A model generated the notes under the pieces. It was not told the origin of the DNA. It worked only from the letters and a program-made list of their open reading frames with translations, and ran no database searches. The position numbers were made by a program, and so were the translations under genes. Below, piece by piece: positions 1 through 64,000 of a stretch of 64,000 bases of DNA (positions are counted from its first letter, which is position 1; each line of letters starts with the position of its first letter). Source of the DNA: Streptomyces sp. SS1-1 (GTDB taxonomy: Bacteria > Actinomycetota > Actinomycetes > Streptomycetales > Streptomycetaceae); the NCBI RefSeq assembly GCF_008973465.1, contig NZ_WBXN01000004.1, positions 4,442,501 through 4,506,500 of the forward strand. Direction: 5' to 3'.

Positions 1-2
1 GC

Positions 3-194
3 CTCGGCGCCTACGCGGGTGAGGTGATCGCCCGCCGGACCGGCGGAGAGTGGTGGACGTCCGGCGGCGACCACTGGATCCGTACGCCCGACGGGCGGCT
101 GTGGGACCCGATCGACGAGGCCCGTCGCTGTTTCACCGGCGACGGGTCGCTGCGCCTGCTGTGCCGGGACGCGACGGGCGGGGCCCGCCGCTGA
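3..194 (+). CDS. 3' end of an uncharacterised protein (partial)
   Basis: Only the last 63 codons are in the window, open from base 3 to TGA at 192-194. The peptide contains LGAYAGEVIARRTGGEWW near its start and ends DATGGARR. No catalytic motif is visible and I do not recognise a family with confidence. Codon use is typical of the surrounding genes. It converges on the amidase gene, and a strong hairpin lies immediately after the stop. Confidence 0.6.
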   Translation, partial: LGAYAGEVIARRTGGEWWTSGGDHWIRTPDGRLWDPIDEARRCFTGDGSLRLLCRDATGGARR

Positions 195-203
195 CCCGGC
201 GGT

Positions 204-233
204 GCGGGGCGCCCGATCGGCCGGGCGCCCCGC
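204..233. terminator. Hairpin between convergent genes
   Basis: A perfect 12-bp stem (204-215 with 222-233) and a 6-nt loop lie between the stop of the left-edge gene and the stop of the amidase gene on the other strand. There is no T-tract, as is usual for Streptomyces terminators. It could serve both directions. Confidence 0.7.
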
Positions 234-242
234 TGCCGTGGG

Positions 243-2948
243 TCACGGCGTGAGCGTCTGCCCCAGGTGGGCGCCGGACGGCGTGCCCAGCGGAGTCCTG
301 CTGAGGATGACGGTCTTGCCGAAGCCGGGGCCCGCGCCGCCGCTCGGGACGTACATGAGGATGCCGTTGCCGGCGTCCTCGCCCTCGACGCCCATGACCA
401 GGTCGGCCCGGCCGTACCCGGTCAGGTCGGTGAGCGACACGGACGAGCCGGCCGTGTCACCGGACTCCGAGACGCCCGGCACCCCGGACGTGTCCTGGGA
501 GAACGCGACCGAACCGGCGCCGGTCAGGCCGGACGCGGTGCCCTTGAGGAGCACCGACATACCGGCGTTGGACCGGTTGCCGGAGCGGCTGATGTCCTCG
601 CCGGGCAGACCGACCAGGGCGTCCGCGTACCCGTCGGCGTTCTGGTCGGCGACCGACACCGAGCCGCCGAAGGCGTCACCGGCCTCGTTGGAGCCGGGGA
701 CGGACGCCGTGTTCTGGTGGATCACCTTCATACCGGTGGTGGTGAACCCGGCGGAGGTGCCGAACAGCATGGTCACCTGGCCGCCCGTGGCGGCACCCGA
801 CTCGGCGACGTACGGCTGGCCGATGACGATGTCGTCGTACCCGTTGCCGTCCACGTCCCCGGCCGCGACCGCGCGCCCGCCCTTGACGGAGAGGACGCCC
901 GCCTTGGTCAGGCCCGTCGCCGAACCGGCGAAGCGGACCACCCGGCCGATACCGCCGGTGTCACGGTAGTTGAGGGCCACGTCCGCGTAGCCGTCCCGGT
1001 TGAAGTCGCCCGTGGCGGCGTCCAGGTACGCGATCGCGCCGGTGGCCGAGGTCAGCGTGCCGGTGCTGGTTTTCCCGCCGGTGAGCCGGGCGTTCCAGTT
1101 GCCGCCCCTGCCGGTGCCGGCCGCGAAGACGTCCGCCGTGCCGTCGCCGTCGAAGTCGCCGACCGCCACGGTCGAGCCGAGCCTGGCGCCGGTGGCCGTG
1201 ACCGAGCCCGAGGTGGTGTACGAGAAGCCGGAGTCCAGCGCCGGGCCGTACAGCACGGTGACCGCGCCGCGGTCCGCGTGGCCGCTGGTGTCGTCCTCGC
1301 CGGGCACGCCGATCGCGAGGTCCGCGTAGCCGTCGCCGTTGACGTCGCCCCACGCCGTGGCGGTGCCGAACGCGTCGCCGGACTCGTGGGAGCCGGGCAC
1401 CCCGGTGCTGCTCTGGCTGATCGTCCTCTTCGCCGCCAGGACGGGACCGGCGGTGCCACCCGGGACGACGGTGACGGTGCCGCCGCCGCTCAGCGCGCGG
1501 GGCGTGCCCGCGGCCAGGTCGGCCAGCCCGTCACGGTCGGTGTCCGAGGTGGGCAGGGCGTGCGAGATACCCGGCGTCGCGGCGAGCTGGGCGATCCGGG
1601 ACAGCTTCGGGTACAGGTTCGCGCCCGGGCAGGCCGTGGAGTTGGTGTCCCGGTGCCCGAGGACCCGGGGCAGCGTGACGGAGGCGCCCAGCGGGAACTT
1701 GTTGCCGCTGGCCCCCTGCGGGACGCCGGACGTCAGAGCGACCTTGCCGGTCGGGTCGATGCCGTACATCCCGAACTTCCAGGCCACGATCCGGGCGATG
1801 GCGTCCAGGCCGGCCTTGGTCGGCTGGGCGCTCTCGAAGTTGCCGATGTACGAGATGCCGACCGTGTCGGTGTTGAACCCGGCGTCGTGCGCCCCGATGA
1901 CCGGCAGGTCCATCCCGCCGCTGCGCCCCTCGAAGATCTGGCCGCAGCGGTCGACGACGAAGTTGTAGCCGATGTCGAAGTAGCCCTGGCTGAAGTGGGA
2001 CTGCTGGATGGTCCGCATCCGGGCCCGCGAGTCGGCGCAGGACACCGTGTTGTCGGTGTCGACGCCGGTGTGGTGGATCACGGCGGCCTTGATCGTCTCG
2101 GCGTACGTCGGCGTGCCGTCGTAGTCCGTGGACGCGCCCCACTCGGCCTGCGTGATGATCGGCGGCTTCGCGACCGTGGAGGGCCGGGGCGCCGGGGCGG
2201 TCGGCGTGGGGGACGGGGACGCGGTGGGGGCGCCGGTGTCCGTCGGCGTGTCCGCCGGGACCGGGGCCTCGGTGGTCACCGGGTCGGTCGTGGCCGGCGT
2301 CCCGGTGGGCTCGTCGGTCGTCGCGGGGTCCGTCGGAGGGTCCGTCGGGGTCCGCGTCGCCGGGGCCGTGGTCTCCTCGGCGGAGAACGCGGCCGGGCGG
2401 GGCGCGCCCTGCGGGTCCGTGCCCGGGTCGAGCAGCTTGACGTCCATGCCGGACGGCTGGCCCTTCGCCTCGGTGCCGTCCGCGTTCACGACCCTCAGCT
2501 CGACGCCGTCGGAGTCACCGGTCCACACCGACTCCGTACCGCCGCGCAGAGCCGCCCGCTCGCCCTCCGCGCCGTCCGCCTGGCTGGGCTCCAGCGTGAT
2601 CCGCCGCCACGCCGACCACTTCCCGGTGTCCAGGTCGCGGGTGCGCACCTCGGGCGTGCCCTTGGCCTGCGCCTCCGGGTCGTTCCAGGTCAGCACGACC
2701 GCGCTGAAGCGTGCCGTGCTCCGCCTCTCCAGGCCCTTGCGCCCCGCGCCGCGGTCCTTGAGCTTGAGCGTGTGGATCGCGGGCCCGCGGCTCTCGCGCG
2801 CGTCGTCGGCCTTCGTCGACGGATCGGCCATGGCGTAGGTCACCACGCCGGCGGCGCTCACGACCACGGCCCCCACGGTCAGCCACGCACGTCTCTTCAG
2901 ACTGAGCGGCCTGTACGCATGAGTCTTACGAGGACTCAACTGTCCCAC
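243..2948 (-). CDS. Peptidoglycan-recognition N-acetylmuramoyl-L-alanine amidase with FG-GAP repeats
   Basis: Predicted exported zinc amidase (901 aa) that would cleave the MurNAc-L-Ala bond of peptidoglycan. The N-terminus has basic residues and a hydrophobic segment (about residues 19-42). A Pro/Thr/Ala-rich linker (about 190-265) precedes a PGRP/amidase_2 domain (about 268-460) with zinc-ligand signatures VIHHTG, VLGHRDT and TACPG. The C-terminal half holds FG-GAP/VCBS repeats of the DxDxDGxxDL kind, such as DTDRDGLADLAAG and GDVNGDGYADLAIGVPGEDD, which form integrin-alpha-like calcium-binding beta-propeller blades. They probably mediate surface or matrix binding. It is monocistronic and convergent with the left-edge gene. 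ATG at 2948 gives the full export signal. Confidence 0.92.
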   Translation of the reverse strand: MGQLSPRKTHAYRPLSLKRRAWLTVGAVVVSAAGVVTYAMADPSTKADDARESRGPAIHTLKLKDRGAGRKGLERRSTARFSAVVLTWNDPEAQAKGTPEVRTRDLDTGKWSAWRRITLEPSQADGAEGERAALRGGTESVWTGDSDGVELRVVNADGTEAKGQPSGMDVKLLDPGTDPQGAPRPAAFSAEETTAPATRTPTDPPTDPATTDEPTGTPATTDPVTTEAPVPADTPTDTGAPTASPSPTPTAPAPRPSTVAKPPIITQAEWGASTDYDGTPTYAETIKAAVIHHTGVDTDNTVSCADSRARMRTIQQSHFSQGYFDIGYNFVVDRCGQIFEGRSGGMDLPVIGAHDAGFNTDTVGISYIGNFESAQPTKAGLDAIARIVAWKFGMYGIDPTGKVALTSGVPQGASGNKFPLGASVTLPRVLGHRDTNSTACPGANLYPKLSRIAQLAATPGISHALPTSDTDRDGLADLAAGTPRALSGGGTVTVVPGGTAGPVLAAKRTISQSSTGVPGSHESGDAFGTATAWGDVNGDGYADLAIGVPGEDDTSGHADRGAVTVLYGPALDSGFSYTTSGSVTATGARLGSTVAVGDFDGDGTADVFAAGTGRGGNWNARLTGGKTSTGTLTSATGAIAYLDAATGDFNRDGYADVALNYRDTGGIGRVVRFAGSATGLTKAGVLSVKGGRAVAAGDVDGNGYDDIVIGQPYVAESGAATGGQVTMLFGTSAGFTTTGMKVIHQNTASVPGSNEAGDAFGGSVSVADQNADGYADALVGLPGEDISRSGNRSNAGMSVLLKGTASGLTGAGSVAFSQDTSGVPGVSESGDTAGSSVSLTDLTGYGRADLVMGVEGEDAGNGILMYVPSGGAGPGFGKTVILSRTPLGTPSGAHLGQTLTP

Positions 2949-3052
2949 CCCTATGAGCAGTCACGGATGCCACACCTGTCACACAGGTGGCGTTTACACA
3001 CAGCGCACTCACAGCCGAAACCGTCACCCGGCGCCGCACGGGAGGGACACGG

Positions 3053-3088
3053 CGACGGGGCCGGTCCGTCGTGGACGCGGCCCCGTCG
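3053..3088 (-). terminator. Terminator of the septum-formation lipoprotein gene
   Basis: An 11-bp perfect stem (3053-3063 with 3078-3088) and a 14-nt loop start 12 nt past the stop codon of the minus-strand lipoprotein gene. Confidence 0.65.
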
Positions 3089-3099
3089 GCGGAGGCGGG

Positions 3100-3987
3100 T
3101 CAGCCCGCCCAGACCTCGGCCTCGTCGGCCGGGACGGTGGTGGCCAGGCCCAGCTCCTTGCGGGCCGGGACCGACGCGTTGGGGTCGATGCCGTCGAACG
3201 CGGAGTCGTAGGCGATGTAGAACGCGTCGGCGTCGGCGGCGTTCGCGGCCTTCTTCCAGTCGGCGGCGGCCTTCTTCAGGGTCGCGCGCAGCTTGGCCAC
3301 CTCGGCGCCCTTGACGTCCTTCAGCCCGTCGACGTGCGTGGTGAGGGCGGCCGCGACGGCCTTGGCCTGCTTCTTGTAACCCGCCAGGTCGTCCTCGACG
3401 GCGTCCTTCTCGGACTGGTTCGCCCACAGCGCCTCGTAGACGCCGTTCGAACCCTTCAGGAACGTGGCCTGCCCGGGCTCGAGGGACTTGGCGGTGTTCA
3501 GCGTGCCGCTGAACTTGCCGTCCTCCTTGGTGTACGTGCAGCTGACCGCGCGGTCGCCGGTCGCCCAGCTCTCCTTGGTCGGCGTGTAGTAGAAGAGCGA
3601 CACGCCCTTGGGGAGCGCCCAGGTGTCCGGGGAGAACTTCTGCGCCTCGACCGGGCACTGGTCGTCCGCGATCGTGGAGACACCGTCCTCGCCCGGGAAC
3701 TCCTTGCCCTTGTCGATCGAGAACTCGCCCACGACCTGACCCACATGGGCCTCCTCGCACGGCACGATCTCCACGGTGAGGGCCGTCCCCTCGGCCTTGC
3801 CGTTCGGGTTGTAGCAGTCACCGATGTCCAGGGAGAACACCGAGCGCTGGCGGGCGACCTTCTTCGCGCCGTCCTTGGCGCTGTCGACGGCGTCGGAGAC
3901 GCCCGAACACCCCACCGCCCCGGCGGCGATCAGAGCGACGACGGCGGAGACGCCGCGGAGGGAGCGGGAGGGGGCATGGGTAGCCAT
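3100..3987 (-). CDS. Septum-formation-family lipoprotein
   Basis: A 295-aa predicted lipoprotein. The signal peptide ends in a lipobox-like stretch AAGAVGC with Cys27 as the acylation site. Residues about 50-190 resemble the actinobacterial septum-formation domain (PF13845 type): GDCYN near its start, conserved cysteines (IVPCEEAHVGQVVGEF, DDQCPVE, AVSCTYT), and an aromatic-rich core. The last 100 residues are charged and helical, with many Lys and Ala. The family is linked by annotation to septum formation, but a biochemical role is not established. It is divergent from the first ECF sigma gene across a 200-nt or longer promoter region. Confidence 0.82.
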   Translation of the reverse strand: MATHAPSRSLRGVSAVVALIAAGAVGCSGVSDAVDSAKDGAKKVARQRSVFSLDIGDCYNPNGKAEGTALTVEIVPCEEAHVGQVVGEFSIDKGKEFPGEDGVSTIADDQCPVEAQKFSPDTWALPKGVSLFYYTPTKESWATGDRAVSCTYTKEDGKFSGTLNTAKSLEPGQATFLKGSNGVYEALWANQSEKDAVEDDLAGYKKQAKAVAAALTTHVDGLKDVKGAEVAKLRATLKKAAADWKKAANAADADAFYIAYDSAFDGIDPNASVPARKELGLATTVPADEAEVWAG

Positions 3988-4202
3988 GACGTGTTCATCC
4001 TCTTACTTGTTATTTATGGGGCGGGCACACCTCGCCCCGTGCGCCGGGGCCGAGGGGGCATCGGCCCTCACTCGCGGCATCTGACTCACGAGGCGCCGAG
4101 AGGGTTGTACGGGTCCTTGGACAGGACCGACACGGCTGTCACCAGTGACACTTCCGTGGTTCCAGGCGCTGTTGAGCGTGAAGGGGCGTGCGCAAGGGTG
4201 GG

Positions 4203-4218
4203 CGTACCGCGAGGTACG
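4203..4218. promoter_or_regulatory. Palindrome ahead of ECF sigma gene 1
   Basis: CGTACCGCGAGGTACG has two perfect 6-nt arms around GCGA. It lies 36 nt before the TTG codon chosen here as the sigma start, and would be coding if the upstream GTG (4188) were used. It could be an operator. The region 3988-4187 holds no gene. Confidence 0.35.
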
Positions 4219-4253
4219 GATTCGCCACGAACCGGTACGGACGAGGACAGTTC

Positions 4254-4871
4254 TTGGCTCGAGGAGGGGAACCCCGGCGCGCGCTCGCGCACGACGGGGA
4301 ACTGGGCGCGGCCGTCGCGCGGGCCCAGGAGGGCGACGAGGCCGCGTTCGCGGTCGCGTACCGGCTGGTGCAGCCGGGGCTGCTGGGATATCTGCGCGGT
4401 CTGGTCGGCGGCGACGCCGAGGACGTGGCGTCCGACGCCTGGCTGGAGATCGCCCGGGACCTCGGCCGGTTCACCGGTGACGGCGCCGGGTTCCGGGGCT
4501 GGACCGCGACGATCGCCCGGCACCGGGCACTGGACCATCTGCGCCGGCAGCGCGTACGGCCCCGGTCGTCCGTGCTGGAGCAGGACGTGCTGGACCTGCC
4601 CGACCCGTCCGGGACGCACGAGCGGGCGATGGAGTCGATCTCCACGGAACAGGCCCTGCGCCTGATCCGCGGACTGCCGAGGGACCAGGCCGAGGCGGTG
4701 CTCCTGCGCGTGGTCGTCGGACTCGACGGCCCCGCCGCGGCCCGCGTGCTCGGCAAGCGCCCGGGCGCGGTGCGCACGGCCGCGTACCGGGGGCTGAAGC
4801 GGCTGGCCGGCCAGCTCGGCGCGGCCGGTGTGACGGATGACGGCCCCGGGACGCTGGGGGAATCGACATGA
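4254..4871 (+). CDS. ECF-type RNA polymerase sigma factor (pair 1)
   Basis: A sigma-70 family protein of about 205 aa. Region 2 is seen as AFAVAYRLVQPGLLGYLRGL, DAEDVASDAWLEIARDLGRF and FRGWTATIARHRALDHLRR. Region 4 is seen as LPRDQAEAVLLRVVVGL and the helix-turn-helix AARVLGKRPGAVRTAAYRGL. The start is uncertain. TTG at 4254 has GAGGA six bases upstream and aligns with the start of the paralogue at 6217. GTG at 4188 would add 22 residues across a palindrome. A membrane protein gene follows and would be the cognate anti-sigma candidate. It is about 55% similar by eye to the second sigma factor 2 kb downstream, so the two pairs look like an old duplication. Confidence 0.82.
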   Translation: MARGGEPRRALAHDGELGAAVARAQEGDEAAFAVAYRLVQPGLLGYLRGLVGGDAEDVASDAWLEIARDLGRFTGDGAGFRGWTATIARHRALDHLRRQRVRPRSSVLEQDVLDLPDPSGTHERAMESISTEQALRLIRGLPRDQAEAVLLRVVVGLDGPAAARVLGKRPGAVRTAAYRGLKRLAGQLGAAGVTDDGPGTLGEST

Positions 4872-5067
4872 CCTGTGCGGGCGGACGCCCGGCGTGACAT
4901 GCGTCGCGGGCGGTGGGCGCGGGTGAGTCGTACGGACGGACGGGACGTACGGACAGGGGAGACGTGGAGGCGCTACGGCTCCCGCGGACAGGGCTGTCCC
5001 ACGCGGGGCGTATCCGCCCGGCGGGCCGGGAGCCGGCGCGGCGAAGAGGACGGGAACGGAAACGGAC

Positions 5068-5910
5068 ATGGGTGAACGGCAGAGCGGCGGTGCGACGCCC
5101 GGCCGTCGGCACGCGCACCCCGACCGGATGACGGCCCGTCACCCGTCCGCCCCCCAGGCCGTGCTCGACGACGCGGCGCTGGAGGCGCTCCTGTCCGCCG
5201 CCGTGCTGCGCGGGCACCGCCCGGACGCCGTGGGGGAGCAGCGGGCCGTCGCCGCGTTCCGGGCCGCGCGGGCCGAGGGCGCCCATCGGGCACGCACCCG
5301 GCGGCGGGACGACTGGCGGCCCCGCGAGCGCCGCCGCCTGGCGATGTCGGCGCGCGCCACCCTGTCGCTGCTTCTCGCCGGTCTCACGCTGGGCGGGGTC
5401 GCGGTCGCCGCGATCAATTCGTCCGGTCCGGCGGAGGCTCCGGAGGAGCGCCGGACGTCTCCGTCCGAAAGCGCTTCCCGCCCGTCGGCCGCGTCCTCCG
5501 CACGGCCGTCGGCGCCGCCGTCCGCCGCACCCCGGACCACCGCCCGCCCGGGCACCGCCCGCGACCTGGAGGCCAAGTGCCGTGCGTACGGCAAGGTCGA
5601 GGGCCGGGGCAAGGCGCTGGAGTCGACGGCGTGGCAGCGGCTCGTCGCGGCGGCGGGCGGCGAGGACGAGGTGGCCGCCTACTGCGCCGACCGGCTCGCG
5701 ACGGCACCGGCCCGGCCCGGGAACGGCACGGCGGGGAACGGCACGGCCGGGACGCCGGCCACCGGCAAGGGGCAGGGCGGCACGGGGCAGGGCGGCACGG
5801 GGCAGGGCGGCACGGAGTCCGGACGGGGCACGCCGGGACAGGGCGCCGACGATGACGGGAACGGGAACGGGAACGGGAACTCCGGGAACCCCGGCAAGAA
5901 CAAGGGCTGA
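5068..5910 (+). CDS. Single-pass membrane protein paired with ECF sigma 1 (anti-sigma candidate)
   Basis: A 280-aa protein of unknown function. The cytoplasmic part (residues 1-90) contains AVAAFRAARAEGAH, one TM helix lies at about 93-113 (ATLSLLLAGLTLGGVAVAAI), and the external part has low complexity (Ser/Pro/Ala). A short conserved module carries two cysteines spaced C-x34-C (from KCRAYGK to VAAYC). The C-terminus is Gly-rich with GQGGT repeats and an N/G tail. The same arrangement occurs in the product of 6879-7925. I infer an anti-sigma or redox-sensing partner from position and topology, but no zinc-anti-sigma HxxxCxxC motif is present. ATG 5068 was chosen, with ATG 5128 as an alternative. 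Confidence 0.75.
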   Translation: MGERQSGGATPGRRHAHPDRMTARHPSAPQAVLDDAALEALLSAAVLRGHRPDAVGEQRAVAAFRAARAEGAHRARTRRRDDWRPRERRRLAMSARATLSLLLAGLTLGGVAVAAINSSGPAEAPEERRTSPSESASRPSAASSARPSAPPSAAPRTTARPGTARDLEAKCRAYGKVEGRGKALESTAWQRLVAAAGGEDEVAAYCADRLATAPARPGNGTAGNGTAGTPATGKGQGGTGQGGTGQGGTESGRGTPGQGADDDGNGNGNGNSGNPGKNKG

Positions 5911-5946
5911 TCCGCGCCCGGAAGCGGCGCGACGCCGGCCAAAGCA

Positions 5947-5988
5947 ACGGCCGGGGCCGCCACCCCCCACAGGAGAGGCCCCGGCCGT
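5947..5988 (+). terminator. Terminator after sigma/anti-sigma pair 1
   Basis: A perfect 12-bp stem (5947-5958 with 5977-5988) and an 18-nt loop lie 36 nt past the stop. The rest of the 306-nt gap to 6216 shows no ORF with Streptomyces codon bias. It should carry the promoter for sigma 2. Confidence 0.7.
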
Positions 5989-6216
5989 CGCGCGGCACGG
6001 GCCGCGCGGCGGCCCGTACTCTCTACAGCGCCATGAGTGCGTTTTCTGTCACACCCGGACGGCGGGACAGCCGAATCACGGGGTGGTTGCATGTTGTACA
6101 GACATGGACGAGCAGCGGTTTCAGGCCGTAACGTGCCTTTCGCGCCGGACGCGGAGGGTGTGAGACCACCGCAACGACCTGCGGTCCTGTGCCGCAACCA
6201 TCAATTGAGGTATCCA

Positions 6217-6879
6217 GTGCTGGGGGACGACGCGGAGCTGACCACCGCGGTGCTTGCGGCGCAGGACGGGGACGAGACCGCGTTCCGTACTGTGTACCGC
6301 TCCGTGCACCCGCGGCTGCTCGGATACGTGCGGACGCTGGTGGGCGACCCGGACGCCGAGGACGTCGCCTCCGAGGCGTGGCTCCAGATAGCGCGCGACC
6401 TGGACCGGTTCAGCGGTGACGCCGACCGGTTCCGCGGCTGGGCCGCGCGGATAGCGCGCAACCGGGCGCTCGACCACATCAGGATGCGCGGACGCCGCCC
6501 CGCGATCGGCGGCGACGAGACGGAGCTGACCGGGAAGGCCGCCGAGTCCGACACGGCCGGCGAGGCCATCGAGGCCCTGGCCACCGACGGCACCCTCTCC
6601 CTCATCGCCCGGCTGCCCCAGGACCAGGCCGAGGCCGTCGTGCTGCGCGTGGTCGTGGGACTCGACGCCAAGACGGCCGCGCAGACGCTGGGCAAGCGCC
6701 CGGGCGCCGTACGGACCGCGGCGCACCGGGGCCTGAAGCGCCTCGCCGAACTGCTCGGCGACGATCCGGAATCGGCCGGGGTGCTCGACGCCCTGCCGCC
6801 GCAGCGAGAGCCGCGCCGCCGCGCGGTGACGTCCGCGAGTGTGACGCATCTGCGTACGCGGACGCAGAAGGATGTGTGA
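6217..6879 (+). CDS. ECF-type RNA polymerase sigma factor (pair 2)
   Basis: A 220-aa sigma factor beginning VLGDDAELTTAVLAAQDGDE. Region 2 includes AFRTVYRSVHPRLLGYVRTL, DAEDVASEAWLQIARDLDRF and FRGWAARIARNRALDHIRMR. Region 4 includes LPQDQAEAVVLRVVVGLDA and the HTH AQTLGKRPGAVRTAAHRGL. GTG 6217 has GAGG eight bases upstream and gives the family-typical short N-terminus. The frame stays open upstream to ATG 6037, but that extension has poor family resemblance. The stop overlaps the start of the next gene (TGATG), implying translational coupling with the membrane partner. Confidence 0.88.
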   Translation: MLGDDAELTTAVLAAQDGDETAFRTVYRSVHPRLLGYVRTLVGDPDAEDVASEAWLQIARDLDRFSGDADRFRGWAARIARNRALDHIRMRGRRPAIGGDETELTGKAAESDTAGEAIEALATDGTLSLIARLPQDQAEAVVLRVVVGLDAKTAAQTLGKRPGAVRTAAHRGLKRLAELLGDDPESAGVLDALPPQREPRRRAVTSASVTHLRTRTQKDV

Positions 6880-7925
6880 TGGCCGACGAGCTGAACAGGT
6901 GGCTGGACCGCGAAACGGCGGAACGCTTGCTGCGGGGAGAGCCACTCGAAGCTGTCGACCCGGCCGACCGCGATCAGGCCGAACGGCTCGCCAAGACCCT
7001 TGAGGGCCTGACCGCCGAACCGGCCCCGACCTGCGGAGAACTCCCCGGAGAGGCCGCCGCGTTGGCGGCGTTCCGGGCGGCCCGCGCGGGCCGGGACACG
7101 ACCGCCGCGACCCCCGGCGTCTCCGGTGGCCAGGCCGCCGGCGAGGTCGGCCTGGTGTGTCTCGGCGGCCCCGGCGACCGTCCGCGCCGTCCGCGCTGGG
7201 GGCGGCCCGTCCGGCTCGCCCTCGCCGCCGCGCTGGCCGTCGGCATGGTCGGCGGTGTCGCCGTCGCGGCCGGAACCGGAGTCCTGCCGACGCCGTTCGA
7301 CGACGAGCCCGCCCGCCCCGCCGCCACGGTCCCCGCGCCGCCCGCGACGGAGCAGCCGCTCGTCTCGCCCTCCCCGGGAGGGGACACACCGGAGGGCACC
7401 GGACCCGGCGGGTCCGTGGCGTCCGCGGACCCCGGCGCGCCCGAAGGCGCGAAGCCCGGCGGCCCCGAGGACGACAAGGCCGGCGGTGACGGCCGGCACG
7501 GCTCCGGCGGCTGGTGGCGCGCTGTCGTCGCCTCCTGCCGTGACATCCGGGACGGCAAGGCGCTCTCCGGTGAGCGCAGACGCGCCCTGACCGGCGCGGC
7601 GGGCGGCCGGGACCGGGTGCGGACCTACTGCGAGAAGGTCCTGCGGGCCGTGGACGCCAGGGCCGGCGGCGACGCCGGGGACGACCGCGACCGGGACAAG
7701 GGCCGGGGCCACGGCGACGACGGCCGGCACGACGACGGCGACTGGAACGACCGGGGCGACACGCGCCACGACGACGAGGACGACGCCCCGAACGGCCTGA
7801 CCCGCGGCGACGACGGCTCCGGCGACGGCCGGCACCATGAGGGCGACGGGCCCGCCGGACGCGGGGCGCCGCGTGCCGCCACCAGCCCGAGCCCCACCGC
7901 GTCCCTCTCGGTCGCAACTCGCTGA
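6879..7925 (+). CDS. Single-pass membrane protein coupled to ECF sigma 2 (anti-sigma candidate)
   Basis: A 348-aa protein whose ATG overlaps the sigma stop (TGATG) and has AAGGA six bases before it. The cytoplasmic N-terminus starts MADELNRWLDRETAERLLRG and contains AALAAFRAARAG. One TM helix lies at about 108-130. The external Pro/Thr/Gly segment leads to a Cys-containing module spaced C-x30-C (from SCRDIRDGKAL to VRTYCEKVL), which corresponds to the module in the product of 5068-5910. The tail is highly Asp/His/Arg rich (for example HDDGDWNDRGDTRHDDEDD). Function is inferred only from the operon and topology: it probably restrains the sigma factor and senses an envelope signal. Confidence 0.78.
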   Translation: MADELNRWLDRETAERLLRGEPLEAVDPADRDQAERLAKTLEGLTAEPAPTCGELPGEAAALAAFRAARAGRDTTAATPGVSGGQAAGEVGLVCLGGPGDRPRRPRWGRPVRLALAAALAVGMVGGVAVAAGTGVLPTPFDDEPARPAATVPAPPATEQPLVSPSPGGDTPEGTGPGGSVASADPGAPEGAKPGGPEDDKAGGDGRHGSGGWWRAVVASCRDIRDGKALSGERRRALTGAAGGRDRVRTYCEKVLRAVDARAGGDAGDDRDRDKGRGHGDDGRHDDGDWNDRGDTRHDDEDDAPNGLTRGDDGSGDGRHHEGDGPAGRGAPRAATSPSPTASLSVATR

Positions 7926-8067
7926 CCTGCGGTTTTCCCGCCCAGCGGAAAAATCTTCGCGCCCGGAGTGACGTTTTCGGGCGCCCCGGCGCTGATCAGA
8001 GTGAGCCGACTGGTCATCGGCCCTCGCACAGAGCCGGGGTTCCCCCCGTACCTACGGCTCGTGCATC

Positions 8068-8106
8068 GGCGCGGGCGGGACACGTTCCCCCGGTCCCGCC
8101 CGCGCC
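8068..8106 (-). terminator. Terminator of the L,D-transpeptidase gene
   Basis: A perfect 14-bp stem (8068-8081 with 8093-8106) with an 11-nt loop lies 29 nt past the minus-strand stop codon. The gap from 7926 to 8067 also has a small TTTTCC/GGAAAA hairpin near 7935 that may end the plus-strand operon. Confidence 0.75.
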
Positions 8107-8134
8107 CCACACTCCTCGCCCCACACGCCGGGCG

Positions 8135-9022
8135 TCACCGGTGAACGACGACCTTGTCGCCCGTCCGCACCCGCGCGAACATCTCCCGGATCGCCGGCTC
8201 GTCCGCCACGTTCACACAGCCGTGCGAGGCGCCCGCGTACCCCCGGGCCGCGAAGTCCGCCGAGTAGTGCACCGCCTGCCCGCCGCTGAAGAACATCGCG
8301 TACGGCATGGGGGAGTCGTACAGCGTCGACACATGGTGGCGTGACTTCCAGTAGACGCTGAACACGCCCTCCCGGGTCGGGGTGTACTCCGAGCCGAACC
8401 GCACCGGCACCGTCAGCTCCGTACGGCCGTCCACCATCCAGCGCAGCGTCCGGCTCTTCTTGCTGACGCACAGCACCCGCCCGGTCAGACAGCGCGGGTC
8501 CGGCGGGTCGGCCGGCTGCCCGCCCATCAGATACAGGTCCCAGGTGCCGGGCTCGCGCGTCATCCTCAGCAGCCGCTCCCAGGTGACCCGGTCCGTCCTG
8601 CCCGTCCTCGGCAGTCCCCGCTTGCCCTGGAAGCCCCGGACGGCCCGCTCGGTCAGGTCGTCGTAGACGCCGGTCGGCCCGTCGAAGAGCCAGGCGACCT
8701 GGCGCAGCCGCGCCTGCAGCTCCCGTATGTCGCGGCCCTCGTCGCCGCGCTCCCACAGGACGGCGGGCGCGGCCGGGGCGCTCGGCTTGTCGTCGGGCGA
8801 CGCCGACTTCGCCGACGGTCCCGGTGACGGCTCGCCGCTCGGCAGCTCTATGCGCACCGGTGAGTGCCGTTCCCCGTCCGGCCCCTCGACCGTGCAGCCC
8901 GCGAGCACCGCGAGCGCCGCACCGCAGGCCAGCACGGCCGTCGGCGCGCGCAGCCCGCCCGTTCGCGCGCCCCGCCCGCCCCGTGCCCTGCGCGGTGTCC
9001 GCCCCATGCCCCTGGTACGCAT
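8135..9022 (-). CDS. L,D-transpeptidase lipoprotein (YkuD domain, peptidoglycan-binding domain)
   Basis: Predicted periplasm-facing lipoprotein (295 aa from this start) that forms 3-3 peptidoglycan crosslinks or anchors proteins. The signal ends in ALAVLAGC with Cys43 acylated. A peptidoglycan_binding_1 domain (about 90-150) has [17 protein letters not shown] and [15 protein letters not shown]. The C-terminal YkuD domain (about 165-295) carries the catalytic signature in which VHYSADF precedes SHGCVNV, Cys being the nucleophile. The frame is open further upstream (to 9187). ATG 9022 gives a conventional lipoprotein signal, and ATG 9007 is the alternative. It is divergent from the acyl-CoA mutase gene. 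Confidence 0.88.
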
Positions 9023-9185
9023 CCAGGCCCCTGTCGTCTCATCGCGGCCACCCCCGGCCGTCCGGATGTCACTCGACATGTTCCCCGCGCGTGACCGGTG
9101 GCGAACCAGGCGGCATGGTGGAACACAGGAGTCACGGCGGCCGGACCGGCGCCCGGCACCCCCAGCGACGCGAGAGGCCCCCACC

Positions 9186-10766
<1,581 letters not shown>

Positions 10767-10829
10767 GCGGGGCCGGCGGACAGGGCCGTCCCACCCTGCG
10801 GAACACCGGGTGCGGGCGCCCGGACGCGT

Positions 10830-11495
10830 GTGACACTCCTGTCCATGTTCGGCGTCATCGATCTCCCCACCTATCTGGCGGGCCTCGTCCTCATCATCCT
10901 GCTGCCCGGTCCCAACTCGCTCTACGTCCTGTCGGTGGCCGCCCGGCGCGGCGTCCGCGCCGGGTACACCGCCGCGGCCGGCGTCTGGTGCGGCGACGCC
11001 GTGCTGATGACCCTGTCCGCCGCCGGGGTCGCCTCGCTGCTCCAGGCGAACGACGTGCTGTTCGGGATCGTGAAGTACGCCGGCGCCGGCTATCTGACCT
11101 GGCTGGCGATCGGCATGCTGCGGGCCGCCTGGGCGATGTGGCGGACCCGCCGCGAGACGGCCGCCGCGGCCACGGGCGAGGCCCCGGCCGGCGAGGAGCG
11201 GCCCTTCCGCCGCGCCCTGGTCGTCAGCCTGGTCAACCCGAAGGCGATCCTGTTCTTCGTCGCCTTCTTCGTGCAGTTCGTCGACCCGGCCTACGCCCAC
11301 CCGGCCGTCTCCTTCGTGGTCCTCGGCACCCTCGCGCAGCTGGCCAGCGTGCTCTACCTCAGCGCCCTGATCTTCAGCGGCACCCGGCTGGCCGCCGCCT
11401 TCCGCCGCCGCAGGCGCCTGTCGGCCGGGGCGACCTCGGCGGCGGGTGCGCTGTTCCTGGGCTTCGCGGTGAAGCTGTCGCTGGCGAGCGCGTAG
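10830..11495 (+). CDS. LysE-family amino acid exporter
   Basis: A 221-aa membrane protein with about six hydrophobic segments and the LysE/RhtB N-terminal signature LVLIILLPGPNSLYVLSVAA, followed by GVRAGYTAAAGVWCGD. The central loop FRRALVVSLVNPKAILFFVA is also characteristic. The family exports amino acids or their derivatives, and the substrate is unknown. GTG 10830 starts the ORF; ATG 10845 is possible. It is convergent with the FAD monooxygenase, with only 4 nt between the stops. Confidence 0.88.
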   Translation: MTLLSMFGVIDLPTYLAGLVLIILLPGPNSLYVLSVAARRGVRAGYTAAAGVWCGDAVLMTLSAAGVASLLQANDVLFGIVKYAGAGYLTWLAIGMLRAAWAMWRTRRETAAAATGEAPAGEERPFRRALVVSLVNPKAILFFVAFFVQFVDPAYAHPAVSFVVLGTLAQLASVLYLSALIFSGTRLAAAFRRRRRLSAGATSAAGALFLGFAVKLSLASA

Positions 11496-11499
11496 CGGG

Positions 11500-12912
11500 T
11501 CAGGCGAGCCGCAGCTCCTTCGCGTACTCCGTCAGCCCCTCGGCGGTCGACCCGGCCCAGCCGACGTAGCCGTCGGGGCGGACCAGGAAGACGCCCGTGC
11601 CGTACGTGGCGTGCGCGCCGATACGGACCGTGGGCAGGGGGAGCGAGGGCAGCGCGGTGTCCGTGCCGACGGTCAGCAGGGTCCAGTGCGGGCCCCGGAA
11701 CGCGTCGAAGAGCCGGACGCCGTCGGCCCGCGCGTCCGGGGCGCGGTCGCCCGCGCGGACCGGGCCGGGCTCGGGCCGGGTCTCCCGGGTGAGGGACGAC
11801 TCCCGGTAGCCGAGGCCGAGCTGACGGGTCGCCTGCCCGCGCCGGACCTCGCCGCGGTGCACGCCGGTGGAGACGCCCAGCATGTGCGCGGCGACGGGCC
11901 GCCGCTCCTCCTCGTAGGTGGCGAGCAGGGACTCGCCGGCGCCGCCGCGCAGCACCGCGCCGAGCTTCCAGCCCAGGTTGTAGGCGTCCTGGACGCTGGT
12001 GTTGAGCCCCTGGCCGCCGGCCGGCGAGTGGATGTGCGCCGCGTCCCCGGCGAGGAACACCCGGCCGTCCTGGAACCGGTCGGCGAGCGCCATGCGCGGC
12101 CGGAAGTCGGAGGCCCAGAGCACCTCGGTGACGTCCTCGGGCAGCAGGTGCGAGCGCGCGGCGACGACCTTGCGCACGCCCTCCAGGGAGGTGTCGACGG
12201 TGGCGTCCTCGGGGAACCGGGCGACGACCTGGAACTCGTCCGTGCCGGCGAGCGGGCAGATCGCCAGGAAGGCGTCGTCCCCGCGGGGCGGGAAGAGGTG
12301 CCAGTTGTCGCGGTCCAGGCCGGTGATCCGGGCGTCGGCGACCAGGCAGGGCTGGGGGTCGACGTCCTCGCCGGTCATGCCGATGCCCAGGGACCGCCGG
12401 ACCACGGAGCGGCCGCCGTCGGCGGCGACGGCGTAGCGGGCGCGCAGGGTGCTGCCGTCCGCGAGCCGGGCGGTCACGCCGTCCTCGTCCTGGGTGAGCC
12501 CGGTCAGTTCGCTGCCGAAGGCGACCTCGCCGCCCAGTTCGGTCAGCCTCGCGTGCAGGATCCGCTGGGTCCGCCACTGCGCCACCATCCACGGCTCCTC
12601 GTACGGGGATGCCTCGGTCGGCACGGCCGGCTCGGACATGTGGTGCTCGCCGGCCCGCTTCCCGTCCTGCCAGACCATGCCGACCGGGTAGGTGCCGCCG
12701 GCCGCGCGGATGGCGGGGAGCACGCCGAGGTCGTCGAAGACCTCCAGGGTGCGGGGCTGGAGGCCCTTGCCGCGCGAGCCGGGGAAGAGCTCCCCGGCGC
12801 GCTCCAGGACGAGCGCGTCCACGCCGCGCCGGGCCAGGTCGATTTCGAGGGTGAGGCCGGTCGGCCCCGCGCCCACGATCAGGACGTCCGTCGTACGGGC
12901 ATGCTCGGTCAT
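11500..12912 (-). CDS. FAD-dependent aromatic monooxygenase
   Basis: A 470-aa class A flavoprotein hydroxylase of the PheA/TfdB or rifampicin-monooxygenase type. The N-terminal Rossmann motif is DVLIVGAGPTGLTLEIDLAR, the second FAD/NADPH motif is YAVAADGGRSVVRRSLGI, and the third is DGRVFLAGDAAHIHSPAGGQ followed by GLNTSVQDAYNLGWKL. The C-terminal domain is thioredoxin-like without obvious catalytic cysteines. It is divergent from a TetR regulator with two palindromes in the 71-nt gap, so it is probably repressed by that regulator and induced by a small aromatic or antibiotic-like ligand. The physiological substrate cannot be read from the sequence. Confidence 0.9.
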   Translation of the reverse strand: MTEHARTTDVLIVGAGPTGLTLEIDLARRGVDALVLERAGELFPGSRGKGLQPRTLEVFDDLGVLPAIRAAGGTYPVGMVWQDGKRAGEHHMSEPAVPTEASPYEEPWMVAQWRTQRILHARLTELGGEVAFGSELTGLTQDEDGVTARLADGSTLRARYAVAADGGRSVVRRSLGIGMTGEDVDPQPCLVADARITGLDRDNWHLFPPRGDDAFLAICPLAGTDEFQVVARFPEDATVDTSLEGVRKVVAARSHLLPEDVTEVLWASDFRPRMALADRFQDGRVFLAGDAAHIHSPAGGQGLNTSVQDAYNLGWKLGAVLRGGAGESLLATYEEERRPVAAHMLGVSTGVHRGEVRRGQATRQLGLGYRESSLTRETRPEPGPVRAGDRAPDARADGVRLFDAFRGPHWTLLTVGTDTALPSLPLPTVRIGAHATYGTGVFLVRPDGYVGWAGSTAEGLTEYAKELRLA

Positions 12913-12923
12913 CGCGTCACTCC

Positions 12924-12973
12924 TTAACGCTGTTAAGTGCCGTCTGTGCCGAGCGTGCCCTTAACGGCGTTAA
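12924..12973. promoter_or_regulatory. Two TetR operator-like palindromes
   Basis: TTAACGCTGTTAA (12924-12936) and TTAACGGCGTTAA (12961-12973) share the arms TTAAC and GTTAA around a 3-nt centre, and the second is a perfect TTAACG-G-CGTTAA. Centres are 37 nt apart. They fill the gap between the divergent monooxygenase and TetR genes, one near each start codon, as expected for autoregulation plus control of the neighbour. Confidence 0.75.
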
Positions 12974-12983
12974 ACTGTCAAGC

Positions 12984-13634
12984 GTGAGCACCGAACGCCG
13001 CGCGCCCCTCGACCGAACCCGGGTCGCCGACACCGCCCTGAGACTGCTGAACGAGGTCGGCCTGGACGGGCTGACCCTGCGCGCCATCGCCCGCGAGCTG
13101 GACGTGAAGGCGCCCGCCCTGTACTGGCACTTCAAGGACAAGCAGGCGCTGCTGGACGAGATGGCGACGGAGATGTACCGGCGGATGGTCGCCGGGACCC
13201 CCCTGGACCCCGGCGACACCTGGCGCGAGCGGCTGCTGAAGACGAACCGCGGGCTGCGCGCGGCGCTGCGCGGCTACCGCGACGGCGCGAAGGTGTTCAG
13301 CGGCTCACGGTTCACCGGCATGGTGCACGCCGAGCAGATGGAGGACAGCCTGCGGCTGTTCACGGCCGCCGGCTTCACCCTCGCCCAGGCGGTCCGCGCG
13401 ACCTCGACGACGTACGCCTACACGCTCGGCTTCGTCACCGAGGAACAGGGCGTCGAGCCGCTGCCCGGCGAGCGCCGCGAGGGCTACGACATCGAGGAAC
13501 GCGCCCGGATGATGGCGGACTACCCGCTGTCGGCCCAGGCCGGCGCCGAGATCTTCGCCGACTACGACCAGCACTTCGAGGAGGGGCTGGAACTGGTGAT
13601 CGCGGGCATCGAGGCCCGCTACGGGATCGGCTGA
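12984..13634 (+). CDS. TetR-family transcriptional regulator (TetR_C type)
   Basis: A 216-aa regulator. The N-terminal HTH reads TALRLLNEVGLDGLTLRAIA then ELDVKAPALYWHFKDKQALL, typical of the TetR class. The C-terminal ligand domain is helical (about 70-216) with FTGMVHAEQMEDSLRLF. GTG 12984 lies 11 nt after the second palindrome. By location it should repress itself and the divergent FAD monooxygenase. The ligand is unknown. Confidence 0.9.
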   Translation: MSTERRAPLDRTRVADTALRLLNEVGLDGLTLRAIARELDVKAPALYWHFKDKQALLDEMATEMYRRMVAGTPLDPGDTWRERLLKTNRGLRAALRGYRDGAKVFSGSRFTGMVHAEQMEDSLRLFTAAGFTLAQAVRATSTTYAYTLGFVTEEQGVEPLPGERREGYDIEERARMMADYPLSAQAGAEIFADYDQHFEEGLELVIAGIEARYGIG

Positions 13635-13665
13635 GCGCCGCCCGCCCCGGCCCGGGGCGCGCCGG

Positions 13666-15009
13666 TCAGGAGGCGCCCCCGCGGGCCGACCGGCGCAGGT
13701 CCCGCGCCCGCCGGGCCACCCGCCGGACCGTGGCGTTGCGCGGGATGAACGCCAGCTGCGCGGGCAGCCCGCCCGGCAGCCCCAGCGAGGTCAGCCGCCG
13801 GCGCTTGAAGTAGCGCAGGGTGCCCTCGTCCTGATGGAGCGCCAGATACCGCTCGGTCTCCGCACGCAGGCCCGGCAGGATCCTCGGCTGCATCGCGAAA
13901 CCGACCGCCCGCACCAGCGCGGACAGCGCCTCGACGTCCCGGCCCGCGCGCCGCCCGGCGACCGCCGCCCCGTCCTCCAGCGCGGGCAGCAGCGCGTCCA
14001 CGATCGTGACGGGCACCCGGTTGCTGTTCTCGTACGGCGTCAGCCGCTCCAGCAGCAGTTCCGTGCCGACGCGGGCGACCGGCAGGCCGTACAGCGCGGA
14101 CGCCGTGAGCAGCGCGGTGGAGAAGCAGCCGGCCACCAGCGCGGGGCGCGTCCGCTGGAACAGCACCTCGGCGAGGACCGGCCGGTCGCAGACGACGAGC
14201 TCGGCGCCGAGCCGCCCCGCCTCCTCCTCCAGGCTGCGGGTGAACCGCGCGGGCGCCGAGGGGTGCGGCTTGAACACCACCCGCTCATGCCCGAGCGCCA
14301 CCACGCCCCGCAGCATCCGCAGATGCAGGGCGTCCTCCTCCTCGGGGGTGAGGATGCCGAGCGCGGACAGGTACTGGCCGAGCAGCAGCGCCGGCTCCCC
14401 GGCGTCCGGCAGGCCGTCCTCCCCGTCCGCGAGGTCGGCCAGCACCTTCGTCAGGGCCTGCGCCGGCACGATCTCCGCCGGGACGCCGAACTCGGTGAGC
14501 AGCAGCGGCGCGAGACCCGGCACCAGGTCGACGTGCAGCACCCGGTCCACCCGGGTGCCGACCAGCGGGTCGATCCTGTTGCGGGTCGGGCCGTAGGTCA
14601 TCAGGCCGTCGGCGTAGACGGTCACCGGGGCGCCCGTGAAGATCCGGGCGAGCGCCAGCGACGGGTCGACCTGGATCGACTCCACCGCCAGCGCCACGTC
14701 GTCGTCACCGAGGCGCCACTCGTGGCGCACGAACCGCTCCCACAGCGGCAGGTCGTCCGCCCGGGGCGCCCAGCCGCCGGGGTGGAACGGGAAGATCGTC
14801 TCGTTGTACGACAGCACGTCGTCGAAGCGGTCGCGCAGCCGCCCGAAGCCCGGCAGGGTCTCCAGGCCCGGCGTGGTCTCCGGGGTCGCCGCGTTGTTGC
14901 AGACCAGCAGGATCCGCCGGTCCGCGGGGCCGAAGCAGCCCGCGTCCAGGGCGGCGGCCAGAGTGGCGGCGCCGTACAGCGTGGACGCCTGGAAGATCTG
15001 GGTCGTCAC
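13666..15009 (-). CDS. Polysialyltransferase-like glycosyltransferase
   Basis: A 447-aa protein with three elements found in bacterial sialyltransferases of the GT38/GT52/GT97 group: an acidic-Gly motif in TVYADGLMTYGPTRNR, an HP motif in VVFKPHPSAP, and a Ser/Thr motif in GCFSTALLTASALYG. It resembles the PF07388 alpha-2,8-polysialyltransferase family. It would transfer CMP-activated nonulosonic acid (sialic acid or Kdn) to build a wall or capsule polymer. GTG 15009 overlaps the stop of the upstream GT2 gene (GTGA), so the two are translationally coupled. The frame is open further upstream, but that part is antisense-like GC filler. Confidence 0.75.
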   Translation of the reverse strand: MTTQIFQASTLYGAATLAAALDAGCFGPADRRILLVCNNAATPETTPGLETLPGFGRLRDRFDDVLSYNETIFPFHPGGWAPRADDLPLWERFVRHEWRLGDDDVALAVESIQVDPSLALARIFTGAPVTVYADGLMTYGPTRNRIDPLVGTRVDRVLHVDLVPGLAPLLLTEFGVPAEIVPAQALTKVLADLADGEDGLPDAGEPALLLGQYLSALGILTPEEEDALHLRMLRGVVALGHERVVFKPHPSAPARFTRSLEEEAGRLGAELVVCDRPVLAEVLFQRTRPALVAGCFSTALLTASALYGLPVARVGTELLLERLTPYENSNRVPVTIVDALLPALEDGAAVAGRRAGRDVEALSALVRAVGFAMQPRILPGLRAETERYLALHQDEGTLRYFKRRRLTSLGLPGGLPAQLAFIPRNATVRRVARRARDLRRSARGGAS

Positions 15010-15983
15010 GCGGCGGCCCCCACGACGGCGGGACGGCGGCGCAGCCGCCGCAGCCGGGTGGCGCGCCCGGTGTCCATCGAGTCCAGCGCCTCCTCCAGCA
15101 CGTCCTGCGGCAACCGCCGCAGCGCCCCGGCGCTCATCGCCTTCAGTTTTCTCGCCACCGCCGGTTCGAACCTCTCGATGGACGCCAGATGATGGGAAAT
15201 GATCGCGCAATACGTGCGCACGGCTTTCGGCAGCAGGACGTCCGCCGCGGGGTCCGCGGCGGTTTCCGATACGACCTGGTCGAATGCGCGGATGAAATCC
15301 AATTGCCGTACGTCACCGATCTGCGTCAGGGAAGAGGCGACCCCGCGCCGGTAGAAGACACCGAGCAGGCCGGAAATCGCGAAGGAGTCCGCCTCCCGGT
15401 GCAGCCGCCAGATCCACGGCCGGTCCTCCGCGGTGCGCAGCCCGTCGGTGAAGTGCAGCAGCCCCCGCTCCACCAGCCGGCGGTGGTAGATCCCCGCCCA
15501 GGCGTACGCGTAGTCGACGGACGTCGAGCGGTCGGCGGGCAGGATCGCGTCGCGCGGGCGCAGCACCACCCCGCGCCGGCCGTGCGGCACCCGGTGCACG
15601 GCGCGCGCCCGCCCCGTGCACTGGACGTGGTCCGTGCGCACGAAGTCGCAGCCCAGCGCCTCGATGGTGGCGACGAGGCGGTCGTAGTGGCCGGGGGCGA
15701 GCCAGTCGTCACCGTCCAGGAACGTCAGGTACTCGCCGCGCGCCCGGTCGATCCCGGTGTTGCGCGCGGTCGCCAGACCTCCGTTCTCCTCGTGCCGCAC
15801 GAGGACGGCGCCCGGCAGCTCGCGCTCGGCCCGCGCGAGGATCTCCGGGGTCCCGTCGCGCGAGCAGTCGTCGACGAGGATGAACTCGAAGTCGTCGCGC
15901 GCGTTGGCGCGCAGGCTCCGAAGGGTGTCGGGCGCGTATTGCCGCACATTGAAGAACGGCACGATGACGGAGAGCTTGACCAC
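15006..15983 (-). CDS. Family 2 glycosyltransferase
   Basis: A 325-aa GT-A fold enzyme. The N-terminus is KLSVIVPFFNVRQYAPDTLR and FILVDDCSRDGTPEILAR, the nucleotide-binding DxD motif is YLTFLDGDDWLAPGHYDRL, and GGLATARNTGIDRARGEYL lies between. The C-terminal 100 residues are helical. It is first gene of the minus-strand operon that also encodes the polysialyltransferase-like protein. It probably adds a sugar to the acceptor or to the repeating unit of the nonulosonate polymer. GTG 15983 is the only good start for this N-terminus. Confidence 0.88.
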   Translation of the reverse strand: MVKLSVIVPFFNVRQYAPDTLRSLRANARDDFEFILVDDCSRDGTPEILARAERELPGAVLVRHEENGGLATARNTGIDRARGEYLTFLDGDDWLAPGHYDRLVATIEALGCDFVRTDHVQCTGRARAVHRVPHGRRGVVLRPRDAILPADRSTSVDYAYAWAGIYHRRLVERGLLHFTDGLRTAEDRPWIWRLHREADSFAISGLLGVFYRRGVASSLTQIGDVRQLDFIRAFDQVVSETAADPAADVLLPKAVRTYCAIISHHLASIERFEPAVARKLKAMSAGALRRLPQDVLEEALDSMDTGRATRLRRLRRRPAVVGAAA

Positions 15984-16181
15984 GGGAAAGACCGTAGGGC
16001 GCGGTCCGGCATTCGTCTTGACGCCTTCCTTGAATGCGGGTGAACGACGTGTGGCGAACCCGTGAACCGGGCTTTCTCCCGGCCCTCACCCGGCCCGATT
16101 CGCCGTTCGTCGGTGCGCTGTTCACCTTTTGTTGTGTTCGGGTTGGGCGGGTGCTCCGAAAGCCTTCCTAGCGTCCTCGAC

Positions 16182-17495
16182 GTGCCAGTACGTACGACGA
16201 AGACCCGGCGAACGGCCGTGCTCGCGGATTCCGACACCCGGTGGAAGTGGGGAGCGCTCACCGCGCGCCGCATCGCCCCCGAGGACGCGGACCTCCGCCT
16301 CGACGGCTACCTCCTGCGCGGCCGGGCCACGCCCACCGCCCGCCAGCTCCAGGAGACCGGCGCCCCCGCCGACTCCCTGCGCGAGGTGACCGCGGCCGAG
16401 TTCCTGCGCGCCATGGAGCGGGAGCCGTACGACGTCCTCGTCCTCGCCCTGGTCGGCGGCGGGGTGCAGGCGATGCTGCACGGCCTGCGCGCCGTGTGGA
16501 AGGACCGCCCCGGACGCCCCGTCGTCGTCACCGGCCATGTCGGCGTCGTCTACGAGAAGCTCGCCGACGGCCTGCTGCTGCGGCACGGCGCGGACCTCGT
16601 CCTCGCCAACTCGCGGCAGGACGCCGAGCGTTTCCGCGCGGTGTACGAGGGGGTCGGCGCCGACGCCTCGGCGGTGACCGAGGTGGCGCTGCCCTTCCTC
16701 GGCGGTGCCCCGCACACCGGCGAACACGAGCCGTACACCGTGGTGTTCGCGGCCCAGCCCTCCGTGCCGGGCGACCGCCGCGACCGCGCCTACCTGCTGG
16801 ACCGCCTCGTCCGGCACGCCCGCGCACACCCCGAACGCGAGGTGCTGCTCAAACTGCGCTCCCGGCCCGGCGAACACACCACCCACCTCGAGGAACTGCC
16901 GTACCAGAGACTGGCCCGCGGCCGGGACCTCCCGCCCAACCTCCGGCTGGTGTACGGGCACATGGGGGAGGTGCTGGACCGCACCGACCTGCTCGTGACC
17001 GTCAGCTCCACCGCCGCCCTGGAGGCCCTGCACCGCCGCGTCCCGACCGCCGTCCTCACCGACCTCGGGGTGCGCGAGTCCCTCGGCAACCACCACTTCG
17101 TCGGCTCCGGCTGCCTCGCCTCCTGGGACCAGCTCGACGCCGGGCACCGGCCCGAGCCGGACGAGGAGTGGCTGGCCCGGCAGGGCGTGGCCGCCGACGG
17201 CACCTACGCCACGGCGTTCGACCACGCCCGCGACCGCGTCGCCCGCCTGCTGGACCGGCCGGGCGGCCTGCCGCCGCTCGCCCCCTGGTACACCCCGCAG
17301 ACCGCGCCCGGCTATCTGCCCGGCGTCCTCGCCCGCCACCACCTCGGCCCCGACGGCCTGCCGCTGCCCGGAGCGCCCGCCGCCGGCACGGCGCCCGGCC
17401 CCGTCCGGCGGATCGTGCGCCGGGCCGCGCGCGGCGCCTACCGGCACGGCGTCCAGCGCGTCGCCCCCGTGATCCGGCGGATGGGCGAGCTGTGA
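16182..17495 (+). CDS. DUF6716-like putative glycosyltransferase
   Basis: A 437-aa protein with a GT-B-like layout. It begins with RRTAVLADSDTRWKWG, has VVVTGHVGVVYEKLADG and ADLVLANSRQDAERFR in the first half, and a C-terminal half with VLLKLRSRPGEH and LLVTVSSTAALEALHR, the latter like the Ser/Thr motif of sialyltransferases. I recall this type as DUF6716; the activity is unproven. GTG 16182 is preceded by TAGCGT seven bases upstream, suggesting a leaderless transcript. It is first gene of the plus-strand operon for nonulosonate activation and synthesis. Confidence 0.72.
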   Translation: MPVRTTKTRRTAVLADSDTRWKWGALTARRIAPEDADLRLDGYLLRGRATPTARQLQETGAPADSLREVTAAEFLRAMEREPYDVLVLALVGGGVQAMLHGLRAVWKDRPGRPVVVTGHVGVVYEKLADGLLLRHGADLVLANSRQDAERFRAVYEGVGADASAVTEVALPFLGGAPHTGEHEPYTVVFAAQPSVPGDRRDRAYLLDRLVRHARAHPEREVLLKLRSRPGEHTTHLEELPYQRLARGRDLPPNLRLVYGHMGEVLDRTDLLVTVSSTAALEALHRRVPTAVLTDLGVRESLGNHHFVGSGCLASWDQLDAGHRPEPDEEWLARQGVAADGTYATAFDHARDRVARLLDRPGGLPPLAPWYTPQTAPGYLPGVLARHHLGPDGLPLPGAPAAGTAPGPVRRIVRRAARGAYRHGVQRVAPVIRRMGEL

Positions 17496-17530
17496 CCGGG
17501 CCCCGACGTCCCCCCGCACAAGGAGAACCC

Positions 17531-18769
17531 ATGACCGACCCCGTAGCGGGCCACGGCGTTTCGAACCGCCGGGTGCTCGCGGTGATCCCCGCACGCGGCG
17601 GCTCCAAGGGCGTGCCCGCGAAGAACCTCGCCCCGGTCGGCGGAGTCCCGCTGGTGGCCCGCGCGGTGCGCGCCTGCCGGGCGAGCCGGCTGGTGACCGA
17701 CGTCGTCGTCTCCACCGACGACCCGGCCATCGCCGCCGTCGCCCGGGAGGCCGGCGCCGAGGTCGTCCCGCGGCCCGCCGCGATCGCCGGGGACACCGCC
17801 ACCTCCGAGGCGGCGGTCCTGCACGCCCTCGACACCCACGAGGCGCTGCACGGCACCCCCGTCGACGTCGTGCTGCTCGTCCAGTGCACCAGCCCGTTCC
17901 TCGACCGCGACGACATCGAGAAGGTCGCCGCCGCGGTCGCCGAGGACGGCGCCGACACCGCCGTCACCGTGGCGCCCTTCCACGGCTTCGTCTGGCGCGA
18001 GAGCGGCGAGAACGGGGAACCCGGCGAGGGCGGTCAGGGCGTCAACCACGACAAGGCCGTGCGCCCGCGCCGCCAGGACCGCCCCCAGGACCTCCTGGAG
18101 ACCGGCGCCGCCTACGCCATGGACGCGGCCGGCTTCCGCACCCACCGGCACCGCTTCTTCGGCCGCACCGACCTCGTGCGCACCGACCCCGCCCGCGTGC
18201 TGGAGATCGACGACCCGCACGACCTGGCCCGCGCCCGCGCGCTGGCCCCCCTCCTCGACACGGCCCGGCCCGGCGCGCTCCCCTCGTACGCCGACCTCGA
18301 CGCGGTCGTCCTGGACTTCGACGGCACCCAGACCGACGACAGGGTGCTGATCGACGCCGACGGAAAGGAGTTCGTCTCCGTGCACCGCGGCGACGGACTC
18401 GGCATCGCCGCCCTGCGCAGGAGCGGCCTGAAGATGCTGATCCTCTCCACGGAACAGAACCCGGTCGTCGCCGCCCGCGCCCGCAAACTGCGGATCCCCG
18501 TGCTGCACGGCGTCGACCGCAAGGACCTCGCACTCAAGCAGTGGTGCGAGGAACAGGGCATCGCGCCCGAGCGCGTGCTCTACGTCGGCAACGACGTCAA
18601 CGACCTCCCGTGCTTCGCCCTCGTGGGCTGGCCCGTGGCGGTCGCGAGCGCCCACGACGTCGTCCGCGGCGCCGCACGCGCGGTCACCACCGTCCCCGGT
18701 GGCGACGGCGCGATCCGGGAGATCGCCGGCTGGATCCTCGGCCCCTCCCTCGACTCCCTCCCCCAGTAG
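17531..18769 (+). CDS. CMP-nonulosonate synthetase fused to HAD phosphatase
   Basis: A 412-aa fusion. Residues about 15-235 are a NeuA-type CMP-sialic acid synthetase, with AVIPARGGSKGVPAKNLAPV then [10 protein letters not shown], and DVVLLVQCTSPFLDRDDI. Residues about 255-405 are a KdsC-like HAD phosphatase with all four motifs: DFDGTQTDD, LILSTEQNP, the Lys of HGVDRKDLALKQ, and GNDVNDLPCFALVG. The HAD residues look intact, so the protein may both dephosphorylate a 9-phosphate nonulosonate and activate the sugar with CTP. AAGGAG six bases before ATG 17531 fixes the start. It lies between the DUF6716 and NeuB genes. Confidence 0.9.
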   Translation: MTDPVAGHGVSNRRVLAVIPARGGSKGVPAKNLAPVGGVPLVARAVRACRASRLVTDVVVSTDDPAIAAVAREAGAEVVPRPAAIAGDTATSEAAVLHALDTHEALHGTPVDVVLLVQCTSPFLDRDDIEKVAAAVAEDGADTAVTVAPFHGFVWRESGENGEPGEGGQGVNHDKAVRPRRQDRPQDLLETGAAYAMDAAGFRTHRHRFFGRTDLVRTDPARVLEIDDPHDLARARALAPLLDTARPGALPSYADLDAVVLDFDGTQTDDRVLIDADGKEFVSVHRGDGLGIAALRRSGLKMLILSTEQNPVVAARARKLRIPVLHGVDRKDLALKQWCEEQGIAPERVLYVGNDVNDLPCFALVGWPVAVASAHDVVRGAARAVTTVPGGDGAIREIAGWILGPSLDSLPQ

Positions 18770-18790
18770 GCCCACGTGAGGAAAACCCTG

Positions 18791-19729
18791 ATGAGCACCC
18801 ACTCCCGTCTGCGCACGTTCGGTTCGCGCGAGGTCGGCCCCGGCCGCCCCGTCTACATCTGCGGCGAGATCGGCATCAACCACAACGGCGAGCTGGAGAA
18901 CGCCTTCAAGCTCATCGACGTCGCCGCCGAAGCCGGCTGCGACGCCGTGAAGTTCCAGAAGCGCACCCCCGAGATCTGCACCCCCCGCGACCAGTGGGAC
19001 ATCGAACGCGACACCCCCTGGGGCCGCATGACCTACATCGACTACCGCCACCGCGTGGAGTTCGGCGAGGACGAGTACCGGCAGATCGACGCGTACTGCC
19101 GGGAGAAGGGGATCGACTGGTTCGCCTCCCCGTGGGACGCCGAGGCCGTCGCCTTCCTGGAGAAGTTCGACCTGCCCGCCCACAAGGTCGCCTCCGCCTC
19201 GCTGACCGACGACGAACTGCTGCGCGAGCTGCGCGCCACCGGCCGTACGGTCATCCTCTCCACCGGCATGTCCACCCCGCGCCAGATCCGGCACGCCGTC
19301 GAGGTCCTCGGCTCCGACAACATCCTGATGTGCCACGCCACCTCGACCTACCCGGCCAGGGCCGAGGAGCTGAACCTCCGCGTGATCAACACACTGGAGA
19401 AGGAGTACCCGAACGTCCCGATCGGCTACTCCGGCCACGAGACCGGCCTGCAGACCACGCTGGCCGCCGTCGCCCTCGGCGCCGCCTTCGTCGAGCGCCA
19501 CATCACCCTGGACCGCGCGATGTGGGGCTCCGACCAGGCCGCCTCCGTCGAGCCGCAGGGCCTCACCCGCCTCGTCCGGGACATCCGCACCATCGAGGCG
19601 TCCCTCGGCGACGGCGTGAAGAAGGTCTACGACTCCGAGCTCGGCCCGATGAGGAAGCTCCGCCGTGTCTCCGGCGTCGTCGCCGAGGCGGAGATCGCCG
19701 CCGCGGCCGGCGAGCCGGTCACGGTCTGA
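18791..19729 (+). CDS. neuB: N-acetylneuraminate synthase-family enzyme (NeuB type), no SAF domain
   Basis: A 312-aa TIM-barrel synthase that condenses phosphoenolpyruvate with a hexose or hexosamine to make a nonulosonic acid. It has YICGEIGINHNGELENAFKL, CDAVKFQKRTPEICTP, DWFASPWDAEAV, HKVASASLTDDELL, VILSTGMSTPRQI, IGYSGHETGL and AAFVERHITLDRAMWGSDQA. Most NeuB proteins are about 340-350 aa because of a C-terminal antifreeze-like SAF domain. This one ends soon after the barrel. ATG 18791 has TGAGGA nine bases upstream; GTG 18776 is the alternative. No NeuC epimerase is nearby, so the product may be Kdn rather than Neu5Ac. Confidence 0.88.
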   Translation: MSTHSRLRTFGSREVGPGRPVYICGEIGINHNGELENAFKLIDVAAEAGCDAVKFQKRTPEICTPRDQWDIERDTPWGRMTYIDYRHRVEFGEDEYRQIDAYCREKGIDWFASPWDAEAVAFLEKFDLPAHKVASASLTDDELLRELRATGRTVILSTGMSTPRQIRHAVEVLGSDNILMCHATSTYPARAEELNLRVINTLEKEYPNVPIGYSGHETGLQTTLAAVALGAAFVERHITLDRAMWGSDQAASVEPQGLTRLVRDIRTIEASLGDGVKKVYDSELGPMRKLRRVSGVVAEAEIAAAAGEPVTV

Positions 19730-19766
19730 GCCCGGACACCACGAGGCAGGGGACGGTCGTACGCCG

Positions 19767-20831
19767 ATGAGCCGCCGCGCCGGGAACGCCGGCCACTCCA
19801 CCCTCGCGTTCGTCGAGAGCCCCGTGCAGCTCCTCAACATGCTGGAGTGGGCCCACGCCCGCGCGCCCGGCGCGGCGCTCACCCTCGTCGTGCTGTCCCC
19901 GACCGATCCCATGACACGCGGCCAGCTCCGCCGGATGGCCGAGCTGGCCCGCGAGGAGGGGCACACGGTCCGCTGGGAGGAGGCCCGCGGCGGCGCCACG
20001 GCCCCCGTCCGCACCATCGGCGGTCTCGCGGCCCTGCTGCGCGGCGCCGGGCGGATCGTCCTGGGCGACCCGTTCTCCCGGTATGTGCAGCTCCTGCTGA
20101 CGATCACCGGCGCCGGGGACCTCGTCGTCGTCGACGACGGCACCGCGACCATGGAGTTCGTGGCGCAGCTCGCCCGCGGGGAACGGCTCGTGCGCTGGCA
20201 CCGCAAGGGCGGCCGGCCCGGCCCCCGCGACCTGCTGTTCGCACCGGTGTCGGCGACCGCCCGCAGACGCCTCACCCCGGGCGTGCGGCGGACCGTCGAG
20301 GTCTTCACCTCCATGCCGGTGGAGGAGACACCGCCCGGGGTGACGGTCACGGCGAACGTGTTCGCCTGGACCCGGGACCGCTTCGGCCCGCCCCGCCTCA
20401 CCAAGGGCGCCGACCTGGTCGGCACGTCCCTGGTCGAGACCGGGGTCGTGGACGGCGACCGGTACCTGGACGCCGTCCGGGCCCTGGCCGCGGCGCACGG
20501 CGCCACGCGTTACTTCGCCCACCGCCGCGAGAGCGCGGAGAAACTGCACCGGCTGGCGGTCGGCACGGGCCTGGAGGTCGTCCGGCCCGACCTTCCCCTG
20601 GAGCTGATCGCCCGCCGCGGCCCCGTCGGCCGTACGGTCCTGAGCTTCCCGTCGACCGTCGTGCACACCCTGCCCCTCGCCCTGGCCGGCACCGGGGTCC
20701 GGGTCGCCGTGTGCGACATCGACCCGGCCTGGCTGACGGCACACGCCTCCCCGCGCGCCCGGGGCTTCCTGTCGGACGTCACCGGCACCGCCCGCGACGC
20801 CCACCGGCTCCCCGCGGTCAGCGCGAGGTGA
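19767..20831 (+). CDS. Sialyltransferase-like glycosyltransferase
   Basis: A 354-aa protein that begins LAFVESPVQLLNMLEW, a start seen in GT52/PF07388-like sialyltransferases. It contains the acidic-Gly motif DLVVVDDGTATMEF, a basic motif in RYFAHRRESAEKL and a Ser/Thr motif in LSFPSTVVHTLPLALAG. As last gene of the neuA-HAD/neuB operon it probably transfers the CMP-activated nonulosonate. It is distinct from the polysialyltransferase-like gene of the divergent operon, so initiation and elongation may be split. Its 3' end overlaps the convergent methyltransferase by 14 nt. The start is ATG 19767. Confidence 0.7.
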   Translation: MSRRAGNAGHSTLAFVESPVQLLNMLEWAHARAPGAALTLVVLSPTDPMTRGQLRRMAELAREEGHTVRWEEARGGATAPVRTIGGLAALLRGAGRIVLGDPFSRYVQLLLTITGAGDLVVVDDGTATMEFVAQLARGERLVRWHRKGGRPGPRDLLFAPVSATARRRLTPGVRRTVEVFTSMPVEETPPGVTVTANVFAWTRDRFGPPRLTKGADLVGTSLVETGVVDGDRYLDAVRALAAAHGATRYFAHRRESAEKLHRLAVGTGLEVVRPDLPLELIARRGPVGRTVLSFPSTVVHTLPLALAGTGVRVAVCDIDPAWLTAHASPRARGFLSDVTGTARDAHRLPAVSAR

Positions 20832-21486
20832 CCCCGTCCGGCCTCTCGGCGAGCAGAAAGGCCCGCGGGCGCCTCTCCTCCCCGACGGGCTCCCGCACCG
20901 TCCGCGCCGTCACCCGCAACCCGGCCTCCGTCAGCCTGGCGGCGACCGCCTCGGGTGTCCGCCAGTGATAGGTGAGATCGACGTCCCGGCCGAACCGCTC
21001 GGCGAGATGCATCCGGGCCTCCGCGTCCCCGGACTGGAAGGCCAGCAGCACCGGCGCCCCCGGCCGCAGCACCCGGGCCATCTCGGCGCACGCCTCGGAC
21101 AGCCGCTCGTCGGGGAGATGGATGGTCGAGTACAGGGCGACGATCCCGCCCAGCGTCCCGTCCGGCAGGTCCAGCGCCGTCATCGAGCCGACGTGGAAGC
21201 GCAGCGCGGGATGGGTGCGGCGGGCCAGGGCCACCATGCCGGGGGACAGGTCCACCCCGAAGACGGTGAGGCCGAGCCCGTGCAGATGGGCGGTGACCGA
21301 ACCGGGCCCGCTGCCGAGGTCGGCCACCGGGGCCGGGGCGTGCGCGCCCGCCAGGCCGGCGAAGGCGCCGATCAGCGCCCGGTCCAGCGGATGGCCGTCG
21401 GAGGGCCGGTTGGGGAACCGCTCGGTGTAGGCGGTGGCGATGGTGTCGTACGAGGCCCGCGTGGCCTCAAGGAAGTCGGCTGGCAC
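20818..21486 (-). CDS. Class I SAM-dependent methyltransferase
   Basis: A 222-aa protein with the SAM-binding motif PVADLGSGPGSVTAHLHGLG, motif II FGVDLSPGMVALARR, and the post-motif region GGIVALYSTIHLPDERL then MARVLRPGAPVLLAFQSGD. The substrate is unknown. GTG 21486 gives VPADFLEATRASYDTIATAY, the usual start for this subfamily, whereas the open frame to 21822 lacks similarity. It converges on the sialyltransferase-like gene and may be unrelated to it functionally. Confidence 0.88.
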   Translation of the reverse strand: MPADFLEATRASYDTIATAYTERFPNRPSDGHPLDRALIGAFAGLAGAHAPAPVADLGSGPGSVTAHLHGLGLTVFGVDLSPGMVALARRTHPALRFHVGSMTALDLPDGTLGGIVALYSTIHLPDERLSEACAEMARVLRPGAPVLLAFQSGDAEARMHLAERFGRDVDLTYHWRTPEAVAARLTEAGLRVTARTVREPVGEERRPRAFLLAERPDGVTSR

Positions 21487-21783
21487 CCCCGCGACTCTAG
21501 GAGCTGCCGGGCGGGCGTGTCCGGGAGTTGAGCCTGGGCACCCGGTCCGACAGGTGAACACGACCGACAGTTCTGTCGTCGGCGTGGTATCCGTGGAGTA
21601 TGGGGCAACCCGCGTCGCCGTCACGCTCCGTCGACCTCCCAGGTCGGCTGGGTGAGCGGCGCGTGAGTTTACCCACCTGAACACCTCCCTACGCGTCGGA
21701 CGACCAGATTTTCTTCCCCGAACGGGTTGAACTTTTGTTGATCGAGGGTCAGTCGGCCGTCTCGGCGTCCTACCCTTCAGAGG

Positions 21784-23016
21784 GTGAACCAAGAGATGTC
21801 CGCAGAGTCCGAGGCCGACCAAACCGGAGAATCAGCCCTGCCCGGCACCGTGCCGGAAGCGCTGCGCGCCGAGCTCATCGAGTTCCGGCGCGACCTCCAC
21901 AAACACCCTGAGCTGGGCAATCAAGAGTTCCGCACGACCGCCGCGATCAAGGCCCGCCTGGAGAAGGCCGGCCTGAAGCCCCGCGTCCTCGCGAGCGGCA
22001 CCGGCCTCGTCTGCGACATCGGCGAGTGGGACGGCGGACGCCCCATGCTCGCGCTGCGCGGCGACATCGACGCGCTCCCCATCCCGGACACGAAGAGTGA
22101 GTGCTCCTACCGCTCCACCGTGCCCGACCGCGCCCACGCCTGCGGTCACGACGTGCACACCACCGTGGTCCTGGGCGCCGGCCTCGTCCTCGCCGAGCTG
22201 GAGCGGCGCGGACAGCTGCCCCGGCCGGTGCGCCTGCTCTTCCAGCCCGCCGAGGAGGTCCTCCCCGGCGGCGCCGTCGAGGCCATCGCGAACGGCGTGC
22301 TCGAAGGCGTCGGCCGGTTCCTGGCCGTGCACTGCGACCCCAAGGTGGACGCGGGCCGGATCGGCCTGCGCGAGGGCGCCATCACCTCCGCCTGCGACCG
22401 GCTGGAGATCTCCCTGGACGGGCCCGGCGGCCACACCGCCCGCCCGCATCTGACGACCGACCTCGTCACCGCCGTCGCCCGCGTCGTCACCGACGTGCCC
22501 GCGATCGTCGCCCGGCGCGCCGACGCCCGCAGCGGACTGTCGGTGACCTGGGGCCGCGTCGAGTCCGGTCACGCGCCCAACGTCATCCCGCAGCACGCCG
22601 AGGTGGCCGGAACCGTGCGCTGCCTCGACCTCGACACCTGGCGGCAGGCACCCGACCTGGTCGTCGCCGCGATCGACGAGGTCGCCAACCTGCACCGCGC
22701 CAAGTCGGAGATCAACTACGTGCGGGGCGTCCCGCCCGTCGTCAACGACGCCGACTCCACCGACCTGCTGCGCGAGGCCATGACGGCCCGGCGCGGCGCC
22801 GACTCCGTCGAGTCCACCGAGCAGAGCCTCGGCGGCGAGGACTTCTCCTGGTACCTGGAGCACGTCCCCGGCGCCATGGCCCGCCTCGGCGTCCGCCACC
22901 CGGGCGACCGGATCGGACGTGACCTGCACCAGGGCGACTTCGACGTCGACGAGTCGGCGATCGCGGTCGGCGTGGAGCTGTTCACGGCGGCGGCCCTGCT
23001 CGACGCCCGCCGCTGA
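21784..23016 (+). CDS. M20-family amidohydrolase
   Basis: A 410-aa zinc peptidase/amidohydrolase of the hippurate/IAA-amino acid hydrolase group. Metal ligands are seen in ALRGDIDALP, DRAHACGHDVHTTVVLGAG, LLFQPAEEVLPGGAVEAI and SLGGEDFSWYLEHVPG. A dimerisation (lid) domain lies at about 190-300 with EISLDGPGGHTARP. It probably deacylates an N-acyl amino acid. GTG 21784 is preceded by TACCCT seven bases upstream, consistent with a leaderless transcript; ATG 21796 is the alternative. The 297-nt upstream gap (21487-21783) contains only this promoter as far as I can see. Confidence 0.88.
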   Translation: MNQEMSAESEADQTGESALPGTVPEALRAELIEFRRDLHKHPELGNQEFRTTAAIKARLEKAGLKPRVLASGTGLVCDIGEWDGGRPMLALRGDIDALPIPDTKSECSYRSTVPDRAHACGHDVHTTVVLGAGLVLAELERRGQLPRPVRLLFQPAEEVLPGGAVEAIANGVLEGVGRFLAVHCDPKVDAGRIGLREGAITSACDRLEISLDGPGGHTARPHLTTDLVTAVARVVTDVPAIVARRADARSGLSVTWGRVESGHAPNVIPQHAEVAGTVRCLDLDTWRQAPDLVVAAIDEVANLHRAKSEINYVRGVPPVVNDADSTDLLREAMTARRGADSVESTEQSLGGEDFSWYLEHVPGAMARLGVRHPGDRIGRDLHQGDFDVDESAIAVGVELFTAAALLDARR

Positions 23017-23076
23017 CCGGGGGGCCCGCGGACCGGCCTGGCGCACCCCGCCACCCGTCTCGCCCACTCGGCTTGC

Positions 23077-23119
23077 GACCGCCCGGGGGCCGGGGGAGTG
23101 TGGGCGATGGCGGGCGGTC
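23077..23119 (+). terminator. Possible terminator after M20 gene
   Basis: A 9-bp stem (23077-23085 with 23111-23119) encloses a G-rich loop. The remainder of the 304-nt gap to 23320 contains the promoter and operator of the first BMP gene and no ORF. Confidence 0.4.
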
Positions 23120-23255
23120 CGGAGCGCTGCCGCGCGGAAGGCACCGTGGGTGCGGTCGCCCCATGTGTGCCTTTCGATCCGGTGGTTCACAAGGACGTAA
23201 CCGGCCATCGGCACGAATGGATAACGGCACGGCGAAACCCCGTTCCCAGGAGTGT

Positions 23256-23271
23256 CTACGCGCGTTAATGT
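23256..23271 (+). promoter_or_regulatory. Operator CTACGCGCGTTA overlapping -10 of BMP gene 1
   Basis: CTACGCGCGTTA (23256-23267) is a near-palindrome whose last TA forms the start of a TAATGT -10-like hexamer (23266-23271). The BMP start lies 49 nt further. The same layout occurs before BMP gene 2, and perfect versions of the palindrome lie at add, deoC, punA and the ABC operon. Confidence 0.7.
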
Positions 23272-23320
23272 GCGCCGAACCCAGCACCCACTGCGGGGCT
23301 TGGAGAATGGGGACTTCACG

Positions 23321-24373
23321 ATGCGTCGGACATCCAAACTGACCAGTGTCGCGGTGGGGGTCGCGTCGATCGCGCTCGCTGCCACGGCGTGCGGTGGTAC
23401 CAGCAGCGACAGCGGGAGCGGCGGCGACAGCAGCGGCGACTCCAAGGGTCTCGCCATCGCGTACGACATCGGCGGCAAGGGCGACCAGTCCTTCAACGAC
23501 GCCGCGTACGCCGGCCTGCAGAAGGCGTCGAAGGAGTTCGGTTACAAGACCGCCGACATCGAGCCCACCGAGGGCGAGACGGACGCCGACAAGGAGCAGC
23601 GGCTGTCGTCGCTGGCCAAGCAGGGCTACAACCCGGTGATCGGCGTCGGCTTCGCCTACGGTCCCGCGATGGAGGCCGTGGCCAAGAAGTACCCGAAGAC
23701 CACCTTCGGCATCGTCGACTCCGTCGTCGAGGGCAAGAACGTCGCCTCCCTCGTCTTCGCCGAGCAGGAGGCCTCCTACCTGGCCGGCGTCGCCGCGGCC
23801 AAGGCCACCAAGACGAACACGGTCGGCTTCGTCGGCGGTGTCGACGTCCCGCTGATCCACAAGTTCGAGGCCGGTTACAAGCAGGGCGTCCAGGACACCA
23901 ACCCCAAGGTGAAGGTCCTGTCGCAGTACCTGACGCAGACCGCCGAGGAGGGTGGCTTCTCCAGCCCCGACAAGGGCAAGGCCGCCGCCGAGGGCCAGAT
24001 CGAGAAGGGCTCGGACGTCGAGTACGCCGCCGCCGGCCTCTCCGGCCAGGGCGTGATCGAGGCCGCGTCGAAGGCCAGGGTCTGGGCGATCGGTGTCGAC
24101 TCCGACCAGTTCAAGCAGGCGGCTCTCGCCAACTACAAGAACTCGATCCTGACCTCGGCCCTGAAGGACGTCGGCGGCGCCGTGTTCACGCTGGCCAAGT
24201 CCGTCCACGACGGCAAGCCGCTGACCGGCACGCAGACCTTCGACCTCAAGGTCGACGGCGTGGGCCTCTCCGACTCCAACCCGGAGTTCGCGAAGATCCC
24301 CGGCCTGACCGAGGCCGTGGCCAAGGCCAAGGAAGGCATCATCGACGGCTCCATCAAGGTCAAGACGGAGTAG
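23321..24373 (+). CDS. BMP-family nucleoside-binding lipoprotein 1
   Basis: A 350-aa substrate-binding lipoprotein of a CUT2-like ABC importer. The signal peptide ends SIALAATACGG, with the Cys acylated. The mature domain has the BMP/PnrA signature KGLAIAYDIGGKGDQSFNDA then AYAGLQKASKEF. Conserved segments include NPVIGVGFAYGPAME, FGIVDSVVEGKNVASLVFAE, KTNTVGFVGGVDVPLIHKFE and EYAAAGLSGQGVIEA. PnrA-type proteins bind purine nucleosides, and the downstream cdd and deoA genes support a nucleoside ligand. It is about 75% identical by eye to the next gene. ATG 23321 gives the full signal peptide. Confidence 0.93.
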   Translation: MRRTSKLTSVAVGVASIALAATACGGTSSDSGSGGDSSGDSKGLAIAYDIGGKGDQSFNDAAYAGLQKASKEFGYKTADIEPTEGETDADKEQRLSSLAKQGYNPVIGVGFAYGPAMEAVAKKYPKTTFGIVDSVVEGKNVASLVFAEQEASYLAGVAAAKATKTNTVGFVGGVDVPLIHKFEAGYKQGVQDTNPKVKVLSQYLTQTAEEGGFSSPDKGKAAAEGQIEKGSDVEYAAAGLSGQGVIEAASKARVWAIGVDSDQFKQAALANYKNSILTSALKDVGGAVFTLAKSVHDGKPLTGTQTFDLKVDGVGLSDSNPEFAKIPGLTEAVAKAKEGIIDGSIKVKTE

Positions 24374-24408
24374 TAGTGGCCGTACGGCCCTTCGTCGTAC
24401 GACTGTTC

Positions 24409-24441
24409 AGCGGGCGGGCATCCGACGGGTGCCCGCCCGCT
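24409..24441 (+). terminator. Terminator after BMP gene 1
   Basis: A perfect 12-bp stem (24409-24420 with 24430-24441) has a 9-nt loop, 36 nt past the stop. It separates the two BMP genes into different transcription units. The rest of the 315-nt gap (24374-24688) holds the promoter of BMP gene 2. Confidence 0.75.
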
Positions 24442-24592
24442 CGCCGTTCCCCCTCCTCACCCCGCTCCCCGGGTGACGCGCCGGTCACCCACGGCCACCC
24501 TCCGGCCGCCGCGAACCGCCCTCGGCACGCCCCGCGCGTGCGCTTGGGCACGGGCCTATAACAAGGTGGACAGAAGGGGTTTCCTGGCAGGT

Positions 24593-24608
24593 CTACGCGC
24601 GTTACTCT
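24593..24608 (+). promoter_or_regulatory. Operator CTACGCGCGTTA overlapping -10 of BMP gene 2
   Basis: CTACGCGCGTTA (24593-24604) is identical to the element before BMP gene 1 and again runs into a -10-like hexamer, here TACTCT (24603-24608). The start codon is 80 nt downstream. Conservation of both operator and its register with the -10 argues for function. Confidence 0.7.
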
Positions 24609-24688
24609 GCGGCGGAAGCCAGCGCCGTTGCTGCACGCTGTCCCTCGGCTGTACCCCCCCGGCGCTAGTACGACAGGAGTCTCACGAC

Positions 24689-25741
24689 ATGCGCCGGATT
24701 TCCCGGATCACGGTCGCAGGCGCAGCGACCGCCTCTCTGGCCCTCGCTCTCTCCGCCTGCGGCGGCACCTCCACCGACGCCTCCTCGGAGGGTTCGAAGG
24801 GCGGGGACAAGGGCCTCGCCATCGCGTACGACGTCGGCGGCAAGGGCGACCAGTCCTTCAACGACGCCGCGTTCGCGGGCCTGGAGCAGGCGAAGAAGGA
24901 GTTCGGCTACAAGACCGCCGACGTCGAGCCCACCGACGGCGAGACGGACGCCGACAAGGAGCAGCGCCTCGCGTCGCTGGCCAAGCAGGGCTACAACCCG
25001 GTGGTCGGTATCGGCTACGCCTACGCCGCCGCCGTCAAGGGCGCCGCCGAGAAGTTCCCGAACACGACCTTCGGCATCGTCGACGACTCCACCGTCGAGG
25101 CGAAGAACGTCGCCGACCTCGTCTTCTCCGAGCAGGAGGCGTCGTACCTGGCCGGTGTCGCCGCCGCCAAGACCACCAAGACGAACACGGTCGGCTTCGT
25201 GGGCGGCGTGGACATCCCGCTGATCCACAAGTTCCAGGCCGGCTTCGAGCAGGGCGTCAAGGACACCAACCCCAAGGCCAAGGTCCTCACCCAGTACCTC
25301 ACGCAGACCGCGGAGGAGGGTGGCTTCTCCAGCCCCGACAAGGGCAAGTCGGCCGCCGAGGGCCAGATCGAGAAGAAGGCGGACGTCGTCTACGCCGCCG
25401 CCGGTCTGTCCGGCCAGGGTGTCATCGAGGCCGCCGCCGCCAACAAGGTGTGGGCCATCGGCGTCGACTCCGACCAGTACAGCCAGGAAGCGCTCGCCAA
25501 GTACAAGGACTCGATCCTGACCTCGGCGATGAAGGACGTCGCCAAGGCGGTGTACAACCTGGCGAAGTCGGTCGAGGACGGCAAGCCCGAGACCGGTATC
25601 GTTCGTGGCGATCTGAAGTCGGGTGAGGTGAGCCTGTCGAACTCCAACCCGAAGTTCGCGGACGACGCCGAGCTTCAGGCAGCCCTCAAGACGGCCAAGG
25701 AGAAGATCGTCAGCGGCGAGATCAAGGTCAAGACCAGCTGA
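24689..25741 (+). CDS. BMP-family nucleoside-binding lipoprotein 2
   Basis: A 350-aa paralogue of the preceding gene with the same length. The lipobox is LALALSACGG. The ligand domain has GLAIAYDVGGKGDQSFNDAA, NPVVGIGYAYAAAVKGA, FGIVDDSTVEAKNVADLVFS, TNTVGFVGGVDIPLIHKF and VVYAAAGLSGQGVIEAAA. Differences cluster around the ligand pocket region GIGYAYAAAVK versus GVGFAYGPAME, so the two may differ in nucleoside preference. AGGAG lies nine bases before ATG 24689. A strong terminator follows, so the ABC operon has its own promoter. Confidence 0.93.
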   Translation: MRRISRITVAGAATASLALALSACGGTSTDASSEGSKGGDKGLAIAYDVGGKGDQSFNDAAFAGLEQAKKEFGYKTADVEPTDGETDADKEQRLASLAKQGYNPVVGIGYAYAAAVKGAAEKFPNTTFGIVDDSTVEAKNVADLVFSEQEASYLAGVAAAKTTKTNTVGFVGGVDIPLIHKFQAGFEQGVKDTNPKAKVLTQYLTQTAEEGGFSSPDKGKSAAEGQIEKKADVVYAAAGLSGQGVIEAAAANKVWAIGVDSDQYSQEALAKYKDSILTSAMKDVAKAVYNLAKSVEDGKPETGIVRGDLKSGEVSLSNSNPKFADDAELQAALKTAKEKIVSGEIKVKTS

Positions 25742-25790
25742 GTGAAGCCAGACCCTGAGCAGCGGTAACCCCAGGGGTTTCGTCCGCTCG

Positions 25791-25825
25791 ACGGGGTACG
25801 GGGAGGCTCGCTCCCCGTACCCCGT
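25791..25825 (+). terminator. Terminator after BMP gene 2
   Basis: A perfect 14-bp stem (25791-25804 with 25812-25825) and a 7-nt loop, extendable by two more pairs. It lies 49 nt after the BMP stop and 39 nt before the ABC operator. Confidence 0.8.
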
Positions 25826-25864
25826 TGTCGCGGTACGCCGGCCCCTTTTCAGGCCATAGGGGCG

Positions 25865-25876
25865 CTACGCGCGTAG
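25865..25876 (+). promoter_or_regulatory. Operator CTACGCGCGTAG of the ABC-cdd operon
   Basis: A perfect 12-bp palindrome 19 nt before the first candidate start codon of the ATPase gene. It is identical to the sites at add (37768), deoC (50343) and punA (54004). Confidence 0.75.
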
Positions 25877-25895
25877 ACGACCCCCGTCCCCAGGA

Positions 25896-27530
25896 GTGTG
25901 CGCCATCAACGCGTCCAGCAGCCCTCCGGCCGGCGCGGCGGTCAACGGTCAGGTGACCGCCGTCGAGCTCGCCGGGATCACCAAGCGTTTCCCGGGCGTC
26001 GTGGCCAACCACGACATCCACCTCACCGTCCGCAAGGGCACCGTGCACGCCCTCGTCGGCGAGAACGGCGCCGGCAAGTCGACCCTGATGAAGATCCTCT
26101 ACGGCATGCAGAAGCCGGACGAGGGCACCATCGCGGTCGACGGCGAGCAGGTGACCTTCTCGTCCCCGGCCGACGCCATCGTGCGCGGCATCGGCATGGT
26201 GCACCAGCACTTCATGCTCGCGGACAACCTCACCGTCCTCGAGAACGTGGTGCTGGGCAGCGAGAAGCTGTACGGCATCGGCGCCAAGGCCCGCCGCAGG
26301 ATCAAGGAGATCTCCGAGCGCTACGGCCTCGGCGTGGAGCCCGACCGCCTCGTCGAGGAGCTCGGCGTCGCCGCCCGCCAGCGCGTGGAGATCCTCAAGG
26401 TCCTCTACCGCGGCGCCCGCACCCTGATCCTCGACGAGCCGACCGCGGTCCTCGTGCCGCAGGAGGTCGACGCCCTCTTCGAGAACCTGCGCGAGCTGAA
26501 GTCCGAGGGCCTGTCGGTCATCTTCATCTCCCACAAGCTGGGCGAGGTGCTCTCCGTCGCCGACGAGATCACCGTCATCCGCCGCGGCACCACCGTCGGC
26601 ACGGCCGTCCCCGCCGAGACCACGCCGAAGCAGCTCGCCGAGATGATGGTCGGCAGTGAGCTGCCCACGCCGGAGACCGCCGAGTCCACGGTCACCGACC
26701 GCCCGGTCATCACCGTCGACAGGCTCCGCCTGGAGGCGGCCGGCGGCAAGGCCCTCCTGGACGACATCTCCTTCACCATCCACGAGGGCGAGGTCCTGGG
26801 CATCGCCGGCGTCGAGGGCAACGGCCAGACCGAACTGGTCGACGCCCTCATCGGCCTCAAGCACGCCGACTCCGGCACGATCACCCTCGCCGACGAGGAG
26901 ATCACCGGCTGGACCACCCGCAAGCGCCGCGAGCAGGGCATCGGCTACATCCCCGAGGACCGGCACCGCCACGGCCTGCTCCTGGAGGCCCCCCTCTGGG
27001 AGAACCGCATCCTCGGCCACGTCACCGAGGAGCCCCTCGCCAAGGGCGTCTGGCTGAACCCGAAGGCCGCCCAGCAGGACACCCGCCGCATCGTCGAGGC
27101 GTACGACGTCCGCACCCCCGGCATCGACGTCACCGCCGCCTCGCTGTCCGGCGGCAACCAGCAGAAGCTGATCGTCGGCCGCGAGATGAGCCACAAGCCG
27201 CGCTTCCTGATCGCCGCCCACCCCACCCGCGGTGTCGACGTCGGCGCGCAGGCCGCGATCTGGGACCACATCCGCGAGGCCCGCCGCGAGGGCCTGGCCG
27301 TGCTGCTGATCTCCGCCGACCTGGACGAGCTGATCGGCCTGTCCGACACCCTGCGCGTGATCTACAACGGCAAGCTGGTCGCGGACGCCGACCCGGCCAC
27401 CATCACCCCGGAGCAGCTGGGCTCGGCGATGACGGGTGCCGCCACCGGGCACCTCGAGGACGACGACACCACCCCCGCGACTCCGAACCTGAGCAAGTCT
27501 CCCGAGTCCGGCGAAGACGAGGCACGCTGA
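25896..27530 (+). CDS. Nucleoside ABC transporter ATPase (two ATP-binding domains)
   Basis: A 544-aa CUT2/RbsA-type tandem ATPase that powers nucleoside import. Domain 1 has Walker A LVGENGAGKSTLMKILYG, the degenerate signature LGVAARQRVEILK and Walker B TLILDEPTAVL. Domain 2 has the degenerate Walker A GIAGVEGNGQTELV, signature LSGGNQQKLIVGR, and FLIAAHPTRGVDVGAQ. Asymmetric domains are normal for this class. The start is unclear: GTG 25896 overlaps the AGGAG (25892-25896), the codon at a normal distance from it is ATC 25905, and GTG 25953 is a shorter option. The stop overlaps the permease ATG (TGATG). Confidence 0.92.
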   Translation: MCAINASSSPPAGAAVNGQVTAVELAGITKRFPGVVANHDIHLTVRKGTVHALVGENGAGKSTLMKILYGMQKPDEGTIAVDGEQVTFSSPADAIVRGIGMVHQHFMLADNLTVLENVVLGSEKLYGIGAKARRRIKEISERYGLGVEPDRLVEELGVAARQRVEILKVLYRGARTLILDEPTAVLVPQEVDALFENLRELKSEGLSVIFISHKLGEVLSVADEITVIRRGTTVGTAVPAETTPKQLAEMMVGSELPTPETAESTVTDRPVITVDRLRLEAAGGKALLDDISFTIHEGEVLGIAGVEGNGQTELVDALIGLKHADSGTITLADEEITGWTTRKRREQGIGYIPEDRHRHGLLLEAPLWENRILGHVTEEPLAKGVWLNPKAAQQDTRRIVEAYDVRTPGIDVTAASLSGGNQQKLIVGREMSHKPRFLIAAHPTRGVDVGAQAAIWDHIREARREGLAVLLISADLDELIGLSDTLRVIYNGKLVADADPATITPEQLGSAMTGAATGHLEDDDTTPATPNLSKSPESGEDEAR

Positions 27531-28654
27531 TGAAGAAGTTCGACAAGGAGCGCGTGCTCCTCGCGGTGGCCGGACCGGTCATCGCGCTCGCCGTGGCCTT
27601 CGTGCTCAGCGCGATCGTCCTGATCGCCTCGGGCAAGAGCCCGGTCGAGCCGTACGCCCTGATGTTCGAGCAGCTCGGCTTCTCGGACATCCAGGTACTG
27701 ATCATCAACCAGGCGTCGCTGTACTACATCGCCGCCCTGGCGGTCGCCATCGGCTTCCGGATGAACCTGTTCAACATCGGCGTCGACGGCCAGTACCAGC
27801 TCGCCGCCATGATGGCCGCCGTCGTCGGCGCCCACGCCAGCCTGCCGGCCGGCCTCCAGGTGCCGCTGCTCCTCCTCACCGCCGTCCTCACCGGCGCCTT
27901 CTGGTCCGGTATCGCCGGTGTCCTGAAGGTCACCCGGGGCGTCAGCGAGGTCGTCGCGACGATCATGCTCAACGCGATCGCGACCTCCGTGATCGCCTAC
28001 CTGTGGCTGCCGGACGTCTTCGGCGTCAAGGTCGGCAACAACAACACCACCGGCGTGATGCACGAGTCCGGCTGGGTCTCCGGCATCCCCGTCGGCGACG
28101 CCGGCGAGATCTACGGCCTGGTCTTCCTCGCCGTGCTGCTCGGCATCGGCTACTGGGTCGTCCTCAACCGCACCCGCTTCGGCTTCGACCTGCGCGCCTC
28201 CGGCGCCTCCGAGACCGCCGCCGCGGCCAGCGGCGTCGACCCCAAGCGCATGGTGCTCACCGCCATGCTGCTCTCCGGCGGCATCGCGGGCCTCGCCGGC
28301 CTGCCGATCCTGCTCGGCGACACCCACACGTACAGCCTGAACTTCCCCACCGGCATCGGCTTCCTCGGCATCGGCATCGCGCTGCTCGGCCGCAACAGCC
28401 CCGTCGGCATCGCGTTCGCCGCCCTGCTGTGGGCCTGGCTCGACAAGGCGTCCCCCGAGCTGGACTTCCACGGCTACGACAAGGAGATCGCGGTCATCAT
28501 GCAGGGCCTGATCGTCCTCTCGGTCGTCGTCTCCTACGAGGCCGTCCGCGAGTGGGGCCTGCGCCGCCAGCAGCGCCGGGTCGGCGCCGAACTGGCAGCC
28601 GGCCACGTCCTCGGCGCCGACAACAACACCACGAAGGAGGTGGCTGGCCGATGA
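27530..28654 (+). CDS. Nucleoside ABC transporter permease 1
   Basis: A 374-aa integral membrane protein of the BPD_transp_2 (RbsC/YufP) family with about ten hydrophobic segments. It has LALAVAIGFRMNLFNIGVDG then QYQLAAMMAAVVGAH, and TRGVSEVVATIMLNAIATSV. The conserved RFGFDLRASGASETAAAASG loop is the probable contact to the ATPase. ATG 27530 overlaps the ATPase stop, and its own stop overlaps the next permease (ATGA), so translation is coupled. Partner permease and BMP lipoproteins are encoded beside it. Confidence 0.92.
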   Translation: MKKFDKERVLLAVAGPVIALAVAFVLSAIVLIASGKSPVEPYALMFEQLGFSDIQVLIINQASLYYIAALAVAIGFRMNLFNIGVDGQYQLAAMMAAVVGAHASLPAGLQVPLLLLTAVLTGAFWSGIAGVLKVTRGVSEVVATIMLNAIATSVIAYLWLPDVFGVKVGNNNTTGVMHESGWVSGIPVGDAGEIYGLVFLAVLLGIGYWVVLNRTRFGFDLRASGASETAAAASGVDPKRMVLTAMLLSGGIAGLAGLPILLGDTHTYSLNFPTGIGFLGIGIALLGRNSPVGIAFAALLWAWLDKASPELDFHGYDKEIAVIMQGLIVLSVVVSYEAVREWGLRRQQRRVGAELAAGHVLGADNNTTKEVAGR

Positions 28655-29925
28655 CTGCCCCGACCTCAGCGGTCGATGTCAACCAGCCCTCGCTGCAGCC
28701 CGCGGCGCCGACCGGCCGCCGGATGTCCTGGCAGGTGCTGCTGCTGGTCATCGCCGGAGCCCTGGCACTGACCTCGATCGTCCGGATCATCACCGGCGCC
28801 GACGGCATCACCAACGTCAGCCAGATGTCCACCGCCCTGCAGCTCGCCGTGCCGATCGGCCTCGCCGGTCTCGGCGGTCTGTGGGCCGAGCGGGCCGGCG
28901 TCGTCAACATCGGTCTCGAGGGCATGATGATCCTCGGCACCTGGTTCGGCGCCTGGGCCGGCTTCCAGTGGGGCCCCTGGACCGGTGTCGTCGTCGGCAT
29001 CGCCGGCGGCTGCGTCGGCGGCATCCTGCACGCCATCGCCACCATCACCTTCCGGGTCAACCACATCGTCTCCGGTGTGGCGCTCAACATCCTCGCCCTC
29101 GGCATCACCCGCTACCTCGCGCCCCTCGCCTTCGAGGGCCACGCGGGCGGCTCCGCCAAGCAGTCCCCGGCGGTCGAGACCCTCGGCCACTTCACCGTGC
29201 CCGGCCTGTCCGACGGGCTGCGGGACCTGAACAACAACGGCTGGTTCTTCGTCTCGGACATCGCCGGCCTGCTCGGCGGCCTGGTCACCAACGTCTCCTG
29301 GCTGACCCTGATCGCCGTCGCCCTGGTCCCCGGCACCTGGTGGATCCTGTGGCGGACCGCCTTCGGCCTGCGGCTGCGCTCCTGCGGCGAGAACCCGGTC
29401 GCCGCCGAGTCCCTCGGCGTCAACGTCTACAAGTACAAGTACATCGCCGTGATCATCTCCGGTGGTCTGGCCGGCCTCGGCGGCGTCTTCCTCTCCATCG
29501 TCGCCAACCCCTTCTACCTGGAGGGCCAGGTCAGCGGCCGCGGTTACATCGGCCTCGCCGCCATGATCTTCGGCAACTGGATGCCGGGCGGCCTCGCCCT
29601 CGGCGCCGGACTGTTCGGCTACACCGACAGCCTCAACCTGCGCGGCGGCTCCACCAACGTCCACGCGCTGCTGCTGCTCGGCGCCCTGCTGCTGATCATC
29701 GGCGCCGTCTACCTGGTGATCCGCAAGAAGTACGCCCCGTCGATGATCACCGCCGTGGTCGGCGCGCTGGTGTTCGCCTGGTACGCCACCACCAACGAGG
29801 TGCCCAACCAGGTCGTCTCCGCCACGCCGTACGTCGTCACCCTCGTCGTCCTCACGCTGTCCGCGCAGCGCCTGCGGATGCCGAAGGCGGACGGCCTGCC
29901 GTACCGGAAGGGACAGGGCAAGTGA
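28651..29925 (+). CDS. Nucleoside ABC transporter permease 2
   Basis: A 424-aa BPD_transp_2 permease (YufQ type). It has an N-terminal cytoplasmic segment of about 25 residues and about ten TM helices. Signatures are LWAERAGVVNIGLEGMMILG, NHIVSGVALNILALGITRYL, and the ATPase-contact loop FGLRLRSCGENPVAAESLGV. It forms the channel with permease 1. ATG 28651 overlaps the stop of permease 1, and its TGA overlaps the GTG of cytidine deaminase, making a tightly coupled transport-catabolism operon. Confidence 0.92.
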   Translation: MTAPTSAVDVNQPSLQPAAPTGRRMSWQVLLLVIAGALALTSIVRIITGADGITNVSQMSTALQLAVPIGLAGLGGLWAERAGVVNIGLEGMMILGTWFGAWAGFQWGPWTGVVVGIAGGCVGGILHAIATITFRVNHIVSGVALNILALGITRYLAPLAFEGHAGGSAKQSPAVETLGHFTVPGLSDGLRDLNNNGWFFVSDIAGLLGGLVTNVSWLTLIAVALVPGTWWILWRTAFGLRLRSCGENPVAAESLGVNVYKYKYIAVIISGGLAGLGGVFLSIVANPFYLEGQVSGRGYIGLAAMIFGNWMPGGLALGAGLFGYTDSLNLRGGSTNVHALLLLGALLLIIGAVYLVIRKKYAPSMITAVVGALVFAWYATTNEVPNQVVSATPYVVTLVVLTLSAQRLRMPKADGLPYRKGQGK

Positions 29926-30329
29926 GCCCGGCCGCCGCCCCCGACGTCGACTGGGACAAGCTGCGGGCCGCCGCGCGGGACGCCATGTCCCGCGCCTACG
30001 CCCCCTACTCCGGCTACCCGGTCGGCGCCGCGGCCCTCGTCGACGACGGCCGCACGGTCACCGGCTGCAACGTCGAGAACGCCTCCTACGGGCTCGGCCT
30101 GTGCGCGGAGTGCGGACTCGTCTCGCAGCTGCAGAACAGCGGGGGCGGCCGGCTCACGCACTTCGCGTGCTCCGACGGCGAGGGCCGGACCCTGGTGCCC
30201 TGCGGCCGCTGCCGCCAGCTGCTCTACGAGTTCGGCGGCCCCGACCTGCTGCTCGACACCCCGGCCGGCATCCTGCCGCTGTCGGAGATGCTGCCCCAGG
30301 CGTTCGGACCGGACCACCTCAGCAAGTAA
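29922..30329 (+). CDS. cdd: Cytidine deaminase
   Basis: A 135-aa homotetrameric-type cytidine deaminase that converts cytidine and deoxycytidine to uridine and deoxyuridine. It has YAPYSGYPVGAAALVDDGR, the substrate motif GCNVENASYGLGLCAECG (zinc Cys and catalytic Glu), and the second zinc motif LVPCGRCRQLLYEF. GTG 29922 overlaps the permease stop (GTGA). Its location directly behind the transporter links import to pyrimidine salvage. Confidence 0.93.
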   Translation: MSPAAAPDVDWDKLRAAARDAMSRAYAPYSGYPVGAAALVDDGRTVTGCNVENASYGLGLCAECGLVSQLQNSGGGRLTHFACSDGEGRTLVPCGRCRQLLYEFGGPDLLLDTPAGILPLSEMLPQAFGPDHLSK

Positions 30330-30337
30330 CCCCCGTG

Positions 30338-30377
30338 CGGCCCCTCCGCGTCGCTCACGCGACCCGCGGAGGGGCCG
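30338..30377 (+). terminator. Hairpin between cdd and deoA
   Basis: A perfect 13-bp stem (30338-30350 with 30365-30377) and a 14-nt loop start 9 nt after the cdd stop and end 32 nt before the deoA start. It may terminate most transcripts or protect the operon 3' end and lower deoA expression. Confidence 0.65.
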
Positions 30378-30408
30378 TGTCTCTTCTGGCACCTTCGGAA
30401 GGAAAGCC

Positions 30409-31701
30409 ATGGCTGTTTTGTCGACGGACGCCATCTCCGTCATCCGCACCAAGCGGGACCGCGGCGAGCTCAGCGACGCACAGATCGACTGGGTCATCGA
30501 CGCGTACACCCGCGGGGAGGTCGCCGACGAGCAGATGTCCGCGCTCGCCATGGCGATCCTGCTCAACGGCATGAACCGCCGCGAGATCGCCCGCTGGACC
30601 GCCGCGATGATCGCGAGCGGCGAGCGCATGGACTTCTCCTCGCTGTCCCGCCCCACGGCCGACAAGCACTCCACCGGCGGCGTCGGCGACAAGATCACCC
30701 TGCCGCTCGCGCCCCTGGTCGCCGCGTGCGGCGCCGCCGTCCCGCAGCTCTCCGGCCGCGGCCTCGGCCACACCGGCGGCACCCTGGACAAGCTGGAGTC
30801 CATCCCCGGCTGGCGCGCGCTGCTGTCCAACGAGGAGATGCTGTCCGTCCTCGACACCACCGGGGCCGTGATCTGCGCGGCCGGTGACGGACTCGCCCCC
30901 GCCGACAAGAAGCTGTACGCCCTGCGGGACGTCACCGGCACCGTCGAGGCCATCCCGCTGATCGCCTCCTCGATCATGTCGAAGAAGATCGCCGAGGGCA
31001 CCGGCTCGCTCGTCCTCGACGTGAAGGTCGGCTCCGGCGCCTTCATGAAGACCATCGAGGACGCCCGCGAACTCGCCTCGACGATGGTCGGCCTCGGCAC
31101 CGACCACGGCGTGAGGACGGTCGCCCTGCTCACCGACATGTCCACCCCGCTCGGCCTCACCGCGGGCAACGCGCTGGAGGTCCGCGAGTCCGTCGAGGTC
31201 CTGGCCGGAGGCGGCCCCGCCGACGTGGTCGAGCTGACCCTCGCCCTGGCCCGCGAGATGCTGGCGGCGGCCGGCCTGAAGGACGCCGACCCGGCGAAGG
31301 CCCTGGCCGACGGCTCCGCGATGGACGTCTGGCGGCGCATGATCGCCGCCCAGGGCGGCGACCTGGACGCCGAACTGCCCGTCGCGCGCGAGCAGCACGT
31401 CGTCACCGCCCCCGCCTCCGGTGTCCTCACCCGCCTCGACGCCTACGACATCGGCGTCGCCGCCTGGCGCCTGGGCGCCGGACGCGCCCGCAAGGAGGAC
31501 CCGGTGCAGGCGGGCGCCGGCGTCGAGATGCACGCCAAGCCCGGCGACACGGTGACCGCGGGCCAGCCCCTGCTGACCCTGCACACGGACACCCCGGAGC
31601 GCTTCGAGTACGCGCTCCAGGCGGTGGAGGGCTCGTACGACGTCAGCCCGGCCGGCACCGGCTTCACGGCGTCGCCGGTGGTGCTGGAACGTATCGCCTG
31701 A
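30409..31701 (+). CDS. deoA: Thymidine phosphorylase
   Basis: A 430-aa pyrimidine-nucleoside phosphorylase that cleaves thymidine/deoxyuridine with phosphate to base and 2-deoxyribose-1-phosphate. The N-terminal glycosyltransferase-fold domain has ISVIRTKRDRGELSDAQIDW. The phosphate/substrate loop is PTADKHSTGGVGDKITLPLA, followed by SGRGLGHTGGTLDKLESI and IMSKKIAEGTGSLVLDVKVG. The C-terminal PYNP domain begins near residue 345. GGAAGGAAAG precedes ATG 30409. It is downstream of cdd and likely shares its promoter and nucleoside-responsive operator. Confidence 0.94.
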   Translation: MAVLSTDAISVIRTKRDRGELSDAQIDWVIDAYTRGEVADEQMSALAMAILLNGMNRREIARWTAAMIASGERMDFSSLSRPTADKHSTGGVGDKITLPLAPLVAACGAAVPQLSGRGLGHTGGTLDKLESIPGWRALLSNEEMLSVLDTTGAVICAAGDGLAPADKKLYALRDVTGTVEAIPLIASSIMSKKIAEGTGSLVLDVKVGSGAFMKTIEDARELASTMVGLGTDHGVRTVALLTDMSTPLGLTAGNALEVRESVEVLAGGGPADVVELTLALAREMLAAAGLKDADPAKALADGSAMDVWRRMIAAQGGDLDAELPVAREQHVVTAPASGVLTRLDAYDIGVAAWRLGAGRARKEDPVQAGAGVEMHAKPGDTVTAGQPLLTLHTDTPERFEYALQAVEGSYDVSPAGTGFTASPVVLERIA

Positions 31702-32061
31702 CCAGGCGGTTTCCCTTTCGGGTGAACGGGATCGGTGGACCACCGCCGGTCCCGTTCGGCATGCTGGGATCGGTGACGCACCGATAGGAGACCGCCAGTG
31801 CGACACGAAGTCGCTCCACCCAAGTGGTTGGTCTGTGTGAGGAAAAGAGGTCATGAGCAGGCCATCTCGGACCAGTGTCCAAGGTCCGTCCCCACTTCCG
31901 CATGCGTCGCTGGCAACGGCGGGGTGTGAAGCCGGAAGCGCAAGCCCAAGAGCGGCACGGCCATCGGACCGCAACAGGCGAGGGGAAGGCCGGACGGGCT
32001 AATGAAAATGAACCCTTGACGACATCTCGTAACTCCTGTGCCGCGTCGATGGTGAGCTGTC

Positions 32062-32068
32062 GGCGGCA
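32062..32068 (+). other. Candidate EBS1 loop of the intron
   Basis: GGCGGCA forms the loop of a 5-bp CTGTC/GACAG hairpin (32057-32073). Its GGCGG is complementary to CCGCC at 31792-31796 of the upstream exon. The pairing is displaced one base from the splice junction, so the assignment is tentative. Confidence 0.45.
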
Positions 32069-32448
32069 GACAGGCCCTGGCGCGGAAGAGCGCACGACGA
32101 CCCCAGAGGATTGGTGCCGAAGGGGGAGGACACCGTCGGGCCCGGGATTAAGAGGGAGCCCACCCCGGTCGCATCTTGTGGGAGCGGAACGTGGAAACCC
32201 CGTTGGAGTCCGGGAGTGATCCCGGTAAGCCGGAGGCGACGAAGGACCAATCCTCCAGCGGGACAGGATGATCCGAGAAGCGAACGCCGACAGGGCGAAA
32301 GCCCAGAGGAAAAGGACGAGGAGACCTCAGCCGCGTCCCATAACTCGTCGGACACGAGGCGGTGCCTCGGCCCGAAAGGGAGCCCACGCGGATCAGGTAG
32401 GCCCGTGAAGAAGAACTGCGAAGAGACCCGAACCGAAGGGCAAGTTGG

Positions 32449-32780
32449 ATGCCGAAGGAAGGTGTGGCAGTGGCCGCCGTGGCGGCGATGCCTCCCACGA
32501 CGGCGAACGGACCGGAGGACCACGCCCAGACCTGGCACAGCATCGACTGGGCCAAGGCAGAGGCGTCGGTAAGGCGACTGAGGCAGCGCATCTTCACAGC
32601 CGCGCAGGAAGGGGACCTGAAGAAGGTCCGAAACTTGCAGAAGCTCATGCTGCGCTCCCACTCGAACACGCTCGTGAGCGTGAAGCGGGTGACGCAGCAG
32701 AGCACAGGCCGTCGGACGGCCGGGATCGACCAGGAACGTGCGCTCACTCCGAACGCGCGAGGACGGCTGGCCGCTGAGAT
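32449..32780 (+). pseudogene. Remnant of the intron-encoded reverse transcriptase/maturase (N-terminus only)
   Basis: The first 110 codons match the start of group II intron RT-maturases: HAQTWHSIDWAKAEASVRRL, QRIFTAAQEGDLKKVRNLQK, then SNTLVSVKRVTQQSTGRRTA and GIDQERALTPNARGRLA. After residue 110 the similarity stops, and the frame runs directly into domain V sequence. The RT palm (YxDD), thumb, X and endonuclease domains are all missing, so at least 1 kb was deleted. The fragment cannot have reverse transcriptase activity. Confidence 0.8.
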
Positions 32781-32941
32781 CACAGCGGAACGCTCGCCTG
32801 GCACGCCGGCGACCACAGAAGGGCCAAGCAAGATGACCGACCCGCGTGACTCCAGGGGCCCGCTTGAGCCGGATGCGGTGAACAGCCGCACGTCCGGTTC
32901 TGAGGGGGCCGGAGGGCGGCAACGCCCTCCGGCTACCCGAC

Positions 32942-33527
32942 TGAGCGCACTCACCGTGAGCCAGGACCCCGACCAGAACTGGGACGACCTCGTCCGGTTC
33001 TGGGAGGAGATGGAATGGCCCGAGGGCAGCAAGGTGGAGATCATCGAGGGGATCATCACCGTGTCACCTGCTCCCGCGTCCCGCCACAACGTGATCGCGG
33101 AACGTATTCAGCGTCGCCTCTACTCCGTGATCCCCGATGAAACTGGGGAATCTTCCAGACGCTGGCCATCTCCGTGCCGTCCCGTCTGGGCATGCTCATC
33201 CCGGACCTGCTCGTGGCGCCCGTGGAGGAGTGCGCGGAGGCGGAGTCCCACATCCCGGCGGCCCTGGCCGAACTCGTCGTCGAGGTGACCTCCCGGTCCA
33301 ACGCCCAGCACGACCGCGTCAGCAAGCCCGCCGCGTACGCCACCGCCGGCATCCCGCTCTACCTGCTCATCGACCGCTGGGCTCCCGGCGGCCCGACCGC
33401 CACGCTGTTCGGGGAGCCGAAGGGCGACGTCTACCGGGTGCTGAGGGCGGTCAAGTTCGGAGACCCGATCACGCTGCCGGAACCGTTCGGCGTCACGATC
33501 GACACCGGTGAGTTCCCCGTCGACTGA
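32942..33527 (+). pseudogene. Uma2-family (DUF820) restriction endonuclease-like gene, intron-split and frameshifted
   Basis: The coding sequence would start with A at 31797 joined to TG at 32942 after intron removal, giving MSALTVSQDPDQ. The first part (frame of 32944) has WEEMEWPEGSKVEIIEGIIT, SPAPASRHNVIAERIQRRLY and SVIPDE. Near 33138 one base is missing, and the remainder continues in another frame: WGIFQTLAISVPSRLGMLIP, DLLVAPVEE, LAELVVEVTSRSNAQHDRVS, AGIPLYLLIDRWAPGGPTAT, ending GEFPVD at 33527. Uma2 proteins have a PD-(D/E)XK nuclease fold and are abundant in Streptomyces with unknown roles. Without splicing the start codon has no ribosome-binding site. The frameshift makes it probably dead. 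Confidence 0.8.
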
Positions 33528-33530
33528 CCG

Positions 33531-34454
33531 TCAGCCCAGCAGCGCCGCCACCGCCACCAGCACCGGCACCGAGAGCACCGTCGACAGCAGGATCGCGTCG
33601 CGGGCCAGGCGTTCGGCCACGCCGTAGGTCGACGCGTAGGTGTAGAGGTTCTGCGCGGCGGGCAGGGCCGACGTCACCACCACGTCGAGTAGGGGAGCGC
33701 CCCGCAGGCCGAAGACGCCGGCCGCCAGCGCCCAGGCCGCGGCGGGCTGGCCGAGGGACTTCAGCGCCACCGACAGGAACACGGGGAGCCGGTCCGGCCC
33801 CCGGCCCGGCATCGTGCTGCCGCACAGGGAGATGCCGAAGGCCAGCAGGACCGCCGGGACCGACATGCCGCCGATCAGGGTCAGCGGGTCCAGCACCGGC
33901 GCCGGCACCCGCACCCCCGCCGCCGACACCGCCACGCCCGCCAGGGAGCCGAGCGCGATCGGGTTGCGCAGCGGTGTCAGCAGGCGGTGCGACAGCGGGC
34001 CGCCCTTCGCGCCGCCGTTGGACAGGTCGAGGATCGTCAGCGCGACCGGCGTGACCCCGACCAGCTGGAACAGCAGCACCGGGGCGACCAGCGACGCGTC
34101 CCCGAGGACGTACACGGCGATCGGGATGCCCAGGTTCCCGGAGTTGACGTAGCTGGAGCACAGGGCGCCGATCGTGGTCCGGCCCACGCCCCAGCGGCGT
34201 ACGACGGCGACCGCCACGAAGACCCCGGCCGCGGCGGCCGTGCTCAGCGCGGTGACCAGCAGACGGCTGGAGAAGATCACCGAGAGGTCGGTCCCCGCGA
34301 GCGTGGTGAAGAGGAGCGCCGGTGACGCCACGTGGAAGGCCAGCTTCGTGAGCACCTCCCGGCCGTGCTCCCCGAGGTACCCGCGCCGGCCGATCACATA
34401 GCCGACGGCGATGACCACCGCGATCACCGCGAACCCCGTCAACACCCCCTGCAC
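33531..34454 (-). CDS. AEC-family transporter
   Basis: A 307-aa membrane protein with about ten TM segments in the auxin efflux carrier/malonate carrier superfamily. It begins VQGVLTGFAVIAVVIAVGYV and has the characteristic first-half loop SSYVNSGNLGIPIAVYVLG. The second half has SVPAVLLAFGISLCGSTMPG and SALPAAQNLYTYASTYGVAE. The substrate is unknown, perhaps a carboxylate or small organic anion. AAGGAG lies five bases before GTG 34454, fixing the start. The stop lies 4 nt from the Uma2 remnant stop on the other strand. Confidence 0.88.
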   Translation of the reverse strand: MQGVLTGFAVIAVVIAVGYVIGRRGYLGEHGREVLTKLAFHVASPALLFTTLAGTDLSVIFSSRLLVTALSTAAAAGVFVAVAVVRRWGVGRTTIGALCSSYVNSGNLGIPIAVYVLGDASLVAPVLLFQLVGVTPVALTILDLSNGGAKGGPLSHRLLTPLRNPIALGSLAGVAVSAAGVRVPAPVLDPLTLIGGMSVPAVLLAFGISLCGSTMPGRGPDRLPVFLSVALKSLGQPAAAWALAAGVFGLRGAPLLDVVVTSALPAAQNLYTYASTYGVAERLARDAILLSTVLSVPVLVAVAALLG

Positions 34455-34592
34455 GGAGTCTCCTTCGCGGGAAGCGGGACACGCTGTCTTCGGGAAGGGG
34501 CCGGTGCTTGGGGCATACACCCAACCCTCGGGTGGGGGAGGCGCCCGGGTCAATGTGATCCCGGACGGCGGACACGCCGGCACGCGCCCGCG

Positions 34593-34979
34593 ATGAGTTG
34601 GCGGGCCGGGTCCGGTCTACCGCTCGTGGACGCCATGACACCCGCGGTACTCGTGCTGGCCGGCCCCGTCACCCGGGGTGAGGTGACGGGGCTGTGCGCG
34701 GTCGTCCGGGCGCGGCTGGAGGACGGCCGGTCGAGGGTGGTCGTGTGCGACGTCGGCGGGCTCGGCCCGCCGGGCCTGGGCACCGTCGATCTGCTGGCCC
34801 GGCTCCAGCTCACCGCCCGGCGGGCCGGCGGCCGGATACGGCTGCGGGACCCGGACCCCGCGCTAGACGCCCTTCTCGACCTCGTCGGTCTCCGCTTCGA
34901 GGTGGAGCGGCAGCCCGAAGAGCGGGAACCAGCGCTTCGTGTCGAGGAAGCAGTGGAACCCGGTGATCCGCCCCCCTGA
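34593..34979 (+). CDS. STAS-domain (anti-sigma antagonist-like) protein
   Basis: A 128-aa protein with one STAS domain: AVLVLAGPVTRGEVTGLCAV, RVVVCDVGGLGPPGLGTVDL, and ARLQLTARRAGGRIRLRDP. The position usually occupied by a phosphorylatable Ser/Thr after D-x-S-G/D-x-x is Pro/Gly here, so classic SpoIIAA-type phospho-switching is unlikely; an MlaB-like role is possible. The last 38 codons are antisense to the convergent sigma gene, an extension beyond the domain. ATG 34593 is used, with ATG 34635 possible. Confidence 0.65.
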   Translation: MSWRAGSGLPLVDAMTPAVLVLAGPVTRGEVTGLCAVVRARLEDGRSRVVVCDVGGLGPPGLGTVDLLARLQLTARRAGGRIRLRDPDPALDALLDLVGLRFEVERQPEEREPALRVEEAVEPGDPPP

Positions 34980-35882
34980 GATCTCCAGCACCTGGATCGC
35001 CCACGGCGTGAACCCGCCCGCCTCCGGGTCCGGCTTGTACTGGGCGAACCCCGGCAGCCCGTTGACCTGGACGGGGACCAGCCGGGAACCCGCGCACGGG
35101 GCGCCCAGCGTCGTGATGAACCCGGTGATGTCCCCGGCGCCGGTCAGCCACAGGTCGAACGGCGGCATCGTCATGATGGCGTCCTCGTGCAGCAGCGCGG
35201 TCAGCGCCGTCATGTCGTACCCCTCGAAGGCGGCGACATAGCGGTCCAGGAGCTTCTGCTGCTCCTCGTCCAGCGGATCGGCGACCGCCGCGTCGGCGCC
35301 CGGCTGCTGCTGCTCGGCGAGGGTGGCCCGGGCCCGCTGGAGCGCGCTGTTCACCGACGCGACCGAGGTGCCGAGCAGCTCGGCGGCCTCGCTCGCCTTC
35401 CACGCCAGCACCTCGCGCAGGATCAGCACCGCCCGCTGCTTCGGCGGCAGCTGCTGGAGGGCGGCCATGAAGGCGAGCCGCACCGACTCCTTGGCTACGG
35501 CCGCCTCCGCCGGGTCGTCCGTCGTGGGCAGCACGCGGCTGTCCGGAACCGGCTCCAGCCAGGTGTGGTCCGGGCGCGGGGCGAGCGCGGCCTGCGCGAG
35601 TGGCGTCGACTCGGTGAGGTCCATGGGCCGGGCCCTCTTGTTGCCCGCGGTCAGCATGTCCAGGCAGACGTTCGTCGCGATGCGGTAGAGCCACGAGCGG
35701 AGGCTGGAGCGCCCCTCGAACTTGTCGTAGCTGCGCCAGGCGCGCACCATCGTGTCCTGCACCGCGTCCTCGGCCTCGAAGGACGAACCGAGCATGCGGT
35801 AGCAGTACCCGGTCAGCTCGACGCGGTGCTTCTCCAACCTGACGTCGAGGTCCGTCGTCGTGGTCGCCGTACCGTCGCTCAT
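34863..35882 (-). CDS. ECF sigma factor with C-terminal SnoaL-like domain
   Basis: A 339-aa sigma-70 family protein of the SigX5/TIGR02960 type. Region 2: LTGYCYRMLGSSFEAEDAVQ, DTMVRAWRSYDKFEGRSSLR and SWLYRIATNVCLDML. Region 4: LPPKQRAVLILREVLAWKAS and EAAELLGTSVASVNSALQRA. Residues about 215-335 are a SnoaL/NTF2-like domain (LDRYVAAFEGYDMTALTALL, GFHCFLDTKRWFPLFGLP). In ECF41/56-like groups this tail controls activity in place of an anti-sigma factor. ATG 35882 starts MSDGTATTTT. Its end overlaps the STAS gene by 117 nt in convergent orientation. Confidence 0.9.
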   Translation of the reverse strand: MSDGTATTTTDLDVRLEKHRVELTGYCYRMLGSSFEAEDAVQDTMVRAWRSYDKFEGRSSLRSWLYRIATNVCLDMLTAGNKRARPMDLTESTPLAQAALAPRPDHTWLEPVPDSRVLPTTDDPAEAAVAKESVRLAFMAALQQLPPKQRAVLILREVLAWKASEAAELLGTSVASVNSALQRARATLAEQQQPGADAAVADPLDEEQQKLLDRYVAAFEGYDMTALTALLHEDAIMTMPPFDLWLTGAGDITGFITTLGAPCAGSRLVPVQVNGLPGFAQYKPDPEAGGFTPWAIQVLEISGGRITGFHCFLDTKRWFPLFGLPLHLEAETDEVEKGV

Positions 35883-36008
35883 CGTCCACCCACCCCTGTG
35901 GCCGTCCTGTGGAACGCCTCGTCGCGCCCCACCACTTCGGAAGCTACCGCAGCCCACTGACAATGGCCCCCGGAGTCGGGAAACCCGCAGGTGGACGGGG
36001 CACGGCAG

Positions 36009-36041
36009 CGGGGCGCACCCCCATGTCACAGGTGCGCCCCG
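36009..36041 (-). terminator. Terminator of the small secreted protein gene
   Basis: An 11-bp perfect stem (36009-36019 with 36031-36041) has an 11-nt loop, 25 nt past the minus-strand stop at 36066. Confidence 0.7.
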
Positions 36042-36065
36042 ACGGTGTGCGGCCGTGCTCCGGGC

Positions 36066-36452
36066 TCAGCCCAGCGGGACGCCGTTCACGGGCAGGCCCT
36101 GCGTCGGGAGGCCCTGCGCCGGCAGGCTCTGCACCGGCAGCCCGCCGAGCAGCCCGGTGGCGGTGCCCGTCGGGGCGGCGGCCAGCGCCGGGGCGCCCGC
36201 CAGCGTCCGCTCGGCGGTCGGCTGCGCGGCGGCCAGTCCGGCGGCCACCGCCTCCTGCCCGCCGGCCAGGCCCTCGGCGGCGTTCGGGGCGGCCTGCGTC
36301 AGGCTCTCGGCCGGGAGCGTCCGGGTCACGGTGTCCAGCGCCGCGCCGGCGTCGGGGACGGCGGGCGCGGCGTTCGCGGCACCCGCGCCCGTGGCGGCGA
36401 AGGCGGCACCGAGCGCGGCGACACCGAGGGACTTGGCGGCAGACTGCTTCAT
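36066..36452 (-). CDS. Small Ala/Pro/Leu-rich secreted protein
   Basis: A 128-aa protein with a clear signal peptide (KSLGVAALGAAFAATGAGAA then NAAP). The mature part is Ala/Gly/Pro/Leu-rich with few charged residues. It ends in imperfect LP(A/V/T)QGLP repeats: LLGGLPVQSLPAQGLPTQGL then PVNGVPLG. No cysteines or known fold are visible. Similar proteins in Streptomyces are often mislabelled ATP-binding. A role at the cell surface is only a guess. ATG 36452 has a normal position for the signal peptide. Confidence 0.7.
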   Translation of the reverse strand: MKQSAAKSLGVAALGAAFAATGAGAANAAPAVPDAGAALDTVTRTLPAESLTQAAPNAAEGLAGGQEAVAAGLAAAQPTAERTLAGAPALAAAPTGTATGLLGGLPVQSLPAQGLPTQGLPVNGVPLG

Positions 36453-36587
36453 GGAAAACCTCGGAATTCGAAACGGGGATGTGAGCGGTTCTTCGACCGT
36501 AAACACCCCCGCCGTCCGGCCGCAAACATCGAATTGCGGACGGATTGTGAATGGCGTCCGAAGTCCCTGTGCGCGCAGGGCCGTCGG

Positions 36588-37751
36588 TCAGTCCTCCTCG
36601 TCGGGAGAACCGCTGGTGGAGCTCGTCTGTCGGAAAAGCCACTCGGACTTGAGTTCGGCATATCCGGGCTTGATCACGTCATTGATCATGGCCAGCCGTT
36701 CATCGAAAGGAATGAACGATGATTTCATCGCATTGACGGAGAACCACTGCATGTCGTCGAGCGTGTAACCGAACGCCTCGACAAGATGCTCGAATTCCTG
36801 GCTCATGCTGGTGTGGGACATCAGACGGTTGTCCGTGTTCACCGTGGCGCGGAAGTGCAGCCGGCGCAGCAGCCCGATGGGGTGCGCCTCGTAGGAGTCG
36901 GCCGCGCCCGTCTGCAGGTTGGAGCTCGGGCACAGCTCCAGCGGGATGCGCTTGTCCCGCACGTACGACGCCAGCCGGCCGAGCTCCACCGAGCCGTCGT
37001 CCCGCACCCGGATGTCGTCGATGATGCGCACTCCGTGCCCCAGCCGGTCGGCGCCGCACCACTGCAGGGCCTGCCAGATGGACGGCAGCCCGAACGCCTC
37101 GCCGGCGTGGATCGTGAAGTGGTTGTTCTCGCGCTTGAGGTACTCGAAGGCGTCGAGGTGCCGGGTCGGCGGGTGGCCCGCCTCGGCGCCCGCGATGTCG
37201 AAGCCGACGACCCCCAGGTCGCGGTAGGAGTTGGCGAGTTCGGCGATCTCCAGCGAGCGGGCCGCGTGCCGCATCGCGGTGAGCAGCGCGCCCACCCGGA
37301 CGCGGTGGCCGTTGTCCCGGGCGATCCGCTCACCCTCCCGGAAGCCCTCGTTGACGGCCTCGACGACCTCCTCCAGGGTGAGCCCGCCCTCCAGGTGCTG
37401 CTCCGGGGCGTAGCGCACCTCGGCGTAGACGACCCCGTCCTCCGCGAGGTCCTCGGCGCACTCGCGGGCGACGCGCACCAGGGCGTCGCGGGTCTGCATG
37501 ACCGCCACGGTGTGCGAGAACGTCTCCAGATAGCGTTCCAGCGAGCCCGAGTCGGCGGCCTCCTGGAACCAGAGGCCGAGCTTGCCGGGATCGGTCTCGG
37601 GGAGCCCGGAATAGCCCGACTCCTGGGCGAGCTCGACGATCGTGCCGGGGCGGAGCCCGCCGTCGAGGTGGTCGTGCAGCAGAACCTTCGGGGCCCGGCG
37701 GATCTGGTCCGAGCTCGGGGTGTGCGCCTTCGGGGCAGTCTGGCTCGTCAT
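36588..37751 (-). CDS. add: Adenosine deaminase
   Basis: A 387-aa zinc amidohydrolase converting adenosine and deoxyadenosine to inosine and deoxyinosine. It has [20 protein letters not shown] (zinc His pair), [20 protein letters not shown] (zinc His and catalytic Glu), [24 protein letters not shown] and [17 protein letters not shown] (zinc/catalytic Asp). ATG 37751 is only six bases from a TAGAGT -10 element, suggesting a leaderless transcript. The palindrome shared with other nucleoside genes lies just upstream. Unlike most salvage genes here it stands alone. Confidence 0.94.
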
Positions 37752-37757
37752 TTCCGC

Positions 37758-37779
37758 ACTCTAACGCCTACGCGCGTAG
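37758..37779 (-). promoter_or_regulatory. Promoter and operator of add
   Basis: Minus strand: perfect palindrome CTACGCGCGTAG (37768-37779), 4-nt spacer, -10 hexamer TAGAGT (37758-37763), 6 nt, then ATG. The palindrome would sit inside the -35/-10 spacer, so a bound protein should repress. Confidence 0.75.
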
Positions 37780-37890
37780 AGAGCGCGTCTCCGCGCACAC
37801 GTCCGGATCGCCGCTTTACACATCCGTCGATACGTAACGGTGACCGCACGGACGGGTCGCGGACGCCCTCACTTCTGCCACTGTTCTGTC

Positions 37891-38652
37891 ATGGCACAGC
37901 AAGCGACGCCGGGGCGCAGGGTCCGGCTGGGCAGGGCGATGGGGCCGGAGCCGACGGCGGTGAGCGGCGTGGCGCTGCTGCTCCCGCCAGGTGACGCCAC
38001 CTCATATCGCAGACCTGCCCCGCTGTTGGCCACCTCGCTCGTCCGGGGACTCGGCCGCCGGCTCCACCGGGCGGGGCGCGGGGAAGGGCTCGCCGTCCAC
38101 GTCGTCCACTACCGCTACCGCGGCTGGAACGGCGACGAGGCCGCCCTCCTCAGCGACGCCCTGTGGGCCGCCGACGAGGCCGTACGGCTCTACGGCGACG
38201 TGCCCGTGTGCCTCGCCGGCCTCGACATGGGCGGACGGGCGGCGCTGCGCGCGGGCGGCCACGAGGCCGTCAACTCCGTGCTCGCCATCGCCCCGTGGCT
38301 GCCCGAGGAGGACACCGCCGACTCGCCCGAACCGGTGAAGCAGCTCGCCGGGCGGCGCGTGATGATCGTGCACGGCACGAACGACGAACGCACCGACCCC
38401 GAACTGTCCTTCCGGCTGGCGGCGCGGGCCAAGAAGGCCAACCGGGAGGTGTGCCGGTTCGAGGTGCACTCCGACCGGCACCGGTTGCACCAGCACCGGG
38501 ACGAAGTGCTGGCCCTCTCCGAGGACTTCGTCATGGGCTCGCTGTTCGGGACGGTGTACTCCCGGCCGGTCGCCGACGCGTTCGCCGCGCCGCCGCCGCT
38601 CGGACTGCGGATGCCGCTCGCCTCGGGGTTCGGGAAGTCGCTGCGGCGGTAG
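37891..38652 (+). CDS. Alpha/beta hydrolase-fold protein with atypical nucleophile elbow
   Basis: A 253-aa cytoplasmic protein. The order matches alpha/beta hydrolases: VHVVHYRYRGWNGDEAALLS (strand and oxyanion area), VCLAGLDMGGRAALRAGGHE (elbow), MIVHGTNDERTDPELSF (acid loop) and DRHRLHQHRDEVLALSEDFV (His). At the elbow the usual GxSxG Ser is Asp (GLDMGG), so it is either a non-serine hydrolase or catalytically inactive. ATG 37891 begins MAQQATPGRRVR. It is divergent from add but has no copy of the nucleoside operator on its own side apart from the shared intergenic region. Confidence 0.75.
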   Translation: MAQQATPGRRVRLGRAMGPEPTAVSGVALLLPPGDATSYRRPAPLLATSLVRGLGRRLHRAGRGEGLAVHVVHYRYRGWNGDEAALLSDALWAADEAVRLYGDVPVCLAGLDMGGRAALRAGGHEAVNSVLAIAPWLPEEDTADSPEPVKQLAGRRVMIVHGTNDERTDPELSFRLAARAKKANREVCRFEVHSDRHRLHQHRDEVLALSEDFVMGSLFGTVYSRPVADAFAAPPPLGLRMPLASGFGKSLRR

Positions 38653-38679
38653 GCGTGCCGTCCGGCTCGTCGTGATCCC

Positions 38680-39582
38680 TCACGGCAGCAGCGTCCCCCT
38701 GCGGGACAGCAGGAACTTCTTGAACGCCGCCACCGGAGGCGTGTCCGGGCGGTCCGCCAGCCAGGCCACGCCGATCTCGCGCGCCGCCCGGGGAGCCGTC
38801 ACCGTCAGCTCGCTCACCCCCGGCCGGGGCACCGCGGGCGGCGGCAGCAGCGCCACGCCCAGACCCGCCGCCACCAGGCCCCGCAGGGTCTCCGCCTCCT
38901 CGCCCTCGAAGGCGATCCGCGGCCGGAACCCGGCCTCCCGGCACAGGTCGTCGGTGATCCGGCGCAGCCCGTAGCCCGGCTCCAGCGTCACGAAGTTCTC
39001 CTCCGCCGCCTCCACCAGCCGGATGCGCCGGCGGGCGGCGAGCCGGTGGTCGGCGGGGACGACCAGCCGCAGTTTCTGCTCGTCCAGGCGGCGGGCCACC
39101 AGGTCCGGGGCGTCCGGGACCGGCGAGGTCAGGCACAGGTCCAGCTCGCCGGCCCGCAGGCCCTCCAGCATCGCCTCCCCGTAGTTCTGCACCAGGCTGA
39201 AGCGGATCCGGGGATGATCGGCGCGGAACGCCTGCAGCAGGCCCGGCACCGTCTCCGCGCCCATGGTGTGCAGAAAGCCGAAGGCGACCTTGCCGGTCGC
39301 CGGGTCGGCGTCGGCGCGGACCTCCTCGGCGGCCCGCTCCACCTCGGCGAGGGCGCGCTCGACGGAGGCGAGGAAGGTGCGGCCCGCGGGGGTCAGCGAC
39401 ACCGTGCGGCCGTGCCGGGCGAACAGGTCCACGCCGAGGTCCTGCTCCAGGCGGACCATGGCCCGCGACAGCGTGGACTGCGGCACCCCCATCTCGTGCG
39501 CGGCCCGGGTGACGTGCTCGGTGCGGGCCACACCGGCGAAGTACGCGAGGCGGGGAGCGAGCAGGCGTGTCATGTCGGCCAT
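38680..39582 (-). CDS. LysR-family transcriptional regulator
   Basis: A 300-aa regulator. The N-terminal HTH is RLAYFAGVARTEHVTRAAHE then MGVPQSTLSRAMVRLEQDLG, and the C-terminal LysR substrate domain (about 90-295) includes GKVAFGFLHTMGAETVPGLL and ELDLCLTSPVPDAPDLVARR. ATG 39582 (MADMTRLLAPRLAYF) is near the usual family start; ATG 39639 and the frame to 39666 are alternatives. It is divergent from an MFS exporter, the usual arrangement for a LysR that controls the transporter. Confidence 0.88.
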   Translation of the reverse strand: MADMTRLLAPRLAYFAGVARTEHVTRAAHEMGVPQSTLSRAMVRLEQDLGVDLFARHGRTVSLTPAGRTFLASVERALAEVERAAEEVRADADPATGKVAFGFLHTMGAETVPGLLQAFRADHPRIRFSLVQNYGEAMLEGLRAGELDLCLTSPVPDAPDLVARRLDEQKLRLVVPADHRLAARRRIRLVEAAEENFVTLEPGYGLRRITDDLCREAGFRPRIAFEGEEAETLRGLVAAGLGVALLPPPAVPRPGVSELTVTAPRAAREIGVAWLADRPDTPPVAAFKKFLLSRRGTLLP

Positions 39583-39702
39583 GTCTTCTGTGTCACCGGA
39601 CGGTGACAGCCGACGTCGTGAGCTGTGCTGATGCTCCATGGGAACGATTATGGCGAATCCATGCATTGGACGGATCAGTGCGGGTGTTCGTAGCGTCGAA
39701 GC

Positions 39703-40980
39703 ATGTCTCCCGCCAGTACCGGGGCGTCCACGTCCGTGGTCGCCGCCACCGCACCCGCAGCCCCTGTCGACGACTCCCGTATGGCCCCGGGCGGGCCCGG
39801 TTACCGCCGGATGAGCCTCGCCCTCTTTCTCGCCGGTGTCGCGACCTTCGCCCTCCTCTACTCCACGCAGGCCCTCCTGCCGCTGATCTCCGGTGAGTTC
39901 GGCGTGCCCGCGAGCGCGGCCAGCTGGACGGTGGCGGCCGCGACCGGCGGACTGGCCCTGTTCGTGCTCCCCATGAGCGCCCTCTCCGAGCGGTACGGCC
40001 GCCGTACCGTCATGACGGCGTCCCTGGCCGTCGCGGTCACCGTCGGCCTAGTGGTGCCGTTCGCGCCGAACCTGACCTCGCTCGTCGTCCTGCGCGCGGT
40101 CCAGGGCGCCGCGCTGGCCGGCCTGCCGGCCTCGGCGACCGCGTACCTCGCCGAGGAGGTGCGGCCCAGGGCGCTCGTCACGGCGATCGGGCTGTTCGTC
40201 GCCGGGAACAGCGTGGGCGGCATGAGCGGCCGTGTCATCACCGGCTGGGTGGCCCAGGAGTGGGGCTGGCGGGTGGCGGTCGGCGTCATCGGCGCCGTCG
40301 CGGTGGCCTGCGCGGTCGCCTTCCGGCTGCTGCTGCCGGCGCCGCGGCACTTCTCGCCCGGGTCGCTGCGGCCGCGGGTGCTGGCGCGGACCGTGCGCGA
40401 CCATCTGTCCGATCCGCTGCTGCGGCGGCTGTACGCGATCGGCGCGCTGTTCATGACGGTGTTCGGCGGGGTCTACACCGTGATCGGGTACCGGCTCACC
40501 GGGGCGCCGTTCTCGCTGCCGCAGGGCATCGTCGGCTCGATCTTCCTCGTGTACCTCGTCGGCACGGTGTCCGCGTCCACGGCGGGGCGGCTGGTGGACC
40601 GGCTCGGGCGGCGGGGCGCCCTGTACGCGGCCGGTGCCACGACGGCGTCGGGGCTGCTGCTGTCCCTGGCGGGGGCGCTGCCGCTGGTGCTGCTGGGGCT
40701 GGTGCTGATCACCGCCGGGTTCTTCGCGGGGCACGCCGTGGCGTCGTCGGCGGTCAGCAAGGCGGCCTCGCACGGGCGGGCGCAGGCGGCCGCGCTGTAT
40801 CAGTCGGCCTACTACATCGGCTCCAGCGCGGGGAGCACGGTCGGGGCCGTCGCCTTCCACGCCGGGGGGTGGGGCGGGACCGTCGGGGTCGGGCTGGTGG
40901 CGGTGCTGGGTGTCGTGACGATCACCGTGGTGGGGTCGCGGGCGGCTCGGGCGCGGGGGGATGTCGTGGTGGCTGCTTGA
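39703..40980 (+). CDS. MFS transporter
   Basis: A 425-aa major facilitator with 12 predicted TM helices. The N-half has the motif A-like ALSERYGRRTVMTASLAVAV and the C-half RLVDRLGRRGALYAAG. It resembles YnfM/YdhP-type drug or sugar efflux proteins (STQALLPLISGEFGVPASAA). ATG 39703 lies six bases after TAGCGT (39691-39696), a leaderless-type promoter. It is divergent from the LysR gene, so it probably exports a compound sensed by that regulator. Confidence 0.88.
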   Translation: MSPASTGASTSVVAATAPAAPVDDSRMAPGGPGYRRMSLALFLAGVATFALLYSTQALLPLISGEFGVPASAASWTVAAATGGLALFVLPMSALSERYGRRTVMTASLAVAVTVGLVVPFAPNLTSLVVLRAVQGAALAGLPASATAYLAEEVRPRALVTAIGLFVAGNSVGGMSGRVITGWVAQEWGWRVAVGVIGAVAVACAVAFRLLLPAPRHFSPGSLRPRVLARTVRDHLSDPLLRRLYAIGALFMTVFGGVYTVIGYRLTGAPFSLPQGIVGSIFLVYLVGTVSASTAGRLVDRLGRRGALYAAGATTASGLLLSLAGALPLVLLGLVLITAGFFAGHAVASSAVSKAASHGRAQAAALYQSAYYIGSSAGSTVGAVAFHAGGWGGTVGVGLVAVLGVVTITVVGSRAARARGDVVVAA

Positions 40981-40993
40981 CGCGTGGAGAGAG

Positions 40994-41020
40994 CCCCCTG
41001 GCCGCTGGTCGGTCAGGGGG
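40994..41020. terminator. Bidirectional terminator between MFS and PspC genes
   Basis: A 10-bp stem with one G-T pair (40994-41003 with 41011-41020) and a 7-nt loop lies in the 49-nt gap between convergent stops. Confidence 0.65.
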
Positions 41021-41029
41021 TTCGTCGTG

Positions 41030-41230
41030 TCACCAGGCCGTGCTCTGCGACTTCTCCGACGGCAGCAGCAGCCAGAGCGCGAGGTAGAGCAGGAACTGCG
41101 GGCCAGGCAGCAGGCAGGAGAGCAGGAAGATCACGCGCATCGTCGTGGCGGAGGTGCCGAAGCGGCGCGCCAGCGCGGCGCACACTCCGCCGATCATGCG
41201 GCCGTGGGTGGGTCGGGCGAGCGCGGTCAT
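41030..41230 (-). CDS. PspC-domain membrane protein
   Basis: A 66-aa PspC-like protein: RPTHGRMIGGVCAALARRFG is the domain signature, followed by one TM hairpin (VIFLLSCLLPGPQFLLYLAL) and a short basic tail. The family acts in envelope-stress sensing, and stand-alone small PspC proteins are common in Streptomyces. ATG 41230 starts MTALARPTHG. Confidence 0.85.
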   Translation of the reverse strand: MTALARPTHGRMIGGVCAALARRFGTSATTMRVIFLLSCLLPGPQFLLYLALWLLLPSEKSQSTAW

Positions 41231-41310
41231 GGTGTGGCTCCTTCGTGAGCGTCGGTCGTCTCTTCCAACTGACCTCAACGCTACGAGGACAAACAGGGTG
41301 AAGCGTCGTG

Positions 41311-41853
41311 CTACGGGGCCATCCCGACCCTGGGGATCGTCGGGGTACGACCCTGAGACGGCTCCTCCTGGGGTACCGGCGCGCGGCGCCCGCCGCGGCG
41401 CAGGCGGGCCCGGGCCGCGGGGACGACGGCGGTGTGGGCGATCGCCGCGCCGAGTGTGTTGAGCAGGAGGGAGTCGACGTCGACGATCTGGCCGGGGACG
41501 CCGGTCTGGAGCAGTTCGATGGCGAGGGAGATCAGGGCCACGGCGGCCGTCGTACGGGCCAGGGAGCCGAGCGGGGAGGACGTCGTCCTGCCGTGCGCCA
41601 TCGGCAGCAGGACGCCGAGCGGGGCCAGAAGGGCGAGGCCCTCGACGATGCAGCGGGTGGCCTCGCGCCAGCCGAGGGCGAGGTCGGCGCGAAGGCCGGC
41701 GAAGGGCTGGAGGTTGGCGGGCATCACCCAGGGGACGTCCAGGGGGCGCAGCGTGAGCCAGGCGACGAACGCAAGGTGGGCGACCAGGAGGATGCCTCCT
41801 GTCGCGCGGACGCGGATCACGGCGTTGTCGCCGATGGAGCCTTGACGCTGCAC
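41311..41853 (-). CDS. VanZ-family membrane protein
   Basis: A 180-aa membrane protein with about four TM helices and VanZ-like features: HLAFVAWLTLRPLDVPWVMP then ANLQPF near the N-terminus and ISLAIELLQTGVPGQIVDVD followed by SLLLNTLGAAI. VanZ was named for teicoplanin resistance, but most members are of unknown role. GTG 41853 was chosen with a short G-rich stretch seven bases upstream. The C-terminal 30 residues are basic and probably cytoplasmic. It lies 101 nt downstream of the afsQ operon on the same strand. Confidence 0.78.
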   Translation of the reverse strand: MQRQGSIGDNAVIRVRATGGILLVAHLAFVAWLTLRPLDVPWVMPANLQPFAGLRADLALGWREATRCIVEGLALLAPLGVLLPMAHGRTTSSPLGSLARTTAAVALISLAIELLQTGVPGQIVDVDSLLLNTLGAAIAHTAVVPAARARLRRGGRRAPVPQEEPSQGRTPTIPRVGMAP

Positions 41854-41954
41854 GAACCCCAAGACGCGACTATCGGTGGGATCGGTTCCGGGGGGTGGGG
41901 GTGGGGTGGGGTGAGTCGTCCGCCACACGGTGGGGACGGGGCCGTGCGCGTCCG

Positions 41955-42554
41955 TCAGGTGGTGGCGACTTCCGTCGACGGGGGCTCGTTGGTGCCGGGG
42001 CGGGTGCGGACCTCGTCCGTGCACTCGTAGCGGCGGGGCGGGGTGTCCGCGGGGCCGCCCAGGATGACCGAGCCGTCGCCCTCGGCAGCCGCGGAGTCCG
42101 AGAACGTGCAGACGATCTGGGCCAGGGCGTAGGACGTGAGGGCGGCCGGGGGCGTCGTCAGGCGCAGGGTTTCGTCCGGGTCCGACCGGCGGGGGCCGGT
42201 GACGCCCATGGCGCCTCGGACGTCCGTGGTGTAGCCGGCCTCCTTCTCCGTCGGGGAGGGGGGCGCCTGGAGTTCGTCCAGGAGGCCCTGCGCCACCAGG
42301 ACGCGGCGGGCCGCGTCGGCCGTGCCGTCGGGGACGCGGACCGTGCGATCGACCGCGACCAGCTGGGAGCCGCAGAGCAGGAAGATCTGGACCGGGAGGC
42401 CGCGGCCGGCCTGGGGGGAGGCGTCCGGTTCGGAGAGCGAGCAGTGGACGCGGGAGGGGGCCGGGCCGAAGTTGGTCGGTACCTCCGTGGACCGTATGCC
42501 GCAGCCGGCCAGCATGATGGCGGCCAGGGAGAGGAGGGCCGGGAGACGCTTCAT
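41955..42554 (-). CDS. GerMN-like lipoprotein of the afsQ operon
   Basis: A 199-aa lipoprotein with signal LLSLAAIMLAGCG. It has a GerMN-like segment, VQIFLLCGSQLVAVDRTVRV then ADAARRVLVAQGLLDELQAP. ATG 42554 overlaps the afsQ2 stop (TGATG), so it is translationally coupled to the kinase. It corresponds by position to the lipoprotein encoded next to afsQ2 in S. coelicolor and may modulate signal input to the sensor kinase at the membrane. That role is inference. Confidence 0.82.
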   Translation of the reverse strand: MKRLPALLSLAAIMLAGCGIRSTEVPTNFGPAPSRVHCSLSEPDASPQAGRGLPVQIFLLCGSQLVAVDRTVRVPDGTADAARRVLVAQGLLDELQAPPSPTEKEAGYTTDVRGAMGVTGPRRSDPDETLRLTTPPAALTSYALAQIVCTFSDSAAAEGDGSVILGGPADTPPRRYECTDEVRTRPGTNEPPSTEVATT

Positions 42555-44071
42555 CAGTCCTCCGTCTTCGGTTCGTCCCGGGGGAGGCGCAGCGTGAAGA
42601 CGGCGCCGCCGTCGGGGGAGTTCGCGGCGGTGATCTCGCCGCCGTGGATGTGGGCGTTCTCCAGGGCGATGGACAGGCCCAGGCCGCTGCCCTCCGAGCG
42701 GGGGCGGGAGGCGCTGGCCTTGTAGAAGCGGTCGAAGACGTGCGGGAGGACGTCCTCGGGGATGCCGGGGCCGTGGTCGCGTACGTCGATGACCACCGCG
42801 TCGTCCTCCTCGCGGACCGTCACACGGACCGGGGAGCCGCCGTGCTTGAGGGCGTTGCCGATCAGGTTGGCGAGGATGACGTCGAGGCGGCGGGGGTCGA
42901 GGCGGGCCATGATGCCGCGTTCGGCGTTCAGCTCGACGGCGTCCAGCCAGGCGCGGGCGTCGATGCAGGCGGTGATCTGGTCGGCCACGTCGACGTCGTC
43001 GAGGACCAGACGGGCCGTGCCCGCGTCGAAGCGGGTGACCTCCATGAGGTTCTCCACGAGATCGTTCAGGCGGCGGGTCTCGCTGACGACCAGGCGGACC
43101 GCGGGCTCGATCATGGGGTCGACCGAGCCGGTGCCCGCCTCCAGCTCCTCTTCCAGGACCTCGGTGACGGCGGTGATCGCGGTGAGCGGGGTGCGCAGTT
43201 CGTGGGACATGTCGGCCACGAAGCGGCGGGACGCCTCGTCGCGGCCGGCCATGTCGGCGACCCGTTTCTCCAGCGCCTCGGCCGCGTTGTTGAACGTCCG
43301 CGACAGATCGGCCAGTTCGTCGGTGCCGGACACCCGCAGGCGGGTGTCCAGTTTGCCTTCGCCGAGGCGGCGGGCGGCGACTCCCAGGCGGTGCACCGGC
43401 TTCAGTACGGTCGTGGCGGCGGCCTGCGCGAGGAGCGCGGAGCCGATCAGGGCGAGGCCCGTGGCGATGCCCAGGGACCAGGCCAGGGAGTTGAGGTCCT
43501 TGGCCTCCTGCTCCAGGGACTTGAGCATGTAGCCGGTCGGGCCGCCGCCGATGACCCTGGTACCGGCTATCAGGTACGGCTTGTCGTTCTTCACGATCCG
43601 CTGCCAGTACAGGTGGTACTCGGCCTTGCCGGAGCCGACCTTGTCGTCGACCGCCGTACGCAGGGACTTGGGCACGTCGGCCAGGGTGAAGCCGTCCAGG
43701 GCGCCGGAACTGCTGTACAGCGGCCTGCCGTCGGCGTCCTGGGCGGCCAGCAGCACGCTGAAGCGCTGGCTGCTGTTGGCCATCTGCCCCGCCGTGTGCT
43801 GGAGTTCGTCCTGCGTCGGGCGCTCGGGCAGGAGCGCGGCCCGGTTCTGCATCTCCTGCTGGAAGTCGCGCAGCACCGCGTCCTGGGTGCGGGTGAGGAC
43901 CGCCTCCCGGTTGAGCCAGTACGCGATCCCGGAGGCGGAGACGGCGGCGGTGAGCGCCACCAGGCCGAAGACGACCACCAGTCGCAGCCGCAGACTGGTG
44001 AGACGCAGCCTCGACCACACTCCCTTGCGAGCCGCGGCCCAGCCGCGGAGACCTGCCTGCGTGTCCGTCAC
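42554..44071 (-). CDS. afsQ2: Sensor histidine kinase AfsQ2
   Basis: A 505-aa membrane kinase of the AfsQ1/Q2 system, which in S. coelicolor tunes antibiotic synthesis and nitrogen metabolism. TM1 is about residues 25-45 (LRLVVVFGLVALTAAVSASG), the extracytoplasmic sensor runs to about 180, TM2 is about 185-205, and a HAMP linker follows (HRLGVAARRLGEGKLDTRLR). HisKA has the phosphoacceptor in FVADMSHELRTPLTAITAVT. HATPase_c motifs are LIGNALKHGGSPV, VRDHGPGIPEDVLPHVFDRF and GSGLGLSIALENAHIHGG. GTG 44071 overlaps the afsQ1 stop (GTGA), which sets the start. Confidence 0.94.
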   Translation of the reverse strand: MTDTQAGLRGWAAARKGVWSRLRLTSLRLRLVVVFGLVALTAAVSASGIAYWLNREAVLTRTQDAVLRDFQQEMQNRAALLPERPTQDELQHTAGQMANSSQRFSVLLAAQDADGRPLYSSSGALDGFTLADVPKSLRTAVDDKVGSGKAEYHLYWQRIVKNDKPYLIAGTRVIGGGPTGYMLKSLEQEAKDLNSLAWSLGIATGLALIGSALLAQAAATTVLKPVHRLGVAARRLGEGKLDTRLRVSGTDELADLSRTFNNAAEALEKRVADMAGRDEASRRFVADMSHELRTPLTAITAVTEVLEEELEAGTGSVDPMIEPAVRLVVSETRRLNDLVENLMEVTRFDAGTARLVLDDVDVADQITACIDARAWLDAVELNAERGIMARLDPRRLDVILANLIGNALKHGGSPVRVTVREEDDAVVIDVRDHGPGIPEDVLPHVFDRFYKASASRPRSEGSGLGLSIALENAHIHGGEITAANSPDGGAVFTLRLPRDEPKTED

Positions 44072-44754
44072 TGAGGCGCGTCCAGGCGGTAGCCGACCCC
44101 GCGGACCGTGCGGATCAGGGTGGGCGAGGACGGGACGTCCTCGACCTTGGCGCGCAGCCGCTGCACACACGCGTCCACCAGGCGCGAGTCGCCCAGGTAG
44201 TCGTGTTCCCAGACCAGGCGCAGGAGTTGCTGCCGGGACAGGGCCTGGCCGGGGCGGCGGCTCAGTTCCAGCAGCAGGCGCAGCTCGGTCGGGGTGAGCT
44301 GGAGGTCCTCGCCGTTCTTCGTGACGGTCATCGCGGCGCGGTCGATGACCAGGCTGCCGAAGGTCGCGGCGTCGTTCGACTCCCGCTCCCCGCGGCGCAG
44401 CACCGCGCGGATCCGGGCGTCCAGCACCCGGCCCTGCACGGGCTTGACGACGTAGTCGTCCGCGCCGGACTCCAGGCCGACCACGACGTCGATGTCGTCG
44501 CTGCGGGCCGTGAGCAGGATGATCGGCAGCTGGTCGGTGCGCCGGATGCGCCGGCACACCTCGAAGCCGTCGATGCCGGGCAGCATCACATCCAGCACGA
44601 TCAGGTCCGGCCGCTGCTCACGCAGCAGTTTCAGACCGTCCTCGCCGGTGGCAGCGGTGGCCACCCGATGTCCCTGGCGCGTCAGTGAGAGCTCCAGGGC
44701 CGTACGGATGGCGTCGTCGTCCTCGATCAGCAACAGGGAAGGCACGCCGCACAT
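44068..44754 (-). CDS. afsQ1: Response regulator AfsQ1
   Basis: A 228-aa OmpR/PhoB-type regulator. The receiver domain has SLLLIEDDDAIRTALELSLT, phospho-acceptor Asp in LIVLDVMLPGIDGFEVCRRI, LLTARSDDIDVVVGLESGAD and DYVVKPVQ (conserved Lys). The winged helix has LQLTPTELRLLLELSRRPGQ and DACVQRLRAKVEDVPSSPTL then RTVRGVGYRLD. It is cotranscribed and coupled with afsQ2 and divergent from sigQ, whose promoter region holds an AfsQ1-type box. The start used is at 44754, giving MCGVPSLLLIEDD. Confidence 0.95.
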   Translation of the reverse strand: MCGVPSLLLIEDDDAIRTALELSLTRQGHRVATAATGEDGLKLLREQRPDLIVLDVMLPGIDGFEVCRRIRRTDQLPIILLTARSDDIDVVVGLESGADDYVVKPVQGRVLDARIRAVLRRGERESNDAATFGSLVIDRAAMTVTKNGEDLQLTPTELRLLLELSRRPGQALSRQQLLRLVWEHDYLGDSRLVDACVQRLRAKVEDVPSSPTLIRTVRGVGYRLDAPQ

Positions 44755-44802
44755 TCTGGCCCATGCGGGGGTGGTGTTTCGACACCTGTACGAGCAGTTC
44801 GG

Positions 44803-44816
44803 CTACGCGCGCGTAG
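44803..44816. promoter_or_regulatory. 14-nt palindrome CTACGCGCGCGTAG in the afsQ1-sigQ gap
   Basis: A perfect palindrome with the same half-sites as the nucleoside operator but two bases longer in the centre. It lies 49 nt before afsQ1 and 136 nt before sigQ. The altered spacing rotates the half-sites, so it may belong to a different regulator or be a variant site. Confidence 0.4.
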
Positions 44817-44838
44817 TGCCCGGGTGTCCCGGACCCCT

Positions 44839-44854
44839 GTGACAGGTCTGTGAC
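44839..44854 (+). promoter_or_regulatory. AfsQ1-type box (GTGAC-N6-GTGAC)
   Basis: GTGACAGGTCTGTGAC is an exact match to the direct-repeat GTnAC-n6-GTnAC reported for AfsQ1 in S. coelicolor, where sigQ is a direct target. It is 98 nt before the sigQ start chosen here. Confidence 0.8.
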
Positions 44855-44951
44855 AGTCGGCGGACAGCGCCATGAAAGTGGCCCGGCAAGATTCTCGGCA
44901 CAGGCAAGACAGCACCGAAGAACACCGGAAGTCCACGACGGGGGGCGCGAG

Positions 44952-45680
44952 ATGAACACGCTGCACGGCACCAGCACCAGCGCAGTGATCACGCGTCTGC
45001 ACGACGTGAACGGGGGCCGGGGGACGACGGGGCGGGGGTGCGCTCGCGGCACGGGGCGTCAGCACACCGGTTACATGACGGTGGTCGACGGCCGCACGGG
45101 GGAGGCGCACGGGGGAACCGCGTACGGGGAGGACTCGGGGGAGAGCCGGCGCTCGCTGTCGGAGGCGGAGTTCACCGCCTACGTCCAGGAGCGCCGCGCC
45201 TCCCTGTACGCCACCGCCTACCACCTGACCGGTGACCGCTTCGAGGCCGAGGACCTGCTGCAGAGCGCGCTGTTCTCGACGTACCGGGCGTGGGACCGGA
45301 TCAGCGACAAGGCCGCCGTCGGCGGTTACCTGCGGCGGACCATGACCAACCTGCACATCAGCGCGTGGCGCCGCCGCAAGCTGAACGAATACCCGACCGA
45401 GGAGCTGCCGGAGACGCCCGGCGACACGGACGCGATGCGCGGCACCGAGCTGCGCGCGGTCCTGTGGCAGGCGCTGGCCCGGCTGCCCGAACTCCAGCGG
45501 ACGATGCTGGTCCTGCGCTACTACGAGGGCCGCACCGACCCGGAGATCGCGGACATCCTCGGCATCAGTGTCGGCACGGTGAAGTCGAGCATCTGGCGGT
45601 CGCTCCGCCGGCTGCGCGAGGACGAGGTCCTCAGCTTCGGCCGTGACGAGGAGGACGCCTTCGGGGAGCTCGTCGCCTGA
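44952..45680 (+). CDS. sigQ: ECF sigma factor SigQ
   Basis: A 242-aa SigE-like ECF sigma factor that in S. coelicolor acts with, and partly against, AfsQ1/Q2 in control of antibiotic production. A variable N-terminus of about 75 residues precedes region 2 (YVQERRASLYATAYHLTGDR, FEAEDLLQSALFSTYRAWDR, YLRRTMTNLHISAWRRRKLN) and region 4 (LARLPELQRTMLVLRYYEGR, DPEIADILGISVGTVKSSIW). ATG 44952 gives MNTLHGTSTSAVITRLHDV; the frame is open to 44850, but that codon lies inside the AfsQ1 box. No anti-sigma gene follows. Confidence 0.9.
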   Translation: MNTLHGTSTSAVITRLHDVNGGRGTTGRGCARGTGRQHTGYMTVVDGRTGEAHGGTAYGEDSGESRRSLSEAEFTAYVQERRASLYATAYHLTGDRFEAEDLLQSALFSTYRAWDRISDKAAVGGYLRRTMTNLHISAWRRRKLNEYPTEELPETPGDTDAMRGTELRAVLWQALARLPELQRTMLVLRYYEGRTDPEIADILGISVGTVKSSIWRSLRRLREDEVLSFGRDEEDAFGELVA

Positions 45681-45714
45681 AGGTGAAGGGGGGACCGCTC
45701 GGGGGAGCGGTACC

Positions 45715-45776
45715 AGTGGGGGGACCCACGGGGGCTGGGGGGCCACCGGGGGGATCCACGGGGGAACGGGGGGTGC
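45715..45776 (+). repeat. Array of G-tracts downstream of sigQ
   Basis: Seven runs of five or six G on the plus strand, each separated by short spacers such as ACCCAC, CT, CCACC, ATCCAC and AAC. The block would be in the sigQ 3' untranslated RNA and could fold into G-quadruplexes. No protein-coding explanation fits. Confidence 0.6.
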
Positions 45777-45803
45777 TCCACCACGGGGGAAGCGGTGGAG
45801 CAC
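45773..45803 (+). terminator. Terminator after sigQ
   Basis: A perfect 10-bp stem GTGCTCCACC/GGTGGAGCAC (45773-45782 with 45794-45803) and an 11-nt loop, directly after the G-tract array. Confidence 0.7.
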
Positions 45804-45810
45804 GACGGTG

Positions 45811-45842
45811 CGGGGCCGGGGCCGGGGGGTCCGCCGGCCCCG
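45811..45842 (-). terminator. Terminator of the DUF6281-like lipoprotein gene
   Basis: A 9-bp stem (45811-45819 with 45834-45842) lies 14 nt past the minus-strand stop at 45856. Confidence 0.55.
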
Positions 45843-45855
45843 TTTCCGTGTGCGG

Positions 45856-46179
45856 TCAGCGGGCGGTCATGCGCCTCGCCTCGGCGGGGTCGTCCCCGAC
45901 GGCCACGGCCTCGGTGGGGTCGGTCCCCTCGATCGCGTAGACGCCGGCCGTGGCCTCCGGCAGCGTCGCCGGGTCGACCGGGACGTCCCCGCACGCCGGG
46001 ATGGTGGCGGTGCCGAGCCGCTTCCCGACGGTGAAGCCGGACTCGTCCGTGGGCAGGTAGTCACGGCCGTCGTAGACCACCCGGCCCGAGCAGGACGCGT
46101 CGCCGGACCCGTCGCCCCCGTCCGAGCACCCGGCCGCCGTCAGGACCGCCACCGTCACCAGCGGAACCGCGCGCCTCAT
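45856..46179 (-). CDS. Small lipoprotein (DUF6281-like)
   Basis: A 107-aa lipoprotein: signal PLVTVAVLTAAGC with acylated Cys, then a Gly/Ser/Asp linker. A short domain with two more cysteines follows (SCSGRVVYDGRDYLPTDE, TATIPACGDVPVD) and ends VGDDPAEARRMTAR. I recall such proteins as DUF6281. Function is unknown. It is convergent with sigQ and lies 60 nt downstream of the uridine kinase gene on the same strand. Confidence 0.75.
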   Translation of the reverse strand: MRRAVPLVTVAVLTAAGCSDGGDGSGDASCSGRVVYDGRDYLPTDESGFTVGKRLGTATIPACGDVPVDPATLPEATAGVYAIEGTDPTEAVAVGDDPAEARRMTAR

Positions 46180-46239
46180 CGTTCGCCCTCTCCGTCGCTC
46201 TTCGCGTCGTGCCTACGACGGAGAAGGCGGTGGGATCGT

Positions 46240-46866
46240 TCAGGCCGTCGGGGCCGGAGTCGCCGTGGCGGCCGCCGTGAGGCGGGTCAGGGCCTCGTCG
46301 CGGTCGCAGGCGTGGGCGCCCAGGGCCGTCTGGCGGGCGACGATCGAGCGTTCCAGGCGCATCAGGCGCCAGCCGCGGCGCAGCAGGAACGGCACCGACT
46401 TGCGGCCCTCCCGCAGATCGCGCAGGAAGCGGCGGCGGAACGTCTTCACCGGGCCGCGGCTCAGGCACAGGGCGTCCGCCAGCAGGCCGAGCTCCCGGCA
46501 GCGGGACACGATCTCGGCGGCGAAGATGCCCTCCGCGATGAACAGCGGGGTCTGCCCGATGTCGACGCTCTCGTGCCCGGTGCGGGCGCTCAGCGAGATG
46601 TCGTAGACCGGTATGTCCGTGCGGCGCGTGCGGCACAGGTCGGCGATCGCGGCGACGGCCGCGTCGGCGTCCCAGGACTCGGGGTGGTCCCAGTCGATGT
46701 CGGAGCTCCCGGGGACCAGCGGCAGGGTCGGGTCGCCGGCCTCCTTGTAGAAGTCGTCGAGCCGCAGCACCGGAAGACCGGAGAGGGCCGCGAGGAGGGA
46801 CTTGCCGGAGCCGGAGGGGCCGCAGAGCAGCACGACTCGCGTCGGTATGGGCGCAGGGGAACTCAC
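46240..46866 (-). CDS. Uridine kinase-like P-loop kinase
   Basis: A 208-aa nucleoside kinase-like protein. The P-loop is VVLLCGPSGSGKSLLAALSG, then LPVLRLDDFYKE (substrate-binding Asp-Asp), DIDWDHPESWDADA, and PLFIAEGIFAAEIVSRC. A basic lid region follows (VKTFRRRFLRDLREGRKS). It probably phosphorylates uridine/cytidine and fits the pyrimidine salvage theme of the region, although no copy of the palindromic operator is near. The start is uncertain: GTG 46866 gives VSSPAPIPTRVV, and GTG 46890 is possible. Confidence 0.85.
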   Translation of the reverse strand: MSSPAPIPTRVVLLCGPSGSGKSLLAALSGLPVLRLDDFYKEAGDPTLPLVPGSSDIDWDHPESWDADAAVAAIADLCRTRRTDIPVYDISLSARTGHESVDIGQTPLFIAEGIFAAEIVSRCRELGLLADALCLSRGPVKTFRRRFLRDLREGRKSVPFLLRRGWRLMRLERSIVARQTALGAHACDRDEALTRLTAAATATPAPTA

Positions 46867-47038
46867 GGGACACCAGTCTGAGGCATCCACCGGCCCCGGG
46901 ACGACCCGGCGGACGCCGTTGAAACGCGCATCACATCCCGGGGCCCGCACGCCGGGCGTACGCCGGCACGGCGAAGAGCCGTGGCTCCCCCGGACGGAGG
47001 GGAGATACGGCTCTCCGGTCGAAGGGCGTCCTCGGTCC

Positions 47039-47926
47039 TCAGTACGAGGAGCCGGACGCGCCCAGCGAACCCGTCGGGTGCCAGACCGTCTTGGTCTCCA
47101 GGAACGCCGTCATCCGGTCGGTGCCGGGAGCGGCCGACCAGTCGTCCACAGGCTGTGGACGCAGGACGCGCTTGAGGTTGTCCGCCGCGGCGATCTCCAG
47201 CTCCTTCGCCAGCACCTCGTCGGCGCCCGCGAGGTCGATCGCGTTGACGTCCTGGTGCGCGGCGAGCGGCGCGGCGATCTCCGCCGTACGGCCGGAGAGG
47301 ATGTTCACCACTCCGCCCGGCACGTCGGACGTGGCCAGGACCTCGGCCAGGGAGAGGGCGGGCAGCGGGGCCTTCTCCGAGGCCACCACGACCGCCGTGT
47401 TGCCCGTCGCGATCACCGGGGCCACGACCGAGACCAGGCCCAGGAACGACGACTCCTGCGGCGCCAGGACGGCCACCACACCCGTCGGCTCGGGCGAGGA
47501 CAGGTTGAAGAACGGGCCCGCGACCGGGTTGCCGCCGCCGACCACCTGGGCGATCTTGTCGGTCCAGCCCGCGTACCAGACCCAGCGGTCGATCGCCGCG
47601 TCGACCTGATCGGCGGCCTTCGACTTCGACAGGCCCTCGGCGTCGGCGACCTCGTGGACGAACTGCGCCCGGCGGCCCTCCAGCATCTCGGCGACGCGGT
47701 AGAGGACCTGGCCGCGGTTGTACGCGGTCGCGCCGGACCAGCCGCCGACGGCCCTGCGGGCGGCGACCACCGCGTCACGGGCGTCCTTGCGGGACGACAG
47801 CGGTGCGTTCGCCAGCCAGTTGCCCTTCGAGTCCGTCACCTCGTACACCCGGCCGCTCTCGGAACGCGGGAACTTCCCGCCGACGTACAGCTTGTAGGTC
47901 TTCAGGACAGTCAAGCGCTCAGACAT
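47039..47926 (-). CDS. Short aldehyde dehydrogenase-family protein lacking the catalytic domain
   Basis: A 295-aa ALDH homologue, compared with the usual 450-500 aa. It has the NAD-binding part: YKLYVGGKFPRSESGRVYEV, VVAVLAPQESSFLGLVSVVA, VIATGNTAVVVASEKAPLPA and VPGGVVNILSGRTAEIAAPL. It ends soon after the strand that should carry ELGGK and never reaches the catalytic Cys. It overlaps the complete ALDH gene by 8 nt, so the two are coexpressed and may form a complex with a regulatory or structural half. ATG 47926 starts MSERLTVLKTYKLYVGG. Confidence 0.88.
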   Translation of the reverse strand: MSERLTVLKTYKLYVGGKFPRSESGRVYEVTDSKGNWLANAPLSSRKDARDAVVAARRAVGGWSGATAYNRGQVLYRVAEMLEGRRAQFVHEVADAEGLSKSKAADQVDAAIDRWVWYAGWTDKIAQVVGGGNPVAGPFFNLSSPEPTGVVAVLAPQESSFLGLVSVVAPVIATGNTAVVVASEKAPLPALSLAEVLATSDVPGGVVNILSGRTAEIAAPLAAHQDVNAIDLAGADEVLAKELEIAAADNLKRVLRPQPVDDWSAAPGTDRMTAFLETKTVWHPTGSLGASGSSY

Positions 47927-49355
47927 CGAGGTACGCCTCCAGGCCGTGGCGACCGCCCTCGCGGCCGAAGCCCGACTCCTTGTAACCGCCGAACGGCGAG
48001 GTCGGGTCGAACTTGTTGAACGTGTTGGACCAGACGACGCCCGCCCGGAGCTTGTTCGCGACCGCGAGGATGCGCGAGCCCTTCTCCGTCCAGATGCCGG
48101 CCGACAGGCCGTACGGCGTGTTGTTCGCCTTGGCGACCGCCTCGTCCGGGGTGCGGAAGGTCAGCACCGACAGCACCGGGCCGAAGATCTCGTCCCGGGC
48201 GACGGTGTGCGCCTGCGTGACGTTCGTGAACAGCGTCGGCGCGAACCAGTAGCCGCTCTCCGGCAGGTCACAGGCCGGCGACCAGCGCTCGGCGCCCTCC
48301 GCCTCGCCGCGCTCGACGAGAGAGGTGATACGGCTCAGCTGCTCCTCGGAGTTGATCGCCCCGATGTCGGTGTTCTTGTCCAGCGGGTCGCCGAGACGGA
48401 GCGTCGACAGACGGCGCTTCAGGGAGTCCAGCAGCTCGTCCTGGATCGACTCCTGCACCAGCAGGCGGCTGCCCGCGCAGCAGACCTGGCCCTGGTTGAA
48501 GAAGATCCCGTTGACGATCCCCTCCACGGCCTGGTCGATCGGGGCGTCGTCGAAGACGATGTTGGCGCCCTTGCCGCCGAGTTCCAGGGTGACCTTCTTG
48601 CGGGTGCCCGCGACCGTGCGCGCGATCTGCTTGCCGACGGCCGTGGAGCCGGTGAAGGCGACCTTGTTCACGTCCGGGTGCGCGACCAGCGCCGCGCCCG
48701 CGTCGCCGTAGCCGGGAAGGATGTTGACGACGCCCTTGGGCAGGCCCGCCTGGCGGCAGATGTCCGCGAAGAACAGTGCCGAGAGGGGGGTCGTCTCGGC
48801 GGGCTTCAGGACGACCGTGTTGCCCGTCGCGAGCGCCGGGGCGATCTTCCAGGCCAGCATCAGCAGCGGGAAGTTCCACGGGATGACCTGGCCGGCCACG
48901 CCCAGCGGGCGCGGGTTCGCGCCGTAGCCGGCGTGGTCGAGCTTGTCCGCCCAGCCCGCGTAGTAGAAGAAGTGCGCGGCGACCAGGGGGAGGTCCGCGT
49001 CGCGGGTCTCCTTGATCGGCTTGCCGTTGTCCAGCGTCTCCAGGACGGCCAGCTCGCGGCTGCGCTCCTGGATGATGCGGGCGATGCGGAAGAGGTACTT
49101 GGCGCGCTCGGAGCCGGGCAGCGCGGACCACTTCTCGAACGCCTTGCGGGCGGCCTTCACCGCGCGGTCCACGTCCGCCTCGCCGGCCTGGGCGATCTCG
49201 GACAGGACCTCCTCGGACGACGGCGAGACGGTCTTGAAGACCTTGCCGTCCGCCGCGTCCGTGAACTCGCCGTCGATGAACAGGCCGTACGACGGCGCGA
49301 TGTCGACGATCGAGCGGGACTCGGGGGCCGGGGCGTATTCGAATGCGGAAGCCAT
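47919..49355 (-). CDS. Aldehyde dehydrogenase
   Basis: A 478-aa NAD(P)-dependent aldehyde dehydrogenase. It has SYGLFIDGEFTDAADGKVFK, VIPWNFPLLMLAWKIAPALA, KPAETTPLSALFFADICRQA, FTGSTAVGKQIARTVAGTRK, catalytic Glu in VTLELGGKGANIVFDDAPID and catalytic Cys in FFNQGQVCCAGSRLLVQ. The gene starts 6 nt after deoC ends, on the same strand. DeoC releases acetaldehyde, so oxidation of acetaldehyde to acetate is the likeliest role. The operator upstream of deoC should govern it. Confidence 0.93.
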   Translation of the reverse strand: MASAFEYAPAPESRSIVDIAPSYGLFIDGEFTDAADGKVFKTVSPSSEEVLSEIAQAGEADVDRAVKAARKAFEKWSALPGSERAKYLFRIARIIQERSRELAVLETLDNGKPIKETRDADLPLVAAHFFYYAGWADKLDHAGYGANPRPLGVAGQVIPWNFPLLMLAWKIAPALATGNTVVLKPAETTPLSALFFADICRQAGLPKGVVNILPGYGDAGAALVAHPDVNKVAFTGSTAVGKQIARTVAGTRKKVTLELGGKGANIVFDDAPIDQAVEGIVNGIFFNQGQVCCAGSRLLVQESIQDELLDSLKRRLSTLRLGDPLDKNTDIGAINSEEQLSRITSLVERGEAEGAERWSPACDLPESGYWFAPTLFTNVTQAHTVARDEIFGPVLSVLTFRTPDEAVAKANNTPYGLSAGIWTEKGSRILAVANKLRAGVVWSNTFNKFDPTSPFGGYKESGFGREGGRHGLEAYLDV

Positions 49356-49360
49356 GGTGA

Positions 49361-50329
49361 TCAGTCCACCGTCACGTAGTCGGGGCCGGAGTAGCGGCCG
49401 GTGGCCAGCTTCTGCCGCTGCATCAGCAGGTCGTTCAGAAGCGAGGAGGCGCCGAAGCGGAACCAGTGGTTGTCCAGCCAGTCCTCGCCGGCGGTCTCGT
49501 TGACCAGCACGAGGAACTTGACGGCGTCCTTGGAGGTGCGGATCCCGCCGGCCGGCTTCACGCCGACCTGGATGCCGGTCTGCGCGCGGAAGTCGCGCAC
49601 CGCCTCCAGCATGAGAAGCGTGTTGGCGGGGGTGGCGTTGACGGCGACCTTGCCGGTGGACGTCTTGATGAAGTCCGCGCCGGCCAGCATGCCGAGCCAG
49701 CTCGCGCGCCGGATGTTGTCGTACGTCGAGAGCTCGCCGGTCTCGAAGATGACCTTGAGGCGGGCGGTGGTCCCGCAGGCCTCCTTCACGGCGGTGATCT
49801 CGTCGTACACCTTCATGTAGTTGCCGGCGAGGAACGCGCCGCGGTCGATGACCATGTCGATCTCGTCGGCGCCGGCCGCCACGGCGTCCCGCACGTCCGC
49901 GAGCTTCACGGACAGCGCGGCGCGGCCCGCGGGGAAGGCGGTGGCGACCGAGGCGACCTTCACGGAGGAGCCGGCGACGGCCTCCTTCGCGGTGGCCACC
50001 ATGTCGGGGTAGACGCAGACGGCCGCCGTCGACGGGGTCGTACGGTCGGTCGGGTCGGGGCGGACCGCCTTGGCGCCGAGCGCCCGGACCTTGCCCGGGG
50101 TGTCCGCGCCTTCCAGCGTCGTCAGGTCGACCATCGAGATCGCGAGGTCGATGGCGTACGCCTTGGCGGTCGTCTTGATGGAACGGGTGCCGAGGGACGC
50201 GGCCCGCGCCTCCAGGCCGACCGCGTCTACGCCGGGCAGCCCGTGGAGGAAGCGGCGCAGCGTGCTGTCGGACGCGGCGACGTCCTTGAGTGCGTGAGCT
50301 GCGGCAGGTGCATTGGTGGGCATGGTCAC
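49361..50329 (-). CDS. deoC: Deoxyribose-phosphate aldolase
   Basis: A 322-aa class I aldolase that splits 2-deoxyribose-5-phosphate to acetaldehyde and glyceraldehyde-3-phosphate. It has AVCVYPDMVATAKEAVAGSS, EIDMVIDRGAFLAGNYMKVY, LKVIFETGELSTYDNIRRAS, the Schiff-base Lys in GADFIKTSTGKVAVNATPAN, and VGVKPAGGIRTSKDAVKFLV. GTG 50329 lies six bases after a TATGCT -10 element and so is likely a leaderless start (VTMPTNAPAAAH); ATG 50323 is two codons in. It is first gene of a deoC-ALDH-ALDH' operon. Confidence 0.94.
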   Translation of the reverse strand: MTMPTNAPAAAHALKDVAASDSTLRRFLHGLPGVDAVGLEARAASLGTRSIKTTAKAYAIDLAISMVDLTTLEGADTPGKVRALGAKAVRPDPTDRTTPSTAAVCVYPDMVATAKEAVAGSSVKVASVATAFPAGRAALSVKLADVRDAVAAGADEIDMVIDRGAFLAGNYMKVYDEITAVKEACGTTARLKVIFETGELSTYDNIRRASWLGMLAGADFIKTSTGKVAVNATPANTLLMLEAVRDFRAQTGIQVGVKPAGGIRTSKDAVKFLVLVNETAGEDWLDNHWFRFGASSLLNDLLMQRQKLATGRYSGPDYVTVD

Positions 50330-50335
50330 CAGACG

Positions 50336-50354
50336 AGCATATCTACGCGCGTAG
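50336..50354 (-). promoter_or_regulatory. Promoter and operator of deoC
   Basis: Minus strand: perfect palindrome CTACGCGCGTAG (50343-50354), 1-nt spacer, -10 TATGCT (50336-50341), 6 nt, then GTG. It is the tightest operator/-10 packing of the set, so repression by steric block is likely. Confidence 0.75.
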
Positions 50355-50449
50355 CGGCTGTACACCCCGTGGGGCGGAATCGGTGGGGGCGGACGGCCGG
50401 GGAACAGGTGATCGGCTGAGTTCTTCATGGGTACGGCAGAATCGGCAGC

Positions 50450-51142
50450 ATGACGACCCCTGCTCCTAGCCCCGACCCCGCCGCGAAGGACCGGGTCTAC
50501 CGCTCGCCCCTGGGCATGCTCGGTGGTGCCCTCGTGCTGGCCATCGCCCTGTGGCTCGGCATCGACGCCCTGGTCATCGGCACGGGGCGTACTCCGTGGC
50601 TGGCCCTCGCCTCGCTCATCCTGATCGTGCCGGTCATCACCGCGTTCACGCTGCGCCCGGCCGTGTACGCCAACGAGGAACGCCTGCGGATCCGCAACCC
50701 TCTCCGGGTCGTCGTACTGCCCTGGAGCCAGGTCGCGTCCCTGCGCTCGGGCTACTCCAACGAGGTCGTCACGGCGTCCGGAGCCAAGTTCGCGCTCTGG
50801 GCCATTCCCGTGTCGCTGCGCGCCCGCAAGAAGGCGGCCCGGCAGACGGCGGCCGCCGAGCGCGGCGCCTCGCGCGGTGCGCGCCGGGGCGGGGGCGGGG
50901 ACCGGGAGCTCGGGCTGGACCTCGGGACAACCAGGCGGGGCGCCGTCGCCGACGGGCCCGTGCGCGCCGAGACCGACAAGGTCATGGACGAGCTGCGGGA
51001 GCTGCTGGCGCGCTGGGAGGACCGGGCCTCGCGCAGTGACGCGCCGAGTGCGGGCGAGGTCGGTGTGCGATGGGCCTACGAGGTCATCGCGCCGGCGGTG
51101 GCGGGGGCTGTGCTGTTGGTGATCCTGCTCGCCGTGGGGTGA
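50450..51142 (+). CDS. PH-domain membrane protein (bPH6 type)
   Basis: A 230-aa membrane protein. TM helices lie at about 24-46 (MLGGALVLAIALWLGIDALV) and 52-70. A PH-like domain is centred on ERLRIRNPLRVVVLPWSQVA then SLRSGYSNEVVTASGAKFAL. A charged linker (RARKKAARQTAAAERGASRG) and a C-terminal TM helix (AGAVLLVILLAVG) follow. The family is of unknown function. ATG 50450 is 95 nt after the deoC operator, with the genes divergent. Confidence 0.82.
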   Translation: MTTPAPSPDPAAKDRVYRSPLGMLGGALVLAIALWLGIDALVIGTGRTPWLALASLILIVPVITAFTLRPAVYANEERLRIRNPLRVVVLPWSQVASLRSGYSNEVVTASGAKFALWAIPVSLRARKKAARQTAAAERGASRGARRGGGGDRELGLDLGTTRRGAVADGPVRAETDKVMDELRELLARWEDRASRSDAPSAGEVGVRWAYEVIAPAVAGAVLLVILLAVG

Positions 51143-51213
51143 GCGGGTTCCGTTCCGTTCCGTGCTGCGGCTCGGCGGGGTGCCTCGGGTCTGCCGAGGC
51201 ACCCCCGCTCTGC

Positions 51214-52848
51214 TCAGAGGCCCGCTGCGGTGGAGAGGTCGTTCTTGAGCGCTGTCAGGAGGGCCGTCGCCTTCGCGCGTGCTGCCGGCAGCGACTCGTG
51301 GTCCTTCACCGGGACCACCACTTCCAGGTAGCACTTGAGCTTGGGCTCCGTGCCGCTGGGGCGGACGATGACGCGCGCGCCCTCCAGCGTGTAGCGCAGG
51401 CCGTCCGTGGGCGGAAGCTTGTCCGTGCCCTTGGTGAGGTCCTCCGCGTTCGTCACGGGCAGGCCCGCCAGTTCGGTCGGCTGCCGCTCGCGCAGGCGGC
51501 GCATCGCGTCCGCGATGACCGACAGGTCCTCGACGCGGACCGAGAGCTGGTCCGTGGCGTGCAGGCCGTGCTCCACGGCCAGGTCGTCCAGGAGGTCGGT
51601 CAGCGTGCGGCCCTCGGACTTCAGCACCGAGGCCAGTTCCGTGATCAGCAGGGCCGCGGTGATGCCGTCCTTGTCGCGTACGCCGTCCGGGTCGACGCAG
51701 TAGCCGAGCGCCTCCTCGTAGCCGTAGCGCAGGCCGTCCACCCGGGCGATCCACTTGAAGCCGGTCAGGGTCTCCTCGTACGGCAGCTTCGCCTTCTCGG
51801 CGATCCGGCCGAGGAGGGAGGACGACACGATCGACTCCGCGAACGTGCCCCGCGCTCCGCGGGCGACCAGGTGCGCGGCGAGCAGGGCGCCGACCTCGTC
51901 GCCGCGCAGCATGCGCCACGTGCCGTCGTCCTTCACGGCCACCGCGCAGCGGTCGGCGTCCGGGTCGTTGGCGATGACGAGGTCCGGGTCCTCCTCGCGG
52001 GCCTTCGCGAAGGCCAGGTCCATCGCGCCGGGCTCCTCCGGGTTGGGGAACGCGACGGTCGGGAAGTCCGGGTCGGGCTCGGCCTGCTCGGCGACCAGGG
52101 CGGGGGCGGGGAAGCCCGCGCGCGCGAAGGCCGCCAGGAGGACGTCCTTGCCGACGCCGTGCATCGCCGTGTAGACGGTGCGGGCGGTGCGGGGGGAGTC
52201 CGCGGCGAGGACCGCGTCCGTGCGGGCGAGGTAGGCGTCCAGGACGCCGTCGTCCAGGGTCTCCCAGCCGGACTCGGGGCGCGGGACGTCGTGGAGGGAC
52301 GCGATCGCGGCGATCTCCGCGGCGATCTCGGCGTCGGCGGGCGGCACGATCTGGGAGCCGTCGCCGAGGTACACCTTGTAGCCGTTGTCGCGGGGCGGGT
52401 TGTGGCTGGCGGTGACCTCTACGCCGGCCACCGCGCCGAGGTGCCTTATCGCGTACGCGAGGACCGGGGTGGGGAGGGGGCGGGGCAGGACGGCGGCGCG
52501 GAGGCCGGCGCCGGTCATGACGGCGGCCGTGTCCCGGGCGAAGTCCGCGGACTTGTGGCGGGCGTCGTAGCCGATCACGACCAGGCCGTCGGTGTGGCCC
52601 TGCTCGCGCAGGTACGCGGCGAGGCCGGCGGCCGCGCGGATGACGACCGAGCGGTTCATGCGGAGCGGGCCGGCGCCGAGTTCGCCGCGCAGGCCCGCGG
52701 TGCCGAACTGGAGGGTGCCGGCGAAGCGGGCGGCGAGCTCGTCGGTGTTCCCGGCGTCCAGGAGCGCGGCCAGCTCGGCGCGGGTCTCCGGGTCGGGGTC
52801 CTCGGCGAGCCATGCCTGGGCGCGGGCGATGAGGTCGTCGTCTTGCAC
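51214..52848 (-). CDS. Phosphohexomutase / probable phosphopentomutase (PGM2-like)
   Basis: A 544-aa alpha-D-phosphohexomutase superfamily enzyme. It has LQFGTAGLRGELGAGPLRMN, the active-site phosphoserine loop GVEVTASHNPPRDNGYKVYL, the metal loop LVIANDPDADRCAVAV, the sugar loop YGYEEALGYCVDPDGVRDKD and the phosphate loop RVIVRPSGTEPKLKCYLEVV. Length and the EEALGY motif resemble PGM2/phosphopentomutase proteins more than classic Pgm. The gene is next to punA, deoC and add, so interconverting (deoxy)ribose-1- and 5-phosphate is the best guess; phosphoglucomutase or phosphomannomutase is the alternative. GTG 52848 has GAGG nine bases upstream. Confidence 0.88.
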   Translation of the reverse strand: MQDDDLIARAQAWLAEDPDPETRAELAALLDAGNTDELAARFAGTLQFGTAGLRGELGAGPLRMNRSVVIRAAAGLAAYLREQGHTDGLVVIGYDARHKSADFARDTAAVMTGAGLRAAVLPRPLPTPVLAYAIRHLGAVAGVEVTASHNPPRDNGYKVYLGDGSQIVPPADAEIAAEIAAIASLHDVPRPESGWETLDDGVLDAYLARTDAVLAADSPRTARTVYTAMHGVGKDVLLAAFARAGFPAPALVAEQAEPDPDFPTVAFPNPEEPGAMDLAFAKAREEDPDLVIANDPDADRCAVAVKDDGTWRMLRGDEVGALLAAHLVARGARGTFAESIVSSSLLGRIAEKAKLPYEETLTGFKWIARVDGLRYGYEEALGYCVDPDGVRDKDGITAALLITELASVLKSEGRTLTDLLDDLAVEHGLHATDQLSVRVEDLSVIADAMRRLRERQPTELAGLPVTNAEDLTKGTDKLPPTDGLRYTLEGARVIVRPSGTEPKLKCYLEVVVPVKDHESLPAARAKATALLTALKNDLSTAAGL

Positions 52849-52971
52849 GTCGGTCAGCCTCTCGTGGTCCGTGGTCTTTGTGGTGCGGGTTGCGTCATGC
52901 CTGTCCAGTGCCTGCGGCGGCCCGTTGCGCCTCGTGGGGGTTTCTGCAGCGCCGGGGCGTTCGAAGGGTGC

Positions 52972-53078
52972 GGGCCCGGGGTGGGGGGTGTCCGTCCTCG
53001 GTCCGGCGGCTCTGTGGGAACGGATGTGCTGTTCCCTGACGCCGGCCGCTGCGGGCGGACACCCCCCACCCCGGGCCC
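52972..53078. repeat. Perfect 23-bp inverted repeat between punA and pgm-like gene
   Basis: Arms 52972-52994 and 53056-53078 are exactly complementary, G/C-rich with a GGGGTGGGGGG core, and three inner pairs can extend the stem. The 61-nt loop has no ORF. It lies 76 nt after the punA stop and 124 nt before the mutase start. It could be a large terminator, a cruciform or an mRNA stabiliser. The rest of the 305-nt gap (52849-53153) shows no gene. Confidence 0.8.
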
Positions 53079-53153
53079 TCCCCGCCGCGCGCGGCTCTCC
53101 CGCCGTGGGGGGTACGGCGCACACGGCCGGGTGCGGCTCGTGGGGCGTACGGC

Positions 53154-53978
53154 TTACAGGCGGCCGAGGACCTGGGCGAGGAGGGAGCCCATGCGGGCGG
53201 CCGAGTCGCGGCCCGCCTGGAGGACCTCCTCGTGGTTGAGGGGTTCGCCCGTCATACCGGCGGCCAGGTTCGTGACCAGAGAGATGCCGAGGACCTCGGC
53301 GCCGGCCTCGCGGGCGGCGATCGCCTCGAGGACCGTCGACATGCCGACGAGGTCCGCGCCGATCACGCGGGCCATGCGGATCTCGGCCGGCGTCTCGTAG
53401 TGCGGGCCGGGGAACTGTGCGTAGACGCCCTCCTCGAGGGTGGCGTCGATCTCCTTGCACAGGGCGCGCAGGCGCGGGCTGTAGAGGTCGGTGAGGTCGA
53501 CGAAGTTGGCGCCGACGATGGGGGAGGTGGCCGTGAGGTTGATGTGGTCGCTGATGAGGACCGGCTGGCCGGGGCGCATGCCCTCGCGGAGGCCGCCGCA
53601 GCCGTTGGTGAGCACGATCGTCTTGCAGCCCGCGGCGACGGCGGTGCGCACGCCGTGGGCGACGGCGGCCACGCCGCGGCCCTCGTAGTAGTGCGTACGG
53701 CCCAGGAAGACCAGGGCCCGCTTGTCGCCCGTGCGGTACGAGCGGATCTTGCCGCCGTGCCCCTCGACCGCCGGCGGCGGGAAGCCGGGCAGCTCGGTGA
53801 CCGGGAACTCGGCCTCGGGCGCGCCGAGGGCGTCCACGGCCGGTGCCCAGCCGGAGCCCATCACCAGGGCGACGTCGTGGGTCTCGGCGCCCGTGAGTTC
53901 GCGCAGGCGCGCGGCGGCGGCGTCGGCGGCCGCGTGCGGGTCGCCCTGGATGTCGTCCGGAAGGAGAGATGCGTTCAC
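53154..53978 (-). CDS. punA: Purine nucleoside phosphorylase (trimeric PunA type)
   Basis: A 274-aa phosphorylase that cleaves inosine and guanosine nucleosides to base plus (deoxy)ribose-1-phosphate. It has [18 protein letters not shown], the phosphate-binding [80 protein letters not shown] and [20 protein letters not shown] with the purine-binding Asn. GTG 53978 is seven bases after the TACCCT -10 element, so the transcript is probably leaderless. The shared palindrome lies at -38 to -27. Confidence 0.94.
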
Positions 53979-53985
53979 GCGACTG

Positions 53986-54015
53986 AGGGTAGCCGGTTTG
54001 GGCCTACGCGCGTAG
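53986..54015 (-). promoter_or_regulatory. Promoter and operator of punA
   Basis: Minus strand: perfect palindrome CTACGCGCGTAG (54004-54015), 12-nt spacer, -10 TACCCT (53986-53991), 7 nt, then GTG. Here the palindrome covers the -35 position rather than the spacer. Confidence 0.75.
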
Positions 54016-54073
54016 ATGACGGAGCTCACGGGATGGCGATCGTTGTCTTGTCGTATCCGACAAGGCCGAGCTC

Positions 54074-54511
54074 TCAGCAGGGGCGCTTGCGCAGTTCCAT
54101 CACGTAGTCGTGGGGGGCTCCCGCCGATTCGGCCGCGTCGGCGATCTCGCCCAGGTAGCGGGCCGAGGGGAGGCCGCCCTCGTAGGCGTTCAGGACGTAC
54201 GTCCAGGCCTGTTCCTCGCCCTCCAGGGTGTGCACGCGCACGCGGAGGCGGCGGTAAATGCCCAGGCCCACGCCCTCCCAGCGGTCCATGGAGTCCTCGT
54301 CCATCGGCGCGATGTCGTAGAGCGCGACGAAGACCGATTCCAGGGGGTCCTCGACGAGCGTGGCCAGCGCGCCCTCCCAGCCGAGCTGTTCGCCGCCGAA
54401 CGTCAGCCGCCACCCGTTGAGCCAGCCGGTGGCGCGCAGCGGCGAGTGGGGGGCGCGGCGGGTCATCAGCCGCGCGTCGAGATTGCCGGCGTACGCGGCG
54501 TAGAGCGACAT
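54074..54511 (-). CDS. Gamma-glutamylcyclotransferase-like protein
   Basis: A 145-aa GGCT-fold protein beginning [19 protein letters not shown], the YGSN-like substrate loop in variant form (YAGN). It has [30 protein letters not shown] with the acidic residue at the catalytic position, and [20 protein letters not shown]. It probably acts on a gamma-glutamyl-amine or related compound. The start ATG 54511 has no Shine-Dalgarno but TACCCT seven bases upstream, a leaderless-type promoter. It is divergent from the LpdA-type gene. Confidence 0.83.
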
Positions 54512-54608
54512 GGGGGGAAGGGTACGGCAGTGCCACTGTCGTAACGGTGGTGTCTCGTGGTGGCCCCCCAGGCGGTCGCACCCCATCGCGTGCGGGACAA
54601 TGGAGTAC

Positions 54609-56048
54609 GTGACTCGGATCGTGATCATCGGTGGCGGACCCGGCGGATACGAAGCGGCGCTGGTGGCCGCTCAGCTCGGCGCGGAGGTGACCGTCGTCGA
54701 CTCCGACGGTCTGGGCGGGGCGTCGGTGCTGACCGACTGCGTGCCGTCCAAGACTCTGATCGCCACGGCCGAGGTGATGACCACCTTCGACTCCTCGTAC
54801 GAGGAGCTGGGCATCATCGTCGCCGACGACACCCCGCACATCGACACGCCCGCGCGTGTCGTGGGCGTAGACCTGGGCAAGGTCAACCGGCGTGTGAAGC
54901 GGCTCGCGCTCGCCCAGTCGCACGACATCACCGCGTCGGTGACGCGGGCCGGCGCCCGGGTCATGCGCGGGCGCGGGCGGCTGGAGGGCATGCAGGCCCT
55001 CGACGGGTCGCGCAAGGTCGTCGTGCGGACCGCCGACGGCAGCGAGGAGACGCTGGTCGCCGACGCCGTGCTCATCGCGACCGGCGGTCACCCGCGCGAG
55101 CTGCCCGACGCCCAGCCGGACGGCGAGCGCATCCTGAACTGGACCCAGGTCTACGACCTCGACGAGCTGCCCGAGGAGCTCATCGTGGTCGGGTCGGGTG
55201 TCACCGGTGCCGAGTTCGCCGGTGCCTATCAGGCGCTGGGGTCGCGGGTCACACTCGTCTCGTCGCGGGACCGCGTGCTGCCCGGGGAGGACCCGGACGC
55301 CGCCGCCGTCCTGGAGGACGTCTTCCGGCGTCGTGGCATGAACGTCATGGCGCGCTCGCGTGCCGCCGCCGCCAAGCGCGTCGGCGACCGGGTGGAGGTG
55401 ACGCTGGCCGACGGCCGGGTCATCAGCGGCAGCCACTGCCTGATGGCCGTCGGCGCCGTCCCGAACTCCGAGGGCCTCGGCCTGGAGGAGGCCGGCGTGA
55501 AGGTGCGTGAGTCCGGGCACATCTGGACCGACAAGGTGTCGCGGACGACCGCTCCGGGCGTCTATGCCGCTGGTGACGTCACGGGCGTTTTCGCCCTCGC
55601 CTCGGTCGCGGCGATGCAGGGGCGGATCGCCATGTACCACTTCCTCGGTGACGCGGTGGCTCCGCTCAATCTGAAGACCGTGTCCTCGAACGTCTTCACC
55701 GATCCCGAGATCGCCACCGTCGGGTACAGCCAGGCCGACGTGGACGGCGGGAAGATCGACGCGCGCGTGGTGAAGCTGCCGCTGCTGCGCAATCCTCGCG
55801 CCAAGATGCAGGGCATCCGGGACGGGTTCGTCAAGATCTTCTGCCGGCCGGGCACCGGCATCGTGGTCGGCGGTGTGGTCGTGGCCCCGCGCGCCTCGGA
55901 ACTGATCCACCCCATCTCGATCGCCGTCGACAACAATCTGACGGTCGAGCAGATCGCGAACGCCTTCACCGTGTACCCCTCGCTTTCGGGGTCGATCGCC
56001 GAGGTCGCCCGGCAGCTGCACACGCGCAAGGCGGGCGCCGACCTCTGA
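54609..56048 (+). CDS. LpdA-type NAD(P)H quinone dehydrogenase (dihydrolipoamide dehydrogenase-like)
   Basis: A 479-aa pyridine nucleotide-disulfide oxidoreductase family flavoprotein. FAD motif [23 protein letters not shown] motif [20 protein letters not shown], and second FAD motif [20 protein letters not shown]. The redox centre is altered: where lipoamide dehydrogenases have GGTCLNVGCIPSK this has [13 protein letters not shown], so one Cys is missing, and the C-terminal His-Pro active site is YPSLSGSI. The same losses occur in M. tuberculosis LpdA, a quinone reductase. GTG 54609 was preferred; ATG 54600 is possible. Confidence 0.9.
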
Positions 56049-56214
56049 CGGCCGGATCCGACTCCCCGCTGGTCACGGGGAGTTGCCGGGCATGCGGGCG
56101 GCATAGGCGGCGGGACTAGGCCTTATACCACTCCGCGTACCCGCGTACGAACAACTTCTGTTATTCGGCGCAAACTGCTGAAAGCAGACGGTCGTTGGGG
56201 TTACTGTCAGTTTC

Positions 56215-57168
56215 GTGTTCGCTGCAGAACGTCGCCAATTGATCCTCGAAATGGTGCGAGCGAACGGGGCCGTGTCGCTCCGTGAGCTCGCCCGCGTCGT
56301 CCAGACCTCCGAAGTGACCGTACGGCGGGACGTGCGCGCACTGGAGGCAGAAGGACTCCTCGACCGCCGGCATGGCGGTGCGGTATTGCCGGGCGGGTTC
56401 ACGCGGGAGTCCGGCTTTCCGCAGAAGTCACATCTCGCGACCGCCGAGAAGACCGCCATCGCCGACCTCGCCGCGAACTTCGTGGAGGAGGGCGAGGCCA
56501 TCGTCGTCGGAGCGGGGACCACCACCCAGGAGCTGGCCCGCCGGCTCGCACGGGTGCCCGGGCTGACCGTCGTCACCAACTCGCTGCTGGTGGCGCAGGC
56601 GCTGGCCCACGCCAACCGGGTCGAGGTCGTGATGACCGGCGGCACGCTGCGTGGTTCGAACTACGCCCTCGTCGGCAGCGGAGCCGAGCAGTCCCTCCAG
56701 GGGCTGCGGGTGTCGCGGGCCTTCCTCTCCGGGAGCGGGCTGACCGCCGAACGCGGGCTGTCCACGTCCAACATGCTGTCGGCGTCCGTCGACCGGGCGC
56801 TGGTGCAGGCCGCCGCGGAGGTCGTCGTCCTCGCCGACCACACCAAGCTCGGCACCGACACGATGTTCCAGACGGTCCCCTCGGACGTCATCACGCGGCT
56901 GGTCACCGACGAGCCGCCGGCCCATGACGACCGGGCCCACACCGAGCTCCAGGCCCTCGCCGACCAGGGGGTGCAGATCGCCGTGGCCGGGGCGGCCGGG
57001 GCGTCGGGGGGTGACGAGGTCCCGGCGCGCCGGCAGCAGCAGCGCGCGCTGCCGGGACCGCGCCGGGGTCAGGCTCCGCCGGGGCTGCGGCCCGCCGCCG
57101 CCACGATGCTCGGTGAGCAGGGCGCCGAGCGCGAGCGGGCCCGGGTCGCCGACCTGCGGCGGCGCTGA
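56215..57168 (+). CDS. DeoR-family transcriptional regulator
   Basis: A 317-aa regulator. HTH: VFAAERRQLILEMVRANGAV, SLRELARVVQTSEVTVRRDV and RALEAEGLLDRRHGGAVL. The DeoR effector domain (about 75-235) has the sugar-phosphate-binding pattern IVVGAGTTTQELARRL, VVTNSLLVAQALA, VVMTGGTLRGSNYALVG and VVLADHTKLGTDTMF. A Gly/Arg/Ala-rich C-terminal extension of about 70 residues is unusual. Its position next to deoC/punA makes it a candidate for the nucleoside palindrome, but no copy of that palindrome lies before it. GTG 56215 begins the HTH. Confidence 0.9.
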   Translation: MFAAERRQLILEMVRANGAVSLRELARVVQTSEVTVRRDVRALEAEGLLDRRHGGAVLPGGFTRESGFPQKSHLATAEKTAIADLAANFVEEGEAIVVGAGTTTQELARRLARVPGLTVVTNSLLVAQALAHANRVEVVMTGGTLRGSNYALVGSGAEQSLQGLRVSRAFLSGSGLTAERGLSTSNMLSASVDRALVQAAAEVVVLADHTKLGTDTMFQTVPSDVITRLVTDEPPAHDDRAHTELQALADQGVQIAVAGAAGASGGDEVPARRQQQRALPGPRRGQAPPGLRPAAATMLGEQGAERERARVADLRRR

Positions 57169-57172
57169 GCCC

Positions 57173-57778
57173 TCAGGGCTTCAGACCCCGCAGGGTCAGG
57201 TTCAGCAGCCGGTCCGCGAGGTCCGGGTCGGACGGGGTCTCCTCGGCCGCCAGGGCGATCGCGTGCGTCAGCTGGAGCAGGTCGGCGATCGCCACGTCCG
57301 CGCGGACGGAGCCGGCCTGCTGGGCGCGGGCGAGCAGCGCCCCGCCCGCCTGCCGGATCGGGTCGCTGCACCGGGCGAGCGCGGAGGACCCGTCCGCCGA
57401 GACGGCCATCAGGGAGCGGGCCAGCCCGCGGTACTCGCCCGCGTGCGTCACCATCTCCCGCAGCCAGGTCACCAGGGCCGCACAGGGCTCCGGGGCGTCG
57501 AGGAGCTGGCGCGAGCGGGTCAGCAGCTCGCCGGCCGCGTCCTCGAAGACGGCGCTCACCAGGGCGTCCCGGTTGGGGAAGTGCCGGTACAGCGTGCCGA
57601 TGCCGACGCCGGCCCGCCGGGCCACGTCCTCCAGGGACGCGTCGGTGCCGTGCTCGGCGAAGGCCGCGCGGGCCTCCGTCAGCAGCCGTTCGTGATTGCG
57701 GCGGGCGTCCGCGCGCATGGCGCGCGCGGGCACCACGAGGTCCTCGCTCCCCGCTCGCTCACGTGAGGTCGCGCCCAC
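57173..57778 (-). CDS. TetR-family transcriptional regulator
   Basis: A 201-aa regulator. HTH: NHERLLTEARAAFAEHGTDA then SLEDVARRAGVGIGTLYRHF and PNRDALVSAVFEDAAGELL; the C-terminal part resembles SCO1712/TetR_C_SBD types (TPSDPDLADRLLNLTLRGL). AGGAGG four bases before GTG 57778 supports this start. Its stop lies 4 nt from the end of the convergent DeoR gene. It is downstream of accA2 behind a strong terminator, so it is probably transcribed separately. Confidence 0.9.
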   Translation of the reverse strand: MGATSRERAGSEDLVVPARAMRADARRNHERLLTEARAAFAEHGTDASLEDVARRAGVGIGTLYRHFPNRDALVSAVFEDAAGELLTRSRQLLDAPEPCAALVTWLREMVTHAGEYRGLARSLMAVSADGSSALARCSDPIRQAGGALLARAQQAGSVRADVAIADLLQLTHAIALAAEETPSDPDLADRLLNLTLRGLKP

Positions 57779-57832
57779 CCTGCCTCCTGGTCGCCGGCTC
57801 CGGTGTGCCTCAAGAATGCCACCCGTACGACG

Positions 57833-57877
57833 CGGAGGCGCCCGGCGGACCGTCCATGGGTCCGCCGGGCGCCTCCG
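57833..57877 (-). terminator. Terminator of accA2
   Basis: A perfect 19-bp stem (57833-57851 with 57859-57877) and a 7-nt loop lie 13 nt after the minus-strand stop at 57891. It is the strongest intrinsic hairpin in the window. Confidence 0.85.
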
Positions 57878-57890
57878 GTGCCGTGGGGCG

Positions 57891-59663
<1,773 letters not shown>

Positions 59664-60050
59664 GATTGAGGCTCCCTCCTTGAAACAAGCCGAGTTTAGG
59701 GACTGCCGACACGGCACTTCGACCCGTCCCCAGTGGTGACCTTGCCCACACGGAGCGTGATTCCGGGTCGGTCCACCCTGCGAAATCCCATGTCGCGCCT
59801 CGGCACGCAGGTCTCTCCCGGAAAACCCTAGCCCGCCGCTGTGGTCAAGGTCTCTGTCATCACGTGCTGCGGGCCACTCGGTTTCTTTGTGGAATCCCTA
59901 CGAATGGCCCAATGATTCTTTGCCCCCGTCCGAACCCTTGTCCCGAGGTTTACCCGTTAGTAGCGTTCGCGATGTCTCGAAACGTACTTGGGGTAACAGC
60001 GGCCGCGCCCGGATGGGCCGGGGCGGCGCTCGGCGAGAGCTCGGAAGTGG
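59664..60050. other. Non-coding gap upstream of accA2
   Basis: This stretch of 387 nt is less GC-rich than its surroundings, especially at 59860-59990, where ORFs have poor codon bias. It should contain the accA2 promoter on the minus strand and the promoter of the membrane protein gene on the plus strand. No palindrome longer than 8 bp per arm or RNA-like structure was noticed. Confidence 0.4.
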
Positions 60051-60554
60051 GTGGGACCGGTGGTGCGCAGGCCGGTGGCATGGGTCGTGGCGGTCGTGCT
60101 CTTCGTCGAGGCGCTCGGCGTCGCGGCGCTGAACTGGTTCCTCGGCATCGTCGTCGACCGCCAGGACATGTCCCTGGCCGGTCTGGATCCTGACGTGATG
60201 TCGGTGTCGTCGAAGGTGGGCGGGGTCGTCTTCGGCGCCTACTTCGCGCTGTGCGGTCTGGTGGCCCTGCTCGTCGCCCTGCGCGACCGCGCGCCCGCCG
60301 GCTTCGGGCGTGTCCTGCTGATCAGCGCCGCCGTGGTGCACGCGCTGCTGGGCGCGTTCGCGTGGGGCCTGGTGGGCTGGACGGCGTTCCTCTTCATGGT
60401 CGTCGTGTTCGCCCTGATCGTGCTGGTGCTGATGACGTACGACGGTCAGGGCGCTCCCGCGAAGCCGGCCGGCGCCCCGTCCGGAGGGGACGGCGACGGC
60501 TCCGCGGACGGGGGCTCCCCGGTCACGCCTCCGCCGGCGCCCACAACTCCGTGA
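60051..60554 (+). CDS. Four-TM membrane protein of unknown function
   Basis: A 167-aa hydrophobic protein. TM segments are near residues 8-28 ([20 protein letters not shown]), 52-75, 87-108 and 112-135 ([20 protein letters not shown]). A Gly/Pro/Asp-rich cytoplasmic tail ends PPPAPTTP. I do not recognise a characterised family. The start is uncertain among GTG 60051, 60060 and 60063. Its 3' end overlaps the convergent maf gene by 32 nt. The position between accA2 and maf is conserved in my memory of Streptomyces. Confidence 0.72.
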
Positions 60555-61143
60555 TCCCGACGCCGAGCCGGCCGAGCAGCCGCCGCACCAGGGGCAGGCT
60601 GATGCCGATGACGTTGCCGTGGTCGCCCTCGATGCCGTCGATGAACGGGGCCGAGCGGCCGTCCAGGGTGAACGCCCCGGCGACGTGCAGCGGTTCGCCG
60701 GAGGCCACGTACGCGGCGATCTCCTCGTCGGTCGGCTCGCCGAAGCGGACGACCGTGGAGGCGGTCGCCGAGGCGTAGCGGCCGGCGGCGGTGTCGTAGA
60801 CGCAGTGGCCGGTCTGGAGGGTGCCCGCGCGGCCGCGCATGGCCTTCCAGCGGGCGGTGGCCTCCTCGGCGTCGGCCGGCTTGCCGAGCGCCTGCCCGTC
60901 GAGGTCGAGGACCGAGTCGCAGCCGATGACGAGCGCGCCCTGCACCTCGGGCCTGGCCGCCACGACGGACGCCTTCGCCTCGGCCAGCGCGAGGGCCAGC
61001 TCGGCGGGGGTGGGGGCGGTGACGGCGTCCTCGTCGACGCCGCTCACGAGGACCTCGGGGGCCAGCCCGGCCTGGCGCAGCAGGTTGAGCCGGGCGGGGG
61101 ACTGGGAGGCGAGGACGAGTCGGCGGCGCGGCTGATCAGTCAT
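60523..61143 (-). CDS. maf: Maf-family nucleotide pyrophosphatase
   Basis: A 206-aa Maf protein that hydrolyses non-canonical or modified NTPs to NMPs. It has [84 protein letters not shown] and [23 protein letters not shown] 61143 gives the standard start. It is in the same direction as the 45-aa membrane protein and the acyl-CoA carboxylase genes. Confidence 0.94.
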
Positions 61144-61174
61144 GCCGTCAGCGTATCGGCGGGCCGGGGCGTGC

Positions 61175-61312
61175 TCACCTCAGCCCGATCACGATCATCG
61201 TCAGGACCATGGCCAGTGCCATGAGAACGCCCAGCCGCCGCAACCTGTCCTGCATCTCGCGCAGTTCCTCGGGCGGCTCGTTCTCGGGGTCGGACCACAG
61301 CATGCCTTCCAT
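61175..61312 (-). CDS. mmpB: 45-aa membrane protein, probable MmpB
   Basis: A tiny ORF beginning [20 protein letters not shown] and ending with a TM helix ([18 protein letters not shown]) directly before the stop. I recall the [12 protein letters not shown]-type start as the Streptomyces morphogenic membrane protein MmpB. The name rests on memory. The start is ATG 61312 or, three codons in, ATG 61303. It lies 31 nt upstream of maf on the same strand. Confidence 0.65.
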
Positions 61313-61338
61313 CGTCGGCCGGGCGTCGGGCCCGGCGC

Positions 61339-61356
61339 CTGAGTACGCGTACTCAG
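61339..61356. promoter_or_regulatory. Perfect 18-nt palindrome upstream of SGNH hydrolase gene
   Basis: CTGAGTACGCGTACTCAG is a perfect 9+9 palindrome in the 108-nt gap between the divergent 45-aa membrane protein and the hydrolase. It could be an operator for either gene. Confidence 0.6.
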
Positions 61357-61380
61357 CTTTCCGCTAACGGTGCTACTGTT

Positions 61381-61394
61381 CCATTAACTAATGG
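61381..61394. promoter_or_regulatory. Second palindrome near the SGNH hydrolase start
   Basis: CCATTAACTAATGG has perfect 6-nt arms around AC and lies 26 nt before the hydrolase GTG. It contains the alternative ATG (61391), arguing that the real start is GTG 61421. Confidence 0.5.
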
Positions 61395-61420
61395 CACAGC
61401 GATTCCGTTTGGAGGCTCGC

Positions 61421-62551
61421 GTGTTCACCACGTCCTGGAGTGCCGCGCCCCAGCTCCCCAGCGAGGGCTTCACCCCCAACTGGTCCCGCGAGGGCTTTTG
61501 GCGCCAGTCGCTGCGGCAGGCCGTCCGGCTGTCGGCGGGCGGGGAACGGCTGCGGATACGGCTCGGGCACGCGTACGGCAGCTCGCCCGTGCGGATCGCG
61601 GCCGCGAGCGCCGGCCGTACGGCACCCGGGGGCGCCGTACGGCCCGGGACGCTCACCCGGCTCACCTTCGGGGGCTCACCCGAGGCGGCCGTACCGGCGC
61701 GCGGGGAACTCGTCAGCGACGCCGTCCCGCTCGCCGTCACCGCGGGGGAGTCGCTGACCGTCACCCTGTACTTCGAGGCGGCCACCGGCCCCGCCACGTT
61801 CCACGCCCAGGCCTTCGCCGACGCCCATCGCGGCCCCGGCGATCTGACGGCGGACCCCGCAGCGGCGGGCTTCGACGAGGTCAGCGCCTCCTGGTACTTC
61901 CTGACGGCGGTGGAGACCGACGCCGGGCGCACGGACGCCGTCGCGCTCTTCGGGGACTCGATCACCGACGGGTTCGGCTCCACGCCGGGCGCCGACCGGC
62001 GCTGGTCCGACGCGCTCGCCGCCCGCACCGGACGGCCCGTCCTGAACGCGGGCATCGGCGGGAACCTGCTGCTCCACGACTCCGCCTGGTACGGCGAGCG
62101 GGGCGTGGCCCGGCTGCGCCGGGACGTGCTGGAACGGCCGGGCGTGGACACCCTCGTCGTGCTGCTCGGGCTGAACGACATCGGCTTCAGCGAGACCGAT
62201 GAACAGCCCACCTACAAGCCGGCGCCCGTGGTGGAGACGGCCGAGCTGATCGCCGGGCACCGGGAGGTGCTGCGGCAGGCCCGGACGGCCGGGCTGCGGG
62301 TGGCCGGCTGCACCCTGCTGCCGTTCGGAGGCTCCGACCACTGGGGCCCGCACGCGGCCGGGGTCAGCGGCGAACTGAACGCCTGGATCGCCGGCTCGGG
62401 GGAGTACGACACGGTCGTGGACCTGAACCGGGCGCTGGCCGACCCGGCGGACCCGGACCGGCTGCGTCCCGCGTACGACTTCGGCGATCACCTGCACCCG
62501 AACGACGCCGGGTACGAGGTGATGGCCGAAGCCGTCGCGGCGGCCGTCTAA
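61421..62551 (+). CDS. SGNH/GDSL-family hydrolase
   Basis: A 376-aa esterase-like protein. An N-terminal beta-rich domain of about 150 residues begins FTTSWSAAPQLPSEGFTPNW. The SGNH hydrolase follows with block I AVALFGDSITDGFGSTPGAD (catalytic Ser), block II GGNLL (NAGIGGNLLLHD), block III LVVLLGLNDIGFSE (Asn) and block V DHLHPNDAGYEVMAEA (Asp and His). No signal peptide is visible. GGAGG five bases before GTG 61421 fixes the start. Two palindromes upstream suggest regulated expression. It overlaps the epsilon-subunit gene tail-to-tail by 4 nt. Confidence 0.9.
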   Translation: MFTTSWSAAPQLPSEGFTPNWSREGFWRQSLRQAVRLSAGGERLRIRLGHAYGSSPVRIAAASAGRTAPGGAVRPGTLTRLTFGGSPEAAVPARGELVSDAVPLAVTAGESLTVTLYFEAATGPATFHAQAFADAHRGPGDLTADPAAAGFDEVSASWYFLTAVETDAGRTDAVALFGDSITDGFGSTPGADRRWSDALAARTGRPVLNAGIGGNLLLHDSAWYGERGVARLRRDVLERPGVDTLVVLLGLNDIGFSETDEQPTYKPAPVVETAELIAGHREVLRQARTAGLRVAGCTLLPFGGSDHWGPHAAGVSGELNAWIAGSGEYDTVVDLNRALADPADPDRLRPAYDFGDHLHPNDAGYEVMAEAVAAAV

Positions 62552-62757
62552 CCGGGCCAGTACGTCCGGGCCCATGTGGACGGGCCCGGCTGGGGCAGCC
62601 GGTGGGCGGCGATGCGGGACGGGTCCGACCACCCGTCCCGCGGCTCGGGTGCGCCGGGCGGCACGGCTGCCGCCGCCGCGGCGCGGGCGCGGACCACCGC
62701 CAGTGCGGCGGCCAGCTCCTCCGGTGTCGGGTTGCCCCGGAGCACCTTGATGTTCAT
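62548..62757 (-). CDS. pccE: Acyl-CoA carboxylase epsilon subunit
   Basis: A 69-aa subunit that stabilises the alpha/beta acyl-CoA carboxylase complex of actinomycetes. It has IKVLRGNPTPEELAAALAVV near the N-terminus and the characteristic Trp-containing end STWARTYWPG. It is 17 nt downstream of the beta-subunit gene on the same strand and probably cotranscribed. ATG 62757 starts MNIKVLRGN. Confidence 0.92.
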   Translation of the reverse strand: MNIKVLRGNPTPEELAAALAVVRARAAAAAAVPPGAPEPRDGWSDPSRIAAHRLPQPGPSTWARTYWPG

Positions 62758-62774
62758 GACGGCTCCCAGCGGGA

Positions 62775-64000
62775 CTAGAGGGGGATGTTGCCGTGCTTCT
62801 TCGGAGGCAGGGATTCCCGCTTCGTCCGGAGCTGACGCAGACCGCGCACGATGTGCAGACGGGTGTCGGACGGCATGATCACCGCGTCGACGTACCCGCG
62901 TTCGGCCGCGACGTACGGGTTGAGCAGGGTGTCCTCGTACTCCCGCATCAGCCGCGCGCGGGTCGCCTCCGGGTCGTCCGACTCGGCGATCGTGCGGCGG
63001 TGCAGGATGTTGACCGCGCCCTGCGCGCCCATCACGGCGATCTGGGCCGTCGGCCACGCCAGGTTGAGGTCGGCGCCCAGGTGCTTGGAACCCATGACGT
63101 CGTAGGCGCCGCCGAACGCCTTGCGGGTGATGACCGTGATCAGCGGGACGGTCGCCTCGGCGTACGCGTAGATCAGCTTGGCGCCGCGGCGGATGATGCC
63201 GTCGTGCTCCTGGTCCACGCCCGGCAGGAAGCCCGGCACGTCGACGAAGGTCAGCACCGGCACGTTGAAGGCGTCGCAGGTGCGCACGAACCGCGCGGCC
63301 TTCTCCGAGGCGGCGATGTCCAGGCAGCCCGCGAACTGCATCGGCTGGTTGGCGACGATCCCGACGGGACGGCCCTCGACCCGGCCGAAGCCCGTGACGA
63401 TGTTCGGGGCGAACAGCGCCTGCGTCTCGAAGAACTCGCCGTCGTCCAGGACGTGCTCGATCACCGCGTGCATGTCGTACGGCTGGTTCGCGCTGTCCGG
63501 CACGATCGTGTCCAGCTCGCGGTCCTCGTCCGTGACCGCGAGGTCAGCCTCCTCCGGGAACGCCGGAGGCTCGGACAGGTTGTTGGACGGCAGGTACGAC
63601 AGCAGCTGCTTGACGTACTCGATGGCGTCCTTCTCGTCGCCCGCCATGTGATGGGCCACGCCGGACGCCGAGTTGTGGGTGCGGGCGCCGCCCAGCTCCT
63701 CGAAGCCGACGTCCTCACCGGTGACCGTCTTGATGACGTCCGGGCCGGTGATGAACATGTGCGAGGTCTGGTCGACCATCACCGTGAAGTCGGTGATCGC
63801 CGGGGAGTAGACCGCGCCGCCCGCGCACGGGCCGACGACCAGGCTGATCTGCGGGATGACACCCGAGGCGTGCGTGTTGCGGCGGAAGATCTCGCCGTAC
63901 GCGCCCAGTGAGGCCACACCCTCCTGGATACGGGCGCCGCCCGAGTCGTTGATGCCGATGACCGGGCAGCCCGTCTTCAGCGCGAAGTCCATGACCTTGA
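62775..64000 (-). CDS. pccB: Propionyl-/acyl-CoA carboxylase beta subunit (5' end beyond window)
   Basis: The C-terminal 408 or so codons of a carboxyltransferase. Conserved parts: [20 protein letters not shown] (first oxyanion Gly-Gly), [80 protein letters not shown] (second oxyanion site), [15 protein letters not shown] and KHGNIPL at the end. It carboxylates propionyl-CoA (and perhaps acetyl-CoA) with biotin carried by AccA2, making methylmalonyl-CoA for polyketides and lipids. The reading frame continues to the right edge with no stop. Confidence 0.95.

Follow-up and report, generated by a model that had tools for sequence, protein, structure and literature searches.

A decayed group II intron between the A and TG of a Streptomyces Uma2 start codon, from a lineage with an EBS2 complementary to the Shine-Dalgarno sequence

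We analyzed a stretch of 64,000 nucleotides from Streptomyces sp. SS1-1 (positions 4,442,501 to 4,506,500 of contig NZ_WBXN01000004.1, assembly GCF_008973465.1; hereafter, the window), and sequence comparisons confirmed that it carries a genuine group II intron located exactly between the A and the TG of the start codon of a Uma2 gene (Table 1). The element is probably a copy of a mobile group II intron that has lost most of its RT. The Streptomyces lineage to which it belongs probably targets translation start sites, using an EBS2 that is complementary to the Shine-Dalgarno (SD) sequence. In the window, both partners have degenerated: it is a decayed intron within a decayed gene.

Results

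The intron is bounded by the A and the TG of a start codon

The edges of the intron, defined from the sequence and from empty sites, are ATAGGAGACCGCC A(31797)/GTGCGACACG...GGCTACCCGAC(32941)/TG(32942) AGCGCACTC, where the slashes mark the insertion boundaries. The ends (GTGCG...GAC) agree with the group II consensus 5'-GUGYG...AY-3' and are consistent with 25 empty sites. An Rfam search detected D5/D6 at positions 32864-32941 over the full model (RF00029, model positions 1-77, 55.4 bits, E 3.7e-8). It also recognized a portion of domain I (D1, 37 bits), and both matches exceed the gathering score. The window copy has the sequence features that define a group II intron, namely D5/D6, domain I, and the EBS1/IBS1, EBS2/IBS2, and EBS3/IBS3 partners. 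From inspection of the sequence and general knowledge of domain VI, we take the A at position 32935 to be the likely branch nucleotide.

In silico excision of the intron produced AGGAG-ACCGCC-ATGAGCGCACTCACC. At 25 syntenic loci in Streptomyces, this sequence precedes the Uma2 ortholog without interruption, with ATG as the start codon in 22 of them and GTG in 3. Because these loci carry the sequence uninterrupted, the boundaries are right to the base. The earlier note on this DNA, which had placed a group II intron with visible domains V and VI precisely between A and TG, is therefore borne out by both the covariance models and the empty sites. It had also predicted that excision restores AGGAG-N7-ATGAGC; the junction is exact, but the spacer consists of 6 nt (ACCGCC) if AGGAG is the SD. 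Synteny was established with the upstream deoA gene, the 3' end of which is 80-93% identical across intron-bearing and empty relatives. The leader of approximately 75 nt that precedes Uma2 (31720-31796 in the window, and the same in L034-L062) is near-invariant in 25 species, even though Uma2 itself diverges to approximately 70%. This leader contains an inverted repeat resembling a deoA terminator (GAACGGGAtCGGTGG ... CCGGTCCCGTTC) and a second inverted repeat, ATCGGTG-ACG-CACCGAT, immediately 5' of the SD.

Table 1. Features of the intron and its surroundings in the window
Feature	Position	Strand	Evidence
deoA/pyrimidine-nucleoside phosphorylase, upstream gene and synteny marker	30409-31701	+	Pfam Glycos_transf_3, PYNP_C, Glycos_trans_3N
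SD AGGAG of Uma2 = IBS2	31786-31790	+	Sequence; register by covariation
IBS1 CGCCA (spacer end and A of the start codon)	31793-31797	+	Covariation, 32-34 copies
Group II intron of 1144 nt with an internal deletion	31798-32941	+	Rfam; edges from empty sites and homologous copies
Domain I match (RF02012, group-II-D1D4-7)	31867-31955	+	Rfam
EBS2 CTCCT, complementary to AGGAG (anti-SD)	32033-32037	+	Covariation
EBS1 TGGTG (TGGCG in G172), pairs with CGCCA	32112-32116	+	Covariation
EBS3 A, pairs with T of ATG (first 3' exon base)	32150	+	Covariation
Remnant of intron-encoded RT ORF, RVT_N only	32449-32799	+	Pfam RVT_N 1.1e-30, domain approximately 32533-32778
Approximate internal-deletion junction (RVT_1, GIIM, HNH gone)	32800-32815		Comparison with full-length G342
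Open frame with ATG that crosses D5/D6 to reach Uma2 when the RNA is unspliced (might serve as an alternative start)	32833-32943	+	Sequence
Domain V	32866-32900	+	Rfam alignment
Domain VI and 3' end	32904-32941	+	Rfam alignment
Uma2 gene (3' exon, opens with TG of ATG), frameshifted	32942-33527	+	Pfam Uma2 on 33174-33524; relatives
AAA instead of the single A of relatives: +2 frameshift	33140-33142	+	Comparison with relatives

The exon-binding sites face the Shine-Dalgarno sequence and the start codon

Exon-intron pairing was tested by covariation in 27 to 34 copies of the wider intron family, inserted at many different sites, and compared with shuffles. EBS1, at intron position 314, is the single place that pairs best with the last six exon bases (4.72 and 4.26 pairs of 6 in two tests; shuffle maxima 3.59 and 3.56), and EBS2, at intron positions 235-236, pairs with exon bases -14 to -8 (4.00 and 4.18, against at most 3.18 and 3.15 in shuffles). 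The EBS2 signal was retained when the window lineage was left out (4.20 versus a shuffle maximum of 3.03). EBS3, at intron position 353, is complementary to the exon in 23 of 27 copies, a value that none of 1000 shuffles reached (at most 17 copies). The resulting pairs in the window are UGGUG/CGCCA for EBS1, which comprises 5 bp only, one of them G-U, CUCCU/AGGAG for EBS2, and A/U for EBS3. The earlier note had mentioned an EBS1-like loop, the position of which it left unspecified; an EBS1 does exist, at the site located by covariation, but it is not the GGCGG loop at approximately 32063-32068. That loop, an apparent complement of CCGCC, was rejected as EBS1 because it is conserved in copies with different exons.

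Since AGGAG is the SD of the Uma2 gene, the EBS2 of the lineage, CUCCU, corresponds to the core of the anti-SD of the ribosome. This register accounts for the insertion point: when IBS2 coincides with the SD and IBS1 with the spacer end, reverse splicing falls within the ATG, the A of EBS3 selecting the T.

All sampled copies of the lineage are located at start codons

To delimit the lineage, we searched the D6 3' end of the intron in approximately 393 sampled Streptomyces genomes and found it in 5: the window genome, G172, G342, G298, and G148, the latter with two copies. All 6 copies are located at A/TGAGCG, after an SD and a spacer ending in A; EBS2 is readable in 4 of them, and the target genes are two only. 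Five are inserted in Uma2 directly downstream of deoA and 1 at the start of a GNAT gene in G148. The 4 readable members are monophyletic with a support of 100/100 in a tree built from the 5'-terminal 430 nt. Four other species carry the same lineage at the same A/TG position, and one of these has it at a second start codon as well, which indicates that the insertion is more than chance. None of the 29 Uma2 loci drawn from genome contigs carries the intron, and a search for the lineage on plasmids returned only relatives at approximately 73% identity. Introns with TGATC-type 3' exons (G012, G371, and G158) were rejected as members because they form a different sublineage with no start-codon evidence.

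The full-length copy in G342 measures 2536 nt and lies upstream of an intact Uma2; its 594-aa protein combines RVT_N, RVT_1, GIIM, and HNH domains. In G172 (L092, approximately 1715-3020), the RT of the intron is interrupted by an element with an ORF that by eye resembles an IS3-type transposase; the downstream Uma2 is intact. In G148, the contigs were paired on the basis of gene order and not by sequence across the break. On this pairing, the GNAT insertion splits an overlapping stop/start (TCA/TGA GCG) between a membrane-transporter-like ORF upstream and the GNAT gene.

Because 5 of the 6 copies share one homologous site, the independent sites that speak for start-codon specialization are few: those in Uma2 and GNAT and, from a different lineage, that in an SDR gene. 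We considered that the intron might home specifically to the Uma2 locus by recognizing one conserved sequence upstream of this gene, so that the match between IBS2 and the SD would be a by-product. The predominance of the deoA-Uma2 site, the near-invariance of its leader over approximately 75 nt in 25 species, and the finding that AGGAGACCGCCATGAGCG, even with one mismatch allowed, occurs nowhere else in the window genome would all fit such locus-specific homing. However, the GNAT copy is preceded by an upstream sequence unlike that of the Uma2 site (GGGAGACGCGTCA/TGAGCG), and a separate lineage, represented by a 2521-nt intron in G209, splits the A/TG of the SDR gene after AAGGAG (AAGGAGAGCTGACA/TGG). 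Moreover, EBS2 follows a change of the SD in G298, where the SD is TGGAG and EBS2 is CUCCA, a compensatory change. Altogether, we regard locus-specific homing as rather unlikely, though deserving of serious consideration, and keep homing into translation start sites as the preferred reading.

Three further arrangements were observed in the wider family. Two related introns lie in tandem in L105 (G183:C503), where at positions 3326-3327 an end with CTACCCGAC abuts a start with GTGCGACGTG; L131 (G136:C1) contains at approximately 774-1520 an intron of approximately 0.7 kb that lacks both its RT and its EBS1 regions; and L096, L100, L143, and their relatives form a sublineage located 3' of a repeated palindrome (cagttggcgaagctcgccaactgaagcgctcagt), a repeat family that is apparently its target.

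The intron is more conserved than its host genes

Between intron-bearing hosts, pairwise identity is 80-89% for the 3' ends of deoA and 67-83% for Uma2. The introns are 90-93% identical in their 5' part and 97-99% in their last 140 nt, a higher identity for which constraint on the RNA could partly account. In G061, whose deoA (93%) and Uma2 (94%) are the most similar to those of the window, the site is empty. The higher identity of the intron, the empty site in G061, and the patchy distribution argue more for independent homing of the intron into each of these Uma2 genes than for inheritance by descent.

Both the intron and the Uma2 gene have decayed in the window

Compared with the G342 intron, approximately 1.4 kb is missing from the window copy. 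The intact RT/maturase of a mobile intron, present in G342, is absent from the window copy, which due to the loss of its RT is not an autonomous mobile intron. Searches of the window genome detected neither a GIIM maturase domain nor a second D5/D6 or other intron copy, so that no maturase is evident in trans. With the RT lost except for RVT_N and neither GIIM nor a second D5/D6 in the genome, splicing of the window copy in vivo is doubtful. The internal deletion puts the N-terminal remnant of the RT in frame with Uma2 via D5/D6, forming an ORF (32449-33288, 279 aa) that automatic annotation may call as a gene.

The Uma2 gene of the window contains two extra bases (GATGAAACTGGGG versus GAxGACTGGGG in relatives). 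As a result, only the C-terminal half of the nuclease-like Uma2 domain (PF05685) is matched in the window, and the spliced frame would stop after 115 aa, giving a product without a Uma2 match in Pfam. The reading frames of Uma2 are undamaged in G342, G172, G298, and G148, and the domain is intact in G342 and G172; in G061, the nearest empty relative, Uma2 is 94% identical to that of the window and deoA 93%. Barring a sequencing error, the two extra bases would keep the window Uma2 from becoming translatable even after splicing. Since both the intron and the gene are degraded, the proposal of the earlier note that Uma2 is translatable only after splicing is not literally true for the window genome; the intact relative in G342 fits it much better.

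These observations raise the question of whether the insertion in the window genome is simply dead, meaning that the intron no longer splices there and knocked out Uma2, which then decayed. The deleted RT, the lack of GIIM and of a second D5/D6 in the genome, and the frameshift in Uma2 are what this would predict, and we consider it somewhat more probable than its opposite. Nevertheless, the window copy retains intact domains I, V, and VI as well as intact EBS contacts, so that some self-splicing may persist. A dead insertion would apply to the window copy alone and is compatible with the explanation proposed for the lineage.

Discussion

Our preferred reading is that the window intron derives from mobile elements that encode a protein of the RVT_N, RVT_1, GIIM, HNH type and would be targeted by the pairings that the comparisons showed, namely of EBS2 (CUCCU) with the SD, of EBS1 with the end of the spacer and the A, and of EBS3 with the U of AUG. 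At a site of this kind, reverse splicing would necessarily place the intron between A and TG, and its precise removal by splicing would re-create the SD, spacer, and ATG. The Uma2 genes would have been entered by separate, horizontal retrohoming events, and intact copies such as that in G342, with its complete Uma2, may splice precisely. In unspliced RNA, the SD would be held in the EBS2-IBS2 helix, and initiation would await splicing; we infer that translation of the host gene is gated in this way. Both members of the pair have decayed in the window genome, with most of the RT deleted, no maturase found in trans, and Uma2 frameshifted. A broader proposal, that the anti-SD EBS2 evolved for homing into ribosome-binding sites generally, with the EBS2-SD helix masking the SD, the start codon split, and translation gated by splicing, is unlikely as a whole.

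Uma2 could also be expressed without splicing, from a start within the intron (ATG 32833) or by read-through from the RT frame, producing an N-terminally extended protein. In the window, G172, G342, G298, and G148, the frame of this ATG stays open across D5 and D6 as far as Uma2, and in G209 it continues into SDR; the RT remnant of the window is in frame with Uma2; for this reason, the word "only" in the earlier claim does not hold strictly. However, the SD before ATG 32833 is weak, and in the window the fusion still meets the Uma2 frameshift. The openness of the frame is also not special, because approximately half of the copies located away from start codons are open in it too. We thus consider expression without splicing quite improbable, and return to splicing at the start codon as the preferred reading for intact copies.

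The lineage suggests a simple sequence rule by which a mobile ribozyme can establish itself in start codons, namely imitation of the ribosomal anti-Shine-Dalgarno by the exon-binding site. If intact copies splice, they would constitute a natural bacterial case in which formation of a start codon depends on RNA splicing, and the link between intron targeting, translation initiation, and gene control would be directly testable in Streptomyces. Recognition of SD plus ATG would be a targeting principle comparable with that of retargeted intron tools.

Among known systems, the lineage shares with the group II introns that have an HNH-type RT/maturase (ltrA-like IEP) the GUGCG start, D5/D6, D1, and EBS1/EBS2/EBS3, as well as, in the full-length relative G342, an IEP with RVT_N, RVT_1, GIIM, and HNH. 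It differs from them in its target, a ribosome-binding site plus start codon recognized by an EBS2 complementary to the Shine-Dalgarno, and the window copy also in having lost most of the IEP. The Azotobacter groEL intron belongs to the Michel/Ferat lineages, and its subset has a large 5' insertion that is not seen in the window lineage. This intron lies at the termination codon of groEL, as mentioned in the A. chroococcum genome paper (PMC4465626). Like the introns described here, whose exact removal is predicted from sequence, it sits exactly at a translation signal of its host gene that splicing restores, but the signal is a stop instead of a start codon and the host belongs to a different phylum. 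Group II introns whose splicing bears on the start codon used include, according to the sections consulted, C.te.I1 of C. tetani, which splices alternatively (PMC3919590), and the TeI3 introns of T. elongatus, located between two start codons of the IEP (PMC2882425); those sections report neither a split A/TG nor an SD-complementary EBS2. A search of the open literature turned up no account of a start codon split by a bacterial group II intron or of an EBS2 that pairs with the SD. Provisionally, the element is thus of a known kind with a new choice of target, the Shine-Dalgarno sequence together with the start codon.
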